Shown: positions 1 to 64,000 of the stretch, piece by piece
Layout of the letters: every line of letters starts with the position of its first letter
How positions within the stretch are numbered: position 1 is the stretch's first letter
Assembly (NCBI GenBank): GCA_016806145.1
Contig: CP063166.1
Span: 5,084,001-5,148,000 of the forward strand
Direction: 5' to 3'
DNA: 64,000 nt
DNA from: Variovorax paradoxus
GTDB taxonomy: Bacteria > Pseudomonadota > Gammaproteobacteria > Burkholderiales > Burkholderiaceae_C
Position numbers and translations under genes: made by a program
The notes under the pieces: model-generated
What the model was told of the DNA's origin: nothing
Seen by the model: only the letters and a program-made list of their open reading frames with translations
The model's database searches: none

Positions 1-1
1 C

Positions 2-1378
2 ACCACGATCCTCTCCGTCTTCGCCCATCGGCCGATCGACGGCCTGCTCGAGAACCACGCGTCCTATGCGGCGCGCTGGGGCTACGCGCACGAGGCCAGG
101 GACAGCCTGCACGTGTTCGGCGACCGGCAGGCCGAGCTCTACAAGTACCACGCGATCTACGGCGCCTTGCTCGCGCTGGCCGAAGGCGGGCTGCTGCTGG
201 TGCTCGACGAGTTCTCGGTGGTCTACGGCCGGCAGAAGCTCGAGGACGTGGCACAGGGCCATGACTTCGTGGTCGTGTCGCAGGAGCCCGGCGCCAGCCT
301 GCCCACAGCGAGCGGGATGATCCTGCGCAACACCGCCGAGGTCCGCGAGCGGCTGCGGCTGCTGGTGTTCCATCTGTCGGTGAGCGTGGCCGGCGATCCA
401 GACACGCTGGGCAAGTCCGCCGGCGAACACCTGGGCGAGGCCTTTGCCGTGCATCCGCTCGAGAACCGCCTGGCCAACGGCTACTACAGCAGCATCCAGG
501 CCGTCTGGGACGGCGGCGGCCGCGTCGCCATCGACCAGCTGCCGAAGGTGGTGCCGCTGGTCGCGCATGCGGCGCCGCGCTGGGAACGCCAGCATGGCGT
601 GTGGCTGCCGACCTATGGCTACGACTTCCGCTACGTCAGCGTGCTGCTCGAGCAGGCGCGCGCCTTCGAGGAGGAACGGCCGCTCGACCTGCCGGCGCAG
701 TGGGAGCAGGCCGCGCAGGAGGCACGGGGAGGCGAGCTGCACCTGAACCCGCAGGCGAAGATCGCCTTCGTCTCGTTCTACGACGCCAAGGTGGCGGGCT
801 ACGGCCGCATTCACGAAGACAACCTCGCACGCTACTGCGAGCGCCACGGCTATGGCCATCACCTCTATCGCGAGCTGCCGGCCTTCGTGCCGGCGGGCGT
901 GCAGGCCAACTGGGCCAAGATGCACTTGGTTCGCGAGCATCTGGCGCGGCACGAGCAGCTGTTCTGGATCGATGCCGACATCCTCGCGATCAACCAGCGC
1001 CTGGGCGTGGAAGAGGTGCTCGGCGCGCGCGACTTCGTGATCGGCATGGACCACAGCGCCTGGCCCGCGAACTCGGGGCTGATGGGCTTTAGGCCCGGGC
1101 CGCGCATGCGGCAGTTCGTCGACCATGTCTGCGCGGCGATCGAGGCCGTGCCCGACAAGTCGAACGTCTACGCGGGCGGTGGCGACCAGGCCAGCGTGCT
1201 CGCGGGCATGCGCCGGTTCGGGTTGGAGAACGCCGAGCACGTGGTCGACGCGATCTCGCTCGCGCCGGCGCCGATCTATGCGACCCGCGACAGCCGCTTC
1301 GTGCACTTTCCGTCGCAGATCAATGCCTACCGGGCCGAGGCGATGCGGGCCTGGGACCGGTGGAGCCACGAACAGTGA
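2..1378 (+). CDS. GT34-like glycosyltransferase, 5' truncated by the window edge
   Basis: The reading frame is open from the first full codon at position 2 with no upstream stop, so the gene begins outside the window. A GTG at 113 could initiate, but homologous-looking sequence continues upstream of it. The C-terminal half (from about 758) has the layout of galactosyltransferases of the GMA12/MNN10 (GT34) type: an opening beta strand AKIAFVSFYDA, then N-L-x-x-Y, a WAK motif, and FWIDADILAIN carrying the metal-binding DxD at 971-979. NSGLMGFR and GGGDQASVL follow. The N-terminal half repeats the same order in degenerate form (VLDEF at 206 in place of DAD). It would transfer a hexose in the cytosol or at the membrane; acceptor unknown. 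Convergent with the GNAT gene, 4 nt apart. Confidence 0.75.
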   Translation, partial: TTILSVFAHRPIDGLLENHASYAARWGYAHEARDSLHVFGDRQAELYKYHAIYGALLALAEGGLLLVLDEFSVVYGRQKLEDVAQGHDFVVVSQEPGASLPTASGMILRNTAEVRERLRLLVFHLSVSVAGDPDTLGKSAGEHLGEAFAVHPLENRLANGYYSSIQAVWDGGGRVAIDQLPKVVPLVAHAAPRWERQHGVWLPTYGYDFRYVSVLLEQARAFEEERPLDLPAQWEQAAQEARGGELHLNPQAKIAFVSFYDAKVAGYGRIHEDNLARYCERHGYGHHLYRELPAFVPAGVQANWAKMHLVREHLARHEQLFWIDADILAINQRLGVEEVLGARDFVIGMDHSAWPANSGLMGFRPGPRMRQFVDHVCAAIEAVPDKSNVYAGGGDQASVLAGMRRFGLENAEHVVDAISLAPAPIYATRDSRFVHFPSQINAYRAEAMRAWDRWSHEQ

Positions 1379-1382
1379 AGCG

Positions 1383-1844
1383 TCAGACGTTCTTCGCGAA
1401 GATGATGAAGCCCGTGCGATCCGCCACCTTGTCGTAGAGCCGCTGCCCCGCGAGGTTGGTCTCGTGGGTCTGCCAGTAGACGCGCTTCGCGCCGGCCTGC
1501 GCGGCACGCTCGTACACGCCCTCGATCAGCCGCCGGCCCACGCCCTGCCCGCGCAGCGAAGGCAGCGTGAACAGGTCCTGCAGATAGCAGGTCGGCTCGA
1601 TGCGCGTGGTGCTGCGGTGGAACAGGTAGTGCGTGAGGCCGACCAGCCGGCCCTCGTGCTCGGCCACGAGCGCATGCACGGGCTCGTAGGCATCGAAGAA
1701 GCGCTGCCAGGTGGCCTGCGTGATCGCGTCGGGCAAGGCGGTCGGGCCCTCGCGCTCGTAGAAGGCGTTGTAGCCGTCCCAGAGCGGCTTCCAGTCGGCA
1801 AAGTCGTCGCGCGTGGGCGGGCGGATCACGAGGGTGGAGTTCAT
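1383..1844 (-). CDS. GNAT family N-acetyltransferase
   Basis: A 153-residue protein from the ATG at 1844; a longer open frame reaches 2018 but the fold begins at MNSTLVIRPPTRDDF, a typical GNAT first strand. The acetyl-CoA loop is LRGQGVGRRLIEGV (R/Q-x-x-G-x-G), followed by the usual C-terminal TNLAGQRLYDKVADRTGF, where the Asn and Tyr are the standard cofactor and catalytic positions. Such proteins acetylate a small-molecule or protein amine in the cytosol. The substrate cannot be told. It sits between the convergent glycosyltransferase and the cobW-like gene and does not look like part of the ABC operon. Confidence 0.85.
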   Translation of the reverse strand: MNSTLVIRPPTRDDFADWKPLWDGYNAFYEREGPTALPDAITQATWQRFFDAYEPVHALVAEHEGRLVGLTHYLFHRSTTRIEPTCYLQDLFTLPSLRGQGVGRRLIEGVYERAAQAGAKRVYWQTHETNLAGQRLYDKVADRTGFIIFAKNV

Positions 1845-1914
1845 GGCGTGTGCAATGGCGCGGATGCGCGTCGGGCGAAAAGCCCGCATTGCAACATGAA
1901 CCGACGCGGCCCGG

Positions 1915-2904
1915 CTATGGATTCGCCAAAGGCGCCGTGGCGCCGAAGAAGGCTTCGAGCGCCGGTGTCGGCAGTTGGCCGCGCAAGCCGATCGCGACCA
2001 CCGCGGCGCCTTCGGCATCGAGCGGCGCGGCGGCCCGCCGCAGCATGCCGTGGCGGCCCGCGTACTGGACTTCGGACCAAGCCGCGCCGCCGCACGCGGC
2101 CTCGACCTTCAGCAGGCCCTTGAGCCGCAGCACGCCGGGCGGCATCGCGCGCATCCAGGCGCGCAAGGCCTCGGGTTCGAACACGGCCGCGGGCCGCGCG
2201 CTCCAGGTCGCGAACTGGGCACCGTGATCGACGTGGCCGGCGTGGTGCGCATGGTCGTGATCGTGATCGCAGCCCGGCACATCGCAATGCGCATGCGGCC
2301 TTGCCCGCCCCTGCAGCCCGGAGGCCAGCGCGAGCGGCAGGTCCGATTGCGTGGTCGCGATCCGCGGCGTGCCCGGCACGGTCGCGTCGAGCCAGGCCGT
2401 GGCGGCGGCCAGCGCGGCATCGTCCGCGATGTCGGTCTTGTTGAGCACCACGAGGTCGGCCGACTTCGCCTGCCGCGCCAGCGTGTCGGCCAGCAGCGGG
2501 TCGCGCGACTGCGCGGCGACCGCGCTCGCATCGACCAGCACCAGCACGGCCTGCAGGCTCAGCTCGGGCGCGGCCATGCCGATCTGCGCGATGCGCCAGG
2601 GATCGGACACGCCGCTGGCCTCGATCACCACCGCGTCGAACGGCGGCTGGGCGTCGATCGTTCCCTGCAGCGCGCGGCCGAGGTCGTCGCCGATCTGGCA
2701 GCAGACGCAGCCGTTGGTGAGCGCGACGGTGTCGCCATGGCGCGCGGCGATCAGGCCGGCATCGATGTTGAGCGCGCCGAAGTCGTTGACCAGCACCGCC
2801 ATGCGCAGGCCCTCGGCCTCGGCCAGCCAGCGGTTGAGCAGCGTGGTCTTGCCGGCGCCGAGGAAGCCGCCGACGACCGTGAGCGGCAGGCGCCGCGCCG
2901 TCAT
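1915..2904 (-). CDS. CobW/ZNG1-type GTPase metallochaperone
   Basis: A 329-residue G3E GTPase of the CobW family. It has the Walker A GGFLGAGKTTLLN near residue 12, the metal-binding GCVCC (C-x-C-C) motif, the switch region VVIEASGVSDP, and NKTD for guanine specificity. A His-rich insert (HDHDHAHHAGHVDH) follows, then the CobW C-terminal domain. Family members load Zn or Co into client metalloenzymes in a GTP-dependent way. The start at 2904 lies 8 nt after the stop of the metal-dependent amidohydrolase, so the two are almost certainly co-transcribed. Inference: the amidohydrolase is its client. No cobalamin genes are nearby. Confidence 0.9.
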   Translation of the reverse strand: MTARRLPLTVVGGFLGAGKTTLLNRWLAEAEGLRMAVLVNDFGALNIDAGLIAARHGDTVALTNGCVCCQIGDDLGRALQGTIDAQPPFDAVVIEASGVSDPWRIAQIGMAAPELSLQAVLVLVDASAVAAQSRDPLLADTLARQAKSADLVVLNKTDIADDAALAAATAWLDATVPGTPRIATTQSDLPLALASGLQGRARPHAHCDVPGCDHDHDHAHHAGHVDHGAQFATWSARPAAVFEPEALRAWMRAMPPGVLRLKGLLKVEAACGGAAWSEVQYAGRHGMLRRAAAPLDAEGAAVVAIGLRGQLPTPALEAFFGATAPLANP

Positions 2905-2911
2905 CGCGCCC

Positions 2912-4573
2912 TCATGCCTCGAACACGCGGCCCGACAGCACCGTGCCCCACACGCGCAGGTCCTTGAGCCGCATCGGGTCGATGGCCAGCGGGTCCTCCT
3001 CGAGCACGCAGAAGTCGGCGCGCTTGCCGCATTCGATGCTGCCGATCTCGCCATCGAGCTTGAGGGTCCAGGCCGCGCCCAGCGTGATGGCGCGCAGCGC
3101 CTGTTCGACCGTGATGCGCTCGGCCGCGCCGAGCACGCGGCCCTTGGGCGTGACGCGGTTGACCGCGCACCAGGCGGTGAACAGCGGGCCCAGCGGCGTG
3201 ACCGGCGCATCGGAATGAATCGCCAGCGGCACGCCCGCGGCGAGCGCGCTGCCGCAGGCATCGAGCCGGTTGGCGCGGTCGGGGCCCATGGTCATCTCGT
3301 AGTGCTGGTCGCCCCAGTACCAGATGTGGTTGGCGAACAGGTTGGCGCACAGGCCCAGCGCGGCCATGCGGCGGAACAGCGGCGCGTCGATCATCTGGCC
3401 GTGCTGCAGCGTGTGGCGGTGGTCGGGGCGCGGCGCGCGCGCGAGCACGCGGCCGATGGCGTCGATCGCGACCTCGCTGGCCTCGTCGCCGTTGGTGTGG
3501 GTGTGGATGGTGAGGCCGGCGCGGTGGTAGGTCTCGAAGTCGGCCTCGTACTGCGCGGGCGCGGTCACCCAGATGCCGTTGGGCGCGCCGTTGAAATGGC
3601 CGGGCCAGCGCAGCCGCGCGGAGAAGCCCTGGATCGAGCCGTCGAGCATCATCTTCACCAGGCCGTAGCGCAGCCGGTCCGTGTTGCGCGGCATCAGCGA
3701 GCGCACATGCTCCGCGCCCTGCGCCGCGCCGTGCGTGCCGTGGAAGGCCTGGAACGCGGGCAGGATGCGCACCGCGAAATCCTCGGCGCCGGTGGCGCGC
3801 TCGAGCACGCCGCAGTCCTCCTCGGTGAGCTTGTTGACCAGGTCGGTGGCGGTGGTCACGCCCTGCATGCAGGCCAGCCGCGCGAAGGAGCGCACGCCGG
3901 CCTCGGTCATCGGTGCCAGCAGGCCGGCATTGCCGATCCTGCGCAGCACCAGGAACATCGCGGCCGGCTCCTGCAGCTCGCCCGTGGGCTCGCCCGCGGC
4001 CGGCCCGGCGGGGAACTTGACCACGCCCTCGACCTCGTTGTCGCGCGTGATGTCGGCGATGCGCAGCATCGCGCTGTTGACGTTCATCAGGTGGCCGTTG
4101 GCATGGCCGATGACGATCGGCCGCGTGGCGCTCGCGCGGTCGACGTGTTCCACCGTCATGCGCTCGCCGCCGAAGTAGATCGGATCGAAGCCCCAGGCCA
4201 CCAGCGGCTCGGACTCGGGCCGGCCCTCGGCCTGCATGCGCGCGGCGATCTCGGCCAGCCGCGCGACCACGGCCTCCATCGAGCGCAGGCCGCTCCAGAC
4301 CTTGCCCTGCGGATCGCGCCGGTCGAACCAGCCGAGGTACGCCCAGTCCCACATGCTGCCTTCCTTGAGGTGGCAGTGGCCCTCGACCAGCCCCGGCATC
4401 AGCACCTTGGACGCGAAGCGCTCGTCGAGCGCGAAGTCGCCCCAGGCGCGCATGTCGTCGAGCGAGCCGACCGCGAGCACGCGTCCGTCGCGCACCGCGA
4501 CATGCGTGGCCTCGGGCTGCATCGGGTTCATCGTGAGGATCTTGCGGGCGCTGTAGACGATGGGGGCGGTCAT
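2912..4573 (-). CDS. YtcJ-type metal-dependent amidohydrolase
   Basis: A 553-residue amidohydrolase of the amidohydrolase-3/YtcJ (NfdA-like) group. The HxH metal motif is GHCHLKEG (H66, H68), a second histidine set lies in HTHTNGDEA, and the metal/catalytic aspartate is in HSDAPVTPLGP (about D455). The C-terminal strand GSIECGKRADFCVLEEDP is the usual small beta domain. These enzymes hydrolyse amides, formamides or related C-N bonds in the cytosol. The ATG at 4573 was chosen because the family begins right there; a longer frame runs into the ATPase gene. It follows the peptide-type ABC importer 49 nt downstream and is coupled to the CobW-like gene, so it probably acts on the imported compound. 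Substrate unknown. Confidence 0.88.
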   Translation of the reverse strand: MTAPIVYSARKILTMNPMQPEATHVAVRDGRVLAVGSLDDMRAWGDFALDERFASKVLMPGLVEGHCHLKEGSMWDWAYLGWFDRRDPQGKVWSGLRSMEAVVARLAEIAARMQAEGRPESEPLVAWGFDPIYFGGERMTVEHVDRASATRPIVIGHANGHLMNVNSAMLRIADITRDNEVEGVVKFPAGPAAGEPTGELQEPAAMFLVLRRIGNAGLLAPMTEAGVRSFARLACMQGVTTATDLVNKLTEEDCGVLERATGAEDFAVRILPAFQAFHGTHGAAQGAEHVRSLMPRNTDRLRYGLVKMMLDGSIQGFSARLRWPGHFNGAPNGIWVTAPAQYEADFETYHRAGLTIHTHTNGDEASEVAIDAIGRVLARAPRPDHRHTLQHGQMIDAPLFRRMAALGLCANLFANHIWYWGDQHYEMTMGPDRANRLDACGSALAAGVPLAIHSDAPVTPLGPLFTAWCAVNRVTPKGRVLGAAERITVEQALRAITLGAAWTLKLDGEIGSIECGKRADFCVLEEDPLAIDPMRLKDLRVWGTVLSGRVFEA

Positions 4574-4622
4574 GGATTCGGGAAGGAGGATGGACGGGGC
4601 GCGACGCGATGTTCGCGCGGAT

Positions 4623-5653
4623 TCAATCGGCCTGCAGGCGCAGGGGCGGCAGCGGCAGGCCGTCGGCCAACCCGACGCGGCGGCAGCGCACCCAGTGGCC
4701 GGGCACCACCTCGCGCAGCGGCGGCGGCTCGGCCGCGCAGGCCGGCTCGGCCACCGGGCAGCGGCCGGCGAAGCGGCAGCCATGCGGCGGATCGATCGGG
4801 CTCGGCGGATCGCCCGTGAGCTTGATGCGGCCCGCGGCGCGGCGCCGGCCGCCGCCCACGGTGGGCACGGCCGACATCAACGCCACGCTGTAGGGATGCA
4901 GCGGCTGCGCGAAGAAGGCGCGCCGCGGCGCGCGCTCCACGATCTGGCCCAGGTACATCACGGCGATGTCGTCGCAGATGTGCTCGACCACCGCCATGTC
5001 GTGCGAGATGAACAGGTAGGTCAGGCCCAGCTCGCGCTGCAGCCGCGCGAGCAGGTTGAGGATCTGGGCGCGGATCGCGATGTCGAGCGCCGACACCGGT
5101 TCGTCGCAGACCACGAGCTCGGGGTTGGTGGCGAGCGCGCGCGCGATGTTGATGCGCTGGCGCTGGCCGCCCGAAAACTGGTGCGGAAACAGCTGCTGCT
5201 GCTCGGGCCGCAGGCCCACGGCCTCGAACAGCTCGGCCACGCGGCGCGTGCGCTGCTCGGGCGTGCCCACCTGCATCAGGTCGAGCGGCGCGCGCACCGC
5301 CGCACCGGCGCGCTCGCGCGGGTTGAGCGAGGAGAACGGGTCCTGGAAGATGATCTGCATGCGCGTGCGCGAACGGCGCAGCGCCTCGCCCTCGAGCGCA
5401 CCGAGGTCGGTGTCGCCGAGCCGGATGCGCCCACCCGTCAGCGGCGACAGCCGCATCACCGCGAGCGCGGTGGTGGTCTTGCCCGAACCCGATTCGCCGA
5501 CCACCGCGAGCGTGCGGCCGCGGCGGATCTCGAAGGACACGCCGTCCACCGCCTTCACCACCTCGGGCTTGCGGCCCCAGCCCGCCCTGGCGCGCGGGAA
5601 GTGCACCTGCAGGTCGTCGACCGCGAGCAGCGTGTCGGTCGGTTCGATCAGGC

Positions 5654-5657
<4 letters not shown>
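4623..5657 (-). CDS. ABC transporter ATP-binding protein, DppF/OppF type
   Basis: A 344-residue ATPase of a family-5 peptide/nickel-type importer. It carries Walker A GESGSGKTT, Q-loop IIFQDPFSSLNPR, signature FSGGQRQRINIARAL, Walker B VVCDEPVSALD and switch His in FISHD. The C-terminal oligopeptide extension has the Cys-rich segment CRFAGRCPVAEPAC that is typical of the Dpp/Opp ATPases. The ATG at 5657 overlaps the stop of the upstream ATPase by 4 nt (ATGA), which indicates translational coupling. It would pair with the other ATPase on the cytosolic face of the two permeases encoded upstream. Confidence 0.93.
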
Positions 5658-6685
<1,028 letters not shown>

Positions 6686-6760
6686 TGGGGTTGCCCGTCG
6701 TACTGGATGCCATGCGCGCCGAACGAGACGATGGCTGGGTAAGAAGAAGGGAGCGGACTT

Positions 6761-6870
6761 CCGGACGCAGAGGACGCGAAGGTTCCGCGAAGGTCGCGAA
6801 AAGATTTCATCAAAACTTTTGGTTTTCTTTTTTGCGTCCTTCGCGAGTCCTTCGCGTCCTCTGCGTCCGG
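6761..6870. repeat. 110-bp palindromic element, family A copy 1
   Basis: The 22-nt ends at 6761-6782 and 6849-6870 are perfect inverted repeats (outer sequence CCGGACGCAGAGGACGCG). The inner parts pair imperfectly around an A/T-rich loop. A second copy of the same family lies at 48682-48793. It begins 16 nt downstream of the permease stop, a position typical of REP-like intergenic palindromes, and could act as an mRNA processing or stability element between permease and ATPase messages. Function is inference; the repeat is visible. Confidence 0.9.
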
Positions 6871-6886
6871 CTGTTGGTTGTTCATC

Positions 6887-7825
6887 TCAACGTTCCCTCA
6901 GCTTCGGATTGAGCGCATCGTTGAGCCCGTCGCCGATCAGGCTGACCGCGAGCACGGTGACGAAGATCGCGGCGCCCGGGAAGGCCACGGCCCACCAGCA
7001 CGACAGCACGTACTGGCGGCTCGAGCCGATCATCAGGCCCCAGCTCATCTGGTTGGGGTCGCCCAGGCCGAGGAAGGACAGGCCGGCCTCGAACAGGATC
7101 GCCGCGCCGATCGCCAGGGTGGCCGACACCACCAGCGGCGGCAGCGCATTGGGCAGGATCACCTTCCAGATGATGCGCGCGTCGCGCGCGCCGATGGCAC
7201 GCTCGGCGCGCACGAACTCCAGCCCGCGGTACTTGAGGAACTCGGCGCGCGTGAGCCGCGCGGTGCCGGTCCAGCTCACGACGCCGATGGCCAGCGTGAC
7301 CGTCACCAGCGTGGGCGAGAACAGCGTCACCACCACCATCGCGAACAGCAGCGCGGGCAGCACCTGGAAGAACTCGGTGATCTTCATCAGCACCGCGTCG
7401 ACCTTGCCGCCGTAGTAGCCGGCGAAGGCGCCGAGCGTGATGCCGATCAGCACCGACAGCAGCGCCGCCACCGCACCGACCAGCAAGGTGGCGCGGCCGC
7501 CGTAGATCAGCGCGGTGAGCACGTCGCGCCCGAGGTAATCGCTGCCGAGCCAGGCCTCCTCGCTGAACGGCGGCGTGAGCGGCGCGGCCTTGATCTCGAA
7601 GGGATCGGCCGGATAGAGCCAGGGGCCGGCGATCGCGACCGCGAGCACGATCAGCAGCAGCACCATGCCGGCGATGGCCGCGGGGTTGCGCAGGAACATG
7701 CGCGCGGCCTCGATGCCGGGGTGTTCGGCGCGCGGGCCGGCGGTGGCGCTCGTGCGCGCGGGCGCCGCCGGCTTCGCGGCCGGTGCCGGGTCTGGGTCGA
7801 GAGTCATCGTGGAGGTCGCATTCAT
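6887..7825 (-). CDS. ABC transporter permease, DppC/OppC type
   Basis: A 312-residue inner-membrane permease. An N-terminal Ala/Pro-rich cytosolic tail precedes a first membrane segment (around residues 50-70), then the OppC N domain (HPLGSDYLGRD-like EEAWLGSDYLGRDV) and five further helices. The EAA loop facing the ATPases is ERAIGARDARIIWKVILPNALP. The start at 7825 is 10 nt after the stop of the first permease gene, so both are co-transcribed. It forms the heterodimeric channel with the DppB-type protein. Substrate class (peptide, opine, amide or metal chelate) cannot be read from sequence. Confidence 0.93.
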   Translation of the reverse strand: MNATSTMTLDPDPAPAAKPAAPARTSATAGPRAEHPGIEAARMFLRNPAAIAGMVLLLIVLAVAIAGPWLYPADPFEIKAAPLTPPFSEEAWLGSDYLGRDVLTALIYGGRATLLVGAVAALLSVLIGITLGAFAGYYGGKVDAVLMKITEFFQVLPALLFAMVVVTLFSPTLVTVTLAIGVVSWTGTARLTRAEFLKYRGLEFVRAERAIGARDARIIWKVILPNALPPLVVSATLAIGAAILFEAGLSFLGLGDPNQMSWGLMIGSSRQYVLSCWWAVAFPGAAIFVTVLAVSLIGDGLNDALNPKLRER

Positions 7826-7835
7826 CGGGGAGGCG

Positions 7836-8810
7836 TCACGCGGTCTTGATGCGCGGATCGATCAGGCGGTAGCAGAGGTCCGTGAGCTGGTTCATCACCA
7901 CCACCACGATGGAGGAGAACAGCAGCACGCCGAGGATGGTCGGGTAGTCGCGCCGCAGCACCGAGTCGAAGGCCAGGCGGCCGAGCCCCGGCCAGTTGAA
8001 GACGGTCTCGACCAGGATCGCGCCCGCGAGCACGTTGCCGAACTGCAGCCCCAGCACCGTCACCACCGGCAGCAGCGCGTTGCGCAGCGCATGCTTGTAG
8101 AGCACCACGCGCTCGGCCAGGCCCTTGGCGCGCGCGGTGCGGATGAAGTCGGAGCCGAGCACGTCGAGCATCGACGAACGCGCGAGCCGGCTGTACTGCG
8201 CGAGATAGACCAGGCTCAGCGTGATCGTGGGCAGCACCAGGTGGTGCGCGACGTCGAGCACGTCGGCCAGGCCGCCGCCGGTGGAGTCGATGGAGCGCAT
8301 GCCGGCCACCGGCAGGATCGGGAACACCGAGGCCAGCAGGATCACCAGCATGATGCCGATCCAGAACACCGGCGCCGCGAAACCCACCAGCGACAGCACG
8401 GTGATGAACTGCGACAGCAGCCCGTTGGGCCGGCGCGAGGACAGCACGCCGAGCGCCGTGCCGACGATGAAGGCCAGCAGCACCGAACTCAGCACCAGCA
8501 GCAAGGTCGCGGGCACGCGCTCGGCGATCATCTGCGTGACCGGCAGGTTGAAGAAGTACGAATAGCCGAGGTCGCCGCGCAGCACCTTGCCGAGGTAGAC
8601 GCCGAGTTGCACCGGCAGCGGCCGGTCGAGGCCGTACTGCGTGCGCAGCTCGGCCATGAGTTCGCTCGACATGCCGCCGCTGGCGCCCGCGATGGTCTCG
8701 ACCGGATCGCCGGGCGCCGCGTGCACCAGCACGAAGTTCAGCACCACCACCGCGAGCACCAGGGCGAGGCCCTGCAGCAGGCGCGAGGCGGCGTAGCGAA
8801 GCATGCTCAT
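7836..8810 (-). CDS. ABC transporter permease, DppB/OppB type
   Basis: A 324-residue permease beginning MSMLRYAASRLLQG, the standard DppB N-terminus and first membrane helix. APGDPVETIAG is the conserved periplasmic motif and ARAKGLAERVVLYKHALRNAL the EAA loop. The start at 8810 (an in-frame ATG at 8804 is the alternative) is 8 nt downstream of the binding-protein stop. Together with the DppC-type permease and two ATPases it completes a five-gene importer. Confidence 0.93.
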   Translation of the reverse strand: MSMLRYAASRLLQGLALVLAVVVLNFVLVHAAPGDPVETIAGASGGMSSELMAELRTQYGLDRPLPVQLGVYLGKVLRGDLGYSYFFNLPVTQMIAERVPATLLLVLSSVLLAFIVGTALGVLSSRRPNGLLSQFITVLSLVGFAAPVFWIGIMLVILLASVFPILPVAGMRSIDSTGGGLADVLDVAHHLVLPTITLSLVYLAQYSRLARSSMLDVLGSDFIRTARAKGLAERVVLYKHALRNALLPVVTVLGLQFGNVLAGAILVETVFNWPGLGRLAFDSVLRRDYPTILGVLLFSSIVVVVMNQLTDLCYRLIDPRIKTA

Positions 8811-8818
8811 GTGCGGCC

Positions 8819-10420
8819 TTACTTGATGTAGACCTCGTCGAGCGGCGACAGCGGCCCCCAGATCGTGGTCGGCACGTTGCCGACCTTCTTGCTGGTGATC
8901 GTGTGATAGGGCACCTGGTTGATGAACTCGATCGGCAGCTCGTCGGTCACGATCTTCTGGAAGGTGGCGTAGTAGGCCTTGCGCTGCGTCGGGTCGGTCA
9001 GCCCCCCCGCGGTGTTGAGCAGTTCGTCGACCTTCGGGTTGGCATAGGACTGGGTGTTGGTCCAGACGATGGGCTTGATGTTGGTCGACAGGTAGGTGCG
9101 GTGCACGCCGATGATCGGATCGCCCCAGTTGAAGACCGCATCCATCGACATGTCGAAGTCGTGCGTGGCCAGGCGCTTGGCCCAGGCCGGGAAGTCGGCC
9201 GAGGCGCGCACCTCCACCGTGATGCCCACCTTCTTGAGCTGGCCGCGCACGTACTCGGCCACGTTCTTCTGCTGGTCGTCGCCGCCGGGCAGGTAGTCGA
9301 TGGTGAGCTTGAAGCGCTCGCCGTTGGCGCCGGCCTTGTAGCCCGCGGCATCGAGCATCTCGCCGGCCTTCTTGAGGTCGAGCGGATTGCGCACCAGGTC
9401 GTTGACCGCGAACGGGCTGCTGGCCACCAGCGGGCCGTCGGACACCGTGGCGAAGCCGCCCATCAGCGCCTTGGTGATGAAGTTCTTGTCGATCGAGTGC
9501 GCGATGGCCTTGCGCACCTGCAGGTCGGACAGCGGCTTCTTCGCGGTGTTGAAGGCCAGCCAGTTGAGCGGGCCGATGCCGTCGTAGCCCTTGGGCGTGA
9601 GCGACACGCGCGGGTCGTTGGCGAAGCGCTTGAGGTCGGTAGGCAGGGTCGCGAAGGGCAGCATCTGGATGTCGCCGCGCTCCACGCCGAGCACCAGGCT
9701 CGCCATGTCGGGCGTGATGCTCACGATGACCTTGTCGAGATAGGGCTTGTTGGGCAGGAAGAACTTGTCGAAGCGCTCCATCACGATGCGCTGCGAGGGC
9801 TTGAACTCGGTGACGCGGAACGGGCCCGAGCCGACCACGTCGGTGCTGTTGCGCGGATGGTTCTTGAGGTCGGTGCCGTCGCCGTAGATGTGCTTGGGCA
9901 GGATCGGGCACAGCGCGGGCGACATCGCGAGCACGATCGCCGGATGCGGCGCGCTCATGCGGATGATGGCGGTGTAGGGATCGGGCGTGTCGACCTTCTC
10001 GACCGGCCCCAGCATGGTGGTGAAGGGATGGTTGGCCTTGATGGCCATGATCGAGAACGCGACGTCGGCCGAGGTGATGGGCTTGCCGTCGTGGAACACG
10101 GCGTTCTTGCGCAGGTTGAGCGTGAGCGACTTCGCGTCGTCGGCGAGCTTCCACGATTCGGCCAGGTAGGGCTGCGGGTTCCACTTGTCGTCGAAGCGCA
10201 GCGGGCTCGCGAAGATCTGCGCCGAGGGCAATGCGGTGGCGATGCCCGACTGCACGGCGCCGTTGAGGTGGCGCGGCGTCTGCGTGCTGCCGATCACCAG
10301 CGTGCCGCCACGCTTGGGTTCTTGCGCCGCGGCGGGCAGGGAGCACAGCGCGAGCGCGGCCAGCGAGGCCGCCGACAACAGGGTGACACGGCGCGTGAAG
10401 CGGGAAAGCGGAAACGGCAT
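8819..10420 (-). CDS. Periplasmic substrate-binding protein, family 5 ABC importer
   Basis: A 533-residue family-5 (SBP_bac_5) receptor. The first 32 residues form a Sec signal peptide ending LPAAAQ. The mature part has LAESWKLADDAKSLTLNLRKN and FHDGKPITSADV, the family signature, and ends in the usual lobe. The ATG at 10420 was chosen because the signal peptide starts there; the frame stays open upstream to 10525 without sense. It is the first gene of the minus-strand importer operon. Its upstream region (10421-10631) holds an inverted repeat and a motif shared with the MocR promoter. Family members bind peptides, opines, nickel or amidated compounds; the downstream amidohydrolase favours an amide or N-acyl ligand (inference). 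Confidence 0.93.
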   Translation of the reverse strand: MPFPLSRFTRRVTLLSAASLAALALCSLPAAAQEPKRGGTLVIGSTQTPRHLNGAVQSGIATALPSAQIFASPLRFDDKWNPQPYLAESWKLADDAKSLTLNLRKNAVFHDGKPITSADVAFSIMAIKANHPFTTMLGPVEKVDTPDPYTAIIRMSAPHPAIVLAMSPALCPILPKHIYGDGTDLKNHPRNSTDVVGSGPFRVTEFKPSQRIVMERFDKFFLPNKPYLDKVIVSITPDMASLVLGVERGDIQMLPFATLPTDLKRFANDPRVSLTPKGYDGIGPLNWLAFNTAKKPLSDLQVRKAIAHSIDKNFITKALMGGFATVSDGPLVASSPFAVNDLVRNPLDLKKAGEMLDAAGYKAGANGERFKLTIDYLPGGDDQQKNVAEYVRGQLKKVGITVEVRASADFPAWAKRLATHDFDMSMDAVFNWGDPIIGVHRTYLSTNIKPIVWTNTQSYANPKVDELLNTAGGLTDPTQRKAYYATFQKIVTDELPIEFINQVPYHTITSKKVGNVPTTIWGPLSPLDEVYIK

Positions 10421-10500
10421 GCGGGACCTCTGGATGGCTACTCGAAGAAGAAGCGGCGCGCGGTGCGGCGCCGACGAGATCGACGATAGGCCCCCGAGCA

Positions 10501-10526
10501 GGTGCCACGAAGAGCCACGTGGCACC
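10501..10526. promoter_or_regulatory. 9-bp inverted repeat upstream of the importer operon
   Basis: GGTGCCACG (10501-10509) and CGTGGCACC (10518-10526) are perfect inverted arms separated by 8 nt. The element lies 81-106 nt upstream of the binding-protein start and behind the FAD oxidase stop, the expected place for a regulator site. No T-run follows on either strand, so a terminator is unlikely. Confidence 0.45.
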
Positions 10527-10533
10527 GATCCGC

Positions 10534-10555
10534 AGGGCCAGACGCTGCGGGTTTG
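10534..10555. promoter_or_regulatory. Motif shared with the MocR/NTF2-like intergenic region (copy 1)
   Basis: The sequence AGGGCCAGACGC followed by TGCGGGTTTG closely matches 12557-12576 (AGGGCCAGATGCCGGGTTTC), differing by a 2-nt gap and two substitutions. Both copies lie in the non-coding gaps of this cluster. It is a candidate binding site for the MocR-type regulator at 12639. Confidence 0.4.
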
Positions 10556-10631
10556 CCCCGTTGTGCGGCGTGGGATGCGCCGTTTGCGGGAAGGCGCACC
10601 GGATGCGGGAGCGCGATGGTGCCGGCGCGCG

Positions 10632-12080
10632 CTACTTCTCGTCCTTGAGCCAGTACCACTTGTAGAGCATGCGCTGGCCCATGCGGCGGAACGGCGCGAA
10701 GGCCTGCGACTCGACCAGGCCCATCACGTTCGGGAAGGGCAGCGGCGAGTCGTAGATCGGCAGCTCGAACACCTCGCGGCCCGCATCGCGGCCCGCGATG
10801 CGCTCGGCCAGGCGCTTGCCGGCCCAGGTCGAGAACGAGACGCCGTTGCCGCCATAGCCCACGGCGTACCAGATCTTCTTCGCGGCATCGGGCTGCGTGA
10901 TGCGCGGCATCATGTCGTGGCTCATGTCGACCCAGCCCCACCACGAGTGGTCGATGCGGATGTTGGCGAGCGGCGGGAACTTGCGCGCGATCGCGTCGGT
11001 GAGCAGCTTCAGGTGCACCGGTGCCTCGGCATCGGCGCCGCTGACCGAGCTGCGGCTGCCGATCTGCAGCCGGTTGCCCTCGAGCAGCCGGTAGTAGAAG
11101 CGCAGCGTGCGCGTGTCGGTGAGGAAGGTCTTGGAGCGGAAGTTGGTGGCCTTGAGCTCGGCCTCGGTGAGCTCGCGCGTGACCACCGAGTTCGAGAGGA
11201 TTGGCATCACGCGGTTCTTCAGCAGCGGGCTCAGCGCCTGGCCCGTGTAGCCGCCGGTGCACACCGCCACGCGGCGCGCGCGCACCGTGCCGCCGGGCGT
11301 GCGCAGGTGGTGCACGCCGTCGATGGTCTGCCAGCCCTGCACCGGGCTCGAGGTGTGGACCTTCACGCCGAGCGCGCGTGCGCGCCGCAGCAGCCCGAAG
11401 GTGAACTTCAGCGGATGGATGCCCACGCCCTCGGCCTCGAACATCGCGCCCACGGTCTCGCGCTCGTCGCAGTAGTCGCTGCGCACCTCCTCGGCGCTCA
11501 TCATGCGCGTGGCATAGCCGAAGGTGTCGCGCATCAGCGCGGCCTCGGCGGCGAGCACCGGCAGCTTCTCGCGGCGGTGCGCGAGGTAGAGATGGCCGCC
11601 GTCGAAGGCATCGCAGTCGATCTGCTTGGTGAGCCCCTTGAAGTTCTCGAAGCCCGCGCGGATCTCGGCGTCGAGCTTCTTCGCGGTATCGAGGCCCCAG
11701 CGCGCGATCCACTGCGAGCGCTTGAGGCGGCCGCTGGCGTTCTGGCCCTGGCCGCCGCTGCGGCTCGAGCAGCCCCAGGCGGCCTGGTTGGCCTCGAGCA
11801 CGGTGGCGCGGATGCCATGCTCCTGCGCGAGATAGAGCGCGGTCGACATGCCGGTGGCGCCCGAGCCCACGATCGCCACGTCGACGTCGATGTCCTGCAC
11901 CAGCGGGCCGTCGTCCTCGGGCGGCGTGCCCGCGCTCGCGACCCACCAGGTGGGCGCGTAGGCGCGGCCGGCACCGGGGTCGGGCGCGAGCAGCGGGTCG
12001 TAGCGCGGGTCGTAGGGCCGCGAGGGCGTGGCGGGCACGGGCTCGGCGGACGCGAAGTGCGTGGCGGTACCGGTCGTCAT
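10632..12080 (-). CDS. FAD-dependent oxidase (DAO/PuuB family)
   Basis: A 482-residue flavoprotein. After about 60 residues comes the Rossmann motif DVAIVGSGATGMSTALYLA, the second FAD-binding region WGCSSRSGGQGQ, and the C-terminal GYGGNGVSFSTWAGKRLAERIAG that closes the FAD site. The architecture is that of the glycine/D-amino acid oxidase family, nearest in style to gamma-glutamylputrescine or sarcosine-type oxidases. It would oxidise a secondary or primary amine and pass electrons to O2. The ATG at 12080 is 8 nt downstream of the NTF2-like stop, so the two form a unit divergent from the MocR regulator. Probably part of the catabolism of the compound taken up by the adjacent importer (inference). 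Confidence 0.85.
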   Translation of the reverse strand: MTTGTATHFASAEPVPATPSRPYDPRYDPLLAPDPGAGRAYAPTWWVASAGTPPEDDGPLVQDIDVDVAIVGSGATGMSTALYLAQEHGIRATVLEANQAAWGCSSRSGGQGQNASGRLKRSQWIARWGLDTAKKLDAEIRAGFENFKGLTKQIDCDAFDGGHLYLAHRREKLPVLAAEAALMRDTFGYATRMMSAEEVRSDYCDERETVGAMFEAEGVGIHPLKFTFGLLRRARALGVKVHTSSPVQGWQTIDGVHHLRTPGGTVRARRVAVCTGGYTGQALSPLLKNRVMPILSNSVVTRELTEAELKATNFRSKTFLTDTRTLRFYYRLLEGNRLQIGSRSSVSGADAEAPVHLKLLTDAIARKFPPLANIRIDHSWWGWVDMSHDMMPRITQPDAAKKIWYAVGYGGNGVSFSTWAGKRLAERIAGRDAGREVFELPIYDSPLPFPNVMGLVESQAFAPFRRMGQRMLYKWYWLKDEK

Positions 12081-12088
12081 GGCCTTGT

Positions 12089-12490
12089 CTACTTGGCCGC
12101 GGGCAGGTTCGGGCGTGCCTTGCGGAACACGTTCTTGAGCTGGATCTTCCCGTCCTTGAAGGTGAAGACGTCGATGCCGTCGGTCTCGATGCGGCTGCCG
12201 TCGGCGGCGGTGCCGGTGAAGGTCCACTGCGAGGTGCCGAAGTCGCCGTGCACGAAATGCACGCCGTCGATCCACTGCGCGTCGGGCACGGCCTGCCAGG
12301 CGGCCGCGAAGGCCTTGCGCACGGCCTCGGTGCCCGTGTGGCGGGTGCCGCAGGCATCGGGGCCGGCGGCGGTCTGGAACACGCAGTCGTCGCTCATGAA
12401 GCTCATCAGCGCATCGATGTCGTGGCGGTTCCAGGCCGCGCTGAAGGCGGCGAGGGTGTCGGTGGTCACGGGCGGGAAGGAAGAGGACAT
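12089..12490 (-). CDS. NTF2-like (SnoaL/DUF4440-type) protein
   Basis: A 133-residue protein with the cone-shaped NTF2-like pattern: AAWNRHDIDALMSFMSDDCVF at the N-terminus, a central helix (GTEAVRKAFAAAWQ), and a C-terminal sheet ending in DVFTFKDGKIQLKNVFRK. Such proteins act as small isomerases or hydrolases or as ligand-binding proteins in the cytosol. It is the promoter-proximal gene of the two-gene unit with the FAD oxidase. A second NTF2-like gene with the same length lies at 34880 beside the other FAD oxidase. The exact reaction is unknown. Confidence 0.8.
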   Translation of the reverse strand: MSSSFPPVTTDTLAAFSAAWNRHDIDALMSFMSDDCVFQTAAGPDACGTRHTGTEAVRKAFAAAWQAVPDAQWIDGVHFVHGDFGTSQWTFTGTAADGSRIETDGIDVFTFKDGKIQLKNVFRKARPNLPAAK

Positions 12491-12556
12491 GGCGCTCGGA
12501 TGAAGTCTTTGGGGAATGGATGGAGCCGAGGGTAGGCAGCGGGCCAGGCGCGCGAT

Positions 12557-12576
12557 AGGGCCAGATGCCGGGTTTC
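12557..12576. promoter_or_regulatory. Motif shared with the importer promoter region (copy 2)
   Basis: AGGGCCAGATGCCGGGTTTC sits in the 148-nt gap between the NTF2-like gene and the divergent MocR gene and repeats the core of 10534-10555. A further partial GAGCCAGAGCGC follows at 12581. MocR regulators often bind paired direct repeats in such divergent promoters. Confidence 0.4.
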
Positions 12577-12638
12577 GACCGAGCCAGAGCGCACCGGCCT
12601 GCGCGCTCGCGAAAGGCCTGCCCTAAACTGCGGCGACC

Positions 12639-14177
12639 ATGGCAAGCCATCCCCGAGCCACCCAGTGGGCGCAGCTCTTCGCGCTGCCCGACCAACCCGC
12701 GCTGCCGCTGCAGGCACGGCTGCGCGCCGCGGTGGTGCAGGCCATCCTCGAGGACCACCTGAGCCCGGGCGCGTCGCTGCCCTCCTCGCGCGAGCTCGCG
12801 GTGCTGCTGGGCCTGAGCCGCAACACCGTGACCTCGGCCTACCTGCAGCTGATCGACGAGGGCTTTCTCGAGGCGCGTCCGCGCAGCGGCGTGTTCGTGG
12901 CGCGCAATGCGCGCCCGCCCGCGGCGGCGCCGGCCCAACCGCTGGTGGGGCGCAGCGGGCAATCGGGCCAGCCGCCCGACTGGTCGCAGCGCGTGCTGCG
13001 CTCGCTGGTGGACCAGCCCACGCTGTCCAAGCCCGAGCGCTGGCGCGACTATCCCTATCCCTTCGTCTACGGCCAGCACGACCCGCTGCTGTTTCCGACC
13101 GAGGACTTCCGCGAGTGCTGCGCGCGCAGCCTGGCGCGCTCGCAGCTGCAGCACTGGACGCCCGACTTCGAGACCGACGACGTGCCCGACCTGATCGAGC
13201 AGATCCGCACGCGCCTGCTGCCCAAGCGCGGCGTGTTCGCGCTCAAGGAGGAGATCATCGTCACGCTCGGCGCGCAGCACGCCTACTACCTGCTGGCCGA
13301 CACGCTGTTCGACACCCACACGCGCGTCGGCCTCGAGGAGCCCGGCCATCCGCATGCGCGCAACAGCTTCTCGCTGCGCCAGCCCAAGTGGGTGGAGGTG
13401 GCGGTCGATGAAGACGGCCTGGTGGTCGATGCCTTGCCCGCGGCCGACTACCTGTTCGTCACGCCCTCGCACCAGAGCCCGACCACCGCCACGCTGAGCC
13501 TGGAGCGCCGCCAGTGGCTGCTGCGCAAGGCCGAGCTGCAGGACTTCGTGATCATCGAGGACGACTACGAAGCCGAGAACCTCTACGAGGGCACGCCGAT
13601 GCCGGCGCTCAAGAGCCTGGACAAGACCGGGCGCGTGATCTACGTGGGCTCGGTATCGAAGAGCCTGTCGCCCGCGCTGCGGCTGGGCTTCATCGTGGCG
13701 CCGCGCGCGCTGATCAAGGAGCTGCGCGCCATCCGCCATGCGATGGTGCGGCATCCGAGCGCCTTCCTGCAGCATGCCTATGCGCTGTTCCTCTCGCTGG
13801 GCCACCACGAGTCGCATGCGCGGCGCGTGAACCACGCGATGCAGGAACGGCTCGCGCTGGCGGCGCAGGCGCTGCGCGATCACCTGCCCGATTTCGAGTT
13901 CAGGCTGCCGCAGGGCGGCGCGTCGCTGTGGGTGCGCGCGCCGGCCTGGGTCGACGCGGGCGAGCTGTCGCTGATGGCGCGCAGCCACGGCGTGCTGATC
14001 GAGGCCGGCGACGTGTTCTTCGCGAAGCCGCCCTATCCGTGTCCGTTCTTCAGGCTGCGGCTGTCGTCGATCCCGGCGGCGCAGATCTCGGCCGGCATCC
14101 GCGCGCTGGGGCTGGCGGTGGAAGAGCTCGCGGCCGCGCGCGGCGAGCGGCGCCCCGCGGGCGGGCGCACGCACTGA
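12639..14177 (+). CDS. MocR-type (GntR-HTH/aminotransferase) PLP-dependent transcriptional regulator
   Basis: A 512-residue fusion. Residues about 18-90 form a GntR winged helix (LPSSRELAVLLGLSRNTVTS). The rest is a fold-type I aminotransferase domain with IIEDDYEAENLYEG and the PLP Schiff-base lysine K341 in VGSVSKSLSPALRLG. These regulators sense an amine or amino acid through PLP and act on neighbouring operons. It is divergent from the NTF2-like/FAD oxidase genes, and the intergenic motif is repeated upstream of the ABC importer, so it probably controls both units (inference). C-terminal residues after the PLP domain are Arg-rich and unremarkable. Confidence 0.92.
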   Translation: MASHPRATQWAQLFALPDQPALPLQARLRAAVVQAILEDHLSPGASLPSSRELAVLLGLSRNTVTSAYLQLIDEGFLEARPRSGVFVARNARPPAAAPAQPLVGRSGQSGQPPDWSQRVLRSLVDQPTLSKPERWRDYPYPFVYGQHDPLLFPTEDFRECCARSLARSQLQHWTPDFETDDVPDLIEQIRTRLLPKRGVFALKEEIIVTLGAQHAYYLLADTLFDTHTRVGLEEPGHPHARNSFSLRQPKWVEVAVDEDGLVVDALPAADYLFVTPSHQSPTTATLSLERRQWLLRKAELQDFVIIEDDYEAENLYEGTPMPALKSLDKTGRVIYVGSVSKSLSPALRLGFIVAPRALIKELRAIRHAMVRHPSAFLQHAYALFLSLGHHESHARRVNHAMQERLALAAQALRDHLPDFEFRLPQGGASLWVRAPAWVDAGELSLMARSHGVLIEAGDVFFAKPPYPCPFFRLRLSSIPAAQISAGIRALGLAVEELAAARGERRPAGGRTH

Positions 14178-14190
14178 CGCAGAGCCCATG

Positions 14191-14214
14191 AAAAAGGCCG
14201 CGACATGCGCGGCC
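14191..14214 (-). terminator. Rho-independent terminator of rhlE
   Basis: Read on the minus strand, GGCCGCG and CGCGGCC form a stem around a short loop, followed by five T. It lies 26 nt after the rhlE stop and also just past the convergent MocR gene. Confidence 0.75.
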
Positions 14215-14240
14215 TCGTTGCTCGGCGATCGGCGAACCGA

Positions 14241-15710
<1,470 letters not shown>

Positions 15711-15727
15711 TGAGCCCGCTATTGTCG

Positions 15728-15750
15728 CACTGCCGCAAAAAACGGCAGTG
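15728..15750. promoter_or_regulatory. Hairpin in the rhlE leader
   Basis: CACTGCCG (15728-15735) and CGGCAGTG (15743-15750) pair perfectly around a 7-nt loop (T-rich on the rhlE strand), 18-40 nt upstream of the rhlE start. There is no T-run after it in the rhlE direction, so a leader RNA structure is more likely than a terminator. Confidence 0.4.
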
Positions 15751-15782
15751 ACCGCGCGATGACAACGCCCGCTTTCGCGGCA

Positions 15783-15803
15783 TTGCTATTTATTCAATAG
15801 CAA
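15783..15803. repeat. Short AT-rich palindrome
   Basis: TTGCTATT and AATAGCAA are perfect 8-bp arms around TATTC, in the 153-nt gap between the metallopeptidase stop and the rhlE start. It may mark the 3' end of the metallopeptidase message, though it lacks GC in the stem. Confidence 0.4.
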
Positions 15804-15863
15804 ACAATGAAGCACTGGCGCGCGATCCAAGACCTCGCGCTGTCAGGCAATAGTGTGCAACCG

Positions 15864-16748
15864 TCAGAGGTTGCGCGCGTTGAAGGTGTCGCAGGCCTGC
15901 ACGCTGCCCGTTTGATAGCCGGTTCCGAACCAGCGCTGGCGCTGCGCGCTGGTGCCGTGGGTGAAGCTGTCGGGCACCACCGCGCGCCCCGCGGAGCGCT
16001 GCAAGGCGTCGTCGCCGATCTTCTGCGCGGCATTCATCGCGGCCTCGATGTCGCCCGGGTCGAGCCACTTCTTCGACTCCTGCGAGTGGTGCGCCCAGAT
16101 GCCCGCGAAGCAGTCGGCCTGCAGCTCGACGCGCACGCTCATCGCGTTGTTCTGGCTCTGGCTCAGACGGCGGCGCATGCCGTCGACCTTGGCCGTGATG
16201 CCGAGCTCGTCCTGCACGTGGTGGCCGACCTCGTGCGCGATCACGTAGGCCTGCGCGAACTCGCCCGGCGCGCCGAGCTGGTTCTTGAGCGTGTCGTAGA
16301 AGCCGAGGTCGATGTAGACCTTCTTGTCGCCCGGGCAGTAGAACGGCCCCATGGCCGATTCGCCGGTGCCGCAGGCCGTGGGCGTGGCGCCGCGGAACAG
16401 CACGAGGCGCGGCGCATGGTAGGTGCCGCCGTTCTTCTGGAAGATGTCGCTCCAGACCACCTCGGTGTTGCGCAGCACGGTGCTGACGAAGGCGGCCTCG
16501 CGGTCGTTGGCCGGCGGCTTGGGCGCCGGGCCCTGTTGCTGCTGCACCGGTGCCGGGCCGCCGCCACCGCTGAGCAGGCTCAACACGGTGAGCGGATTGA
16601 TGCCGAAGACCCAGCCCGCGATCAGCGCGACGGCGATGGTGCCGATGCCGATCCCGCGGCCGCCGATGAAGCCGCCGCCACCACCGCCACCGCCCTCGCC
16701 GCGGCGGTCTTCCACGTTGTCGGATTGCTCGTTGCCTTCCCATCTCAT
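15864..16748 (-). CDS. YpfJ-type neutral zinc metallopeptidase, membrane-anchored
   Basis: A 294-residue protein of the putative neutral zinc metallopeptidase family (YpfJ/KPN_02809). A Gly-rich cytosolic N-terminus (eight consecutive Gly near residues 19-26) precedes one membrane segment (IGIGTIAVALIAGWVFG). The periplasmic domain has the zincin motif HEVGHH with the downstream glutamate in VELQADCFAGIWAHH. The family is widespread; its substrate is unknown. SD AAGGAG lies 6 nt before the ATG at 16748. Confidence 0.92.
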   Translation of the reverse strand: MRWEGNEQSDNVEDRRGEGGGGGGGGFIGGRGIGIGTIAVALIAGWVFGINPLTVLSLLSGGGGPAPVQQQQGPAPKPPANDREAAFVSTVLRNTEVVWSDIFQKNGGTYHAPRLVLFRGATPTACGTGESAMGPFYCPGDKKVYIDLGFYDTLKNQLGAPGEFAQAYVIAHEVGHHVQDELGITAKVDGMRRRLSQSQNNAMSVRVELQADCFAGIWAHHSQESKKWLDPGDIEAAMNAAQKIGDDALQRSAGRAVVPDSFTHGTSAQRQRWFGTGYQTGSVQACDTFNARNL

Positions 16749-16883
16749 CGCATGCTCCTTGCCGGCCTCTTGCTGGGGTTTTGGCCGGTGATCGCCGGAT
16801 GGTAGCGGCCCCGAAGCGCGCCGGGGTAACCGGGCGTCAGCGCAGGCCGCGCGCGTTCGAGGGAGACGCGCTCGACAACGCGA

Positions 16884-17450
<567 letters not shown>

Positions 17451-17522
17451 ATGCGGTCGCTGCTGCGGGGGGAACGGGCGCGAATTGTGGCATGGCCGCC
17501 GGTGCGGCCCGCCCGTCCCGCC

Positions 17523-18809
17523 CTACCCCGCCTGCGAGATCACCGTGCGCTCGACCAGCCGGTCGTCGCCCAGCACGATCAGCGCGAACAGCAGCTCCTC
17601 GAGGCCGTTCGCGCGCGCGGTCTTGCGTTCCAGCAGCGGCGTGGCCTTGGGGTTCAGCACCAGGAAGTCGGCCTCGCAGCCCGGCTGCAGGTTGCCGACC
17701 ACGCCGTCGAGCCCCAGCGCGCGCGCCGCGCCGCCGGTGTGGCGCCACCAGAGCTCCGAAGGCGCGATGCTCAGGCCGGCCTTGGTCTGGCCCTCGCGGC
17801 CCACGTAGTAGGCGGCCATCATGGTGTGGAAGGGGCTGAAGCTGGTGCCGCCGCCGACGTCGCTGGCCAGGCCATAGGGGTGGCCGACCTGGTCGGCCTT
17901 GCCGAAGTCGAAGAAGCCGCTGCCCAGGAACAGGTTGCTGGTCGGGCTCACGGCCGCGGCGGTCTTCGTCTCGCGCAGCAGCGCGCGGTCGGTGTCGTCG
18001 AGGTAGATGCAGTGCGCGTAGACGGCGCGCTCGCGCATCAGGCCGAAGCCGGCGTAGACGTCGAGGTAGGAACGCGCCTGCGGATACAGCTCGCGCACCC
18101 AGGCCACCTCGTCGCGGTTCTCGGCCACGTGCGACTGGATCCAGGTGTCGGCGTACTTCGCGGCCAGCTCGCCGGCGCCGCGCATCTGCGCATCGGTGCT
18201 CGCGGGCGCGAAGCGCGGCGTGATCGCATAGCCGAGCCGGTCGACGCCGTGCCACTTGCGGATCAGCGCCTCGGAATCGATCAGGCTCTGCTCGGTCCGG
18301 TCGCGCACGCCGTCAGGCGAGTTGCGGTCCTGCAGCACCTTGCCGGTGATCATGCGCAGGCCGCGGCGCCGGGCGTCCTCGAAGAAGGCATCGACCGAGG
18401 CCACGTGCGAGGTCGCGAAGGTCAGCGAGGTGGTGACGCCGTTGCGCAGCAGCTCGTCGAGGAAGAAGCCGGCCACTTCCTTCGAATGGGCCGGGTCGGC
18501 GAAGCGGCTCTCGGCCGGGAAGGTGTAGTTCTCGAGCCAGGGCAAGAGGCCCGGCGAGGGCGAACCGATGATGTCGGTCTGCGGGAAATGGATGTGCATG
18601 TCCACGAAGCCCGGCGCGAGGATGCGCCCCGGCAGGTGCGTGGTGTGGACCTCGGGATGGCGCGGTGCCACGGCGGCATGGCTGCCCGCATCGAGCACGC
18701 GCTGGCGGCCGGCGGCATCGGGGCCGACGACCAGCAGGCCGTCTTCGTCGAACTGGGGGAGACCGGCGGCGTCGAAGCGCAGCAGGGAGGCGCGGTAGGC
18801 TTTTTTCAT
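17523..18809 (-). CDS. guaD: Guanine deaminase
   Basis: A 428-residue amidohydrolase converting guanine to xanthine and ammonia. The Zn motif is FVDMHIHFPQ (H72, H74), the family-specific PQTDIIGSP follows it, and further ligands lie in IQSHVAEN and YAHCIYL; the last Asp is in ASDVGGGTSFS. The substrate-loop pattern matches GuaD rather than chlorohydrolases. The ATG at 18809 follows a short purine-poor leader. Its product is the substrate of the xanthine dehydrogenase encoded at 48.8-53.2 kb, linking this gene functionally to the purine island. Confidence 0.95.
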   Translation of the reverse strand: MKKAYRASLLRFDAAGLPQFDEDGLLVVGPDAAGRQRVLDAGSHAAVAPRHPEVHTTHLPGRILAPGFVDMHIHFPQTDIIGSPSPGLLPWLENYTFPAESRFADPAHSKEVAGFFLDELLRNGVTTSLTFATSHVASVDAFFEDARRRGLRMITGKVLQDRNSPDGVRDRTEQSLIDSEALIRKWHGVDRLGYAITPRFAPASTDAQMRGAGELAAKYADTWIQSHVAENRDEVAWVRELYPQARSYLDVYAGFGLMRERAVYAHCIYLDDTDRALLRETKTAAAVSPTSNLFLGSGFFDFGKADQVGHPYGLASDVGGGTSFSPFHTMMAAYYVGREGQTKAGLSIAPSELWWRHTGGAARALGLDGVVGNLQPGCEADFLVLNPKATPLLERKTARANGLEELLFALIVLGDDRLVERTVISQAG

Positions 18810-18974
18810 CGTGGAGGCGGAGCGTAATGCAGCCTCGCGCTGCCGCAATTTCCATGCGCGTATGAGCGCTATATGGCGCGCGGCCTGCGGGTTATCCCGA
18901 GGGCAGGGCCGGAAACGGCAACGCCGGACCGTCGCGGCCCGGCGGGAATCTCAGACGCTCGAGACCTCGGAAGC

Positions 18975-19511
18975 TCAGGGCTTCGCGAGCATCTTGCCCA
19001 GCGCGAACACCGAGTTCGGCACGTTCGTCGGGCGGGCCACGCTGGGCGCGGCCTGGCGCGAGGTGGCGTGGCGGACCACCGCCGGCGCCTTGGCCTGGGT
19101 CGCGTTGCGCGCGATCTGCTCGTCCATCAGGTGCTGCAGCGTGACCGAGTCGAGGAACTCCACCATGCGGCTGTTGAGCGATGCCCAGAGCTCGTGCGCG
19201 GTGCAGCGCACGCCTTCTTCCTCGCTCGCGGAGGCCGAGGACGGCGCCGCTTCGGCGGCATCGACCGCGAACACGATGTCGGCCACCGTGATGCGCGCGG
19301 CCTTGCGGCCCAGCGAGTAGCCGCCGCCCGGGCCGCGCGTGGAGGCGACCAGTTCGTGCCGGCGCAGCTTGCTGAACATCTGCTCCAGATAGGACATCGA
19401 AATCTTCTGCCGCAGGCTGATGGCAGCCAGCGTGACCGGACCGGTGGTCTGGTGCAGGGCCAGATCGATCATGGCGGTGACCGCAAAGCGGCCCTTGGTG
19501 GTGAGACGCAT
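18975..19511 (-). CDS. Rrf2-family regulator, IscR-like but lacking two cluster cysteines
   Basis: A 178-residue protein. The N-terminus MRLTTKGRFAVTAMIDLAL and wing STRGPGGGYSLGR are very close to IscR. The cluster loop is altered: where IscR has three Cys and one His, this protein has only C103 and H106 (RCTAHELW). The positions of the first two Cys fall in a Ser/Ala/Glu run (SSASASEEEG). A 50-residue Ala/Pro-rich C-terminal tail is added. No isc genes are adjacent. SD AAGGAG lies 7 nt before the ATG. It therefore probably binds DNA as a clusterless (or differently liganded) Rrf2 factor; target unknown. Confidence 0.88.
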   Translation of the reverse strand: MRLTTKGRFAVTAMIDLALHQTTGPVTLAAISLRQKISMSYLEQMFSKLRRHELVASTRGPGGGYSLGRKAARITVADIVFAVDAAEAAPSSASASEEEGVRCTAHELWASLNSRMVEFLDSVTLQHLMDEQIARNATQAKAPAVVRHATSRQAAPSVARPTNVPNSVFALGKMLAKP

Positions 19512-19732
19512 CTCATCTCTCCTTCGTGCTTCTTGTAGACGTGAGGCCATTGCGGCCCCGTGGCGAAGCTTCCTTTGTTGTTATACGTTCTTCCAGAAAC
19601 TCGACGCCGGAGTATCGGACCTCGCGGACCGACTGCCGGCAGATCCCGCCATTGTCGGCGAAAGATCTGCCTTTTTGGCACCGGAAAAGCACTGAAGCCT
19701 TCCCGAAAACCGGCATAGACCTATCCGACACG

Positions 19733-19758
19733 AAAAACCGCATTCGGTTCCCGAACCG
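19733..19758 (-). terminator. Probable terminator after the BMP-family receptor gene
   Basis: On the minus strand the palindrome CGGTTCGGGAACCG is followed within 7 nt by GCGG and five T. It lies 17 nt downstream of the receptor stop. The T-run is slightly displaced from the stem, so confidence is moderate. Confidence 0.45.
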
Positions 19759-19774
19759 TCGTCGGGCGTCCCGC

Positions 19775-20884
19775 TCAGCGCGCGATCCGCCCCTGCACGC
19801 CCTCGGCCAGCCAGTTCATCCGCAGGATCTGCTCGTCGGACAGCTGGCTGCCCTTGGCGATCGCGACATGGCCCTCGTTGTCGCGCACCTCGGCCGCCAC
19901 GGCGCGGAACGGCTGCAGCCGGCCGGCCGCGATGTCCTGCTGGCGCGCCAGCACCTCCTGCTGCACGGCCTGCGGCACCCTGGTGCCGAAATCGCCGACC
20001 CGGATCATTCCTTCCTTCACGCCGCCCCAGAGGTTGGCGCTCTTCCAGCTGCCGTCGAGCACCGCGCGGGCGCGCTGCGTGTAGTAGCCGCCCCACTGGT
20101 GCGTGACCGCGACCACCTGGGCGTCGGGCGCGATCCTGCGCATGTCCGAGTGGTAGGCGATCGCCAGCTTGCCGCGCTCCTGCGCCGCCGCCATCACCGC
20201 GGTCGAGCCGGTGTGGAAGGCGATCACGTCCACCGACTGGTTGAACAGGGTCATGGCCGCGTCGCGCTCCTTCGGCGGATCGAACCACTCGTTGAGCCAG
20301 ACCACGCGCACGGTCGCCTTCGGGTTCACCGAGCGCATGCCCAGCGTGAAGGCGTTGATGCCCTGCAGCACCTCGGGGATCGGGAAGCCCGCCACGTAGC
20401 CCGCGACGTTGCTCTTCGTCATGCGCCCGGCCGCCACGCCGGCCAGGTAGCGGCCCTCGTAGTAGCGCGCGTTGGCGGTCGCCACGTTGGGCGCGGTCTT
20501 GTAGCCGGTGATCGACTCGAACTTCACCTCGGGAAAGTCGCGCGCCACCTTGAGCGTGGGCTCCATGTAGCCGAAGCTCGGCGTGAAGATCAGCCGGTGG
20601 CCCTGCTGCGCGAGGTCGCGGATCACGCGTTCGGCATCCGCACCCTCGGCCACGTTCTCGACATAGGTGGTCTTGACGCGGGCGCCGAGCGCCGCTTCCA
20701 CGGCCTTGCGGCCCTCGTCGTGCTGGCGCACCCAGCCGGCCTCGGTCAGCGGCGTGACGTAGACGAAGCCGATCTTCAGCGGCGGCGCGGGTTGGGGCTG
20801 GGCGTGGGCCCGGGAGTGGGCGGACAACAGAAAACAGGCGGTCAGCCACGCCACCAAGGCGCGGCCCGCGAGGTTTTTGTACAT
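19775..20884 (-). CDS. BMP-family (PnrA-type) periplasmic receptor, stand-alone
   Basis: A 369-residue ABC receptor of the basic membrane protein family, which binds purine nucleosides or bases. A Sec signal peptide ends near SRAHA. The core has IGFVYVTPLTEAGW, FGYMEPTLKVARDFP, and GFPIPEVLQGINAFTLGMRSVNP, nearly the same motif order as the receptor at 40891. No permease or ATPase gene is adjacent, so it may deliver ligand to the BMP-type importer at 42.1-46.0 kb (inference). SD AGAGGA lies 5 nt before the ATG. Confidence 0.9.
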   Translation of the reverse strand: MYKNLAGRALVAWLTACFLLSAHSRAHAQPQPAPPLKIGFVYVTPLTEAGWVRQHDEGRKAVEAALGARVKTTYVENVAEGADAERVIRDLAQQGHRLIFTPSFGYMEPTLKVARDFPEVKFESITGYKTAPNVATANARYYEGRYLAGVAAGRMTKSNVAGYVAGFPIPEVLQGINAFTLGMRSVNPKATVRVVWLNEWFDPPKERDAAMTLFNQSVDVIAFHTGSTAVMAAAQERGKLAIAYHSDMRRIAPDAQVVAVTHQWGGYYTQRARAVLDGSWKSANLWGGVKEGMIRVGDFGTRVPQAVQQEVLARQQDIAAGRLQPFRAVAAEVRDNEGHVAIAKGSQLSDEQILRMNWLAEGVQGRIAR

Positions 20885-20910
20885 GGTGTTCCTCTACATG
20901 GCCCCGGTCA

Positions 20911-20949
20911 AAAGAAATCCCTGCACCGGCCGGGACGCCCGGTGCAGGG
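20911..20949 (-). terminator. Rho-independent terminator of the AhpD-like gene
   Basis: An 11-bp perfect stem (20919-20929 with 20939-20949, CCCTGCACCGG) with a 9-nt loop is followed on the minus strand by ATTTCTTTTG. It begins 9 nt after the gene's stop. Confidence 0.75.
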
Positions 20950-20958
20950 GCGGGCATT

Positions 20959-21351
20959 TTACTTGTCGAAGGCCGGGTCGACCGGCACCCGGTAGCCGTT
21001 GACCAGCCGGTTGGTCTCGTTGGCCATGCCGACCACGGCCATCAGCTCGGCGAACATCGCCGGCGTCATGCCGGCCTTCTCGGCACCCGCGTGGTGGCTC
21101 GCGATGCAGTAGTTGCAGCCGTTGCTGACGCTCACGGCCAGGTAGACCATCTCCTTGACCACCGGGTCGAGCGCGCCGGGCGCCATCACCTCCTTGAGGC
21201 TGGACCAGGTGCGCCGCAAGGTGGCGGGATCGTTCGCGAGGTACTTCCAGAAGTTGTTGACGTCGGGCACGTTGCGCGTGGCCTTGATGTCGTCGAACAC
21301 GGCGCGGACCTCGTCCGGGGCGTTCGCGTACTCGATGGGCTGGGGTTTCAT
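20959..21351 (-). CDS. Carboxymuconolactone decarboxylase/AhpD-like protein
   Basis: A 130-residue all-helical protein with the AhpD-type redox motif C-x-x-C-x-x-x-H (NYCIASHHAG) preceded by the conserved Glu in VVKEMVYLAVS. Proteins of this kind are alkylhydroperoxidase-like; true gamma-carboxymuconolactone decarboxylases lack the CxxC. It likely reduces peroxides or a thiol partner in the cytosol. SD AGGAG lies 9 nt before the ATG; the gene is monocistronic with its own terminator. Confidence 0.85.
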   Translation of the reverse strand: MKPQPIEYANAPDEVRAVFDDIKATRNVPDVNNFWKYLANDPATLRRTWSSLKEVMAPGALDPVVKEMVYLAVSVSNGCNYCIASHHAGAEKAGMTPAMFAELMAVVGMANETNRLVNGYRVPVDPAFDK

Positions 21352-21507
21352 GCTTTGGTTCTCCTGGGTGTCTGTGTGTCTATGGCCGGACGCCCATTAG
21401 AGCGAAAGCCGCGCGGCCGCGCCGCCACCCGTGCACAGCCGCGATGGCCGCCGCCGCCAATCGGCAGGCGCCGGCGCGCGCGGGCGGCGGGACAATCCCC
21501 GCACCCC

Positions 21508-22734
21508 ATGACGACCGACGCCCAGCCCTCCTCCACCGCCGCGTTCACGCATTCCACCCACTGGCGACGCAACCTGGTCGTCTGCATGTTCGGCTCCTTC
21601 ACCACCATCGTGGCGATGACGCTGCTGCTGCCCTTCCTGCCGCTGTACGTGGAGCAGCTCGGCGTGAAGGACCATGCGGCGATCGTGCAGTGGTCGGGCG
21701 CGGCCTATGGCGCGACCTTCCTCAGCGCGGCGCTGGTGGCGCCGCTGTGGGGCTGGCTGGCCGACCGCTACGGGCGCAAGCCGATGCTGATCCGCGCCAG
21801 CCTCGGCATGGCGGTGGCGATGGCGCTGATCGGCGTGGCCGGCAACGTCTGGCAGCTGGTCGGGCTGCGGCTGCTCGCGGGCCTGCTCGGCGGCTATGCC
21901 TCGGGCTCGATGGTGCTGGTCGCCACGCAGACGCCCAAGGACCGCACCGGCTGGGCGTTGGGCACGATGTCCTCGGCGATCATGGCCGGCAACCTCGTGG
22001 GGCCGCTGGTCGGCGGCGCGCTGCCGCCGCTGATCGGCATCCGCGCCACCTTCTTCGCGGCCGGCGCGATCATCTTCGTGGCCTTCCTCGCCACGGCCTT
22101 CCTGATCCGCGAGGAGAAGAAGCCGCGCACCGCCGCGGCCAGGGGCGGCGATGCCGGCGCCGGCTGGGCCGCCGTGCCCGACAAGGGGCCGCTGATCGCG
22201 ATGCTGTTCACCGGCATGCTGCTGATGCTCGCCAACATGTCGATCGAGCCGATCATCACGGTCTACGTGGCGACGCTGGTCGAGGACCCGGCGCGCGTGA
22301 CCATGATGGCCGGCTTCGTGATGTCGGCCGCCGCGCTCGGCAGCATCCTGTCGGCCTCGCGGCTGGGCAAGCTGGCCGACCGCGTGGGCCACTGGAACGT
22401 GATCGTGGGCTGCCTCGCGGTGTCGGCGCTGCTGCTGATCCCGCAGGCCTTCGTGACCTCGGGCTGGCAGCTCGTGGTGCTGCGCTTCCTGATGGGACTG
22501 TCGCTCGGCGGGCTCCTGCCGTGCATCGCGAGCGTGATCCGCCACAACGTGCCCGAGCGCGTGGCCGGCAACATGCTCGGCTATTCGACCTCGGCGCAGT
22601 ACACGGGCCAGGTCGCGGGGCCGCTGCTCGGCGGCTTCGTGGGCGGCCACATCGGCATGCGCGCGGTGTTCCTCGGCACCTGCGTGCTGATGGCGGCCGG
22701 CGCGGCCTGGAACTGGGCGGCCAAGCGGCGCTGA
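21508..22734 (+). CDS. MFS transporter (DHA1-like multidrug efflux type)
   Basis: A 408-residue protein with 12 predicted membrane segments. The loop 2-3 motif is GWLADRYGRKPML, and a C-domain counterpart GKLADRVGHW lies in loop 8-9. A motif-C-like stretch (GNLVGPLVGGALPPLIG) in helix 5 is typical of drug:H+ antiporters. The ATG at 21508 starts a short hydrophilic N-terminus. It is divergent from the AhpD-like gene with 156 nt between. Substrate unknown. Confidence 0.88.
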   Translation: MTTDAQPSSTAAFTHSTHWRRNLVVCMFGSFTTIVAMTLLLPFLPLYVEQLGVKDHAAIVQWSGAAYGATFLSAALVAPLWGWLADRYGRKPMLIRASLGMAVAMALIGVAGNVWQLVGLRLLAGLLGGYASGSMVLVATQTPKDRTGWALGTMSSAIMAGNLVGPLVGGALPPLIGIRATFFAAGAIIFVAFLATAFLIREEKKPRTAAARGGDAGAGWAAVPDKGPLIAMLFTGMLLMLANMSIEPIITVYVATLVEDPARVTMMAGFVMSAAALGSILSASRLGKLADRVGHWNVIVGCLAVSALLLIPQAFVTSGWQLVVLRFLMGLSLGGLLPCIASVIRHNVPERVAGNMLGYSTSAQYTGQVAGPLLGGFVGGHIGMRAVFLGTCVLMAAGAAWNWAAKRR

Positions 22735-22756
22735 GCGGGGACGGTCGAGCGCCCAT

Positions 22757-22794
22757 AAAAAAACCGAGGCGGGGCTTTGGAGCCCGCACCTCGG
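22757..22794 (-). terminator. Rho-independent terminator of the acylase gene
   Basis: On the minus strand a strong stem (CCGAGGTGCGGGC with GCCCCGCCTCGG, one bulge) is followed by seven T. It lies 97 nt after the acylase stop and also separates it from the convergent MFS gene. Confidence 0.85.
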
Positions 22795-22875
22795 CAACGC
22801 AGTGAACGATGGGAGCGGGCCCGTGCGACGAAGTTCAACCTTTCTTGGCTGTTCCGACGAACGGCGCTCCGCGCC

Positions 22876-22899
22876 TCACTCGCTCATTCGCTCATTCGC
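22876..22899. repeat. Three tandem octamers spanning the acylase stop codon
   Basis: TCACTCGC, TCATTCGC and TCATTCGC occur head to tail. The acylase TGA (22892-22894) falls inside the array, so a gain or loss of one unit would shift the frame at the C-terminus. Confidence 0.75.
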
Positions 22900-25441
22900 T
22901 GATCGAACTGGTCTTCAGCGCCGCATCGCCCTGGATCTCGGCTTCGGAGAACGGCACCTTGAGCCACTGCCCGGCGCTGTAGGCGCGGGTGTAGTCGGCG
23001 TTGTGCGCCGAGGCCGGGTCGTCCGACAGCGAGAAGGTCAGGAAGGTATGGGCCTCCACGCCGCCGGCCGGGAAACGCACGATCTGCATGTAGCTGTTGC
23101 CGTTCGGGTCGTTGTCCATGGTGTAGCCGCCCTTGTCGAGCCGGTTGTCCGAGCAGGCAATGGTGAAGTAGCCCGGGCCGCCGCAGCCGCCGTACAGCGG
23201 GATCTTCTCGCCGCTGCGCGTTGCGAACAGCACCTCGCCGCGCGTTGCGTCGACCGCGAAGCCGCTGGCCTGCACCTTCGCGACGGCGGCGCCGAAGGCC
23301 GTCGACAGCGCCGCGGCGGCACCGGGCTTGAGGTCGCGCGGCGTGTGGATGGGGTCGGCCGGGTCGAAGGGCACGGCGTAGAGCGAGGCCGCAGGCAGGC
23401 GCTCGGCGCGATCCCAGAACTCGTCCCACACGTGGGCGCCGCGCGCATCGCGCGTGCCGGCGTTGTTCCAGGCGCGCAGCGTGGCGCAGGCGCCGCTCAC
23501 GTCGATGTCGCGCCCGATGGTCGCGTTGTCCAGCGGGTCGGCCGCGACGTTGATGGTTGCCTTCGCGCACACCATCGCCAGCGCCTGGTCCTTGAACAGC
23601 TCGGCCGTCAGCGCGCGGCTGTTGAGCACCATGCGCTTGACCGTGTCGGCGGTCGCGCCCTTGGCGCCGTAGCTGTCGCTGCCGTCGATGCGCCCCTGCG
23701 CCAGCAGGTTGCCCATGCGGGTGCGGAAACTCACCTCCTGCGTGCCGGCCGGGCCCATGATGGGCGGGTAGCCCGTCATCGGCGCCTTCGGGTTGGCGAG
23801 CCAGTAGCTGTCGTTCATGTTGGCCACGTAGTCGTCTCGCTGCAGGCTGGGCAGGCGAGAGGCGCCGATGATGCCCTTCTGCGGCGAGTCGGCATCGCTT
23901 TGCCAGTCGCAGGCGCTGCGCGAACCGTCGAACACGGGCACGCCCGGCAGCGCGTCCGCGAGCGCCAGGCCGACCGGCGTGGTGCACTGCGCCGTCTGCT
24001 CGGCCGACACGTTGGGAATCGCGCCGATGTCGGCATACCAGGCCTTCGCGGCACCTCGGCCCACGGCCACGGTGTTGACCCACGGGATCGCGACCTCCTC
24101 CTTCTGGATCGCGATGAACTCGTCGAGCGACTTGGCCTGGTTCCAGCGCTGCCAGTTGCGGAACAGGCGGAAGTTGTCGGCGTTGACGTCGCGGATCGCG
24201 AAGGCGCTGGTCTGGCTCCAGCCCAGCGCCGCGCTCATGCTCGCGAGGTTCGCGATCGGGCCGTACTCCGACTTGTACAGCGTGCGCGTCACCGGCACCA
24301 CGCCGCCGCCCGACTGCTTGACCTGCACCGTGATGCTCGCGGCCTGCATCTTCACCGCCGCGCCGTCGCGCATGTAGCTGGTCGGGTCGCCCGAGGCGAG
24401 CGTGAGCTGGTAGAGGCCGAAGCGGTTCGCGGTCGACACCGTGTGGCTCCAGGCGATGTTGTCGTTGAAGCCGATCAGGATCACCGGGATGCCGAGGAAC
24501 GAGGTGCCGCTGATGTTGAGCTGGCCCGGGATGGTGAGCTGCGCCTGGTAGAAGCGGTCCGGGCCGCGCCAGTACCAGTGCGGGTTGCCGAACAGCAGCG
24601 GGCTCGCATCGCCGGTGGCGCTGGTGCCGAAGCCGATCATGTTGCTGCCCACGCCCTCGTGGCCGCCGACCTGGAAGTCGGGTCGGCGCAGCTCCGCCGC
24701 GGCCAGTTGCGTGATGCCGCCGCTGGCGCTGCCGCGCCCGCCGGCCTTCGCCATCTTCGCTGCGGCCGGCGCGGTGGCGTTCGCGATCGCCGGCAGGAAG
24801 TTGCTGAGGCCGGCCGCGAGGTTGGCCGAGTACATGCGGCGGAAGATGTCCTCGCGCGTCACGCTCTGCACCCAGGGCTCGTTGCGGCAGGCCGCGTTGG
24901 CACCCGCGCTGCCACCGCCCTTGATCTCGCGCACGTAGCGGTTGTAGCCCGCGGCGAAGCCGTCCACCAGCTTGAGCAGCGTGTCGGGCTGCTGCTTGAG
25001 CATGGCCGCCACCACGTCGTCCGAGATCACGTGCTTGTGGAAGAAGTCGGAGTCGATGTTCTTCGGCCGGCCGATGGTGCTGCTGAACGGGATCTGCGCG
25101 TCGGCGCCGAAGTAGCGCGAGCGCTCGCCGCGGTAGGTGAGGAAGGAGTTGGCCATGGTGCACAGGTCGTCCTGTGCCTGCGCATAGCCGTAGCCGTAGC
25201 CCGCGCCGGCCCAGTTGTCGGCCTTGATGTGCGGCACGCCCATGGCGGTGCGGCGGATCTCGGCCTTGTAGGTGGCGTTCTCGGCCGGCGGCGGGTTGAT
25301 TGGTCCGATCGGGAAGAAGCCGCTGCCTCCTCCTCCACCGCCGCCACAGGCGACCAGCAGCGTGGCTGCCGCGGCCAGCGAGGTGGCCGTGAATGCGAGG
25401 GCGAGCGGCCGCCTCCGGCCGCGCGGATTGTCTTGTCTCAT
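22892..25441 (-). CDS. Penicillin acylase/AHL acylase family lipoprotein
   Basis: An 849-residue Ntn-hydrolase precursor (peptidase S45). A lipoprotein signal ends LLVAC (C32), followed by a poly-Gly linker. The alpha domain starts YKAEIRRTAMGVPHIKA. Autoproteolysis is predicted before S266 in GVGSNMIGFG, giving the beta chain with catalytic Ser, followed by GNPHWYW and GFNDNIAWSHTV as in PvdQ/QuiP. It would cleave an acyl amide (beta-lactam, N-acyl-homoserine lactone or similar) at the cell envelope. The ATG at 25441 was chosen over 25471 because AGGAGA lies 8 nt upstream and the lipoprotein signal fits. It follows an AraC gene in the same direction, 140 nt away. Confidence 0.9.
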   Translation of the reverse strand: MRQDNPRGRRRPLALAFTATSLAAAATLLVACGGGGGGGSGFFPIGPINPPPAENATYKAEIRRTAMGVPHIKADNWAGAGYGYGYAQAQDDLCTMANSFLTYRGERSRYFGADAQIPFSSTIGRPKNIDSDFFHKHVISDDVVAAMLKQQPDTLLKLVDGFAAGYNRYVREIKGGGSAGANAACRNEPWVQSVTREDIFRRMYSANLAAGLSNFLPAIANATAPAAAKMAKAGGRGSASGGITQLAAAELRRPDFQVGGHEGVGSNMIGFGTSATGDASPLLFGNPHWYWRGPDRFYQAQLTIPGQLNISGTSFLGIPVILIGFNDNIAWSHTVSTANRFGLYQLTLASGDPTSYMRDGAAVKMQAASITVQVKQSGGGVVPVTRTLYKSEYGPIANLASMSAALGWSQTSAFAIRDVNADNFRLFRNWQRWNQAKSLDEFIAIQKEEVAIPWVNTVAVGRGAAKAWYADIGAIPNVSAEQTAQCTTPVGLALADALPGVPVFDGSRSACDWQSDADSPQKGIIGASRLPSLQRDDYVANMNDSYWLANPKAPMTGYPPIMGPAGTQEVSFRTRMGNLLAQGRIDGSDSYGAKGATADTVKRMVLNSRALTAELFKDQALAMVCAKATINVAADPLDNATIGRDIDVSGACATLRAWNNAGTRDARGAHVWDEFWDRAERLPAASLYAVPFDPADPIHTPRDLKPGAAAALSTAFGAAVAKVQASGFAVDATRGEVLFATRSGEKIPLYGGCGGPGYFTIACSDNRLDKGGYTMDNDPNGNSYMQIVRFPAGGVEAHTFLTFSLSDDPASAHNADYTRAYSAGQWLKVPFSEAEIQGDAALKTSSISE

Positions 25442-25581
25442 GTCGGATGTCTCCTGTGAATGCTCGGTCATGCTCTCTTGATGGAGCCTCGCCAGCTTAG
25501 GCAGCGCGCGGGGGGCTGGCTTGAACGAAGCCGCTGTATTGCGACCGCGCGACCACGCGCGCTCGCCGCTTCAGCAGGCGC

Positions 25582-26397
25582 TCAGGAATGAATCGGGGCC
25601 GCGCCGTGGCCCCAGGCCTGCGAGGCCTGCGCGTCGGCCCTGACCTCGACCTTGCCCGCGAGGAACGAGGGCGCGAGGCCGAAGTAGCTCTTGAAGGTGC
25701 GGCTCATGTGGGCCGCGTCGGTGAAGCCGCTGGTCAGCGCGACGTCGGTCAGCGGGCGCTGGCCGGTGAACTGCTGCACCGTGCGCCGCACCTTGGTCCA
25801 CAGCGCATAGCGCTTGATCGACACGCCCACCTGCTGCGCGAACAGGTGCGTGAGCCGGTCGGGCGAGAGGCAGGCCACGGCCGACAGCTCGCGCAGCGAC
25901 ACCGCGCCCGCGCGATGGCGGATCGCGTCGAGCACGCGCTCGATGCGCGGATCGTTGGGCATGCGGCGCTCGGGGCTGCCGGTGATGGTCTCCACCAGGC
26001 CGCGGCTCAGCGCCTGCAGCGCGGCATCGTCGAGCGCGCCGGCCTGCGCGGGCTCGAAGCCCTCGCGCAGGCGGCCGAAGCGGCGCGCGTCGAGCACCTG
26101 GATGCCGTGCCCGCCGAGCTGGCGCGAGAGCATGCGGTAGGCGACCGAGGCCGGATCGATGTTGAGCGACAGCAGCCCGCAGCCCTCGACCGCGAGCCGG
26201 CGCGCCACGTGCGGCGCCACCACGGCGGCGGTGCAATACGTGCGCGTACCGTCGGCCGCCTCGAGCATGAACGGATGCCCGCTCACCGAGGCCAGCACCG
26301 TGGCCGAGGAGCGCGCGGTCAGGCCCGACTGGATCGCCGGCGTGATGTAGAGGAACCTGTCGTCCCACAGGTGCAGGAAGTTCTTCGGGGTGGCCAT
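25582..26397 (-). CDS. AraC-family transcriptional regulator
   Basis: A 271-residue protein. The C-terminal 100 residues carry two HTH units: VSLRELSAVACLSPDRLTHLF and PLTDVALTSGFTDAAHMSRT, followed by FKSYFGLAPSFL. The N-terminal domain (about 130 residues) is a short cupin-like sensor with no recognised ligand. It lies directly upstream of the acylase gene in the same orientation and may control it, but an AraC target next to the acylase is inference. Confidence 0.9.
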   Translation of the reverse strand: MATPKNFLHLWDDRFLYITPAIQSGLTARSSATVLASVSGHPFMLEAADGTRTYCTAAVVAPHVARRLAVEGCGLLSLNIDPASVAYRMLSRQLGGHGIQVLDARRFGRLREGFEPAQAGALDDAALQALSRGLVETITGSPERRMPNDPRIERVLDAIRHRAGAVSLRELSAVACLSPDRLTHLFAQQVGVSIKRYALWTKVRRTVQQFTGQRPLTDVALTSGFTDAAHMSRTFKSYFGLAPSFLAGKVEVRADAQASQAWGHGAAPIHS

Positions 26398-26501
26398 GGA
26401 CGCTTGTCGTGTCTGCAGCGCCCCATTTTGGGGCGATCTGGAACATGACGGTATGAGGCATTGCCCTCACTGCGCCGAAGAACCGCGGGCCGGGACCGGG
26501 C

Positions 26502-27461
26502 TCAGTGCATCACGCTCCCCTCCCCCTGCACATGCTCGCGCACCGCCTCCAGCAGCAAGGTGCCCAGCCGCGCGGCCGGCGCTTCCGCCTGCGCCTGCGC
26601 GCGGTAGAGCGACAGCGACATCTGCGGCAGCGCGGGCAGGCCGAGCAAGGTGCGGTCGATGGCCCGCACCTGGCGCGGCAGGCGGAAGGGCGTGCGCACC
26701 GAGAGGCCCAGGCCGGCCGAGCTCGCGGCCCACAGCGCGGCCAGGCTGCTGCTCGCGAAGGCATGGCGCCAGGGCACGCCCGCGCGGTCGAGGGCGTCGG
26801 TGACGATGGCGCGCAGCGGACAGGGCGCGTCGAGCAGCACCAGCGGCAGCGGCTCCTGCGTCTTGCGCGCGCCCGCCGCGCCGCGCTCGCGCTCCTTCCA
26901 CCAGGGGGCATCGCACATCGCCGGATCGACCGGGCCGATCCACTGCAGCGGCAGCCGTGCCACGCGCTGCGCATGCGCGGAGATCGGCTGCTCGCCCGCG
27001 TCCCAGGCCAGCGCGAGGTCGAGCTTGCCGAGCTCGAGCCGCTCGCGCAGGTCGCCGCTGCGCGCCACGCAGGCCTCGATGCGCACCTTGGGATGGGCGC
27101 GCGCGAAGCGGCCCAACACCGCGGGCAGCAGCGTCTCGCCGAAGTCCTCCTGCAGCCCGAGCCGCACCCAGCCCTCGAGGTCGACGCCGCGCATCGCGGC
27201 GCCCGCCTCCTCGTTGAGCGCCAGCAGCCGGTGCGCGTAGGCCAGCAGGGTCTCGCCCGCGTCGGTCAGCTCCAGCCCGCGGCCGGCCTTGCGGAACAGC
27301 ACCGTGCCGGCCTGGGACTCGAGCTTCTTGAGCTGGGCGCTGACCGCCGAGGTCGAGCGGCCGAGCCGGTCGGCCGCGCGCGCATAGCTGCCGAGCGCCA
27401 CGCCGGTCGAGAAGCTGCGCAGCACGTCGAGATCGAACATCACCTGGGACATCTCAACCAT
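26502..27461 (-). CDS. LysR-family transcriptional regulator
   Basis: A 319-residue LysR protein: the N-terminal winged HTH (FSTGVALGSYARAADRLGRSTSAVSAQLKKLE) and a periplasmic-binding-like effector domain. The effector domain carries an insertion (KERERGAAGARKTQ). It is divergent from the MFS gene at 27536 with a 74-nt, relatively AT-rich gap, the classic arrangement for a LysR regulator controlling the adjacent exporter. Confidence 0.92.
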   Translation of the reverse strand: MVEMSQVMFDLDVLRSFSTGVALGSYARAADRLGRSTSAVSAQLKKLESQAGTVLFRKAGRGLELTDAGETLLAYAHRLLALNEEAGAAMRGVDLEGWVRLGLQEDFGETLLPAVLGRFARAHPKVRIEACVARSGDLRERLELGKLDLALAWDAGEQPISAHAQRVARLPLQWIGPVDPAMCDAPWWKERERGAAGARKTQEPLPLVLLDAPCPLRAIVTDALDRAGVPWRHAFASSSLAALWAASSAGLGLSVRTPFRLPRQVRAIDRTLLGLPALPQMSLSLYRAQAQAEAPAARLGTLLLEAVREHVQGEGSVMH

Positions 27462-27535
27462 CCTGTTTTTTCGAACGATACGACGATTATTTTCTGATTT
27501 TCAAAACCTTCGCAAGCGCGGAGACTGGGTCGCCT

Positions 27536-28855
27536 ATGACCCATCCCGCCCCTTCCCCCACCCCGCTCCCGCCGCGCCACCGCTGGAAAGTGCTGAGCGC
27601 GGGTGTCGCGGCCAACGCCGCCTTCTCGGTCGCCTTCAGCGGCATCCCGATGACCGCCGTGCTGATGCGCTCGGGCTACCAGCTCGACAACGCCACGCTC
27701 GGCCTGGTGCTCGGCCTCATGGGCCTGGGCATCGCGGTCAGCGAGCTGCCCTGGGGCCTGCTGACCGACCGCTGGGGCGACCGCCCGGTGCTGCTGCTGG
27801 GCCTGGGCGCCACCGCGCTGGCCCTGGGGGCGATGGCGCTGTGGGCCGCGCCCGCGGCCGGCCACGTCCCGGGCCTGGGCCTGCTCGGCGGCGGGCTGCT
27901 GCTGGTCGGGCTGCTCGGCGGCAGCGTCAACGGCGCCAGCGGCCGCGCGGTGATGACCTGGTTCGCCGCCGGCGAGCGCGGCCTCGCGATGAGCATCCGC
28001 CAGACCGCCGTGCCGCTGGGCGGCGCCGTCGGCGCGCTGGTGCTGCCGTGGCTGGCGCTGCACCTCGGCTTCGCGGCGCTCTACGGCGTGCTCGCGCTGC
28101 TGTGCGCGCTCAGCGCCTGGATGGCCTGGGCCTGGGTGCACGAGCCGCCGCCCGAGCGCGCCGCACGGCCCTCGGCCGCGCCGGCCGCTCCAGGAACCGG
28201 CCCGCTGCGCGATGCGCGCGTGTGGCGCATCGTCGCGGGCATCGGCATCCTCTGCGCGCCGCAGTTCGCGGTGCTGTCCTTCGGCACGGTGTTCCTGCAC
28301 GACTTCGGCCATGCGGGCCTGGCGACCATCACCACCGCCATGGTCACGCTGCAGGCCGGCGCGATGGCGATGCGCGTGTGGAGCGGGCGCTGGACCGACC
28401 GGCGCGGCAACCGGCCGGCCTACCTGCGCGCCTGCGCCAGCCTCAGCGTGGCGCTGTTCGCGCTGCTCGCGCTGCTGGTGTTCTGCACCGGCGCGCAGGT
28501 GGCGGCCGAATCGCAGGCGCTGCGCATCGCGCTGGTGGTGCTGCTGGGCGTGAGCGGCATCTGCGTCTCGGCCTGGCACGGCGTGGCCTACACCGAGCTC
28601 GCCACGCTGGCCGGCGCCGCGCGCGCCGGCACGGCGCTGGGCATGGCGAACACCAGCGTGTTCCTGGTCTGCTTCGTCACGCCGTTCTCGATCCCGCACC
28701 TGATGGCGGCGCAGGGCTGGCCGCTGGTGTGGCTGGCGGCGGCGGGCTGCGCGCTGGTCGCGGTGCCGCTGCTGGCGCCGCGCGCGCCTTCGACCTCGGC
28801 CGGTGCCTGTCAGGCGCCGAAGTCGGCGAAGACGGCGTTGAGCCGCTCCACGTAG
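27536..28855 (+). CDS. MFS transporter
   Basis: A 439-residue protein with about 12 membrane segments. The loop 2-3 motif is [13 protein letters not shown] and its repeat after the central loop is [13 protein letters not shown]. The protein is Ala/Leu-rich with an Ala/Pro central loop ([15 protein letters not shown]). Its 3' end overlaps the convergent deaminase gene by 46 nt, so the last 15 residues are encoded opposite the deaminase C-terminus. The overlap itself is unusual and may reflect a lost stop. Substrate unknown; probably regulated by the divergent LysR. Confidence 0.85.
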
Positions 28856-29880
28856 GCGCGCTTGGCGGCCTCGTCGATGAAGCTGCCCTCGAAGCTGTTG
28901 GCCGCGAGCTGCCAGGCGTGGCGCGCGCCCAGGCCGGTGGCCTCGAAGGTCTGCGTGAAGTTCTGGTTCATGTAGCCGCCGAAGTAGGCCGGGTCGTCGG
29001 AGTTCACCGTGGCGACCAGGCCCGCGTCGAGCAGGGTGCCGAGGTTGTGCTGCGCGAGGTCGGGGAACACGCACAGCTTGAGGTTCGACAGCGGGCACAC
29101 GGTCAGCGGGATGCGGTCCTGCGCCAGCCGCTGCATCAGCGCCGGGTCCTTCGCGCTCTGCACGCCATGGTCGACGCGCTCCACCTTCAGCACGTCGAGC
29201 GCGCTCCACACGTATTCGGGCGGGCCTTCCTCGCCCGCATGGGCCACGAGGTGCAGGCCCAGCTCGCGGCAGCGCGCGAACACGCGCGCGAACTTCTCGG
29301 GCGGATGGCCGACCTCGCTCGAGTCGAGCCCCACGCCGATGAACTTGTCGCGATGGGGCAGCGCCTGCTCCAGGGTCTCGAAGGCCTCCTCCTCGCTCAG
29401 GTGGCGCAGGAAGCACAGGATCAGCGAGGCGCTCACGCCCAGCTTGTCCTTCGCCTCTACGCAGGCGCGGTGCAGGCCGTCGACCACGGTCTGCATCGCC
29501 ACGCCGCGCGCGGTGTGGGTCTGCGGGTCGAAGAACATCTCGGTGTGGACCACGTGGTCGGCCGCGGCGCGCTCGAGGTAGGCCCAGGCCATGTCGAAGA
29601 AGTCCTGCTCCTTCAGCAGCACGCTCGCGCCCGCGTAGTAGATGTCGAGGAAGCTCTGCAGGTTGGTGAAGGCGTAGGCCTGGCGCAGTTCCTCGACGCT
29701 GGCGTAGGGAATGGCCACGCCGTTGCGCTGCGCGAGCGCGAAGATCAGCTCGGGCTCGAGCGAGCCCTCGATGTGCATGTGCAGCTCGGCCTTGGGCATG
29801 GCGCGCAGCAGCTCGGGCAGGCGCTCGGCGGGAATGGCGTCGAAGCGCAGGTGGTCGGCGGCGGGGCGGAAGTCGGTCAT
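28810..29880 (-). CDS. add: Adenine deaminase of the adenosine-deaminase family
   Basis: A 356-residue zinc enzyme with the HxH of [11 protein letters not shown] (H34, H36), catalytic [12 protein letters not shown], and the late metal pair [10 protein letters not shown]. The motif [14 protein letters not shown] is the pattern I associate with the adenine-deaminase branch of COG1816, while classical adenosine deaminases have a different sequence there. I therefore favour adenine to hypoxanthine plus ammonia, with adenosine as the alternative. The ATG at 29880 fits the family length. It supplies hypoxanthine to the xanthine dehydrogenase route. An IclR regulator gene ends 95 nt upstream. Confidence 0.9.
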
Positions 29881-29975
29881 GGTGGGGTCTGGCGCATGGG
29901 GGGCGCCGTGGGGCGTTGCGTTCGCGCGAGCATAAAGGCTGCCCGCGGCCGCGCAATGCGCGAAACCGTATGGCC

Positions 29976-30800
29976 TCAATCGAGGCTGCGCGCCGAGCTC
30001 GTGAGCGAGCGCGCGCACAGCAGCAGGGTGGGCGCCAGCTTGCGCACCGCCTCCTCCAGCGTCCAGCGGCTGGTGGGCGCGACCACGTGCACCGAGGCCA
30101 CGGGCCGGCCCTGGCTGCCGAGCACCGGCGCGGCGATGGTCATGTCGCCGAGGAACAGCTCCTCGGCATTGGTCGCGAAGCCCTGCAGCCGCGCCTGGCG
30201 CAAGGTGGCCAGGATCGCCTCGACCTCGGTCAGCGTGTGGGTGGTGTGGGCCACCCGGTCCGAGGCCTCGATCAGCGCGCGCGCCTCGTCCTCGGGCAGC
30301 GCACTCAGGAAGGCACGGCCCGAGGCGGTGCAGTACATCGGGATGCGGCTGCCGATCGGCATGTGCACCGGCACGAACTGCGCGCTCACGAAGCGCGCCA
30401 CGTAGACCATGTCCAGCCCGTCGGGCTCGGTGAGGCAGGAGGTCTCGGTCGTCACCTTGGTGAGCTCCGACAGGTAGGGATTCGCCACGTCGATCAGCGC
30501 ATTGGCCGCGAGGTAGTTGAAGCCGATCTCCATCACGCGCGGCGTGAGCTGGTAGCGCCGCGTCTTCGGATGCTTGCGCAGGTAGCCGAGCTTCTCGAGC
30601 GTGAAGACCATGCGCTGGGCCGAGCTCTTGGTGATGTCGGTGGCCACGGCCACGTCGGCCAGCGTCATGGTGCGCCGCCGCGCGCTGAAGGCGCGCAGCA
30701 CGGCCAGGCCCTTCTCGAGCGACTGGTTGAAGAGAAGGCTCTGGCTGTCCTCGGGCGCCGCGTCGTCGGCGGTCCCGGTGGGGGCGGTCGTGGGGTCCAT
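29976..30800 (-). CDS. IclR-family transcriptional regulator
   Basis: A 274-residue protein. After a 25-residue acidic leader comes the winged HTH ([30 protein letters not shown]), then the IclR effector domain with [20 protein letters not shown] and the terminal [16 protein letters not shown]. It is divergent from the amino-acid ABC importer with a 170-nt gap that contains TCGA-rich repeats. IclR proteins usually repress or activate adjacent catabolic genes, so the importer and FAD oxidase are likely targets. Confidence 0.93.
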
Positions 30801-30830
30801 GGCGTCAAAGTATAGCGAGCGTCCGATGAA

Positions 30831-30844
30831 ATATCGAATATCGA
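30831..30844. promoter_or_regulatory. ATATCGA direct repeat, candidate IclR site
   Basis: ATATCGA occurs twice in tandem (30831-30837 and 30838-30844), and further TCGA-containing half-sites (TCGATCGA at 30888-30895) follow in the divergent IclR/importer gap. Position and repetition fit a regulator-binding region; assignment to IclR is inference. Confidence 0.35.
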
Positions 30845-30904
30845 TACGATCAATTCGACTAGTGGTTTTCATTTATTGATTAAAGAGTCGATCGAATCGA
30901 TTAT

Positions 30905-30919
30905 TGGCACGCATGTTGC
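30905..30919 (+). promoter_or_regulatory. Sigma-54 (-24/-12) promoter
   Basis: TGGCACG-CATG-TTGC matches the sigma-54 consensus TGGCACG-N4-TTGCW at every fixed position. Transcription would start near 30931, about 40 nt upstream of the binding-protein ATG at 30971. An enhancer-binding activator would be required; none is encoded in the window. Confidence 0.65.
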
Positions 30920-30970
30920 GTTGACCCCGCTTCCTTCCTTTCCCTGTCTCTTGTCCTGAGGAGTGCTTCC

Positions 30971-31750
30971 ATGAATCGCATCGTTCGCCACCTCCGCCCG
31001 CTGCGCCGCCTCGCGCTCGGCCTCTGCATCGCCGGCGCCGCCTCGCTCGCGGCGGCCCAGGGCGCGGCCCCGGCCAGCTTCAACGTGGGCGCCACCGCCA
31101 CCGGCGTGCCCTTCACCTTCCTCGACGTGAAGAGCAACAGCATCCAGGGAATGATGGTCGACACCGTCACCGCGGTCGGCAAGGCGGGCGGCTTCACGGT
31201 CAACGTGCAGCAGACCGTGTTCTCGGCGCTGATCCCCTCGCTCACGGCGCGCAAGATCGACATCGTCTCGGCCGCCATGCTCAAGACGCCCGCGCGCCAG
31301 GAGGTGGTCGACTTCAGCGACCCGGTCTATTCGTACGGCGAGGGCCTGATCGTCAAGGCCGACGACACCCGTGCCTACGCCACGCTCGACGAGCTCAAGG
31401 GCGAGGTGGTGGGCGCGCAGGTCGGCACCGTGTTCCTCGACATGCTCACCAAGAAGGGCATCTTCAAGGAGGTGCGCAGCTACGACTCGGTGGCCGACAT
31501 GACGCGCGACCTCTCGCTGGGCCGCATCAAGGCCGGCCTCGGCGACCAGCCCATCATGGCCTACCAGATCCGGCAGAACACCTTCCCGGGCGTGAAGCTG
31601 GTCGACAGCTACAAGCCGGTGAACGTGGGCGACGTCTGCCTGGTGGTGCGCAAGGGCGACACCGAGACGCTGGCGCGGCTGAACAAGGCCATCGCCGCGA
31701 TCAAGGCCGACGGCACGCTGGCGAAGATCGTCCAGAAATGGGGCATCTGA
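30971..31750 (+). CDS. Amino-acid ABC transporter periplasmic binding protein (family 3)
   Basis: A 259-residue SBP_bac_3 receptor. The signal peptide runs to about residue 29 (SLAAAQG). The mature lobe has [20 protein letters not shown] and [20 protein letters not shown], both standard in polar amino-acid receptors. SD GAGGAG lies 7 nt before the ATG. It leads a four-gene operon with permease, ATPase and an FAD oxidase. Ligand is probably an amino acid or amine that the oxidase degrades. Confidence 0.93.
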
Positions 31751-31764
31751 GCGCGCGCTGAGCC

Positions 31765-32429
31765 ATGGCCTCCTCGTTCCTCCAACACGCGCAGGACTTC
31801 CTGCCGATCCTGCTGCAGGGCGCGGTGGTCACGGTGCAGGTCACCGTGCTGTCGTTCCTGCTGAGCAGCGTGCTCGGCCTCGCGCTGGCGCTGATGAAGC
31901 TCTCGCCGGTGCGCGCCGTCTCGTGGACCGGCGCGGTGATCGTCAACGTGATCCGCGGGCTGCCGATCATCGTGCAGCTGTTCTACATCTACTTCGTGCT
32001 GCCCGAGTTCGGCGTGCAGCTCACGGCCTTCCAGGCCGGCGTGATCGGCCTGGGCATCGCCTACTCGGCCTACCAGGCCGAGAACTTCCGCGCCGGCATC
32101 GAGGCCGTCGATCCGGGCCAGCGCGAGGCCGCGCAGGCCATGGGCATGCGCTCGGCGCTGATCATGCGGCGCGTGATCCTGCCGCAGGCCTTCCGCATCG
32201 CGCTGCCGCCCTACGGCAACACGCTGGTGATGATGCTCAAGGACTCCTCGCTGGTCTCGACCATCACGGTGGCCGAGATGACGCGCGCCGGCCAGCTGAT
32301 CGCCTCCTCCACCTTCCAGAACATGACGGTCTACACGCTGGTCGCGCTGCTCTACCTGTTGATGAGCCTGCCGCTGGTCTGGGGCCTGCGCCGGCTCGAG
32401 GCGCGCTTTGGCGCCGGAAGGAGAAAGCC

Positions 32430-32433
<4 letters not shown>
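31765..32433 (+). CDS. Amino-acid ABC transporter permease (HisM/HisQ type)
   Basis: A 222-residue inner-membrane permease with five to six helices, the EAA loop [24 protein letters not shown] and [14 protein letters not shown] near helix 3. It starts 14 nt after the receptor stop and its TGA overlaps the ATPase ATG (ATGA). A single permease suggests a homodimeric channel. Confidence 0.94.
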
Positions 32434-33172
<739 letters not shown>

Positions 33173-33176
<4 letters not shown>

Positions 33177-34459
33177 GCATCGCGACATCGACACTGCCTC
33201 CTTCGCTGTGGGCCGCCACCGCGCCAGCGGCACCGCCGACGCCGCCGCTGGCGGGTTCGCAGCGCGCCGACGTGCTGATCGTGGGCGCCGGCTTCACGGG
33301 CCTGTCGGCCGCGCTGCACCTGGCCGAGGCCGGCACCAAGGTCTGCGTGCTCGAGGCGCACGAGCCGGGCTGGGGCGCCTCGGGGCGCAACGGCGGCCAG
33401 GTCAATCCCACGCTCAAGCAGGACCCCGACGAACTGGTGCGGACCTACGGCGCCGCGCGCGCCGAGCCGCTGATCGACGCGGTTTCGCGCTCGGCCGACC
33501 TGGTGTTCAAGCTGATCGAGCGCCACGGCATCGACTGCCAGCCGGTGCGCAAGGGCTGGCTGCAGGTGGCCTATTCGCCCAGGCACCTCGCCGCCATGCA
33601 TGCGCGCGCCGAGCAATGGGCGCGGCGCGGCGCCGCCACGCAGATGCTCGACCGCGCCGATGTGGCGGCGCGCCTGGGCACCCAAGCCTTCGCGGGCGGC
33701 TGGCTCGACGGCCGCGCCGGCGGCATCCAGCCGCTGGCCTACACGCGCGGGCTGGTGCGCGCCGCGCAGGCGGCGGGCGCATCGGTGCACGGCGGCAGCG
33801 CGGTCAGCTCGCTCGAGCGCCGCGGTACGCAGTGGCACGCGACCACGGCCAGCGGCGCGAGCGTGGTCGCCGACCAGGTGCTGATCGCCACCAACGGCTA
33901 CACCGGCGGCCTGTGGCCCGGCCTCTCGCGCACCGTGCTCGCGGCCAACAGCTTCATCGTGGCCACCGAGCCGCTGCAGGGCGCGGCCGCGCACGCCATC
34001 CTGCCGGGCGGCGAGACCGCGTCGACCTCGCAGCGCCTGCTGCTGTACTTCCGCAAGGACGCGCAGGGCCGGCTGCTGATGGGCGGGCGCGGCCACTTCG
34101 CCGATCCGGCGGGACCGGCCGACTTCGCGCACCTCGAGCGCTCGCTCGCCCTGCTGTATCCGCAACTCGGGCCGCTGCGCTACCAGTACCGCTGGGCCGG
34201 CCGCATCGCCGTCACGCGCGACTTCATGCCGCATGTGCACACGCCCGCGCCGGGCCTCACGATCGCGCTGGGCTACAACGGGCGCGGCATCGCGCTGGCC
34301 ACCAGCATGGGCCGGCACGTGGCGGCGCGGCTGATGCAGCCCGGGGCGGATTTCCCGTACCCGGTGACGCCGCTCCAGCCGATTCCGCTGCATCGACTGC
34401 AGCGCTTCTACATCGCGGCCGGCGTGGCCTGGTACAGCCTGCTCGATCGATTCGCTTGA
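33173..34459 (+). CDS. FAD-dependent oxidase (DAO/PuuB family) in the importer operon
   Basis: A 428-residue flavoprotein with a GTG start coupled to the ATPase stop (GTGA). The FAD motif is [21 protein letters not shown], then [21 protein letters not shown], which matches gamma-glutamylputrescine oxidase-like enzymes (GASGRNGGQ). The closing region [20 protein letters not shown] completes the dinucleotide site. It should oxidise the amine or amino acid delivered by the ABC importer in the cytosol. It is similar in type to the oxidase at 10632 but in a different operon. Confidence 0.87.
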
Positions 34460-34472
34460 TAAGCTGGGCCGC

Positions 34473-34814
34473 ATGCACACCCTGATCGGCATCGCGGCGT
34501 ATCTCCTGATCGGCATCGCCGTGGCGCCGCTGCTGCTGCTCGGGCTCTACGTGCTGGCCGACCGGCTCGGACTGAAGGTGGCCGATCGCATGCTGTCGCT
34601 GACGGCGCGGCTGCTCCAGGTGCAGTGGCTCGGCGGCGGCGTGGTGAACATCGTCGGCGGCCTGCTGATCGCCGCGCTCGGGATCTGGGCCGCGCTGTCG
34701 CTGGCGCCGCCGCTGCATCGGCTGGCCGGCGCGCTGCTGCTGGTGCCCTTCGGGCTCTGGCGGACCTTCAGGGGCGTGGCCGTGCTCAAGGCGCTTTCGC
34801 GCATCGACGAATAG
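34473..34814 (+). CDS. Small membrane protein of unknown function
   Basis: A 113-residue protein with three probable membrane segments: residues 4-30, about 55-75, and 80-98. Codon use matches neighbours. It begins 13 nt after the oxidase stop and could be co-transcribed. I do not recognise a family with certainty, and nothing in the sequence suggests an enzyme. Confidence 0.65.
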   Translation: MHTLIGIAAYLLIGIAVAPLLLLGLYVLADRLGLKVADRMLSLTARLLQVQWLGGGVVNIVGGLLIAALGIWAALSLAPPLHRLAGALLLVPFGLWRTFRGVAVLKALSRIDE

Positions 34815-34879
34815 CACGCCCGGGGCCGCCAGCCGATACCATGGCGCGCCCCCTCTACCCACTGCATCGGAGACACGAC

Positions 34880-35281
34880 ATGGCGATCGACACGCTTTCC
34901 ACCTGGCACCAGCTCGTGCAGACGCGCGACGCGGCAGGGCTCGACATCCTGCTCGACGAGGGCGCCGTCTTCCATTCGCCGGTGGTGCACAAGCCGCAGA
35001 TCGGCAAGGAGATCACGCGCCGCTACCTGGCCGCGGCCTTCGAGGTCTTCTTCAACCCGAGCTTCCGCTACGTGCGCGAAGTGAAGGCCGAGCGCGACGC
35101 GGTGCTCGAGTTCGAGGTGGAGCTCGACGGCATCGTGGTCAACGGCGTCGACATGATCCGCTGGAACGACGCGGGCAAGATCACCGAGTTCAAGGTGATG
35201 CTGCGCCCGCTGAAGGCCGTGAACCTGATCCACCAGAAGATGGCGGCGCAGCTGCAGGCCGCGCAGCCACCTCAGGCCTGA
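34880..35281 (+). CDS. NTF2-like/SnoaL-type protein
   Basis: A 133-residue protein with the NTF2-like alternation: TWHQLVQTRDAAGLDILLDEGAVFHSPV, then helical KEITRRYLAAAFEVFF and strands ending VDMIRWNDAGKITEFKVMLRP. Same length as the protein at 12089, and likewise close to an FAD oxidase gene. Function unknown. It starts 65 nt after the small membrane protein. SD is weak (GGAGAC at 34869). Confidence 0.8.
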   Translation: MAIDTLSTWHQLVQTRDAAGLDILLDEGAVFHSPVVHKPQIGKEITRRYLAAAFEVFFNPSFRYVREVKAERDAVLEFEVELDGIVVNGVDMIRWNDAGKITEFKVMLRPLKAVNLIHQKMAAQLQAAQPPQA

Positions 35282-35285
35282 CGGA

Positions 35286-36203
35286 TCAGAGCGGCTCGAA
35301 GCCCGGCGCCTGCGTCATCTCGGTGGGCTTGTAGATCTTGTGCGCGGCCGTGGGGGTCGCCACGTCGGACACCACCAGCAGGCGCCACAGCGGCTCGCCG
35401 ACCGAGCTCAGCTGCTCCTCGCGCGTGAGGCGGAAGGTCGGGAAGCCCGAGGCCGTGCCCTTGACCGTGACCTTGAGCAGGGTCGCGCCCTTCGAGTTCG
35501 ACACCACGATGTCGTAGCCGGTCTTCTGGCTGCGCACGTCCTCGGCGTTGTAGCCGTAGCCCTTGAAGTGGCGCATCACGTAGTCCATGGCGGCCTCCTG
35601 CACGGCCTCGGCCGAGCCCAGCTTCGCCGCGCCGTCGGCACCGACCGCGACCTCGTCGGGCACGTTGCCCTTGGCGCGCGCGGCCTGGATCGCGGCCTCG
35701 TCGGGCACCCAGCCGCGCGGGCCGCGCACCAGCACCGCGAACTTGCGCTCGGGCTCCCAGCTCGCGACATGCCATTCGGCGTCGTCGCGCACGCGCGTCG
35801 AGACCTTGGCGCTGCGGTTGGTCTCGATCTCGCCGATGGCGATGCGGTTGGTCTGCACCACGGCGCGGAAATCCTGGCCGGCGTCGAAGGTGCGCTTGAG
35901 CAGCGCGAGGCGGTCGGCGGCGCGCTGCGACTGGAACGCGGAGCGCGGGCCGCCGCCGGGGCGGAACTGCACGTCGAGCGACTCGAGGCAGAACCAGCGC
36001 CCGCCCTCGCCGAGGTTGACGTACTCGCCCCAGATGGTGGCGATCACGTTGTCGCCGGTGGCGAGCCAGGCGTGGTCCGAGGCCTTCTCGCGCGCGTCGA
36101 ACACACCCATCTTGGCGACGATGTCGACCGGCGTGAGCCGGGGGCCGGAGAGGCGCATCTCATCGATGACGGCGAGTACTTTGGGGTCGACTTCCTTGTC
36201 CAT
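35286..36203 (-). CDS. DUF3883-like protein with degenerate nuclease motif
   Basis: A 305-residue protein. The C-terminal third has the layout of DUF3883, a restriction-endonuclease-like domain found in defence and mobile-element proteins: AMDYVMRHFKGYGY, then GYDIVVSNSKG, and KVTVKGT. In active members the last motif is E-V-K (metal ligand Glu plus Lys); here the Glu position is Thr, so a canonical nuclease site is unlikely. The N-terminal 190 residues are unrecognised and contain WGEYVNLGEGGRWFCLESLD. It is convergent with the NTF2-like gene, 4 nt away. Confidence 0.6.
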   Translation of the reverse strand: MDKEVDPKVLAVIDEMRLSGPRLTPVDIVAKMGVFDAREKASDHAWLATGDNVIATIWGEYVNLGEGGRWFCLESLDVQFRPGGGPRSAFQSQRAADRLALLKRTFDAGQDFRAVVQTNRIAIGEIETNRSAKVSTRVRDDAEWHVASWEPERKFAVLVRGPRGWVPDEAAIQAARAKGNVPDEVAVGADGAAKLGSAEAVQEAAMDYVMRHFKGYGYNAEDVRSQKTGYDIVVSNSKGATLLKVTVKGTASGFPTFRLTREEQLSSVGEPLWRLLVVSDVATPTAAHKIYKPTEMTQAPGFEPL

Positions 36204-36291
36204 GCGGGGGTCTTGTGCGAGAGGCAGATTGGAGATTGCGGGGGGTGGCGAGTATGCCGCAACCGGAAACCGGCCGCCCTCGCGCGCGCCC

Positions 36292-37527
36292 TCACCAGGC
36301 CGTGGCGTCGCCCTCGAGCGCACGCCGCGCCAGCACGAAGGTGGCGGCATTCCAGCTCTGGCCCGCCATGCCCATCGGCGCCAGCGTGCGGCCATGGAAC
36401 CACTCGGTGAAGCGCCAGCCGTCGAGCTCGTTGGCGCGCGCCAGCTTCGCGAGCTCGGCCCAGCCCTCGGCCTCGAGCCCCAGCTTCGCGAGCGCCATCG
36501 CCCAGAAGCCGCCCACGAAGGGCCAGATGCCGCCGTTGTGGTACTGGTGCACCAGGTTCTGCCGGTGCCGGCCCATGTAGGCGCGCCACAGCTCGTGCTG
36601 CGGCGACAGCGGATGCAGCACCACGCGCACCGGGTAGGGATCGCTCGCGCGCGCGCCCTCGATGGTGTTGACGATGCTGTGCGCCATCGCCTCGTCGGCC
36701 AGCCCGGCCTGAATCGCCAGCACGTTGCCGAACACGTCGCCCTCGTCGCCCACCACCGCGAGGTTGACGAAGCTCAGGTACAGGCCCGGATCGCGCCGGC
36801 CGCGCCGCGCGTAGTGCTGCAGCAGCCGCGCGCGGTGGTATTCGGGCAGGTCGCGCTGGAACGGGTTGAACAGGTGGTTGAAGTGGTGCCGGGTCTCGTC
36901 GGCCTGCGCGATCGCGAAGCGGCGCTTGACGTCGAACCACAGCGCGTTGGTGTAGAGCACGTAGCCCGAGCGCGGCATGATGTCGGCCCAGTCGCTGGCC
37001 TCGTTCTGCTGCAGCAGCCGGAAGTGCTGGTGCTCCTGCGCCAGCAGCCAGCCGATCGCGCGCTGCACGCCGTCGGCCCAGTGCGTGGCGCCCACCTGGC
37101 CATGGCGGCGCACATGGTCCACCGCGATCAGCCACCAGAGCGTGGCGTCGATGCAGCCCAGATACCAGAAGTCGGCGTCCTGGCCCTCGGGGTCGACGTA
37201 CTTCGGGATCTGCCCATTGGCCGCCTGCTGCGCCGCGAGCGCGTCGAGGCTCGCGACCGCGCCCTGCTCGAGCGCCGGCACGCCGCTGCCGCACATCGCC
37301 ATCACGCAGATCGCGGCGTCGCGCCCGAAGATGCGCGTGTAGCGCCGCGCCACCGCGGCCTCGGTGCGGCTCGCGGCCAGGATGCCGTGCGGCGTGAGGT
37401 TGGCTTCGAGCAGCGCGAGCGAGGCCTGGCTGCAGGCATCGACGAGCGCGAGCGAAGGGGCGTCGAGGGAATCGTGGGTCATGGGCGTCGGCGCGGTGAG
37501 CGAATCAGGGGATCCTCGTTCATTCAT
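36292..37527 (-). CDS. GH100-like glycoside hydrolase (alkaline/neutral invertase or amylo-1,6-glucosidase type)
   Basis: A 411-residue (alpha/alpha)6-type protein. Motifs typical of this superfamily are YTRIFGRDAAICVMA, NEASDWADIMPRSGYVLYTNALW (conserved acid D), and MAGQSWNAATFVLA at the end. Acidic residues in the DWADIM and GDEGD segments are catalytic candidates. Whether the substrate is sucrose or an alpha-1,6-glucan cannot be settled. The ATG at 37527 overlaps the SMI1 stop by 8 nt (ATGAATGA), suggesting coupling; the ATG at 37482 (396 residues) is the main alternative. No signal peptide. Confidence 0.72.
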   Translation of the reverse strand: MNERGSPDSLTAPTPMTHDSLDAPSLALVDACSQASLALLEANLTPHGILAASRTEAAVARRYTRIFGRDAAICVMAMCGSGVPALEQGAVASLDALAAQQAANGQIPKYVDPEGQDADFWYLGCIDATLWWLIAVDHVRRHGQVGATHWADGVQRAIGWLLAQEHQHFRLLQQNEASDWADIMPRSGYVLYTNALWFDVKRRFAIAQADETRHHFNHLFNPFQRDLPEYHRARLLQHYARRGRRDPGLYLSFVNLAVVGDEGDVFGNVLAIQAGLADEAMAHSIVNTIEGARASDPYPVRVVLHPLSPQHELWRAYMGRHRQNLVHQYHNGGIWPFVGGFWAMALAKLGLEAEGWAELAKLARANELDGWRFTEWFHGRTLAPMGMAGQSWNAATFVLARRALEGDATAW

Positions 37528-38041
37528 CGTCTTCGTCGGCGAATTCCTCGTAGCGCAGGAAGGCTTCCATGAACGCGGCGAACGAAGGCGCGAGCACGCG
37601 CACCGAGGCCGGCGACGCGGCATGCGCGTAATAGACGACCGGGTACTCGCCATCGACCAGCCCCTGGCTCACGTCGAACAGCACCTGGTCGCCGTCGGCC
37701 TCCATGAAGAACTCCGCGAAGCACAGCATGCCGTTCGACGGCGGCGGCCAGTTGCCGCCGCGGCGCTGGACCACGGCGCGTTGCGCCTCGCCGAGCCGAT
37801 CGAGCGGCTCGAACTCGTGGAAGAAAGGATGCTGGTCGCCGAACTGCACGACACCGCCCATCAGCATGAAGCCGCGGCTGCAGCGCAGCAGTTGCTTGTA
37901 GGACTCCGGCAACGGCACGCCCAGCGATTGCTCGAGTGCGGCGATCTCGGCGTCGGAGGCCGGCGGCTGCACGTCCTCGAGATCGAAGTCGGGTGCGAGG
38001 CGGGAGAACTGGGGGAAGTGGGCTGCGCTGCGTTCGAGCAT
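37520..38041 (-). CDS. SMI1/KNR4-family protein
   Basis: A 173-residue protein with the SMI1/KNR4 (SUKH) fold pattern: SDAEIAALEQSLGVPLPESYKQLLRCSRGF, a Gly-rich turn GGVVQFGD, and acidic C-terminus (EEFADEDDE). SUKH proteins are often toxin-immunity proteins or cargo binders. No toxin is adjacent, so it may be an orphan. Its message is coupled to the GH100-like gene. Confidence 0.78.
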   Translation of the reverse strand: MLERSAAHFPQFSRLAPDFDLEDVQPPASDAEIAALEQSLGVPLPESYKQLLRCSRGFMLMGGVVQFGDQHPFFHEFEPLDRLGEAQRAVVQRRGGNWPPPSNGMLCFAEFFMEADGDQVLFDVSQGLVDGEYPVVYYAHAASPASVRVLAPSFAAFMEAFLRYEEFADEDDE

Positions 38042-38088
38042 GGGAATGACTGTGGACGTGGGAGGTGTCTGTTCGATGGCGGCGCGCT

Positions 38089-38841
38089 TCAGGGATCGGT
38101 CTCGCGCGGCAGGCCGAGCGACGCGGGCAGCGCTTCGGCCTCGGACGCGCCATGGTGCAGGCCCACGCCGGCTCCGAGGCCCGCGCCCATGCCGGCGCCC
38201 ATGCCACCGCCGCCCATGCCGCCGCCTCCGCCCTTGCCACCGGCACCACCGCCGGCATTGCCACCGCCACCGCCCGCGCGCTCGCCGCGCGTGGCCGTGC
38301 CCTTGAGCCGCAGCGGCCCCTGCTTCGGAATGCCGAGCGTCGGCGGCACCGGATCGAGGTCGAGCACCGCGCGGATGAAGGTGCGCAGCGAGACCACGAG
38401 CTCGGCCGTCTCCACGCTGCGGCCCGCGACCATGTCGGCCGCGGCCTTCGCGGCCAGCCGCACCTGCTCCTCGGTGCCGAGCAGGATCACGTCGGACAGC
38501 GCGGTCTCGACCGCGTCGCGGATGCGGCGGCGCCGGTCCGAGGCGGGCAGGCCGGCATCGGCGCCGCCTTCGGCCTCGGCCTGCAGGCCGCGCGTGCGCA
38601 GTTCGCGCAGATGGCTGGGGTCGACCGCGAGCTCGCCGGTGAACGAGCCGCCGAGCACCTTGTAGGCCGCGATCAGGGTCTTGAGCCGTTCGTTGATCTG
38701 CCGGTTCTGCCGCTCGCGCCGCTGCTGCACGCTGAGCATCACGACGATGCGGATGCCGACCGCGACCAGCGACACGAGCACCAGGCCGAGCAGGGTCGAG
38801 AGCAGGCCTTGCCAGGATGTGAAGTCGAGTGAGTTGCGCAT
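38089..38841 (-). CDS. Membrane-anchored protein with Gly/Met-rich tail, unknown
   Basis: A 250-residue protein. One strong membrane segment (residues 12-35, GLLSTLLGLVLVSLVAVGIRIVV) is followed by a charged, helical domain (QQRRERQNRQINERLKTL) ending near residue 170. The last 70 residues are a Gly/Ala/Met low-complexity stretch (GGGGMGAGMGAGLGAG). No family recognised. The tail is coding, since frame and codon bias continue, and is reminiscent of flexible or aggregation-prone linkers. Confidence 0.6.
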   Translation of the reverse strand: MRNSLDFTSWQGLLSTLLGLVLVSLVAVGIRIVVMLSVQQRRERQNRQINERLKTLIAAYKVLGGSFTGELAVDPSHLRELRTRGLQAEAEGGADAGLPASDRRRRIRDAVETALSDVILLGTEEQVRLAAKAAADMVAGRSVETAELVVSLRTFIRAVLDLDPVPPTLGIPKQGPLRLKGTATRGERAGGGGGNAGGGAGGKGGGGGMGGGGMGAGMGAGLGAGVGLHHGASEAEALPASLGLPRETDP

Positions 38842-38988
38842 CAGAGGGCTCTGAGGTCAGGCCGAGCAGCTCCTCTGCGGAGCCACCTCGTCTGCAAGAG
38901 TATCCACGTGCACCAGCTCCGTGGTTGTAGGCCTTGGCGCAGGATGCGGCACCCGATCGATCGTGCGGCGATGGGACGCCTCGCCCTC

Positions 38989-39321
38989 TCAGTCGTCGAG
39001 ACGCGTCTTCTTCTCTTCCCGGCCGATCGCGTTCAAAGCCTCATGCAGTTGGTGCGTGGCGCCATCGGCCGCATCGATGCGGCGCCGCAGTTCCGAATTG
39101 GCCAGGCGCAGCATCGAGCTCAACTCGCTTCGCATGGGAACGAGCTCTTCGGTGTCGCCTGGATTCAAAGGCGCGATGAGCTTTTCGAGCCCGATATAGA
39201 AGCGCAGGACTTCGCGCAGGTTGTCGACGTCATCGCAGGCTTGAAGGGCAAGCATGTCGAAGCTCGCCGTGGAGGTGTCAGTCGCGGACGACTGCGAAAA
39301 GGAGCCGGGAGGCAGAGTCAT
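38989..39321 (-). CDS. Small helical protein of unknown function
   Basis: A 110-residue acidic protein with two likely helices (DDVDNLREVLRFYIGLEKLIAPL and MRSELSSMLRLANSELRRRI). It has no signal or membrane segment. The region upstream (39322-39362) contains a hairpin with 9-bp arms. I do not recognise a family; the coding call rests on composition and length. Confidence 0.5.
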   Translation of the reverse strand: MTLPPGSFSQSSATDTSTASFDMLALQACDDVDNLREVLRFYIGLEKLIAPLNPGDTEELVPMRSELSSMLRLANSELRRRIDAADGATHQLHEALNAIGREEKKTRLDD

Positions 39322-39334
39322 GTGAGGACCCCAG

Positions 39335-39362
39335 GAGGTGCGGTTTCAAAAACCACCGCACC
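39335..39362. promoter_or_regulatory. 9-bp hairpin upstream of the small helical protein
   Basis: AGGTGCGGT (39335-39343) and ACCGCACCT (39354-39362) are perfect inverted repeats with a 10-nt loop, 14-41 nt before the start at 39321. A leader structure or operator is possible. Confidence 0.3.
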
Positions 39363-39470
39363 TGCTTCCAAACAAGGCGGCAGCTCGAACGGGTTGGAAG
39401 ACCGGGCACCTCTCTCGAGAACCGGCAGGACTCGCGCCCTCCCATCCGAGCCGCCAAAAAGCGGACGAAC

Positions 39471-39507
39471 GAAAAGGCCGCAGACCATGTGCGGTAGCTG
39501 CGGCTTT
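39471..39507. terminator. Bidirectional terminator-like hairpin
   Basis: GCCGCAG (39477-39483) and CTGCGGC (39498-39504) form a stem with A-tract on the left and T-tract on the right. On the minus strand it reads into CCTTTTCG. It could end the DUF4145 transcript about 170 nt downstream of its stop. Confidence 0.4.
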
Positions 39508-39591
39508 CGTCGCAGAGGTGCAGCGGGCTTCCAAACCCGATCGCGCTTTTTTTGCGCGATGCCGAAGTATATCGACGCTATTGCAGGGTGA
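39487..39591 (+). CDS. Ash-like small Cys/Arg-rich ORF
   Basis: A 34-codon ORF beginning MCGSCGFRRRGAAG and ending SRFFCAMPKYIDAIAG. The composition and C-terminal FFCAMPKY pattern recall the short Ash-type proteins seen beside prophage and accessory genes, from general memory only. It overlaps two hairpins (39477-39504 and one with arms ATCGCGC and GCGCGAT at 39540-39560). Translation is unproven. Confidence 0.25.
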   Translation: MCGSCGFRRRGAAGFQTRSRFFCAMPKYIDAIAG

Positions 39592-39673
39592 ATCGAGCAC
39601 TAGAACAGGTTCGTAACCGATGGCCGACTCTGAGAACGTGGCGGCGGTCTCGAGAAGGCACCACATCCAACAA

Positions 39674-40294
39674 CTAGATCTCGAGCATGTTTCGGTAGGT
39701 ATGAAGAAAAGAGGGGCCGCGGTACAAGTTATCTACAAGCTCATAAAGCAACTCGTCTATGAGATCGACATGATGCTCGTTGAACTCCGCAAAGCCGTCA
39801 TGTGCCGCAGCATTTCCGATTTTTCGAACCACTTCTGCCGCCTCCGAAAGCCACGGAGATAACTTTCCCGTCAATGCCAACTGATTAAGCGCTTCGGCCA
39901 AGTTACTGACCGAACATCCCTGATCCTTGGCAATCTCCTCAACCACTCGCCGCCCCATAAGCGAAAAGGCAATCTTCGACACACGCTTGACTTTCAGCGC
40001 CTCCTTGTACGCTTGGGCAACCCTACGGGGCAGGCCCTCATAGATTTCGCGATTCTTCGGATAGACCAGTTCTCCGTATTTGGAATCGGCTCCAACGACA
40101 TGGAGGCTTGAGTGAATATAGATCGCAAGATCCGTGCAGGTGGTACACGAAAGCCCGGAATAGACCGCCGGCTCCCACATTACAAAACCTTCTGCATCCA
40201 GATATCGAAAAGCAAAATCATGGGAGAACACAAATTGGTGATTTGTGTTCTCCTCGCACCGATAGCAGTACAGCAAACTGGAGGTTTCTGACAT
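39674..40294 (-). CDS. DUF4145-domain protein in AT-richer DNA
   Basis: A 206-residue protein. An N-terminal zinc-ribbon-like pair (CYRC near residue 10, CTTC near residue 51) is followed by helices typical of DUF4145: SLMGRRVVEEIAKDQGCSVSN, ALNQLALTGKLSPW, and IRKIGN-like VVRKIGNAAAHDGFAEF. DUF4145 occurs in restriction and other defence-linked proteins as well as alone. The ATG at 40294 has GGGAGC 4-10 nt upstream; longer starts at 40339 and 40357 are less likely. Its sequence is clearly poorer in G+C than all neighbours and uses A/T-ending codons, so recent acquisition is probable. Confidence 0.8.
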   Translation of the reverse strand: MSETSSLLYCYRCEENTNHQFVFSHDFAFRYLDAEGFVMWEPAVYSGLSCTTCTDLAIYIHSSLHVVGADSKYGELVYPKNREIYEGLPRRVAQAYKEALKVKRVSKIAFSLMGRRVVEEIAKDQGCSVSNLAEALNQLALTGKLSPWLSEAAEVVRKIGNAAAHDGFAEFNEHHVDLIDELLYELVDNLYRGPSFLHTYRNMLEI

Positions 40295-40421
40295 CGCTGC
40301 TCCCACGCTTGTGATCTGAGGAGACTTGACACGCGGCATCGTCACATGCAGCTGCACTTGTATTCAAGTCAAAGCAAATACGGCTGTCAGGGTCAAGGAA
40401 CACTGAAGACTGCGTCTTATC

Positions 40422-40814
40422 TCAGGGACACACCAGCTCCGTCTTCGCCACCGCGCACAGCCGCGCCTTCTCGGCCTCGGTCAGCGCCGGCCCCTTGACC
40501 ATTCCGTCGAGCATCAGCACCGCGGGATAGAGCCGCCGGTCGCGCGGGTTCCTGCGGTAGGCCTGCATCACGCGCTGCTGGCTCTCGTCCTTGCAGACCT
40601 TGGCCATCTCCCGCTTCACCTCGCGGTCGCGCGCCGAGCCATCGCCGCCGAATTCACCGGCGAAGTGGAAGCACATCGCGGCATCCTCGACGGCCTGGCG
40701 CAGCGGCTGTTCGTCCTTCGAGAAACGCGGCGGCGCCTCGCCGGCCGCGGCGGCGGGCAGCGCGACCAGCGCCGCGAGGGCCGCGGCAACGAAGGGGCGA
40801 AAACAGCACTTCAT
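40422..40814 (-). CDS. Secreted protein of unknown function
   Basis: A 130-residue protein with a clear Sec signal peptide (FVAAALAALVALPAAAAGE) and a mature domain with three cysteines (CFHF, CKDE, LCAVAK) plus a terminal CP. No family recognised. SD GGAGG lies 9 nt before the ATG. Its terminator-side neighbour is AT-richer DNA; it is downstream of the BMP receptor but separated from it by a terminator. Confidence 0.6.
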   Translation of the reverse strand: MKCCFRPFVAAALAALVALPAAAAGEAPPRFSKDEQPLRQAVEDAAMCFHFAGEFGGDGSARDREVKREMAKVCKDESQQRVMQAYRRNPRDRRLYPAVLMLDGMVKGPALTEAEKARLCAVAKTELVCP

Positions 40815-40831
40815 CGAACGGATCCTCCAAG

Positions 40832-40858
40832 AAAAAAGGCCGCCCCGAAGGCGGCCTT
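40832..40858 (-). terminator. Rho-independent terminator of the BMP operon
   Basis: On the minus strand AAGGCCGCC and GGCGGCCTT form a 9-bp stem with a short loop and six T follow. It begins 32 nt after the receptor stop. Confidence 0.85.
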
Positions 40859-40890
40859 GCCTGCATCGCGACGCGAAGCAGCCTGCTTGT

Positions 40891-42063
40891 TTACTTCTTG
40901 TCGCCGCCCGGCACCTTGCCTTCGACGCCCTTGACGTAGAAGTTGATGCCGGTCAGGAACTTGTCGTCGGCGACCGCGTCCTTGGCGACCACTTCCTTGC
41001 CGTCCTGGCCGAGGATCGGGCCCTTCCAGATCGAGAAGCTGCCGTCCTTCAGGCCCTTCTTGACCTCGTCGACCTTGGCCTTGGCTTCGGCCGGCACGTC
41101 CTCGGCGATCGACACGAGGTCGATGGCGCCTTCCTTGACGCCCCACCAGGCCTGGCCGGTGGCCCACTTGCCGTCGAGCGCGTCCTGCGTGGCCTTGATG
41201 TAGTACGGCGCCCAGTTGATGGTGGCCGAGCCCAGGTGGGCCTTGGGACCGTAGGCGGTCATGTCGGAGTCCCAGCCGAAGGCGCGCTTGCCCTTTTCCT
41301 GCGCGGTCTTGAGCACGGCCGGCGAGTCGGTGTTCTGGAACAGGATGTCGGCGCCGCCGTTGATGAGGGCGGTAGCGGCCTCGGTTTCCTTCGGCGGGCT
41401 GAACCACTCGTTGACCCACACGACCTTGGTCGTGATCTTCGGGTTGACCGACTGGGCGCCTAGCGTGAAGCTGTTGATGTTGCGCAGCACCTCGGGGATC
41501 GGCACCGAGCCGACGACGCCGAGCGTGTTCGACTTGGTCATGGCGCCCGCGATGATGCCGGCCATGTACGCGCCTTCGTAGGTGCGGCTGTCGTAGGTGC
41601 GCATGTTCTCGGCGGTCTTGTAGCCGGTGGCATGCTCGAACTTGACGTCCTTGCTGTCGTTGGCCACCTTGAGCATAGGCTCCATGTAGCCGAAGGTGGT
41701 GCCGAAGATCAGCTTGTTGCCCTGGCCGACCATGTCGCGGAACACGCGCTCGGCGTCGGCGCCCTCGGGCACGCTTTCCACGAAGGTGGTCTTGATCTTG
41801 TCGCCGAACTCCTTCTCGAGCGCCTTGCGGCCGTTGTCGTGCGCGAAGGTCCAGCCGCCGTCGCCCACGGGTCCGATGTATGCGAATGCGATGTTGAGCG
41901 GCGCTGCCGGGGCCGGCGCGGCGGCGGCGGGTGCCGGAGCCGGTGCGGGCGCGGCGGCCGGTGCTGCCGCTTCTTCTTTCTTGCCGCAGCCGATCAAGGC
42001 TGCCGAAGCGACCGCCGTGAGGGCGGCGAGCTTGAGCAGGGAGCGCTTGTTCAGATCATTCAT
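40891..42063 (-). CDS. BMP-family purine-nucleoside ABC receptor (lipoprotein)
   Basis: A 390-residue BMP-family receptor. The lipobox ALIGC is near residue 26, followed by an Ala/Pro linker of about 30 residues. The binding domain runs IAFAYIGPVGDGGWTFAHD, FGTTFGYMEPMLKVAND, and SVPIPEVLRNINSFTLGAQS. It is the last gene of a minus-strand operon with two permeases and a double ATPase. It probably delivers purine nucleosides or bases (family role) to feed the xanthine dehydrogenase encoded upstream. SD GAGGA lies 9 nt before the ATG. Confidence 0.95.
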   Translation of the reverse strand: MNDLNKRSLLKLAALTAVASAALIGCGKKEEAAAPAAAPAPAPAPAAAAPAPAAPLNIAFAYIGPVGDGGWTFAHDNGRKALEKEFGDKIKTTFVESVPEGADAERVFRDMVGQGNKLIFGTTFGYMEPMLKVANDSKDVKFEHATGYKTAENMRTYDSRTYEGAYMAGIIAGAMTKSNTLGVVGSVPIPEVLRNINSFTLGAQSVNPKITTKVVWVNEWFSPPKETEAATALINGGADILFQNTDSPAVLKTAQEKGKRAFGWDSDMTAYGPKAHLGSATINWAPYYIKATQDALDGKWATGQAWWGVKEGAIDLVSIAEDVPAEAKAKVDEVKKGLKDGSFSIWKGPILGQDGKEVVAKDAVADDKFLTGINFYVKGVEGKVPGGDKK

Positions 42064-42113
42064 TGTCGGAAATCCTCAAAAAGGACGGGTTGGCGGAAAA
42101 ACGAAAACCGCGA

Positions 42114-43034
42114 TTATGAGCCGGGGTAGAACGGTTTCCCGATCGAAGCCGGCATGTTGACGCGAATGAATGCGGGGTTGCGCGAGATCAGGGCCAGCAC
42201 CACGATGGGCGCGATGTACTGCAGCATGCTGAGGAACTGCGAGGGCACGTCGACGCCGCTGCTCTGCAGGTGGAAGCCCAGCATCGAGACGCCACCGAAC
42301 AGGTAGGCGCCGAGCAGCACGCGCATCGGCCGCCAGGTGGCGAAGGTGGTGAGCGCGAGCGCGATCCAGCCGCGGCCCGCGACCATGCCCTCGACCCACA
42401 GCGGGGTGTAGACGGTGGAAAGGTACGCGCCCGAGAGGCCGCACAGCGCCCCGCCCGCGATCACGGCCATGAGGCGGATGCGCCGCACCGGATAGCCCAG
42501 CGCATGCGCCGACTCGGGCGACTCGCCGACCGAGCGCAGCACGAGGCCGGCGCGCGTGCGGTAGAGAAACCAGATCAGGCCTACCGTCAGCAGCACGGCG
42601 ACGTAGACCATCGGGTGATGGCGGAACAGCGCGGGGCCGAGCAGCGGAATGTCGGCCAGCACGGGGATCGCATAGCTGGCGCTCTCGGGCAGCTTGGCCT
42701 GCACGAAGTTGATGCCCGCGAAGGCCGAGAAGCCGACGCCGAACAAACTCAGCGCGAGGCCGGTGGCGTACTGGTTGGTGTTGAGCCAGATGACGAGCAC
42801 GCCGAAGAAGGCGGCCAGCAAGGCGCCGGCGGCCATGCCGGCGAGCAGGCCGAGCCAGGGGTTGTGGGTGGTCACCACGGTCGCGAAACCGGCGATGGCG
42901 GCGCACAGCATCATGCCCTCGGCGCCCAGGTTGACGATGCCGGCCTTCTCGTTGATGAGAAGGCCTAGCGCGGCGATGGCGAGGACGGTGCCGGCGCTCA
43001 GGGTGGAGCCGAGCAGGAGTGCGTAGCTGTCCAT
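42114..43034 (-). CDS. BMP-type nucleoside ABC transporter permease 2
   Basis: A 306-residue permease (BPD_transp_2) with eight to nine helices. It starts LLLGSTLSAGTVLAIAALGLLINEKAGIVNLGAEGMM, the standard BMP-associated permease. It is separated from the first permease by a 335-nt gap that contains two palindromes. Its stop lies 50 nt upstream of the receptor start. Confidence 0.94.
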   Translation of the reverse strand: MDSYALLLGSTLSAGTVLAIAALGLLINEKAGIVNLGAEGMMLCAAIAGFATVVTTHNPWLGLLAGMAAGALLAAFFGVLVIWLNTNQYATGLALSLFGVGFSAFAGINFVQAKLPESASYAIPVLADIPLLGPALFRHHPMVYVAVLLTVGLIWFLYRTRAGLVLRSVGESPESAHALGYPVRRIRLMAVIAGGALCGLSGAYLSTVYTPLWVEGMVAGRGWIALALTTFATWRPMRVLLGAYLFGGVSMLGFHLQSSGVDVPSQFLSMLQYIAPIVVLALISRNPAFIRVNMPASIGKPFYPGS

Positions 43035-43092
43035 TTTTTAGTGGCTCTCGGTGCTTGGGTTGCTCGGGGTGCAGAGGGGACGGTCGGGGTGC

Positions 43093-43324
43093 GTGCACAG
43101 GACAGTGGGTACTTCCCTCCGCGAATGTCCCCCGCCCTTCGGGCTCCTCCTTGATTTCGCTGCGGGAAGCACCCACTGCCCTGTGCACGTGGGCGCAGTC
43201 GTTGTGCAGCCGGTTCTACGGCCGCGTCCAGGCTCACGCCGATGGGGTACTCCCCGCAGCGAGATAAAGGAGGAGGCCGCAGGCCGGGGGACATTCGCGG
43301 AGGGGAGTACCCCGTCGGCGTGAG
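43093..43324. repeat. Pair of inverted palindromic elements with conserved core (family B)
   Basis: This 335-nt inter-permease gap (43035-43369) holds no gene. Copy 1 is 43093-43188 and copy 2 is 43233-43324, in opposite orientation. Both share a 46-nt core (starting TCCGCGAATGTCCCCC) and differ by a few bases. Their arms differ in sequence but each is self-complementary: GTGCACAGGACAGTGGGT with its partner in copy 1 (17/18 bp), and a 23-nt arm starting CTCACGCCGA in copy 2 (22/23). Structure, not arm sequence, is conserved. Confidence 0.85.
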
Positions 43325-43369
43325 CCCACCCCGATCGGTCGATCTGCACAAACAACGAACAGGAGGTCA

Positions 43370-44515
43370 TCACAGCGCCCCCTCGGTCGTGCGCGCAACA
43401 GGCGCAGTCAACGGCGTACTCGCCTGCAGAGAACTCGTCGTGAGCACAGCGGCCTTCGCAGCCGCCTTGCGACGAACCCGATAGGCAATCAAGGTATCGC
43501 AAGCCAGCAGCGTGAACAGCAGCAGCCCCTGGAACACGCCCGTCAGCGACTTCGGCAACCCGAGCCGCGACTGCGCGAGTTCGCCGCCGATGTAGAACAT
43601 GCTCATCAGGATGGCCGAGAACACCATCCCCACCGGATGCAGGCGGCCGACGAAGGCCACGATGATGGCCGCGAAGCCGTAGCCGGCCGGCACGTAGGGC
43701 GTGAGCTGGCCGAGCGGGCCCGCCACCTCGAGCGCACCGGCCAGGCCGGCCGCGCCGCCCGAGGTCAGCAGCGCGATCCACACCGCGCGGCGCGCCGAAA
43801 AGCCCGCATAGCGCGCCGCCGCGGGCGCCAGGCCGCCGACCTGCTGCGCGAAACCCGCGCGCGTGCGGAACAGGAACACCCACAGCGCCCCCACCCCCAC
43901 CAGCGCGATGATCACCCCGATCGTCACGCGCGAGCCCTTGAACAGGCGCGGGATCTGCGTCACCGCCTCGAAGGTCTTCGACTGCGGGAAGTTGTAGCCG
44001 TTGGGGTCCTTCCAGGGGCCGAACACCATGTAGCTCAGCAGCAGCGTCGCCACGTACACCAGCATCAGGCTCACCAGGATCTCGTTCGCGTTGAAGCGGT
44101 CGCGCAGCCAGGCCACGATGCCGGCCCAGACCATGCCGCCCAGCGTGCCCGCCACCAGGATCGCCAGCACGATCCAGCCGCCCGTGGTCTTGTCGGCCAT
44201 CAGCGCCACGCCGCCCGCGGCGATCGCGCCGAACACGAACTGGCCCTCGGCGCCGATGTTCCACACGTTGGAGCGGAAGCACACCGCCAGGCCCAGCGCG
44301 ATGATCAGCAGCGGCGTGGCCTTCACCGTCAGCTCGCCCAGCGCATAGCCGTTCTTGATCGGCTCGTAGAAGAACACCAGCAGGCCCTTGACCGGGTCCT
44401 TGCCGAGCGCGGCGAACAGCGCCACGCCGATCAACACCGTGATCAGCAGCGCCAGGATCGGCGAGGCGAAGGTCCAGAAGCGCGAGAGCTCCGGACGGGG
44501 TTCGAGCTTAAGCAT
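43370..44515 (-). CDS. BMP-type nucleoside ABC transporter permease 1
   Basis: A 381-residue permease with eight to nine helices: RSNVWNIGAEGQFVFGAIAAGGVAL is the family motif. Its ATG at 44515 overlaps the ATPase stop by 8 nt. The C-terminal tail (RRKAAAKAAVLTTSSLQAS) is short and variable. It is co-transcribed with the ATPase upstream. Confidence 0.93.
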   Translation of the reverse strand: MLKLEPRPELSRFWTFASPILALLITVLIGVALFAALGKDPVKGLLVFFYEPIKNGYALGELTVKATPLLIIALGLAVCFRSNVWNIGAEGQFVFGAIAAGGVALMADKTTGGWIVLAILVAGTLGGMVWAGIVAWLRDRFNANEILVSLMLVYVATLLLSYMVFGPWKDPNGYNFPQSKTFEAVTQIPRLFKGSRVTIGVIIALVGVGALWVFLFRTRAGFAQQVGGLAPAAARYAGFSARRAVWIALLTSGGAAGLAGALEVAGPLGQLTPYVPAGYGFAAIIVAFVGRLHPVGMVFSAILMSMFYIGGELAQSRLGLPKSLTGVFQGLLLFTLLACDTLIAYRVRRKAAAKAAVLTTSSLQASTPLTAPVARTTEGAL

Positions 44516-46049
44516 GGGCGGCCTCCTGGTTCTTGTTGCTCTTGCCGGATGGGCCCGGCCACAGCCCGCTCATCCATTCGCCGATCTGCGCCAGCGTGGC
44601 GGCCGCGCGGTCGATCGAGGGCGACAGCCGCCCCTTGGCAATCACATGCAGCCGGTCGCTGATGTTGAAGAGCTCGTCGAGCTCCTCGCTGATCACCAGC
44701 ACCGCGCAGCCCGCGTCGCGCAGCGCGAGGATCTCGGCATGGATCAGCGCGGCCGCGCCCACGTCCACGCCCCAGGTCGGCTGCGAGACGATGAAGAGCT
44801 TCGGGTTGGCGTCGATCTCGCGGCCGACGATGAACTTCTGCAGGTTGCCGCCCGACAGCGAGCGCGCCGCCGCCTTCGGGCCGCCGGCCTTGACCTTGAA
44901 ACGCTCGATGATGGACCTGGCCTGGCGCTCGAGCGCGCCGGTGCGGATCCAGCCGCCGCGGCCCACCGCGTCGCCGCGCGTCAGCAGCAGGTTGTGCGCG
45001 AGCCCCAGCGTGGGCACCGCGCCGCGGCCCAGCCGCTCCTCGGGCACGAAGTGCAGGCCCAGCGCACGGCGCGCGCGCGGGCGCAGCCGGCCGGCCGGCT
45101 GGTCGAAGACCCGCACCATCGCCGCCTCGGCGCGAACGTCCTCGCCCGACAGCGTGTAGAGCAGTTCCTTCTGGCCATTGCCCGACACGCCCGCAATGCC
45201 CACCACCTCGCCCGCGCGCACCTCGAAGGACACGCCCTCGAGGTCCACGCCGAACTGGTCCTCGCGCGCCAGCGTCAGGCCCTGCACGCGCAGCGCCACC
45301 GCGCCCGCATGCACCGGCCGGTGCTCGAGCGGCGGCGGCTCGCTGCCGATCATCAGCCGCGACAGCGACTCGTTGCTCTCGTTCTTCGGGTTGCACACCC
45401 CCGTGACCTTGCCGCCGCGCAGCACCGTGCAGGCGGTGCACAGCTCGCGGATCTCGTGTAGCTTGTGGCTGATGTAGAGGATGCTGCAGCCCTCGGAGGC
45501 CAGCTTGTTGAGCACCCCGAACAGCTTGACCACCGCCTGCGGCGTGAGCACCGAGGTCGGCTCGTCGAGGATCAGCAGCTTGGGGTCGGTCAGCAGCGCG
45601 CGGATGATCTCCACCCGCTGCATCTCGCCCACCGACAGCGTGTGGACCGGCCGCGCGGGATCGATGTCGAGGCCGTACTCGCTCGCCTTGGCCGTGATGC
45701 TGCGCGCCACGTCGGCCAGCGCCAGCGACTTGTCGAGGCCGAGCCAGACGTTCTCGGCCACCGTCAGGGTGTCGAACAGGCTGAAGTGCTGGAACACCAT
45801 GCTGATGCCCAGCGCGCGCGCCTGCTGCGGGTTGCGCAGGTTCACCGGCTGGCCGTCGAAGGCGACGCTGCCCTCGTCGGGCTTGACCGAGCCGTAGATG
45901 ATCTTCATCAGCGTCGACTTGCCGGCGCCGTTCTCGCCGAGCACGGCGTGGATCTCGCCCGGTTGCACCGCCAGCGAGATGTCGCTGTTGGCGACCACCG
46001 CCGGGTAGCGCTTCGTGATGTGCGCGAGCTGGAGTCTGGGTGTTGTCAT
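44508..46049 (-). CDS. BMP-type nucleoside ABC transporter ATPase (duplicated RbsA/YufO type)
   Basis: A 513-residue protein with two ATPase domains in tandem. Domain 1 has Walker A GENGAGKST and Walker B LLILDEPTSVLTP with signature LSVGEMQRVEI; domain 2 has the degenerate GVSGNGQKELL and signature LSGGNLQKFIV. This is the usual pattern for sugar and nucleoside importers. It heads the operon (ATG 46049) 150 nt downstream of the purine permease gene. Confidence 0.95.
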   Translation of the reverse strand: MTTPRLQLAHITKRYPAVVANSDISLAVQPGEIHAVLGENGAGKSTLMKIIYGSVKPDEGSVAFDGQPVNLRNPQQARALGISMVFQHFSLFDTLTVAENVWLGLDKSLALADVARSITAKASEYGLDIDPARPVHTLSVGEMQRVEIIRALLTDPKLLILDEPTSVLTPQAVVKLFGVLNKLASEGCSILYISHKLHEIRELCTACTVLRGGKVTGVCNPKNESNESLSRLMIGSEPPPLEHRPVHAGAVALRVQGLTLAREDQFGVDLEGVSFEVRAGEVVGIAGVSGNGQKELLYTLSGEDVRAEAAMVRVFDQPAGRLRPRARRALGLHFVPEERLGRGAVPTLGLAHNLLLTRGDAVGRGGWIRTGALERQARSIIERFKVKAGGPKAAARSLSGGNLQKFIVGREIDANPKLFIVSQPTWGVDVGAAALIHAEILALRDAGCAVLVISEELDELFNISDRLHVIAKGRLSPSIDRAAATLAQIGEWMSGLWPGPSGKSNKNQEAAHA

Positions 46050-46198
46050 GCCGGTTCCGTGGGTTGTCTCGTTCGGTACAGGAATGGGCCTCGTCTCGCG
46101 GGTTCCGATGTACGTCGATAGCTATAAGTTTAATAGCGTCACTACGGAATCCGGACGATGGAAGACCCCGACTCCGGGGCTTGCGTTCGGTTTCCGGC

Positions 46199-47500
46199 TC
46201 AGTGGCCGGTCACATAGACGAACTTGAACAGGAAGATGGCGGCGATGACCCACACCATGGCATGCACTTCCCGTGCCCGGCCGGTGAACAGCTTGAGCAC
46301 GGCATAGGTGATGAAGCCGAAGGCCAGGCCGTTGGCGATCGAGTAGGTGAAGGGCATGGCCAGCGCGGTCACGGCCGCGGGGATGACCTCGGTGGTGTCC
46401 TCCCAGTCGAGCTCGACCAGGTCGCGCAGCATCAGGCAGCCCACGAACAGCAGCGCCGGCGCGGTGGCATAGGCCGGCACCGAGCCCGCGAGCGGCGAGA
46501 TCATCAGGCAGGCCAGGAACAGCACCGCCACCACCACGGCCGTGAGGCCGGTGCGCCCGCCGGCCTGCACGCCGGCCGCGCTCTCCACGTAGGCCGTGGT
46601 GCTCGAGGTGCCGAGCAGCGAGCCCGCGAAGATCGCGCCGCTGTCGGCCAAGAGCGCCTTGTTCATGCGCTCCATCTTGCCGGGCACCAGCAGGCCGGCG
46701 CGCTTGGCCACGCCCATCAGCGTGCCGGTGGCGTCGAACATCTCGACCAGGAAGAACACCAGCACCACGTTGAGGATGCCGCCCTTGAGCGCGCTCAGGA
46801 TGTCGAGCTGCATGAAGGTGGGCGCGATCGACGGTGGCGGCGCGAACACGCCGTGGAACTTGTTGCCGCCGAAGAAGAAGGACAGCACCGTGACCGTGAC
46901 GATGCCGATCAGGATCGCGCCGCGCACCTTGAGCTTGTCGAGCACCACGATGATCAAAAAGCCCAGCGTGGCCAGCACCACCGGCGCCGAGTGCAGGTCG
47001 CCCAGCGTCACGAAGGTGGCCGGCGAGGCCGCGACCACGCCCGCGCTCTTGAGCGCGATCAGCGCGAGGAACATGCCGATGCCCACCGTGATCGCCGTCC
47101 GCAGCGACTGCGGTATGCCCTGGATGAACAGCTCGCGCAGCCCCGTGACCGTGACGATCAGGAACAGGCAGCCCGAGATGAAGACCGCGCCCAGCGCGGT
47201 CTGCCACGTGTAGCCCATGCCGAGCACCACCACGTAGGCGAAGTAGGCGTTCAGGCCCATGCCCGGCGCCATCGCGATCGGGTAGTTGGCGTACAGGCCC
47301 ATGATCAGCGTGCCCAGCGCCGCGATCAGGCAGGTGGCGACGAAGACCGCGCCCTTGGGCATGCCGGCGTCGCCGAGGATCGATGGGTTGACGAAGATGA
47401 TGTAGGCCATCGTCAGGAAGGTGGTGAGCCCCGCGATGACCTCGGTGCGCACGGTGGTGTTGTGTTCGTTGAGCTTGAACACCTTGTCGATCCAGTTCAT
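46199..47500 (-). CDS. NCS2-family purine permease (AzgA/GhxP type)
   Basis: A 433-residue secondary transporter with about 13 membrane segments. Motifs are LTTFLTMAYIIFVNPSIL, NYPIAMAPGMGLNAYFAY, and VFFLVEMFDATGTLMGVA, as in hypoxanthine/guanine/adenine permeases of the AzgA-like branch. It is downstream of the LysR gene in the same orientation. SD GGAGA lies 11 nt before the ATG. It provides direct base uptake for the XdhAB and deaminase enzymes. Confidence 0.94.
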   Translation of the reverse strand: MNWIDKVFKLNEHNTTVRTEVIAGLTTFLTMAYIIFVNPSILGDAGMPKGAVFVATCLIAALGTLIMGLYANYPIAMAPGMGLNAYFAYVVVLGMGYTWQTALGAVFISGCLFLIVTVTGLRELFIQGIPQSLRTAITVGIGMFLALIALKSAGVVAASPATFVTLGDLHSAPVVLATLGFLIIVVLDKLKVRGAILIGIVTVTVLSFFFGGNKFHGVFAPPPSIAPTFMQLDILSALKGGILNVVLVFFLVEMFDATGTLMGVAKRAGLLVPGKMERMNKALLADSGAIFAGSLLGTSSTTAYVESAAGVQAGGRTGLTAVVVAVLFLACLMISPLAGSVPAYATAPALLFVGCLMLRDLVELDWEDTTEVIPAAVTALAMPFTYSIANGLAFGFITYAVLKLFTGRAREVHAMVWVIAAIFLFKFVYVTGH

Positions 47501-47641
47501 GGGTTTCTTGTCTCCGGGATGTGTTGTCTCGTGTCGCGTCGTGCGGCGTTGTTCTGAAGAAAAAGCGGGCCGAGCCCGTCCCTGGCGCGAGCTCGCTCGC
47601 GCCTCGAGGTCCTTGGGGTTCTGGTGGGGAAGCCGGCGCCG

Positions 47642-48619
47642 TCAGGCGCCCAGGGGCGGCGGATCGCGCGCATCGCGCGCGGGCGGGGTGAGCGGGCGCA
47701 GCGAGGCCGCCACGTCCTTGATGCATTCGCGCAGCCAGCGCGCCGAACTCGACGAGTGGGTGCGCTCGTGCCAGAGCTGGTAGTACATGAGCCGCGGCAG
47801 CGCCACCGGGCAGTCGAGGATCTTCAGCGGCAGCCGCGCGGCGAAGCGCTCGCAGTACTGGCGGCCGGTGGTCAGCACCAGCAGGCTCGAGGCCACCATG
47901 TCGGGGATCAGCCCGAAGTGCGCGCAGCGTGCCGTGATGTTGCGCTGGCGCCCGAGCTCGTCGAGCATCTGGTCGATGATGCCGCGCCCGCCCGGGTGCA
48001 TGGGCGTGGGCGCGATGTGCTCGGCCTGCAGCCAGGTCTCGAGGTCCCAGCCGCGGCGCACCGCGGGATGGTCCTGGTTCACCAGCGACACCACCTCGTC
48101 ACCGAACAGGCGTGCCATGTGCAGGTCCTCGGGGGGCTTGAGCCAGTTGCCGATCACCACGTCGACCTGCCCCAGCGACAGGTGGCCGTGGTAGTCGGAG
48201 TCGGGCGACAGCGGATGGATCTCGATGTGGCACAGCGGCGCCTCGCGCTTGACCTGCGCCACCAGCATGGGCAGGAAGATCGGGTCCATGTAGTCGCTGG
48301 CCGCGATGCGGAAGGTGGTGCTGGCCGATTGCGGGTCGAAGCCGCGCGCATCGGAGAACAGCATCTCGGCCGCGCGCAGGATGCTCGCGGCCGGCTCGAT
48401 CATGCGCAGCCCCGCATCGGTGGGCACCATGCCCGAGCCCGAGCGCACCAGCAGCGGATCGCCCGAGAGCTCGCGCAGCCGCTTGAGCGCGGCCGACACC
48501 GCCGGCTGGTACATCCCGAGCCGGATCGCGGCGCGCGAGACGCTGCGATCGGTCAGCACGGTGTGCAGCACCCGGATCAGGTGAAGGTCGATCTTGTCGA
48601 AAAGCGCCTGGTCTCTCAT
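47642..48619 (-). CDS. LysR-family regulator of the purine island
   Basis: A 325-residue LysR protein: HTH VLTDRSVSRAAIRLGMYQPAVSAALKRLREL, then the effector domain. The ATG at 48619 was preferred over a TTG 12 nt upstream. It sits between xdhB and the NCS2 gene, same strand, so it is a cluster member and the likely regulator of xdhAB and the transporters. The candidate binding region upstream of xdhA is described separately. Confidence 0.9.
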   Translation of the reverse strand: MRDQALFDKIDLHLIRVLHTVLTDRSVSRAAIRLGMYQPAVSAALKRLRELSGDPLLVRSGSGMVPTDAGLRMIEPAASILRAAEMLFSDARGFDPQSASTTFRIAASDYMDPIFLPMLVAQVKREAPLCHIEIHPLSPDSDYHGHLSLGQVDVVIGNWLKPPEDLHMARLFGDEVVSLVNQDHPAVRRGWDLETWLQAEHIAPTPMHPGGRGIIDQMLDELGRQRNITARCAHFGLIPDMVASSLLVLTTGRQYCERFAARLPLKILDCPVALPRLMYYQLWHERTHSSSSARWLRECIKDVAASLRPLTPPARDARDPPPLGA

Positions 48620-48681
48620 GGCCGCCCGCAAGGAAGTGGTCGATGCGAGGCGTTATACAGCCGGGGAGCGGGATCGGACAG

Positions 48682-48793
48682 CCGGACGCAGAGGACGCGA
48701 AGGATCCGCGAAGGACGCAAAAGGAAGACATGGCAATGTTCAATCTGGCTTCTTCTGCGTTCTTTGCGAAATCTTCGCGTCCTCTGCGTCCGG
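48682..48793. repeat. 112-bp palindromic element, family A copy 2
   Basis: The ends (48682-48702 and 48773-48793) are perfect 21-bp inverted repeats of CCGGACGCAGAGGACGCG plus AAG. The inner arms pair imperfectly. It begins 19 nt downstream of the xdhB stop and lies before the LysR gene. Copy 1 is at 6761-6870, in a different operon with the same spacing from a stop codon. Confidence 0.9.
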
Positions 48794-48812
48794 AAATCCG
48801 TGTTCTCGGCGC

Positions 48813-51272
48813 TCATTCCACCTGCGATGGCATCACGGCCGTCACGGCGCGCAGGATCGACTCGCTCGTGGCGGGCGCGCGCAGCGGCGGATCGACGCGG
48901 TGGCCGCCCGCGGCCGACACGGCGTCGCGGATCGCGAAGAAGACCGAGAACGGCAGCAGCAGCGGCGGCTCGCCCACGGCCTTGCTGCGGTGGATCGAGT
49001 CCTCGAAGTTCTGGCCCTCGAACAGCCGCACGTTGAACACCGGCGGGCAGTCGTTGGCGGTCGGGATCTTGTAGGTGCTGGGCGCGTGGGTCGTGAGCTT
49101 GCCGCTCTGCGGATGCCACACCAGCTCCTCGGTCGTGAGCCAGCCCATGCCCTGGATGAAGGCGCCCTCGACCTGGCCGATGTCGACCGCCGGGTTCAGC
49201 GACTTGCCCGCATCGTGCAGGATGTCGGCGCGCAGCAGCTTCCATTCGCCGGTCAGCGTGTCGACGATCACCTCGCTGACCGCCGCGCCGTAGGCGTAGT
49301 AGTAGAACGGGCGGCCCTGCATCTTGTCCTTGTCCCAGCTCAGGCCGGGCGTGGCGTAGAAGCCGTCGGACCACAGCTGCTTGCGGTCGAGGTAGGCCTC
49401 GCCCACCACCGTGCTGAAGGCCAGCGTGCGGCCGTTGACCTCGACCTTGTCGTTGGCGAAGCGCACCGCGCCGGGCTCGCCGCCATGGCGCTCGGCCGCG
49501 CTCTGCGCCAGCCGCTCGCGGATCTGGCGCGCGGCGTCCTGCGCGGCCTTGCCGTTGAGGTCGGCGCCGGTCGAGGCCGCCGTGGCCGAGGTGTTCGCGA
49601 CCTTGGTCGTGTCGGTGGCCGTGACGCGCACGCGCTCGAAGCTCACGCCGAGCTCGTGCGCCACCACCTGCGCCACCTTGGTGTTCAGGCCCTGGCCCAT
49701 CTCGGTGCCGCCGTGGTTCACGAGGATCGAGCCGTCGGTGTAGACGTGCACCAGCGCGCCGGCCTGGTTGAAGTGCTTGACGTTGAACGAGATGCCGAAC
49801 TTCAGCGGCGCCAGCGCCAGCCCGCGCTTGAGCACCGGGCTCGCGGCATTGAAGCCGGCGATCTCCTCGCGCCGCGCGCGGTAGTCGCTCGTGGCCTCGA
49901 GCTCGGCCACCAGCTCGTGCACGATGTTGTCGGTCACGGTCTGGCGGTAGGGCGTCACGTTGTTCTCGCCCTTGCCGTAGAAGTTGACGCGCCGCACGTC
50001 GAGCGGATCGCGGCCCAGCGCGCGCGCCACCGAGTCCATGATGTTCTCGATCGCGATCGCGCCCTGCGGGCCGCCGAAGCCGCGGAAGGCCGTGTTGCTC
50101 TGCGTGTTGGTCTTGCCCGAGTAGCCGTGCATGCTGACGTTGGGCAGCCAGTAGGCGTTGTCGAAGTGGCACAGCGCGCGCGTCATCACCGGGCCCGACA
50201 GGTCGGCCGAATGGCCGGCGCGCGAGACCATGGTGATCTCGGCGCCGAGCAGGCGGCCCTCGTCGTCGTAGCCCACCTCGTACTCGTACCAGAAGCAGTG
50301 GCGCCGGCCCGTGACCATGAAGTCGTCGTCGCGGTCCAGCCGCAGCTTGACCGGGCGGCGCAGCTTGCTCGCGGCCACCGCGGCCACGCAGGCGAACAGC
50401 GCCGACTGCGATTCCTTGCCGCCGAAGCCGCCGCCCATGCGCCGGCACTCGACGTGCACCTCGTTCGACTGCAGGTGCATCGCGTGCGCGACCAGGTGCT
50501 GCATCTCGCTCGGGTGCTGGGTCGAGCAGTGGATGTGCAGCGCGCCGCCCTCCTTCGGGATCGCGTAGCTGATCTGGCCCTCGAGGTAGAACTGCTCCTG
50601 CCCGCCGACGTCGAGCGTTGCCTTGTGGCGGTGCGGCGCGGCCGCGATGGCGGCGCGCACCGCGGCCTCGTCGCCGCCGTTGGCGGCACCGCCGCTGCGC
50701 ACGATGTGCATCGGCGGCACCACGTACTGGCCGCGCGCATGCGCGTCCTGCGGCGTGAGCACCGGCGGCTGCGCCTCGATGGTCAGCGCGTCCTTGGCGC
50801 GCGCGGCGGCGCGGCGCGCGGCGTCGCGGGTGCGCGCGATCACGGCGAACACCGGCTGGCCCAGGTAGCGGATCTCGCCGCCGTCCTTGAGCGACAGCAG
50901 GATCGGGTCGTCGTGGATGATCGAGCCGCAGTCGTTGGTGCCGGGGATGTCGTCGGCCGTGAGCACCGACACCACGCCCGGCATGGCGCGGATGGCGTCG
51001 AGCGACAGCGCCGTGACGCGCCCGTTGGCCGCGGGCGACAGGCCCAGCGCGCAGTGCAGGGTGCCGGCGATCTCGGGGATGTCGTCGATGTAGGTGGCCT
51101 CGCCGGCCACGTGCAGGTGCGCCGATTCGTGCGGGCGGCTGATGCCCACGCGCGCGCCCTGGTCGTGGGCGAGCGCCTCGGCACCCTGGTCGATGCGGGC
51201 GGCGGTGTTCTTCAGGTAGTCGGCAAAGGCCTCTGCGGGTTGCAGCAGGCGGGCATCGAGGGGCTTGTTCAT
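48813..51272 (-). CDS. xdhB: Xanthine dehydrogenase molybdopterin subunit XdhB
   Basis: An 819-residue subunit that hydroxylates hypoxanthine and xanthine to urate. The Moco-binding motifs are present: GGGFGGKE, FRGFGGPQG, HGGTEMGQG, and the active-site glutamate segment KAVGEPPLLLPFSVFFAIRDAV. SD AAGGAG is 9 nt before the ATG at 51272 and directly follows the 265-bp palindromic element. It pairs with XdhA upstream; no xdhC chaperone gene follows in this window. Confidence 0.97.
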   Translation of the reverse strand: MNKPLDARLLQPAEAFADYLKNTAARIDQGAEALAHDQGARVGISRPHESAHLHVAGEATYIDDIPEIAGTLHCALGLSPAANGRVTALSLDAIRAMPGVVSVLTADDIPGTNDCGSIIHDDPILLSLKDGGEIRYLGQPVFAVIARTRDAARRAAARAKDALTIEAQPPVLTPQDAHARGQYVVPPMHIVRSGGAANGGDEAAVRAAIAAAPHRHKATLDVGGQEQFYLEGQISYAIPKEGGALHIHCSTQHPSEMQHLVAHAMHLQSNEVHVECRRMGGGFGGKESQSALFACVAAVAASKLRRPVKLRLDRDDDFMVTGRRHCFWYEYEVGYDDEGRLLGAEITMVSRAGHSADLSGPVMTRALCHFDNAYWLPNVSMHGYSGKTNTQSNTAFRGFGGPQGAIAIENIMDSVARALGRDPLDVRRVNFYGKGENNVTPYRQTVTDNIVHELVAELEATSDYRARREEIAGFNAASPVLKRGLALAPLKFGISFNVKHFNQAGALVHVYTDGSILVNHGGTEMGQGLNTKVAQVVAHELGVSFERVRVTATDTTKVANTSATAASTGADLNGKAAQDAARQIRERLAQSAAERHGGEPGAVRFANDKVEVNGRTLAFSTVVGEAYLDRKQLWSDGFYATPGLSWDKDKMQGRPFYYYAYGAAVSEVIVDTLTGEWKLLRADILHDAGKSLNPAVDIGQVEGAFIQGMGWLTTEELVWHPQSGKLTTHAPSTYKIPTANDCPPVFNVRLFEGQNFEDSIHRSKAVGEPPLLLPFSVFFAIRDAVSAAGGHRVDPPLRAPATSESILRAVTAVMPSQVE

Positions 51273-51288
51273 GGTCTCAGACTCCTTG

Positions 51289-51553
51289 GAACGTGTTCAT
51301 GATCTTTTCATGGCGCCCGCGAGGCAGCAAAGCGTCGCAATCTAGGCGCGCGCCGCCGTCCAGGCTGATGCCTGGACAAGGTGCGCAACGACGAGTGCGG
51401 CGCTTTGCTGCCTCGCCCGAAGGGTTGCCCCGCAAAGCTGGCATCTGCGGCGTTGCAAATGCTCGCCGGGCCACCAGCCCGGCTGCGCTTTGCGCCTTGC
51501 ACCTGCCAGCTTTGCGGGGCAACGGGCGCCATGAAAAGATCATGAACACGTTC
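51289..51553. repeat. 265-bp element with 31-bp terminal inverted repeats and two internal hairpins (family C)
   Basis: The ends 51289-51319 and 51523-51553 are perfect 31-bp inverted repeats (starting GAACGTGTTCATGATCTTTT). Inside are a 16-bp perfect hairpin (51319-51334 with 51401-51416) and a 20-bp perfect hairpin (51424-51443 with 51504-51523). It fills nearly the whole xdhA-xdhB gap; the xdhA TAA abuts the left end and the xdhB SD abuts the right end. Features of a non-autonomous mobile element; no target duplication visible. Confidence 0.9.
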
Positions 51554-53197
<1,644 letters not shown>

Positions 53198-53262
53198 GCT
53201 GTCGTGCTCGTGGGGTGGCGCGTGGTGGCCAGGCCTGGACGTTAGCGGCTTGCGCCGCCGCA

Positions 53263-53307
53263 CGCATACCGTGGTGCCCATATTGCGTATGCAGGGCCCG
53301 GTATGCG
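53263..53307. promoter_or_regulatory. CGCATACC/GGTATGCG inverted repeat upstream of xdhA
   Basis: CGCATACC (53263-53270) and GGTATGCG (53300-53307) are perfect 8-bp arms with a third half-site GCGTATGC at 53285-53292 between them. The region is 66-110 nt upstream of the xdhA start. Fits a LysR-type array of half-sites; regulator not proven. Confidence 0.4.
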
Positions 53308-53397
53308 ACGTACGGGGAAACCCTGGATTCGCGGCAATTCTCGTGCCATGGGGGCCCGGGCGCCATGGCCGCGCCGAAAAACGAGCCTTGCGCCCGC

Positions 53398-54708
53398 TCA
53401 ACCGCCGGTGCCGTGCACCAGCCGTTCGAACACGTCCTGCGACCCCATCTGCCCGCCCTTGAGCATGATCTCGACCCCGTCGAGCCCCGGCGCCTCGCTG
53501 TGCAGCCGGCACAGCGCGGTGCCGGGCGCGAGTTGCGCGAGGTAGGACAGCCCCCAGGCGTCGAGCGCGCCCACGGCGAGGCTGGAGGTGTCGCCGCCGG
53601 CCACGCCCACGCGCGACAGCGGCACGGCCGCGAGCACGCGCGCCAGCAGTTCGCCGCCGGCCTCGGCCAGCGCGCGCGCGGGCACGCGGGTGTGGCCGGC
53701 GCGCGCGGCCTCGGTGGCGGTGCAGGCCAGCACATGGGCGCCGGTCGAGAGCCGGTCGGCCAACTCGCGCGCGGACTGCGCCAGGTGATCGGAATGGGGG
53801 TCGACCAGCCGCGCCGCGTCGAGCCAGACGACCTCGAAGGACCGCGCGGCCGCCACCTGCCGTGCCGTGACCGGCGAGAGGCTGCCGGCCAGCACGAACA
53901 CCGGGCCGCGCGCGGGCGCCACGGCGGCCGGCGCCGCGGGCGCCTGCGCCAGCCGCGGCGCGAAGGCCTGCACCACGCTGCTCGGGCCGACGGCCAAAAG
54001 CGGCGCTTCGGCGGTGGCGAGCGGCCACAGCGCCGCGCCGATGGCCTCGAGGTCCTCGGGCCGCGCGACGTCGAACAGCACGGCCTCGGGCCGCTGGTCC
54101 AGCACGGCGGCCAGCGCCTCGCCCGTCGCGGCATGGCGCGGATACGGCAGCAGCGCGGTCTCGCCCAGGCCCTGCGCCTGAAGGTGCAGCCGCAGGTCCG
54201 ATTCGCGCATCGGCGTGACCGGATGGCGGCTCATGGTCGGATGGCGGTCGATGCGGTGCACCGTGCCGCCGCTGCCGGCCGCGGCGAACAGGTGGCCGAA
54301 CAGGCAGTAGCGCTCGAGGTTCGGCTGGCCGCCGACGATCGCGGTCCAGGGCTGGCCCGCGGCGGGGCGCAGCGCCTCGATGGCGACGGCGATGTTGCCG
54401 ACACCGGGCGCGCTGTCGAAGGTGGAGCAGGTCTTGTAGTGCAGCACGCGCGCGCCGAGTCCGGCCATCAGCCGCGCGACCGGCGCGAGCTCGGCACGCA
54501 TCGCGTCCGGCGCCATCGAGCGCGCCGCGCCCGCGATGCCGAGGCAGTCGAGCGGGCCGGCGCGCGCGAGCAGCGCCTCGTCGGGCACGCGCAGGAACAG
54601 CAAGGTGCGCAGCCCGGCACGCGCCGCGGTGGCGAGCGTGTCGGTGGCGCCGGTGAAGTCGTCGCCGTAGTAGGCGAGCGGCACGGGCGTGCTCGCTGCC
54701 ACGCTCAT
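53398..54708 (-). CDS. DUF1537 four-carbon acid sugar kinase (OiaK/OtnK-like)
   Basis: A 436-residue kinase. The N-terminal sugar-binding domain begins AYYGDDFTGATDTLATAARAG, the family signature; the C-terminal nucleotide domain has VAGGDTSSLAVGAL and LKGGQMGSQDVFERL. DUF1537 enzymes phosphorylate sugar acids such as threonate, erythronate, 2-oxo-tetronates or 3-oxo-isoapionate. Its ATG overlaps the RuBisCO-like stop by 4 nt. In known apiose pathways OiaK supplies the substrate of an RLP, so this pair is likely consecutive in a pathway. The exact sugar acid is inferred only. Confidence 0.92.
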   Translation of the reverse strand: MSVAASTPVPLAYYGDDFTGATDTLATAARAGLRTLLFLRVPDEALLARAGPLDCLGIAGAARSMAPDAMRAELAPVARLMAGLGARVLHYKTCSTFDSAPGVGNIAVAIEALRPAAGQPWTAIVGGQPNLERYCLFGHLFAAAGSGGTVHRIDRHPTMSRHPVTPMRESDLRLHLQAQGLGETALLPYPRHAATGEALAAVLDQRPEAVLFDVARPEDLEAIGAALWPLATAEAPLLAVGPSSVVQAFAPRLAQAPAAPAAVAPARGPVFVLAGSLSPVTARQVAAARSFEVVWLDAARLVDPHSDHLAQSARELADRLSTGAHVLACTATEAARAGHTRVPARALAEAGGELLARVLAAVPLSRVGVAGGDTSSLAVGALDAWGLSYLAQLAPGTALCRLHSEAPGLDGVEIMLKGGQMGSQDVFERLVHGTGG

Positions 54709-55994
54709 TTGGCGCCGAAGAAGGCCAGCGCCTGCGCCAGCTCCGGCGCCTCGCGCGCGGCCTCGGCCACCGGCACGCCCGCGCGCGCCGCGGCCCAGGC
54801 CTGGCGAATGCTCGCCACGCCCGCGGCCGCGCCGCCCGGATGGGCCAGGATGCCGCCGCCCGACATGAACAGCAGGTCGTCGCTGCCGACCGCGGCCCAG
54901 GTCGGCGCCACGGTGCCGGCCCACTGGCCCGAGGAGAAGGCGGGCATCACGCGATCATCGAAAGCCCCCTCGCCCGCCACCAGCGGCGCCAGGCAATCGC
55001 GCGCCGACTCGATCACTTCCTCGTCGGGCTGCGAGAACTTGCCCTGCAGCCCGTGCACGTGCATGTGGTCGACGCCGGCCAGCCGCCACAACGCCTGGTA
55101 GGCCTGGAACGAGATGCCCAGCAGCGGATGGCGCGACAGCGCGCCGTAGCCGTTGCGGTGGCCGTGCAGTGCCAGCGGCGTGTGGCGCCGCAGCGTCTGG
55201 ATGCCCGAATGGCCGCACCAGTTGAGGCTGGCCATCACGCAGCTGCCGCCCTCGCGCTCGACCAGGTCGGCATGGCGCTTCATGGCGTCGGTCTCGTCGG
55301 TGATGTTGAAGGCCACCATCACCTGCTTGCCGGTGCGCTGCGCATGGTCGCGCACCACCGCCATCACGGCCGGCACGCGCTCGGCCAGCGGTGCATGCAG
55401 CGGATCGGCCGAGACCTCGTCGTCCTTGATGAAGTCCACGCCGGCGGCGCACAGCCGCGCCACCAGCTCGGCGGTCTGCGCGGCCGAGAAGCCGACGTTG
55501 GGCTTGATGATGGTGCCCACCAGCGCGCCCGTTTCCACGCCGGTGGCGCGGCGGGTGCCGGCCACGCCGTGGCTCGGCCGCTCGAACTGCGCGCGGTAGG
55601 CCGCGGGCAGCTGCAGCGATTCGAGCCGCAGCCCCGTGACCTCGCCGAGGTCGTAGAGGTTGCCCGCGACCGTGGCCGCCAGCGTCGGCAGGTTGGCGCC
55701 GATGTTGGCGACGGGAAAGGAGATGTCGACCAGCGCGCGCCGCCACGGCCCGCGCCGGCCCTGGCGCTCGAGCAGCGCATTGGGCAGGCTGGGCGCCGCG
55801 GCCGGCTCGAGTTCGGCGATGGCCTCGACGGTGGCGCGCGCCCGCGCGCGCAGGTCGTCGGTCTCGCCCTCGACGCGCGTGAAGGTGCCGCACGACTGCT
55901 CGCCCGCCATCACCTCGGCCACCGCGGCCGGCTCGAGCGGCGTCTCGATGCGGTAGCGCGCGCGGATGCGCTGTTCTGCCTGCGCCATCGTCAT
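54705..55994 (-). CDS. Form-IV RuBisCO-like protein (OiaX/OiaT-like)
   Basis: A 429-residue RuBisCO-fold protein. Counting from the ATG at 55994: K164 in TIIKPNVGF (position of RuBisCO K175; K177 is replaced by Asn), the carbamylatable lysine K190 with D192 and E193 (FIKDDEVSADP), HGHR at 277-280, K319 (position of loop-6 K334), and SGGG at 378-381. H298 is replaced by Tyr. Carboxylation is therefore unlikely, but metal-dependent enolisation/decarboxylation is plausible. The VOC stop and this ATG share one base. Together with the DUF1537 kinase the family match favours 3-oxo-isoapionate-4-phosphate chemistry. Confidence 0.93.
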   Translation of the reverse strand: MTMAQAEQRIRARYRIETPLEPAAVAEVMAGEQSCGTFTRVEGETDDLRARARATVEAIAELEPAAAPSLPNALLERQGRRGPWRRALVDISFPVANIGANLPTLAATVAGNLYDLGEVTGLRLESLQLPAAYRAQFERPSHGVAGTRRATGVETGALVGTIIKPNVGFSAAQTAELVARLCAAGVDFIKDDEVSADPLHAPLAERVPAVMAVVRDHAQRTGKQVMVAFNITDETDAMKRHADLVEREGGSCVMASLNWCGHSGIQTLRRHTPLALHGHRNGYGALSRHPLLGISFQAYQALWRLAGVDHMHVHGLQGKFSQPDEEVIESARDCLAPLVAGEGAFDDRVMPAFSSGQWAGTVAPTWAAVGSDDLLFMSGGGILAHPGGAAAGVASIRQAWAAARAGVPVAEAAREAPELAQALAFFGAK

Positions 55995-56533
55995 CAGAGC
56001 TTCGACAGGTCGGGGAAGGGCCGCACCGGCTCGCTGCCGTCCCAGCCTTCGGAGGCCGCGCGGATCAGGTCGAACATCTTTCCCTTCGGCCCGGCCACTT
56101 CCGACAGCTCGATCACGGTGCCCGGGTGGTATTCGGTGTCGAAGTAGATGAAGCGGCCGCGCTCGCCCACCTCGCCGCTCATCACCGGCTTGAAGCCCTG
56201 CGCCGTGAGGCGCGCGAGGTCGGCGTCGTAGTCGGCGGTCCAGTAGGCCACGTGCTGCAGGCCGGTGCGGCCCGCGCGCAGGAAGTCGCGGTACATCGAG
56301 GGCACGTCGTTGCGGGTCTGGATCAGCTCGACCTGCACATAGCCCGAGTTGGCCAGCGCCACCGAGTTGTGCGGCTCGTGCGCCTCGCCGTTGTAGCGGT
56401 AGTTGCGGATCGGCACCTTGGGGTTGTAGAACCAGGGACCGACGCCGAGCTCGCGGCTCCAGTAGTCCATGGCGGCCTCGATGTCGGGCACCACGTAGCC
56501 CAGTTGGCGGATCTCGCCGAGGAATCGACTCAT
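55994..56533 (-). CDS. VOC-superfamily protein (glyoxalase/epimerase-like)
   Basis: A 179-residue vicinal-oxygen-chelate protein with two beta-alpha-beta-beta-beta modules: LGYVVPDIEAAMDYWSRELG and LQHVAYWTADYDADLARL. Metal-binding candidates are the His in LQHVAYW and the Glu in GTVIELSE. Such enzymes act as epimerases, lyases or dioxygenases through a metal. It sits between the TRAP permease and the RLP in an operon with overlapping stops and starts. This VOC is not a member of the apiose modules I know, so it may define a variant step. Confidence 0.88.
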   Translation of the reverse strand: MSRFLGEIRQLGYVVPDIEAAMDYWSRELGVGPWFYNPKVPIRNYRYNGEAHEPHNSVALANSGYVQVELIQTRNDVPSMYRDFLRAGRTGLQHVAYWTADYDADLARLTAQGFKPVMSGEVGERGRFIYFDTEYHPGTVIELSEVAGPKGKMFDLIRAASEGWDGSEPVRPFPDLSKL

Positions 56534-56564
56534 TTTCTTGCGCGCTCCGTTGTGCGTGTTGTTG

Positions 56565-58466
56565 TCAGACTTTGAGAAAACCGGTGGAGAACCACGGGAT
56601 CGCGGCGACCAGCACCAGCCCCGCGAGCAGCGCGGCCATGTAGCCCCAGATGTGGCGGATGCCCTCGTCGGGATCGACCTTGCTGACGGCGCAGGCGCCG
56701 TAGTAGCCGACGCCGAAGGGCGGCGCGAACAGGCCGATGCCCATCGCGAAGATCACGACCATGGCGTAGTGCACCTCGTGCACGCCGGCCGCCTTGGCGA
56801 TCGGGAACAGGAGCGGGCCGAACAGCACGATGGCCGGAATGCCCTCGAGCACGCTGCCCAGCACGATGAAGGCCACGATCGAGACCGCGAGGAAGCCATA
56901 GGCGCCGCCCGGTATGCCGGCCATGAGCTTCGCGAGGTCCTGCGAGAAGCCCGACTGCGTGAGTCCCCAGGCCATGGCGGTGGCGCAGCCGACGATGAAG
57001 ATGATCGCGCCCGAGAGCGACGCGGTCTCGACCAGCATCGGGCGCAGCCGGCGCCAGTCGAACTGGCGGTAGATCAAGAGGCCGACCAGCGCCGAATAGA
57101 CGATGCCGATGGTCGAGACCTCGGTGGCCGTGGCCACGCCCTCGACCACCGCGGCGCGGATCACGAAGGGCAGCAGCACCGCGGGCAGCGCGACCCCCAG
57201 CAGCTTGCCGATCTCGCGCGCGCCGTGGCGCTTCACCTGGCTCAGGTCCTCGCGGCGGTAGCGCCACCAGACCACCACGCAGAGCATGGCGCCGAGCACC
57301 ACCGCGGGCATCAGGCCGCCGGTGAACAGCGCCGCGATCGAGATGCCGGTGACCGAGCCGATGGTGATCAGCACGATCGAAGGCGGGATGGTCTCCGTCT
57401 GCGCGCCCGTGGCCGACAGCAGCGCCACCAGGTCGCCGGGCTTGGCGCCGCGCTTGGTCATCTCGGGGAACAGCACCGGCGCGATGGCCGCCATGTCGGC
57501 GATCTTCGAGCCCGAGATGCCCGAGATCAGGTACATGGCGCCGATCAGCACGTACGACAGGCCGCCGCGCACATGGCCCAGCAGGCTTGCCAGGAACTGG
57601 ATCATGGCGCGCGCCATGCCGGTCATCTCGATCAGCGCGCCGAGGAAGATGAACAGCGGCACCGCCAGCAGGATCAGGTGCGACATGCCCTCGTCGAGCC
57701 GCCCCACCATCACCAGCATCGGCGTGCGCGTGGTCAGCGCCAGGTAGCCGAAGGTGGCGAGCGCGAACGAGAACGCGATCGGCACGCCGGCGAACACGGT
57801 GAAGGCCACCACGCCGACGAAGAAGATCAGCAGGTTGAGCTTGCCCAGCGGCGCCAGCACCGGCCCCGCGAGCCAGAAGGCGGCCACCAGCGCCACGGTG
57901 CCGAGCGCGGCCACGGCGATCTGCCGCACGGTGCACACGCGCAGCAGGCGCAGCAGCGCCACCACCCCCATCAGCGCGATGCCCGCGGGGATGGCCGAGG
58001 CGCGCCAGGCATTGCTGATCTCGAGCGCGGGCGTGACGACGAAGGACTCCTCGTGCGCGTAGTCGATGGCCGGCCAGGCCACCAGCGCCAGGAAGGCCAC
58101 CGAGGCCGTGATGGCGAAGGTGTCGAACAGCGCGCGCGTGTCGGGCCGCAGCCGCGCCACGAAGGCGGTCATGCGCATGTGCTCGCCGCGGCGCAGCGCC
58201 ACCACGGCGCCGAGCATCGACAGCCACAGGAACAGGATCGAGGCCAGCTCGTCGGACCACACCAGCGGCGCATGGAAGGCATAGCGCGCCGTGACGCCCG
58301 CGAACAGCACCACGATCTCGGCCAGCACCAGCAGCGCGGCCAGCGATTCCACCGTGCCGCCGAGCCAGCGGTCGAGGCGGCCGGCCAGCGGCGCCAGCGC
58401 GTTCGGATGGGCCGCGGCGGCGCCACCGGGGGCGAGCGCGTCGGCGGGAAGCACGTGCGAGGACAT
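56565..58466 (-). CDS. TRAP transporter fused DctQM permease
   Basis: A 633-residue fusion. Residues about 30-200 are the four-helix DctQ part (LDRWLGGTVESLAALLVLAEIVVLF) and the remainder is the 12-helix DctM part (FFVGVVAFTVFAGVPIAFSFALATFGYLAL, SGISGSKIADMAAIAPVLFPEMTKRG). It moves the substrate with Na+ in the inner membrane. It starts 9 nt after the TRAP receptor stop. Confidence 0.94.
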   Translation of the reverse strand: MSSHVLPADALAPGGAAAAHPNALAPLAGRLDRWLGGTVESLAALLVLAEIVVLFAGVTARYAFHAPLVWSDELASILFLWLSMLGAVVALRRGEHMRMTAFVARLRPDTRALFDTFAITASVAFLALVAWPAIDYAHEESFVVTPALEISNAWRASAIPAGIALMGVVALLRLLRVCTVRQIAVAALGTVALVAAFWLAGPVLAPLGKLNLLIFFVGVVAFTVFAGVPIAFSFALATFGYLALTTRTPMLVMVGRLDEGMSHLILLAVPLFIFLGALIEMTGMARAMIQFLASLLGHVRGGLSYVLIGAMYLISGISGSKIADMAAIAPVLFPEMTKRGAKPGDLVALLSATGAQTETIPPSIVLITIGSVTGISIAALFTGGLMPAVVLGAMLCVVVWWRYRREDLSQVKRHGAREIGKLLGVALPAVLLPFVIRAAVVEGVATATEVSTIGIVYSALVGLLIYRQFDWRRLRPMLVETASLSGAIIFIVGCATAMAWGLTQSGFSQDLAKLMAGIPGGAYGFLAVSIVAFIVLGSVLEGIPAIVLFGPLLFPIAKAAGVHEVHYAMVVIFAMGIGLFAPPFGVGYYGACAVSKVDPDEGIRHIWGYMAALLAGLVLVAAIPWFSTGFLKV

Positions 58467-58475
58467 GGGTGACGC

Positions 58476-59513
58476 TCAGGCCAGCTTGCCCACGGCCTCT
58501 TCGAGCAGCGCCCAGGCCTCGGGGCCGAAGCGGCCCTTCCACTCGCCGTAGAAGCCCGAGTCGCGCAGCTTGGCGCGGAAGCTGTCGGCCGCCGGGCGGT
58601 TGATGGTCAGGCCCTTGGCCTGCAGGTCGCCCACCACCGACTCGTTGAGCTTGCGGATGTCCTCGCGCTGCTGCAGGCCGGCCTCGTTGATGGCGCGCGC
58701 GACGACGGTCTTGAGGTCGGCGGGCAGCGCGTCCCAGGCGCGGCCGTTGGCGATGAACCAGTAGCCGTCCCAGATGTGGTTGGTGAGCGAGCAGAACTTC
58801 TGCACCTCGAACAGCTTGGCGACCTGGATGATCGGCAGCGGGTTCTCCTGCGCGTCGACGATCTTCGTCTGCAGCGCCGAGTAGACCTCGCTGAACTGCA
58901 GGCTCGCGGGCGCGGCGCCCAGGCCCTTGAACATCGAGATCGACAGCGGGCTCACAGGCACGCGGATCTTCAGGCCGTCCATGTCCTTGGCGGTGGCGAC
59001 CGCGGCCTTGCTGCTCGTGGTCTGGCGAAAGCCGTTGTCCCACATCTTCTCGAACGCATAGAGGCGCGACTTGGCGATCGCGCCGCGCACGTGGGCGCCG
59101 AGCTTGCCGTCCATCGCGGCCCAGACCTGCTTGTAGTCGGCGAAGGCGAAGCCCACCGCATTGATCGCGGCCACCGGCACCAGGGTGGCGATCACCAGCG
59201 CCGAGGGCGTGAAGAACTCGATGCCGCCCGAGCGCACCTGGGCCAGCATGTCGGTGTCGCCGCCGAGCTGGTTGTTCGGGAAGATCTTGATCTCGACCCG
59301 GCCGTTGGTTTCCTTGGCGATGCGGTCGGCCGCCTCCTGCGCGCGAATGTTCAGCGGATGGCTCAGCGGCAGGTTGTTGCCGTACTTGTACGAGAACTCC
59401 GCCGCGCGGGCCGTGCGCGGCAGGGCCGAGAACACGCCGGCGGCCGGAACGGCCGCGATGGCGGGAAGGGCGGACAGGGTGCGAATCGCGCTGCGGCGGG
59501 TGACCGGTGCCAT
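58476..59513 (-). CDS. TRAP transporter periplasmic receptor (DctP type)
   Basis: A 345-residue receptor with a long signal peptide containing a twin-Arg (TRRSAIR). The mature domain has GNNLPLSHPLNIRAQEAADRI, GRVEIKIFPNNQLGGDTDML and DGLKIRVPVSPLSISMFKGLGA; the Arg in KIRVPVS is the usual carboxylate-binding residue. SD GGAGA lies 6 nt before the ATG at 59513. First gene of the operon, divergent from LacI; ligand is probably a sugar acid. Confidence 0.94.
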   Translation of the reverse strand: MAPVTRRSAIRTLSALPAIAAVPAAGVFSALPRTARAAEFSYKYGNNLPLSHPLNIRAQEAADRIAKETNGRVEIKIFPNNQLGGDTDMLAQVRSGGIEFFTPSALVIATLVPVAAINAVGFAFADYKQVWAAMDGKLGAHVRGAIAKSRLYAFEKMWDNGFRQTTSSKAAVATAKDMDGLKIRVPVSPLSISMFKGLGAAPASLQFSEVYSALQTKIVDAQENPLPIIQVAKLFEVQKFCSLTNHIWDGYWFIANGRAWDALPADLKTVVARAINEAGLQQREDIRKLNESVVGDLQAKGLTINRPAADSFRAKLRDSGFYGEWKGRFGPEAWALLEEAVGKLA

Positions 59514-59544
59514 GCTGTGTCTCCGTTGTTTGGATGATGCGAAT

Positions 59545-59554
59545 TGATGCATCA
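59545..59554. promoter_or_regulatory. TGATGCATCA palindrome, candidate LacI operator
   Basis: A perfect 10-bp palindrome in the 112-nt gap between the TRAP receptor and lacI-type gene, 32-41 nt upstream of the receptor ATG. The A/T-rich surrounding sequence (ATTGATGCATCATTGATTG) is the most AT-rich part of the locus, as expected of a divergent promoter. LacI-family binding is inference. Confidence 0.35.
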
Positions 59555-59625
59555 TTGATTGAATTTCCTCGAAGATATAGGCCTCACCCTGTACCGTCAA
59601 ACTACGGCTTGATGGTTTTTGATGT

Positions 59626-60699
59626 ATGCGGGTTAACCCTTCAAACAAATCCTCCGAGCCGGCCGATGGCACCGCGGCACGCGCCACCGTGGCCGACATC
59701 GCGCGCACCGCGCAGGTCTCGACCGCCACCGTCGACCGCGTGCTCAACAAGCGCCCCGGCGTGCGCGACGCCACCGTGCAGCGCGTGCTCAAGGCCGCCG
59801 CCGAGCTCGGCTACCTGCCCGAGCGCGACCTCTACGCGGCACTGGCGCCGCGGCCGCTTCGGCTGGTGTTCCTCTTGCCCAGCGGCACCAACCGCTTCAT
59901 CCGCATGCTCGGCGACATGGTCGGCTACGCGCAGGAGCACTGGGCGCCGTTCAACGTGGTGTGCCGCACCGAGCTCACCGAGAGCTTCAACCCCGAGGCG
60001 CTGGCCGCCGCGCTGCTGCGCCTGGGCGGGCGCTGCGACGGCATCGCGATGATGGCGCTCGAGCATCCGGCCGTGCGCGAGGCCGTGGCCGCGCTGGCCG
60101 CGCGCGGCGTGCCGGTGGTGACGCTGATCTCGGACCTCGCGAACTCGCAGCGCGCGGCCTACATCGGGCTGGACAACCGCGCCGCCGGCCGCACCGCGGG
60201 CTACCTCATCGGCCGCTTCATCGGAGCGCGCGCCGCCAAGGTCGCGCTCATCGCCGGCAGCCTGCGCTACAGCGCGCACCAGGAGCGCGAGGCCGGCTTC
60301 CTGCAGGTGATCGACGAGATGTTCGAGCCGCTGCAGGTGGTGGGCCTGCGCGAGGGCCAGGACGATGCCGACAAGAACTACCGCCAGACCCGCGCGCTGC
60401 TCGAGCAGCATCCCGAGCTCGCGGGCATCTACAACATCGGCGGCGCCTCCGACGGCGTGGCGCGCGCGCTCAAGGAAGCGCAGCGCGACCAGAAGGTGGC
60501 CTTCATCGGCCACGGCCTCACGCCCGACACGCGCGCGCTGCTGATCGACGGCAGCATGGACGCGGTGATCACGCAGAGCCCGCATGCGACCTTGATGAGC
60601 TGCGTGCGCATCTTCACCAACCTGCGCGAGGGGCGTGACGTGCTCAGCGGGGTGGAGACGACGCGCAGCGTGGTGATCTTTCGCGAGAACCTGCCCTGA
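59626..60699 (+). CDS. LacI-family transcriptional regulator
   Basis: A 357-residue regulator. The HTH is VADIARTAQVSTATVDRVLNKR and the hinge KAAAELGYLP; the effector domain has LRLVFLLPSGTNRF, DGIAMMALEHPAVR and HGLTPDTRALLIDG. It is divergent from the TRAP/RLP operon and should bind a sugar-acid intermediate. The initiating ATG at 59626 is about ten residues upstream of the conserved HTH start; a later start is possible. Confidence 0.92.
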   Translation: MRVNPSNKSSEPADGTAARATVADIARTAQVSTATVDRVLNKRPGVRDATVQRVLKAAAELGYLPERDLYAALAPRPLRLVFLLPSGTNRFIRMLGDMVGYAQEHWAPFNVVCRTELTESFNPEALAAALLRLGGRCDGIAMMALEHPAVREAVAALAARGVPVVTLISDLANSQRAAYIGLDNRAAGRTAGYLIGRFIGARAAKVALIAGSLRYSAHQEREAGFLQVIDEMFEPLQVVGLREGQDDADKNYRQTRALLEQHPELAGIYNIGGASDGVARALKEAQRDQKVAFIGHGLTPDTRALLIDGSMDAVITQSPHATLMSCVRIFTNLREGRDVLSGVETTRSVVIFRENLP

Positions 60700-60702
60700 G
60701 CC

Positions 60703-61632
60703 TCAGCGCTCGGCGCGGCCCGCGCGCTCGGCGAACAGCTCCGCGATCACCTGCCGCAGCCAGCGGTTCGCGGGGTCGGCCTCGAAGCGCTTGCTCCAGT
60801 GCAGCGACACCGTGAAGTCGCGCAGCGGAAACGCCGGCTCGACGATCGCGTAGCCGCCCTCCTGCGCGAAGCCGCGCGCGATGTTGCGCGGCATCACCAC
60901 CGCGAGGTCGGTGGCGCGCACGATCGCCGGCAGCACCATGAAGTGCTCGGTGGTCAGGCGAACGCGGTCCTCGAGGTTCAGCAGCTGCAGGATGCGCAGG
61001 GTCTCGGCATGGGTGCGCACCGCCACGTACTCGAGCGTCTGCAGCGCCTCGATCAGCGCCTGGCTGGTGCGCCGGCCGCGCGCGAACGGATGGCCCTTGC
61101 GCAGCAGCACGATGTAGCGGTCCTTGAGCAGGTACAGGCGCTGCGTGTCGCGCACCTTGGGCAGGAAGCCGAAGGCGAAGTCGACGCGGCCGCTGTCGAG
61201 CGCGGGCGCGATCTCGCCGGGCGCGAGCGGCAGCGTCTCCACGCGCACGCCGGGCGCGAGCTCGCCGAGCCGTGCCATCAGCGCGGGCAGGAAGCGGCCC
61301 TCGCCGATGTCGCTCATGTGGATGCGGAACACCTTGCGCGAAGCCTTCGGCTCGAAACGCGCGGGCTCGTGCAGCGCCTCCTCGAGCAGCGCGAGCGCGG
61401 CCTGCACGGCGGCCGCGAGGCGCTCGGCGCGCGGCGTGGGCGCCACGCCGCCGGGGGCGCGCGTGAACAGCGCGTCCTTCAGCAGCAGCCGCAGCCGGCC
61501 CAGGCCATGGCTGGCCGCGGGCTGGGTCAGCCCCAGCGACTCGGCGGCACGGCTCACGCTGCGCGCGCGGTAGACGGCATCGAAGAGACGCAGCAGGTTG
61601 AGGTCTATGGTTTCAATATGCATGCCGTTCAT
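60703..61632 (-). CDS. LysR-family transcriptional regulator
   Basis: A 309-residue LysR protein with HTH VYRARSVSRAAESLGLTQPAASHGLGRLR and a normal effector domain. It ends 3 nt from the convergent lacI-type gene. The ATG at 61632 (or 61623) is next to a TCGCTTA direct repeat. It is divergent from the PQQ-type dehydrogenase gene and is the likely regulator of that two-gene unit. Confidence 0.93.
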   Translation of the reverse strand: MNGMHIETIDLNLLRLFDAVYRARSVSRAAESLGLTQPAASHGLGRLRLLLKDALFTRAPGGVAPTPRAERLAAAVQAALALLEEALHEPARFEPKASRKVFRIHMSDIGEGRFLPALMARLGELAPGVRVETLPLAPGEIAPALDSGRVDFAFGFLPKVRDTQRLYLLKDRYIVLLRKGHPFARGRRTSQALIEALQTLEYVAVRTHAETLRILQLLNLEDRVRLTTEHFMVLPAIVRATDLAVVMPRNIARGFAQEGGYAIVEPAFPLRDFTVSLHWSKRFEADPANRWLRQVIAELFAERAGRAER

Positions 61633-61633
61633 A

Positions 61634-61649
61634 TCGCTTAGCTCGCTTA
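61634..61649. promoter_or_regulatory. TCGCTTA direct repeat by the LysR start
   Basis: TCGCTTA occurs at 61634-61640 and again at 61643-61649, separated by GC, immediately upstream of the LysR ATG. The position and 9-nt period suit an autoregulatory half-site pair. Confidence 0.3.
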
Positions 61650-61746
61650 TTTTATTGAAGCCGGGCCGCAAGCTCCGCACACTGGCGCCCGGCGTGAATT
61701 CGCCGCCCCCGACGAAAGCGCCACCACAACGAGAAGGAGACACGAC

Positions 61747-62964
61747 ATGGCCAGACTGCGTCCGCATTCGATGTCAGCGGTGCTCGCGACCCTTGCAACC
61801 TCCCTGCTCCTCGCGGCCGGCGCCGCCTGGGCCCAGCAGCCGCCCACCGAGGAGCCCGGCTGGGCCAAGGGCCGGCCGAAGAACGACGCGGCCACGCGGC
61901 TGGCGCCCGTGCCTTCGTTTCCCATCCCCACCGCGGCCGACCAGCTGCCCACCGCCAGGTTCAAGCTGCCGCCGGGCTTCAAGGTCGAGACCTGGGCCTC
62001 GGGCGTGCTCGATGCGCGCTCGCTGCGCCAGGGCGCCAAGGGCACGGTGTTCGTGAGCACGCTGTTCGTCGGCAACAAGGTCTATGCCATTGCCGAGAAG
62101 GGCGACCGCAAGCCGAAGACCATCGTCGACAAGACCGAGTTCGCCACCGGCATCGAATTCCACAAGGGCGCGCTCTACCTCGCCACGCACAAGCAGATCC
62201 AGCGCTACGACGGCATCGAGGACAAGCTCGACAACCCGGGCCAGCCGGCGGTGATCTACGACAAGCTGCCCGGCGGCCAGGACCACAGCTGGCGCTACCT
62301 GCGCATCCGCGACGAGAAGCTCTACTACGCGGTCGGCGCGCCCTGCAACCTCTGCGAGCCCGACGACGCGCATGCGCGCATCTTCCGCATGAACCTAGAC
62401 GGCAGCGGCATCGAGACCATCGCGCGCGGCGTGCGCAACACGGTGGGCTTCGACTTCGATCCGAAGACCGGCAACCTCTGGTTCACCGACAACGGGCGCG
62501 ACTGGCTCTCCGAGGACCTGCCCAACGACGAGCTCAACGTGGTGACCAAGGCCGACCAGCACTTCGGCTATCCGTACTGCCACCAGGGCAACATCCTCGA
62601 TTCGGAATTCGGCTGGGGCAAGAGCTGCGCCGACTACGTCAAGCCCGCCGCGCTGCTGGGCCCGCACGCCGCGGCGCTGGGCATGACCTTCTATCAGGGA
62701 AAGATGTTCCCGGCGAAATACCGCGGCGCGATGTTCATCGCACGCCACGGCCCCTGGAACCGCACCACCCGGTACGCCGACATCGCGGTGGCCTGGCCCG
62801 ACGGCAAGGGCGGCGCGAAGGTCGAGCCCTTCATGACCGGCTTCGTCGAGAACAACACCTACCTGGGCCGGCCGGTGGACTTCCTGGTGCTCAAGGACGG
62901 CTCGATGCTGGTGAGCGACGACCACGCGGGTGCGATCTACCGCATCAGCTACGGCGGCAAGTGA
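61747..62964 (+). CDS. PQQ-dependent sorbosone dehydrogenase-like protein
   Basis: A 405-residue periplasmic six-bladed propeller dehydrogenase of the glucose/sorbosone dehydrogenase family. The signal peptide ends AGAAWA before QQPP. Propeller motifs are FKLPPGFKVETWASG, LWFTDNGRDWL, FIARHGPWNRTTRYAD and SMLVSDDHAGAIYRISYG. It probably oxidises an aldose or aldehyde with PQQ and gives electrons to the adjacent cytochrome c. SD AAGGAGA lies 6 nt before the ATG. Paired cysteines (CNLC) are an extra detail of this branch. Confidence 0.9.
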   Translation: MARLRPHSMSAVLATLATSLLLAAGAAWAQQPPTEEPGWAKGRPKNDAATRLAPVPSFPIPTAADQLPTARFKLPPGFKVETWASGVLDARSLRQGAKGTVFVSTLFVGNKVYAIAEKGDRKPKTIVDKTEFATGIEFHKGALYLATHKQIQRYDGIEDKLDNPGQPAVIYDKLPGGQDHSWRYLRIRDEKLYYAVGAPCNLCEPDDAHARIFRMNLDGSGIETIARGVRNTVGFDFDPKTGNLWFTDNGRDWLSEDLPNDELNVVTKADQHFGYPYCHQGNILDSEFGWGKSCADYVKPAALLGPHAAALGMTFYQGKMFPAKYRGAMFIARHGPWNRTTRYADIAVAWPDGKGGAKVEPFMTGFVENNTYLGRPVDFLVLKDGSMLVSDDHAGAIYRISYGGK

Positions 62965-62974
62965 GGCGCGCCGG

Positions 62975-63652
62975 ATGACGAGGCACACGGCGATGGCGGC
63001 GATGGCGGCGACGGTGGCGATGCTGTGGGCACTGGCCCTGCCCGCGTTCGCGCAGGCGACCAAGGGCGCGCAGCCCAAGGCCGCGCCGGCGGCGGCATCG
63101 GGCGCCAAGGTCTATGCCGAGCGCTACGCCGCGCTGTGCGCCGCCTGCCATGGCGCCGACGGCCGCAGCGAGATGCAGGGCGTGCCCTCGCTCGCGGGCC
63201 AGCATTCGTTCTACGCGATCACGCAGCTGTTCCTGTTCCGCGAGGGCCGGCGCGCCAACGAGGCCATGACCGCGGTCGCCAAGACGATGAAGGACGAGGA
63301 CCTGCGCGGCTTCTCCGACTTCATCGCGACGCTGCCCGCGCTGGCGCCGGCCGCCGCCTCTGCCCCGCCCGACGCGGCACGCATGGCGCGCGGCCAGGCG
63401 CTCGCGCAGGAGAACCGCTGCGTGATCTGCCACGGCGCCGACCTGAGCGGCGGCCAGCAGGTGCCTCGCATCGCGCACCAGCGCGAGGAGTACCTCGCGC
63501 TCACGCTGCAGGAGTTCCGCAGCGGCAAGCGCCCGGGCTACACACAGGCGATGGGCGAGGCCGTGGGCCGCATGGCGCCAGAAGACCTCGACACCCTCGC
63601 TTACTACGTGGCGCGTTTTCCCACCGCACCGCCCAGGCCCGGCGGCAAATAG
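62975..63652 (+). CDS. Dihaem cytochrome c (c4-like)
   Basis: A 225-residue periplasmic cytochrome. Signal peptide ends ALPAFAQ. Two haem sites are present: CAACHGADG and CVICHGADL, each in a class-I domain with a Met ligand candidate. It starts 10 nt after the dehydrogenase stop and is its likely electron acceptor. The ATG at 62975 matches the signal peptide; an alternative GTG upstream is not favoured. Confidence 0.9.
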   Translation: MTRHTAMAAMAATVAMLWALALPAFAQATKGAQPKAAPAAASGAKVYAERYAALCAACHGADGRSEMQGVPSLAGQHSFYAITQLFLFREGRRANEAMTAVAKTMKDEDLRGFSDFIATLPALAPAAASAPPDAARMARGQALAQENRCVICHGADLSGGQQVPRIAHQREEYLALTLQEFRSGKRPGYTQAMGEAVGRMAPEDLDTLAYYVARFPTAPPRPGGK

Positions 63653-63758
63653 CGCCGCCTCCAGCAAAAAACAACGCCGGCCCGCACCCGGCGCGGGGAC
63701 GCCTGCGTCCGCCCATGCCTTCATCCACTCACGCATCAACCCATCGGAGCGAATTCTT

Positions 63759-64000
63759 TTGGAAGTCTCATTCAGCAAGGAAGTCGAGGCGCTGCGCCTC
63801 GGCGAGGGCGACACCTTCCACGGCGAGGGCATCCTCGCGATCACCAAGGGCCTGCTGCAGTCGGGCGTGGCCTATGTCGGCGGCTACCAGGGCGCGCCGG
63901 TCTCGCATCTGCTCGACGTGATGGTGCAGGCCAAGGGCTACATGGACGAGCTCGGCGTGCACGTGGAGGCCTGCTCGAACGAGGCCTCGGCCGCGGCCAT
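63759..64000 (+). CDS. Indolepyruvate:ferredoxin oxidoreductase-like protein, 3' truncated by the window edge
   Basis: The first 80 codons of a TPP-dependent 2-oxoacid:acceptor oxidoreductase (IorA-like). The frame starts at a TTG with GGAG at 63746-63749, 9 nt upstream, and reads EVEALRLGEGDTFHGEGILA, then GLLQSGVAYVGGYQGAPVSHL and VHVEACSNEASAAA, the conserved N-terminus of this family. It converts aryl pyruvates to acyl-CoA with ferredoxin. Gene order relative to the dehydrogenase suggests a separate unit. Confidence 0.85.
   Translation, partial: MEVSFSKEVEALRLGEGDTFHGEGILAITKGLLQSGVAYVGGYQGAPVSHLLDVMVQAKGYMDELGVHVEACSNEASAAA

Follow-up and report, generated by a model that had tools for sequence, protein, structure and literature searches.

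Many form-IV relatives of RuBisCO have no assigned function. The question raised by the locus studied here is what one such RuBisCO-like protein (RLP) does in a short operon that also encodes a VOC-superfamily enzyme, a DUF1537 kinase and a TRAP transporter. We analysed a window, meaning the whole stretch of 64,000 nt, from Variovorax paradoxus (GCA_016806145.1, contig CP063166.1, positions 5,084,001-5,148,000 of the forward strand). The initial annotation had described five minus-strand genes with overlapping or near-overlapping starts and a divergent LacI gene, and Pfam searches indeed found all six in their places, as listed here with the putative regulatory elements:

53398-54708, minus strand: acid-sugar kinase of the DUF1537 type (SBD_N plus NBD_C), OiaK-like but below the OiaK cut-off (Pfam; NCBIfam NF042436)
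54705-55994, minus strand: form-IV RLP with its own clade (Pfam; NF042437; PDB 3nwr as best match; trees; residues)
55994-56533, minus strand: VOC-superfamily enzyme (Glyoxalase_4), probable isomerase or epimerase (Pfam; conserved residues; neighbourhoods)
56565-58466, minus strand: TRAP permease, fused DctQM (Pfam DctQ plus DctM)
58476-59513, minus strand: DctP, TRAP substrate-binding protein
59572-59600, minus strand: predicted sigma-70-like operon promoter, TTGACG-17-TATCTT (consensus scan)
59610-59624, minus strand: conserved motif CATCAAAAACCATCA, directly upstream of the -35 box, probable site of a LacI-type regulator
59626-60699, plus strand: divergent LacI-family regulator (Pfam LacI plus Peripla_BP_4)

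The operon runs DctP-DctQM-VOC-RLP-kinase, with overlaps of 4 bp (kinase/RLP) and 1 bp (RLP/VOC) and remaining gaps of 31 and 9 bp; the starts of the kinase and DctP genes are our choice among in-frame starts. With the DctP receptor and the DctQ and DctM domains all present (Pfam), the uptake system is a TRAP transporter. Genes for a molybdenum enzyme (xanthine-dehydrogenase-like) downstream, at 48813-53197, lie outside the module and follow it in some close relatives only; nor is there conservation on the far side of LacI, where the neighbours are GSDH/cytochrome c genes.

Gene neighbourhoods were compared in 80 named loci, which were the top-ranked matches by RLP similarity among at least 567 RLP loci. 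Within these best 80, the VOC gene lay directly upstream of the RLP gene in all 79 loci with DNA on that side (one locus has none), the kinase gene lay downstream in 80 of 80, and LacI was divergent in all 77 loci reaching that far; the VOC proteins of 79 loci were 70-97% identical to that of the window. Among 299 sampled genomes of the host's family, 14 have the VOC, the same 14 have this RLP type, and the two genes are adjacent in all 14, host included. This recurrent VOC-RLP adjacency, in 79 of 79 of the best loci and 14 of 14 genomes, is an arrangement beyond chance. Co-occurrence of VOC, kinase and RLP, on which the initial annotation had staked its reading, is thus near absolute in loci and family genomes, while its description of the VOC as an unusual operon member has to be reversed: the VOC constantly accompanies one distinct clade of RLPs. 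The VOC-RLP-kinase core is constant while the importer varies, between the TRAP type of the window, another TRAP type accompanied by an SDR, unrelated TRAPs and an amino-acid-type ABC importer. The VOC is also found at 68% or more in 19 plasmid records, of which eight were examined. The module is apparently self-contained and has apparently spread horizontally. Literature searches, with subscription papers mostly outside their reach, found no description of a VOC-RLP-kinase operon.

The RLP has RuBisCO N- and C-domains (Pfam) with catalytic residues replaced, as in form IV. With positions named in spinach RuBisCO numbering, alignment confirmed the residues given in the initial annotation: K190 corresponds to K201, the carboxylate ligands D192/E193 to D203/E204 and loop-6 K319 to K334, HGHR is kept, and N166 and Y283 replace K177 and H298. 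RuBisCO E60, N123, H325 and H327 are retained, and His occupies position 314, the counterpart of RuBisCO Gly329. The two replacements are present but are not private changes, since N166, Y/F283 and H314 are clade markers fixed in 81 of 81 RLPs (the best 80 of at least 567 plus the window), a combination absent from all other tree rows. In this tree of 61 rows, which includes 19 of the best 80 loci, hand-picked for spread, the RLP falls in its own clade (support 100/100), apart from the OiaX, OiaT-labelled, MtnW and RuBisCO rows. The OiaX and OiaT rows are proteins so labelled by databases; 'apn' labels in the alignments and tree are our own, and the oxidoisomerase neighbour was checked for part of those rows.

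Assignment to RuBisCO forms I-III was rejected on the replacement of K177 and H298 and on a TIGR03326 score of 223.7 bits against a cut-off of 497.45. The RLP does not group with MtnW, the methionine salvage enolase, either: it is 27% identical to one MtnW tested, branches apart from it, and scores 118 bits in TIGR03332 against a cut-off of 513.6. The RLP could still be an MtnW-like enolase or isomerase, with the VOC as the carbon-skeleton enzyme; the strong conservation of the VOC in the best loci would fit, and MtnW tautomerises its own substrate (PMC6302742). Given the distance from MtnW and the retained carbamate and CO2-handling residues, the chance of this is very slight.

D-apiose pathways, reportedly described by Carter et al. 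in 2018 (cited in PMC6302742), are said to combine the OiaK kinase with either the OiaX decarboxylase or the OiaT transcarboxylase/hydrolase. Like these systems, the module has an adjacent DUF1537 kinase and form-IV RLP, with the carbamate site and loop-6 Lys kept. In contrast to them, its RLP clade is separate (N166, Y/F283, H314), its kinase and RLP score below the OiaK and OiaX cut-offs, no oxidoisomerase candidate was found in the host genome, and the module has a constant VOC, a LacI regulator and TRAP or amino-acid-type ABC uptake. The original placement of the RLP in an OiaX/OiaT type therefore stands only as kinship, nearer to OiaT-labelled proteins (53% identity) than to OiaX (43-45%), and not as membership. 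As an OiaX (3-oxo-isoapionate-4-phosphate decarboxylase) it was rejected because NF042437 gives 432.3 bits against a cut-off of 700, where an annotated OiaX scores 780.2, and because the clades are separate, each at 100/100; the D60, G123, Q325 and Q327 of four OiaX rows occur in 0 of the 81 module RLPs (best 80 plus the window; one truncated row is gapped at 60), E, N, H and H standing there instead. As an OiaT (3-oxo-isoapionate-4-phosphate transcarboxylase/hydrolase) it was rejected by its separate clade and by N, Y/F and H at the positions of S177, W298 and N329 in OiaT-labelled proteins.

The module RLPs keep E60, N123, K201, D203, E204, H325, H327 and K334, as do six OiaT-labelled proteins. 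Because the residues at 60, 123, 325 and 327 are kept as in OiaT-labelled proteins and lost in OiaX, we infer that the RLP more probably cleaves its substrate to 3-phosphoglycerate and a two-carbon acid than simply decarboxylates it. These residues are RuBisCO's own, so that their retention may reflect inheritance and is no proof of chemistry, and the departures from OiaT at 177, 298 and 329 mean that substrate or step may differ. A plain OiaX-type decarboxylase, acting after the kinase and yielding a tetrulose phosphate for housekeeping enzymes, is unlikely. Its case lies in the best NCBIfam matches, the OiaX model for the RLP (432 bits) and the OiaK model for the kinase, a preference that may only reflect library content since no OiaT model appears in the NCBIfam output; the low score, separate clade and missing OiaX residues speak against it, as does a module without a ketose-phosphate isomerase gene. 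The closest solved structure is PDB 3nwr (651 bits over residues 5-428), presumably from Burkholderia fungorum, whose molecule name, 'A rubisco-like protein', gives no function. Its aligned stretch has all three clade markers (KPN, HRNGY, HMHVHG), like the module RLPs, and it therefore probably belongs to their clade.

The VOC matches PF13669 (Glyoxalase_4) with 95 bits against a cut-off of 27 and so shares a family with VOCs of the glyoxalase I and methylmalonyl-CoA epimerase type, of which it represents a subfamily tied to the RLP. Its sole PDB sequence match at E 0.001 is 3gm5, and a single-sequence structure prediction failed (pLDDT 37.6). Methylmalonyl-CoA epimerase itself was rejected (TIGR03081, 25 bits against a cut-off of 114.95). 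Q10, E69, H94 and E142 are invariant in 80 of 80 aligned VOCs (79 loci from the best 80 of at least 567, plus the window), which is compatible with an isomerase or epimerase; this Q/E/H/E pattern is that of the glyoxalase I metal ligands.

The module kinase has the OiaK model as its best NCBIfam match and was rejected as a 3-oxo-isoapionate kinase proper at 303.1 bits against the NF042436 cut-off of 700, below which the kinases of two apiose-type loci (479 and 575 bits) also fall. A whole-genome search for PF16896 (PGDH_C), the candidate family for apionate oxidoisomerase, gave no match, whereas the positive controls (three plasmid records annotated with PF16896, and G202) did match; this supports a sugar-acid pathway that varies on the apiose/OiaK type and lacks apionate oxidoisomerase, as had been proposed from the outset. 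The module contains no isomerase or aldolase gene, and with PGDH_C also missing from the genome, a product needing no more dedicated enzymes is expected. We discounted a threonate/erythronate pathway, since the genome has two additional DUF1537 kinase genes at other places and in other gene settings, where the neighbours' functions were read from unscanned sequences. To our knowledge, DUF1537 kinases act on four-carbon oxo acids. This argues against a six-carbon branched acid such as hamamelonate (2-carboxy-D-arabinitol, of plant leaves), with the RLP working as in the D-hamamelose pathway, where it is described as an oxygenase; the window's module also has no sugar or lactone dehydrogenase and no lactonase. 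In its favour, PMC8914248 cites that pathway (Kim et al. 2018) with an RLP step giving 3-phosphoglycerate and glycolate, and leaves make 2-carboxy-D-arabinitol (PMC9833046). We regard such a substrate as distinctly unlikely.

DctP is closest, by sequence (64% identity over 308 residues) and by fold, to PDB 4oan, the TRAP receptor RPB_2686 of Rhodopseudomonas palustris HaA2, which lies outside the module's receptor clade; the predicted DctP structure was middling (pLDDT 63.9) and served solely to read the nearest solved entries. The 4oan ligand is reportedly 2-acetolactate, a 2-C-methyl 3-oxo acid; the likeness was counted in favour of a branched 3-oxo acid substrate, and the position of 4oan outside the receptor clade against it. 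Literature searches on the receptor ligand and on branched acids gave, beyond background, PMC5812351, which names 2-acetolactate among the TRAP ligands that Vetting et al. found. That the importers around the constant core are of TRAP or amino-acid ABC type was also counted for the reading favoured below. The same 4oan match, through the 2-C-methyl group of the reported ligand and with W252, S104 and N118 common to 4oan and the SDR-less receptors, could point to 2-C-methyl-3-oxo-tetronate (from plant or aerosol methyltetrols), cleaved to 3-phosphoglycerate and acetate; the common residues may be ancestral and no upstream pathway was identified, which leaves this highly improbable.

The SDR was rejected as the missing general step, being adjacent in just 12 of the best 80 loci. 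It goes with one receptor clade (13 SDR rows plus one without, support 100/100) in a DctP tree of 57 rows, drawn from 45 of the best 80 loci, the window, ten receptors of plasmid records and 4oan. The 13 SDR rows agree among themselves at 18 receptor positions where the majority of the 34 SDR-less rows compared (leaving out L030, L077 and five Rhodobacterales rows) differ from them, which hints that SDR-associated receptors may take another ligand; linkage of neighbouring genes without function could also explain the association.

In the promoter region, a sigma-70-like consensus scan of 53150-60800 found one promoter against a mean of 0.4 in shuffles. The 13-base core of CATCAAAAACCATCA occurs with at most one mismatch in 62 of 78 sequences (77 loci from the best 80 of at least 567, plus the window), against 33 of 1560 random stretches at up to two mismatches, among which the true site may be included. 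The exact motif has a single copy in the 9.44-Mb genome; no wider LacI regulon was found there, the next-best match having one mismatch and lying among apparently unrelated genes. LacI regulators usually bind a palindrome. CATCAAAAACCATCA is instead a direct repeat of CATCA, so that it is a putative operator, though probably the LacI-type regulator site. A search of the window's stretch for 16-base palindromes, allowing one mispair, gave none, but the inverted repeat that holds TGATGCATCA, at 59533-59556, is a further candidate regulator site.

Taken together, we tentatively favour, at somewhat less than an even chance, a catabolic module for a 2-C-branched 3-oxo-tetronate-type acid with OiaT-type cleavage by the RLP. 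As probable substrate we see a 2-C-branched 3-oxo acid, either 3-oxo-isoapionate or something closely related, that the VOC would isomerise. The organic acid would enter through DctP and the TRAP permease, be isomerised or epimerised by the VOC and be phosphorylated at its terminal CH2OH by the DUF1537 kinase. The RLP would then remove CO2 to leave an enediolate, re-add it at the neighbouring carbon and hydrolyse the product. The resulting 3-phosphoglycerate and two-carbon acid, for instance glycolate, could enter central metabolism without further dedicated enzymes. LacI would govern the operon through CATCAAAAACCATCA. A bolder and quite improbable version makes the VOC a redox-free alpha-ketol (acyloin) isomerase that replaces the NAD-dependent apionate oxidoisomerase, shifting a hydroxymethyl (or carboxylate) from one carbon to the next within an imported branched acid with a 2- or 3-oxo group, and feeding a RuBisCO-like transcarboxylase; such a two-enzyme rearrangement-and-cleavage route was not met in our literature searches.

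This RLP clade, probably including the solved but functionally unnamed 3nwr, has an almost absolute genetic partner in the VOC, together with a kinase and a receptor, so that a few purified proteins should be enough to find its substrate and reaction. If the VOC is a ketol isomerase, branched acids descended from plant RuBisCO chemistry are perhaps recycled in this way. If OiaT-type cleavage is correct, the module would add to the natural examples, outside carbon fixation, of CO2 being removed and re-added in the manner of RuBisCO, and would be useful for tracing the origin of RuBisCO chemistry.

All six genes that the initial annotation had assigned to the module were recovered at the following positions of the window, where Pfam identified the products as listed:

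53398-54708, minus strand: kinase, SBD_N and NBD_C (DUF1537)
54705-55994, minus strand: form-IV RuBisCO-like protein (RLP), RuBisCO_large and RuBisCO_large_N
55994-56533, minus strand: VOC enzyme, Glyoxalase_4
56565-58466, minus strand: DctQ and DctM in one fused protein
58476-59513, minus strand: separate DctP receptor
59626-60699, plus strand: LacI regulator

The kinase and RLP genes overlap by 4 bp and the RLP and VOC genes by 1 bp. The source genome comprises 9.44 Mb in 3 contigs. We scanned named genomes with the RLP as query, retained the best 80 of at least 567 loci and checked their neighbours by tblastn; within these 80, the closest named relatives of the window RLP belong to Variovorax.

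The nearest NCBIfam model is OiaX, the decarboxylase of the D-apiose pathway, at 432 bits, below its cut-off of 700. Assignment as the methionine-salvage enolase MtnW or as form III RuBisCO was rejected, the scores (118 and 224 bits) being far below both model cut-offs. In a 61-row tree, 28 module RLPs form a single clade (100/100), apart from the clades of OiaX (4 rows, 100/100; named by plasmid annotation) and of proteins labelled OiaT, the transcarboxylase/hydrolase (6 rows, 100/97; names given by JGI). The module RLPs stayed separate (100/100) in a 28-row tree including one MtnW and another RLP; both trees are midpoint-rooted and their deep branching order is uncertain. Identity to the window RLP is 53% for the OiaT-labelled proteins, 43-45% for OiaX, 32-33% for RuBisCO-type rows (hits from genomes, classed as such by K177 and, for three of the four, also by H298) and 27% for MtnW.

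Active-site residues, in spinach RuBisCO numbering, were compared in 81 module RLPs, those of the best 80 of at least 567 loci plus the window. K175, K201, D203, E204, H294, R295, H325, H327, K334, G403, G404 and N123 are present in all 81, and E60 in 80, with one row gapped. Three positions depart from RuBisCO: K177 is N and G329 is H throughout, and H298 is replaced by Y in 47 rows and by F in the other 34. Taken alone, N177 is also found in the RLP of Natronosalvus and in two of the outgroup; the three-marker combination is absent from every other row of the tree, and the aligned part of PDB 3nwr ("A rubisco-like protein") carries it. The OiaT-labelled proteins (6/6) have E60, N123, H325 and H327 as in the module but differ in S177, W298 and N329, whereas OiaX (4/4) differs at all seven (D60, G123, Q325, Q327, W298, N329 and A or S177). 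Thus the module RLP and OiaT-labelled proteins have in common residues gone from OiaX, and the module is unlike both at three positions, which, judging from RuBisCO, presumably lie close to the substrate. We infer that the module RLP may use OiaT-like chemistry on a different substrate; the chemistry is put no more firmly because the kept residues are also RuBisCO's own.

Among the best 80 of at least 567 loci, the kinase lies downstream of the RLP in 80, the VOC gene directly upstream in 79 (the exception, L028, is without upstream DNA) and a divergent LacI gene in 77; L028, L066 and L080, where LacI was not found, have 0, 2096 and 2403 bp of upstream sequence, respectively. Hosts in this set include Variovorax, Polaromonas, Acidovorax, Bordetella, Castellaniella, Pandoraea, Azospirillum, Bosea, Ancylobacter and Roseomonas. 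Of the module's parts, the kinase changes fastest (49-73% identity to the window versus 70-97% for the VOC). Gene order was identical in the 8 plasmid records examined out of 19 with a VOC of at least 68%, including Paracoccus, Sulfitobacter, Paroceanicella and Neorhizobium. To avoid selecting loci by RLP alone, 299 family genomes, including the source genome, were searched with separate VOC and RLP queries (E <=1e-40). A VOC of at least 66% was found in 14, a module-type RLP (at least 64%) in the same 14, and the RLP adjoins the VOC at all 14 VOC loci. One module-type RLP (G457) has an inner stop; another (G355, locus L155) aligned in two segments (residues 8-232 and residues 229-427) that lie ~55 residues apart inside one open frame of 520 codons, which suggests an insertion in either a working or a decaying gene. 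In the same 299 genomes, three weaker VOCs (51-53%) had no RLP within 1.5 kb on either side, and 22 other genomes with RLPs of only 49-56% gave no VOC match. In a class-wide sample (n=274), only the source genome had an RLP above 54% identity. The distribution of the module is patchy, not universal.

Q10, E69, H94 and E142 are invariant in all 80 aligned module VOCs (the window and 79 loci from the best 80 of at least 567) and present in six more distant relatives, and therefore mark a wider VOC subfamily rather than the module alone; relatives of 42-53% identity stand in other gene settings. This Q/E/H/E pattern is that of glyoxalase I, whereas VOC dioxygenases have a two-His-one-Glu pattern, and a proton-transfer isomerase or epimerase is thus the favoured prediction.

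The importer varies between loci, so the constant core is VOC-RLP-kinase and the uptake part is swapped. A DctP 62-92% identical to the window's is found in 68 of the best 80 of at least 567 loci. Nine loci (L014, L019, L025, L027, L032, L039, L042, L043, L066) have an ABC receptor (Pfam SBP_bac_3, amino-acid type) at least 77% identical to that of L014, the L077 receptor is unrelated to the window DctP (28%), and L028 and L080 were not assessable. At L074, DctP and VOC lie too close together to leave space for DctQM. In 12 of these 80 loci an SDR gene (Pfam; at least 78% alike) lies between LacI and DctP. In the DctP tree, the receptors of 13 SDR rows, one plasmid-borne, form one 100/100 clade whose sole SDR-less member is L030, and five Rhodobacterales receptors with L077 form a separate kind; 22 positions, each fixed at 90% or more on both sides, separate the SDR from the SDR-less kind (for example, W252 to H).

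Two features lie between the divergent genes:

59600-59572, minus strand: sigma-70-like promoter, adjoining the motif
59610-59624: motif CATCAAAAACCATCA, beside the promoter

Across 78 stretches (the window and 77 loci from the best 80 of at least 567), the 13-base core of the motif is exact in 46, within one mismatch in 62, within two in 69 and within three in 77. The exact core occurs once in the source genome, which also has one copy with one mismatch and seven with two; a reversed control pattern gives four. These counts make a local role of the LacI regulator probable.

Directly downstream of the window kinase (48813-53197) lies a two-gene xanthine-dehydrogenase-like molybdenum enzyme, and after it come genes for a LysR regulator and a transporter; this arrangement recurs only in a few close Variovorax loci (L016, L018; partly L003, L020). 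Beyond the LacI and LysR genes, 61747-63652 encodes a cytochrome c and a PF07995 protein resembling glucose/sorbosone dehydrogenase, possibly a periplasmic oxidase; L018 has these neighbours as well. In Azospirillum brasilense (L112, 1-1232), genes for acetolactate synthase and for a beta-keto acid cleavage enzyme (BKACE) lie near the module. Other RLP-kinase pairs were seen in a haloarchaeon (L117, 7983-10707; the surrounding genes resemble a racemase, an SDR and a cupin, and a small VOC there is unrelated), with the RLP present on further haloarchaeal plasmids, and on a Rufibacter plasmid (Bacteroidota; L133, 5995-9320) with an aspartate/glutamate-racemase-family gene, where nearby pectinesterase and glycoside hydrolase genes hint at plant cell-wall substrates. 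L135 (4276-11768) and L116 (5996-13861), whose RLPs are weakly sister to the module clade in the 61-row tree, combine the pair with an SDR and a TRAP receptor like PDB 4oan (RPB_2686, Rhodopseudomonas palustris HaA2), plus an alpha/beta hydrolase in L135; VOC is absent from their nearby annotation, and a further branched-acid pathway is possible.

The substrate, VOC step and cleavage mode are predicted assignments. The module is real and portable; the pairing of a kinase with a form-IV RLP is already known as a kind, and what is new here is that the RLPs form a separate clade, marked by an active-site signature of their own, and that a VOC is their constant partner.
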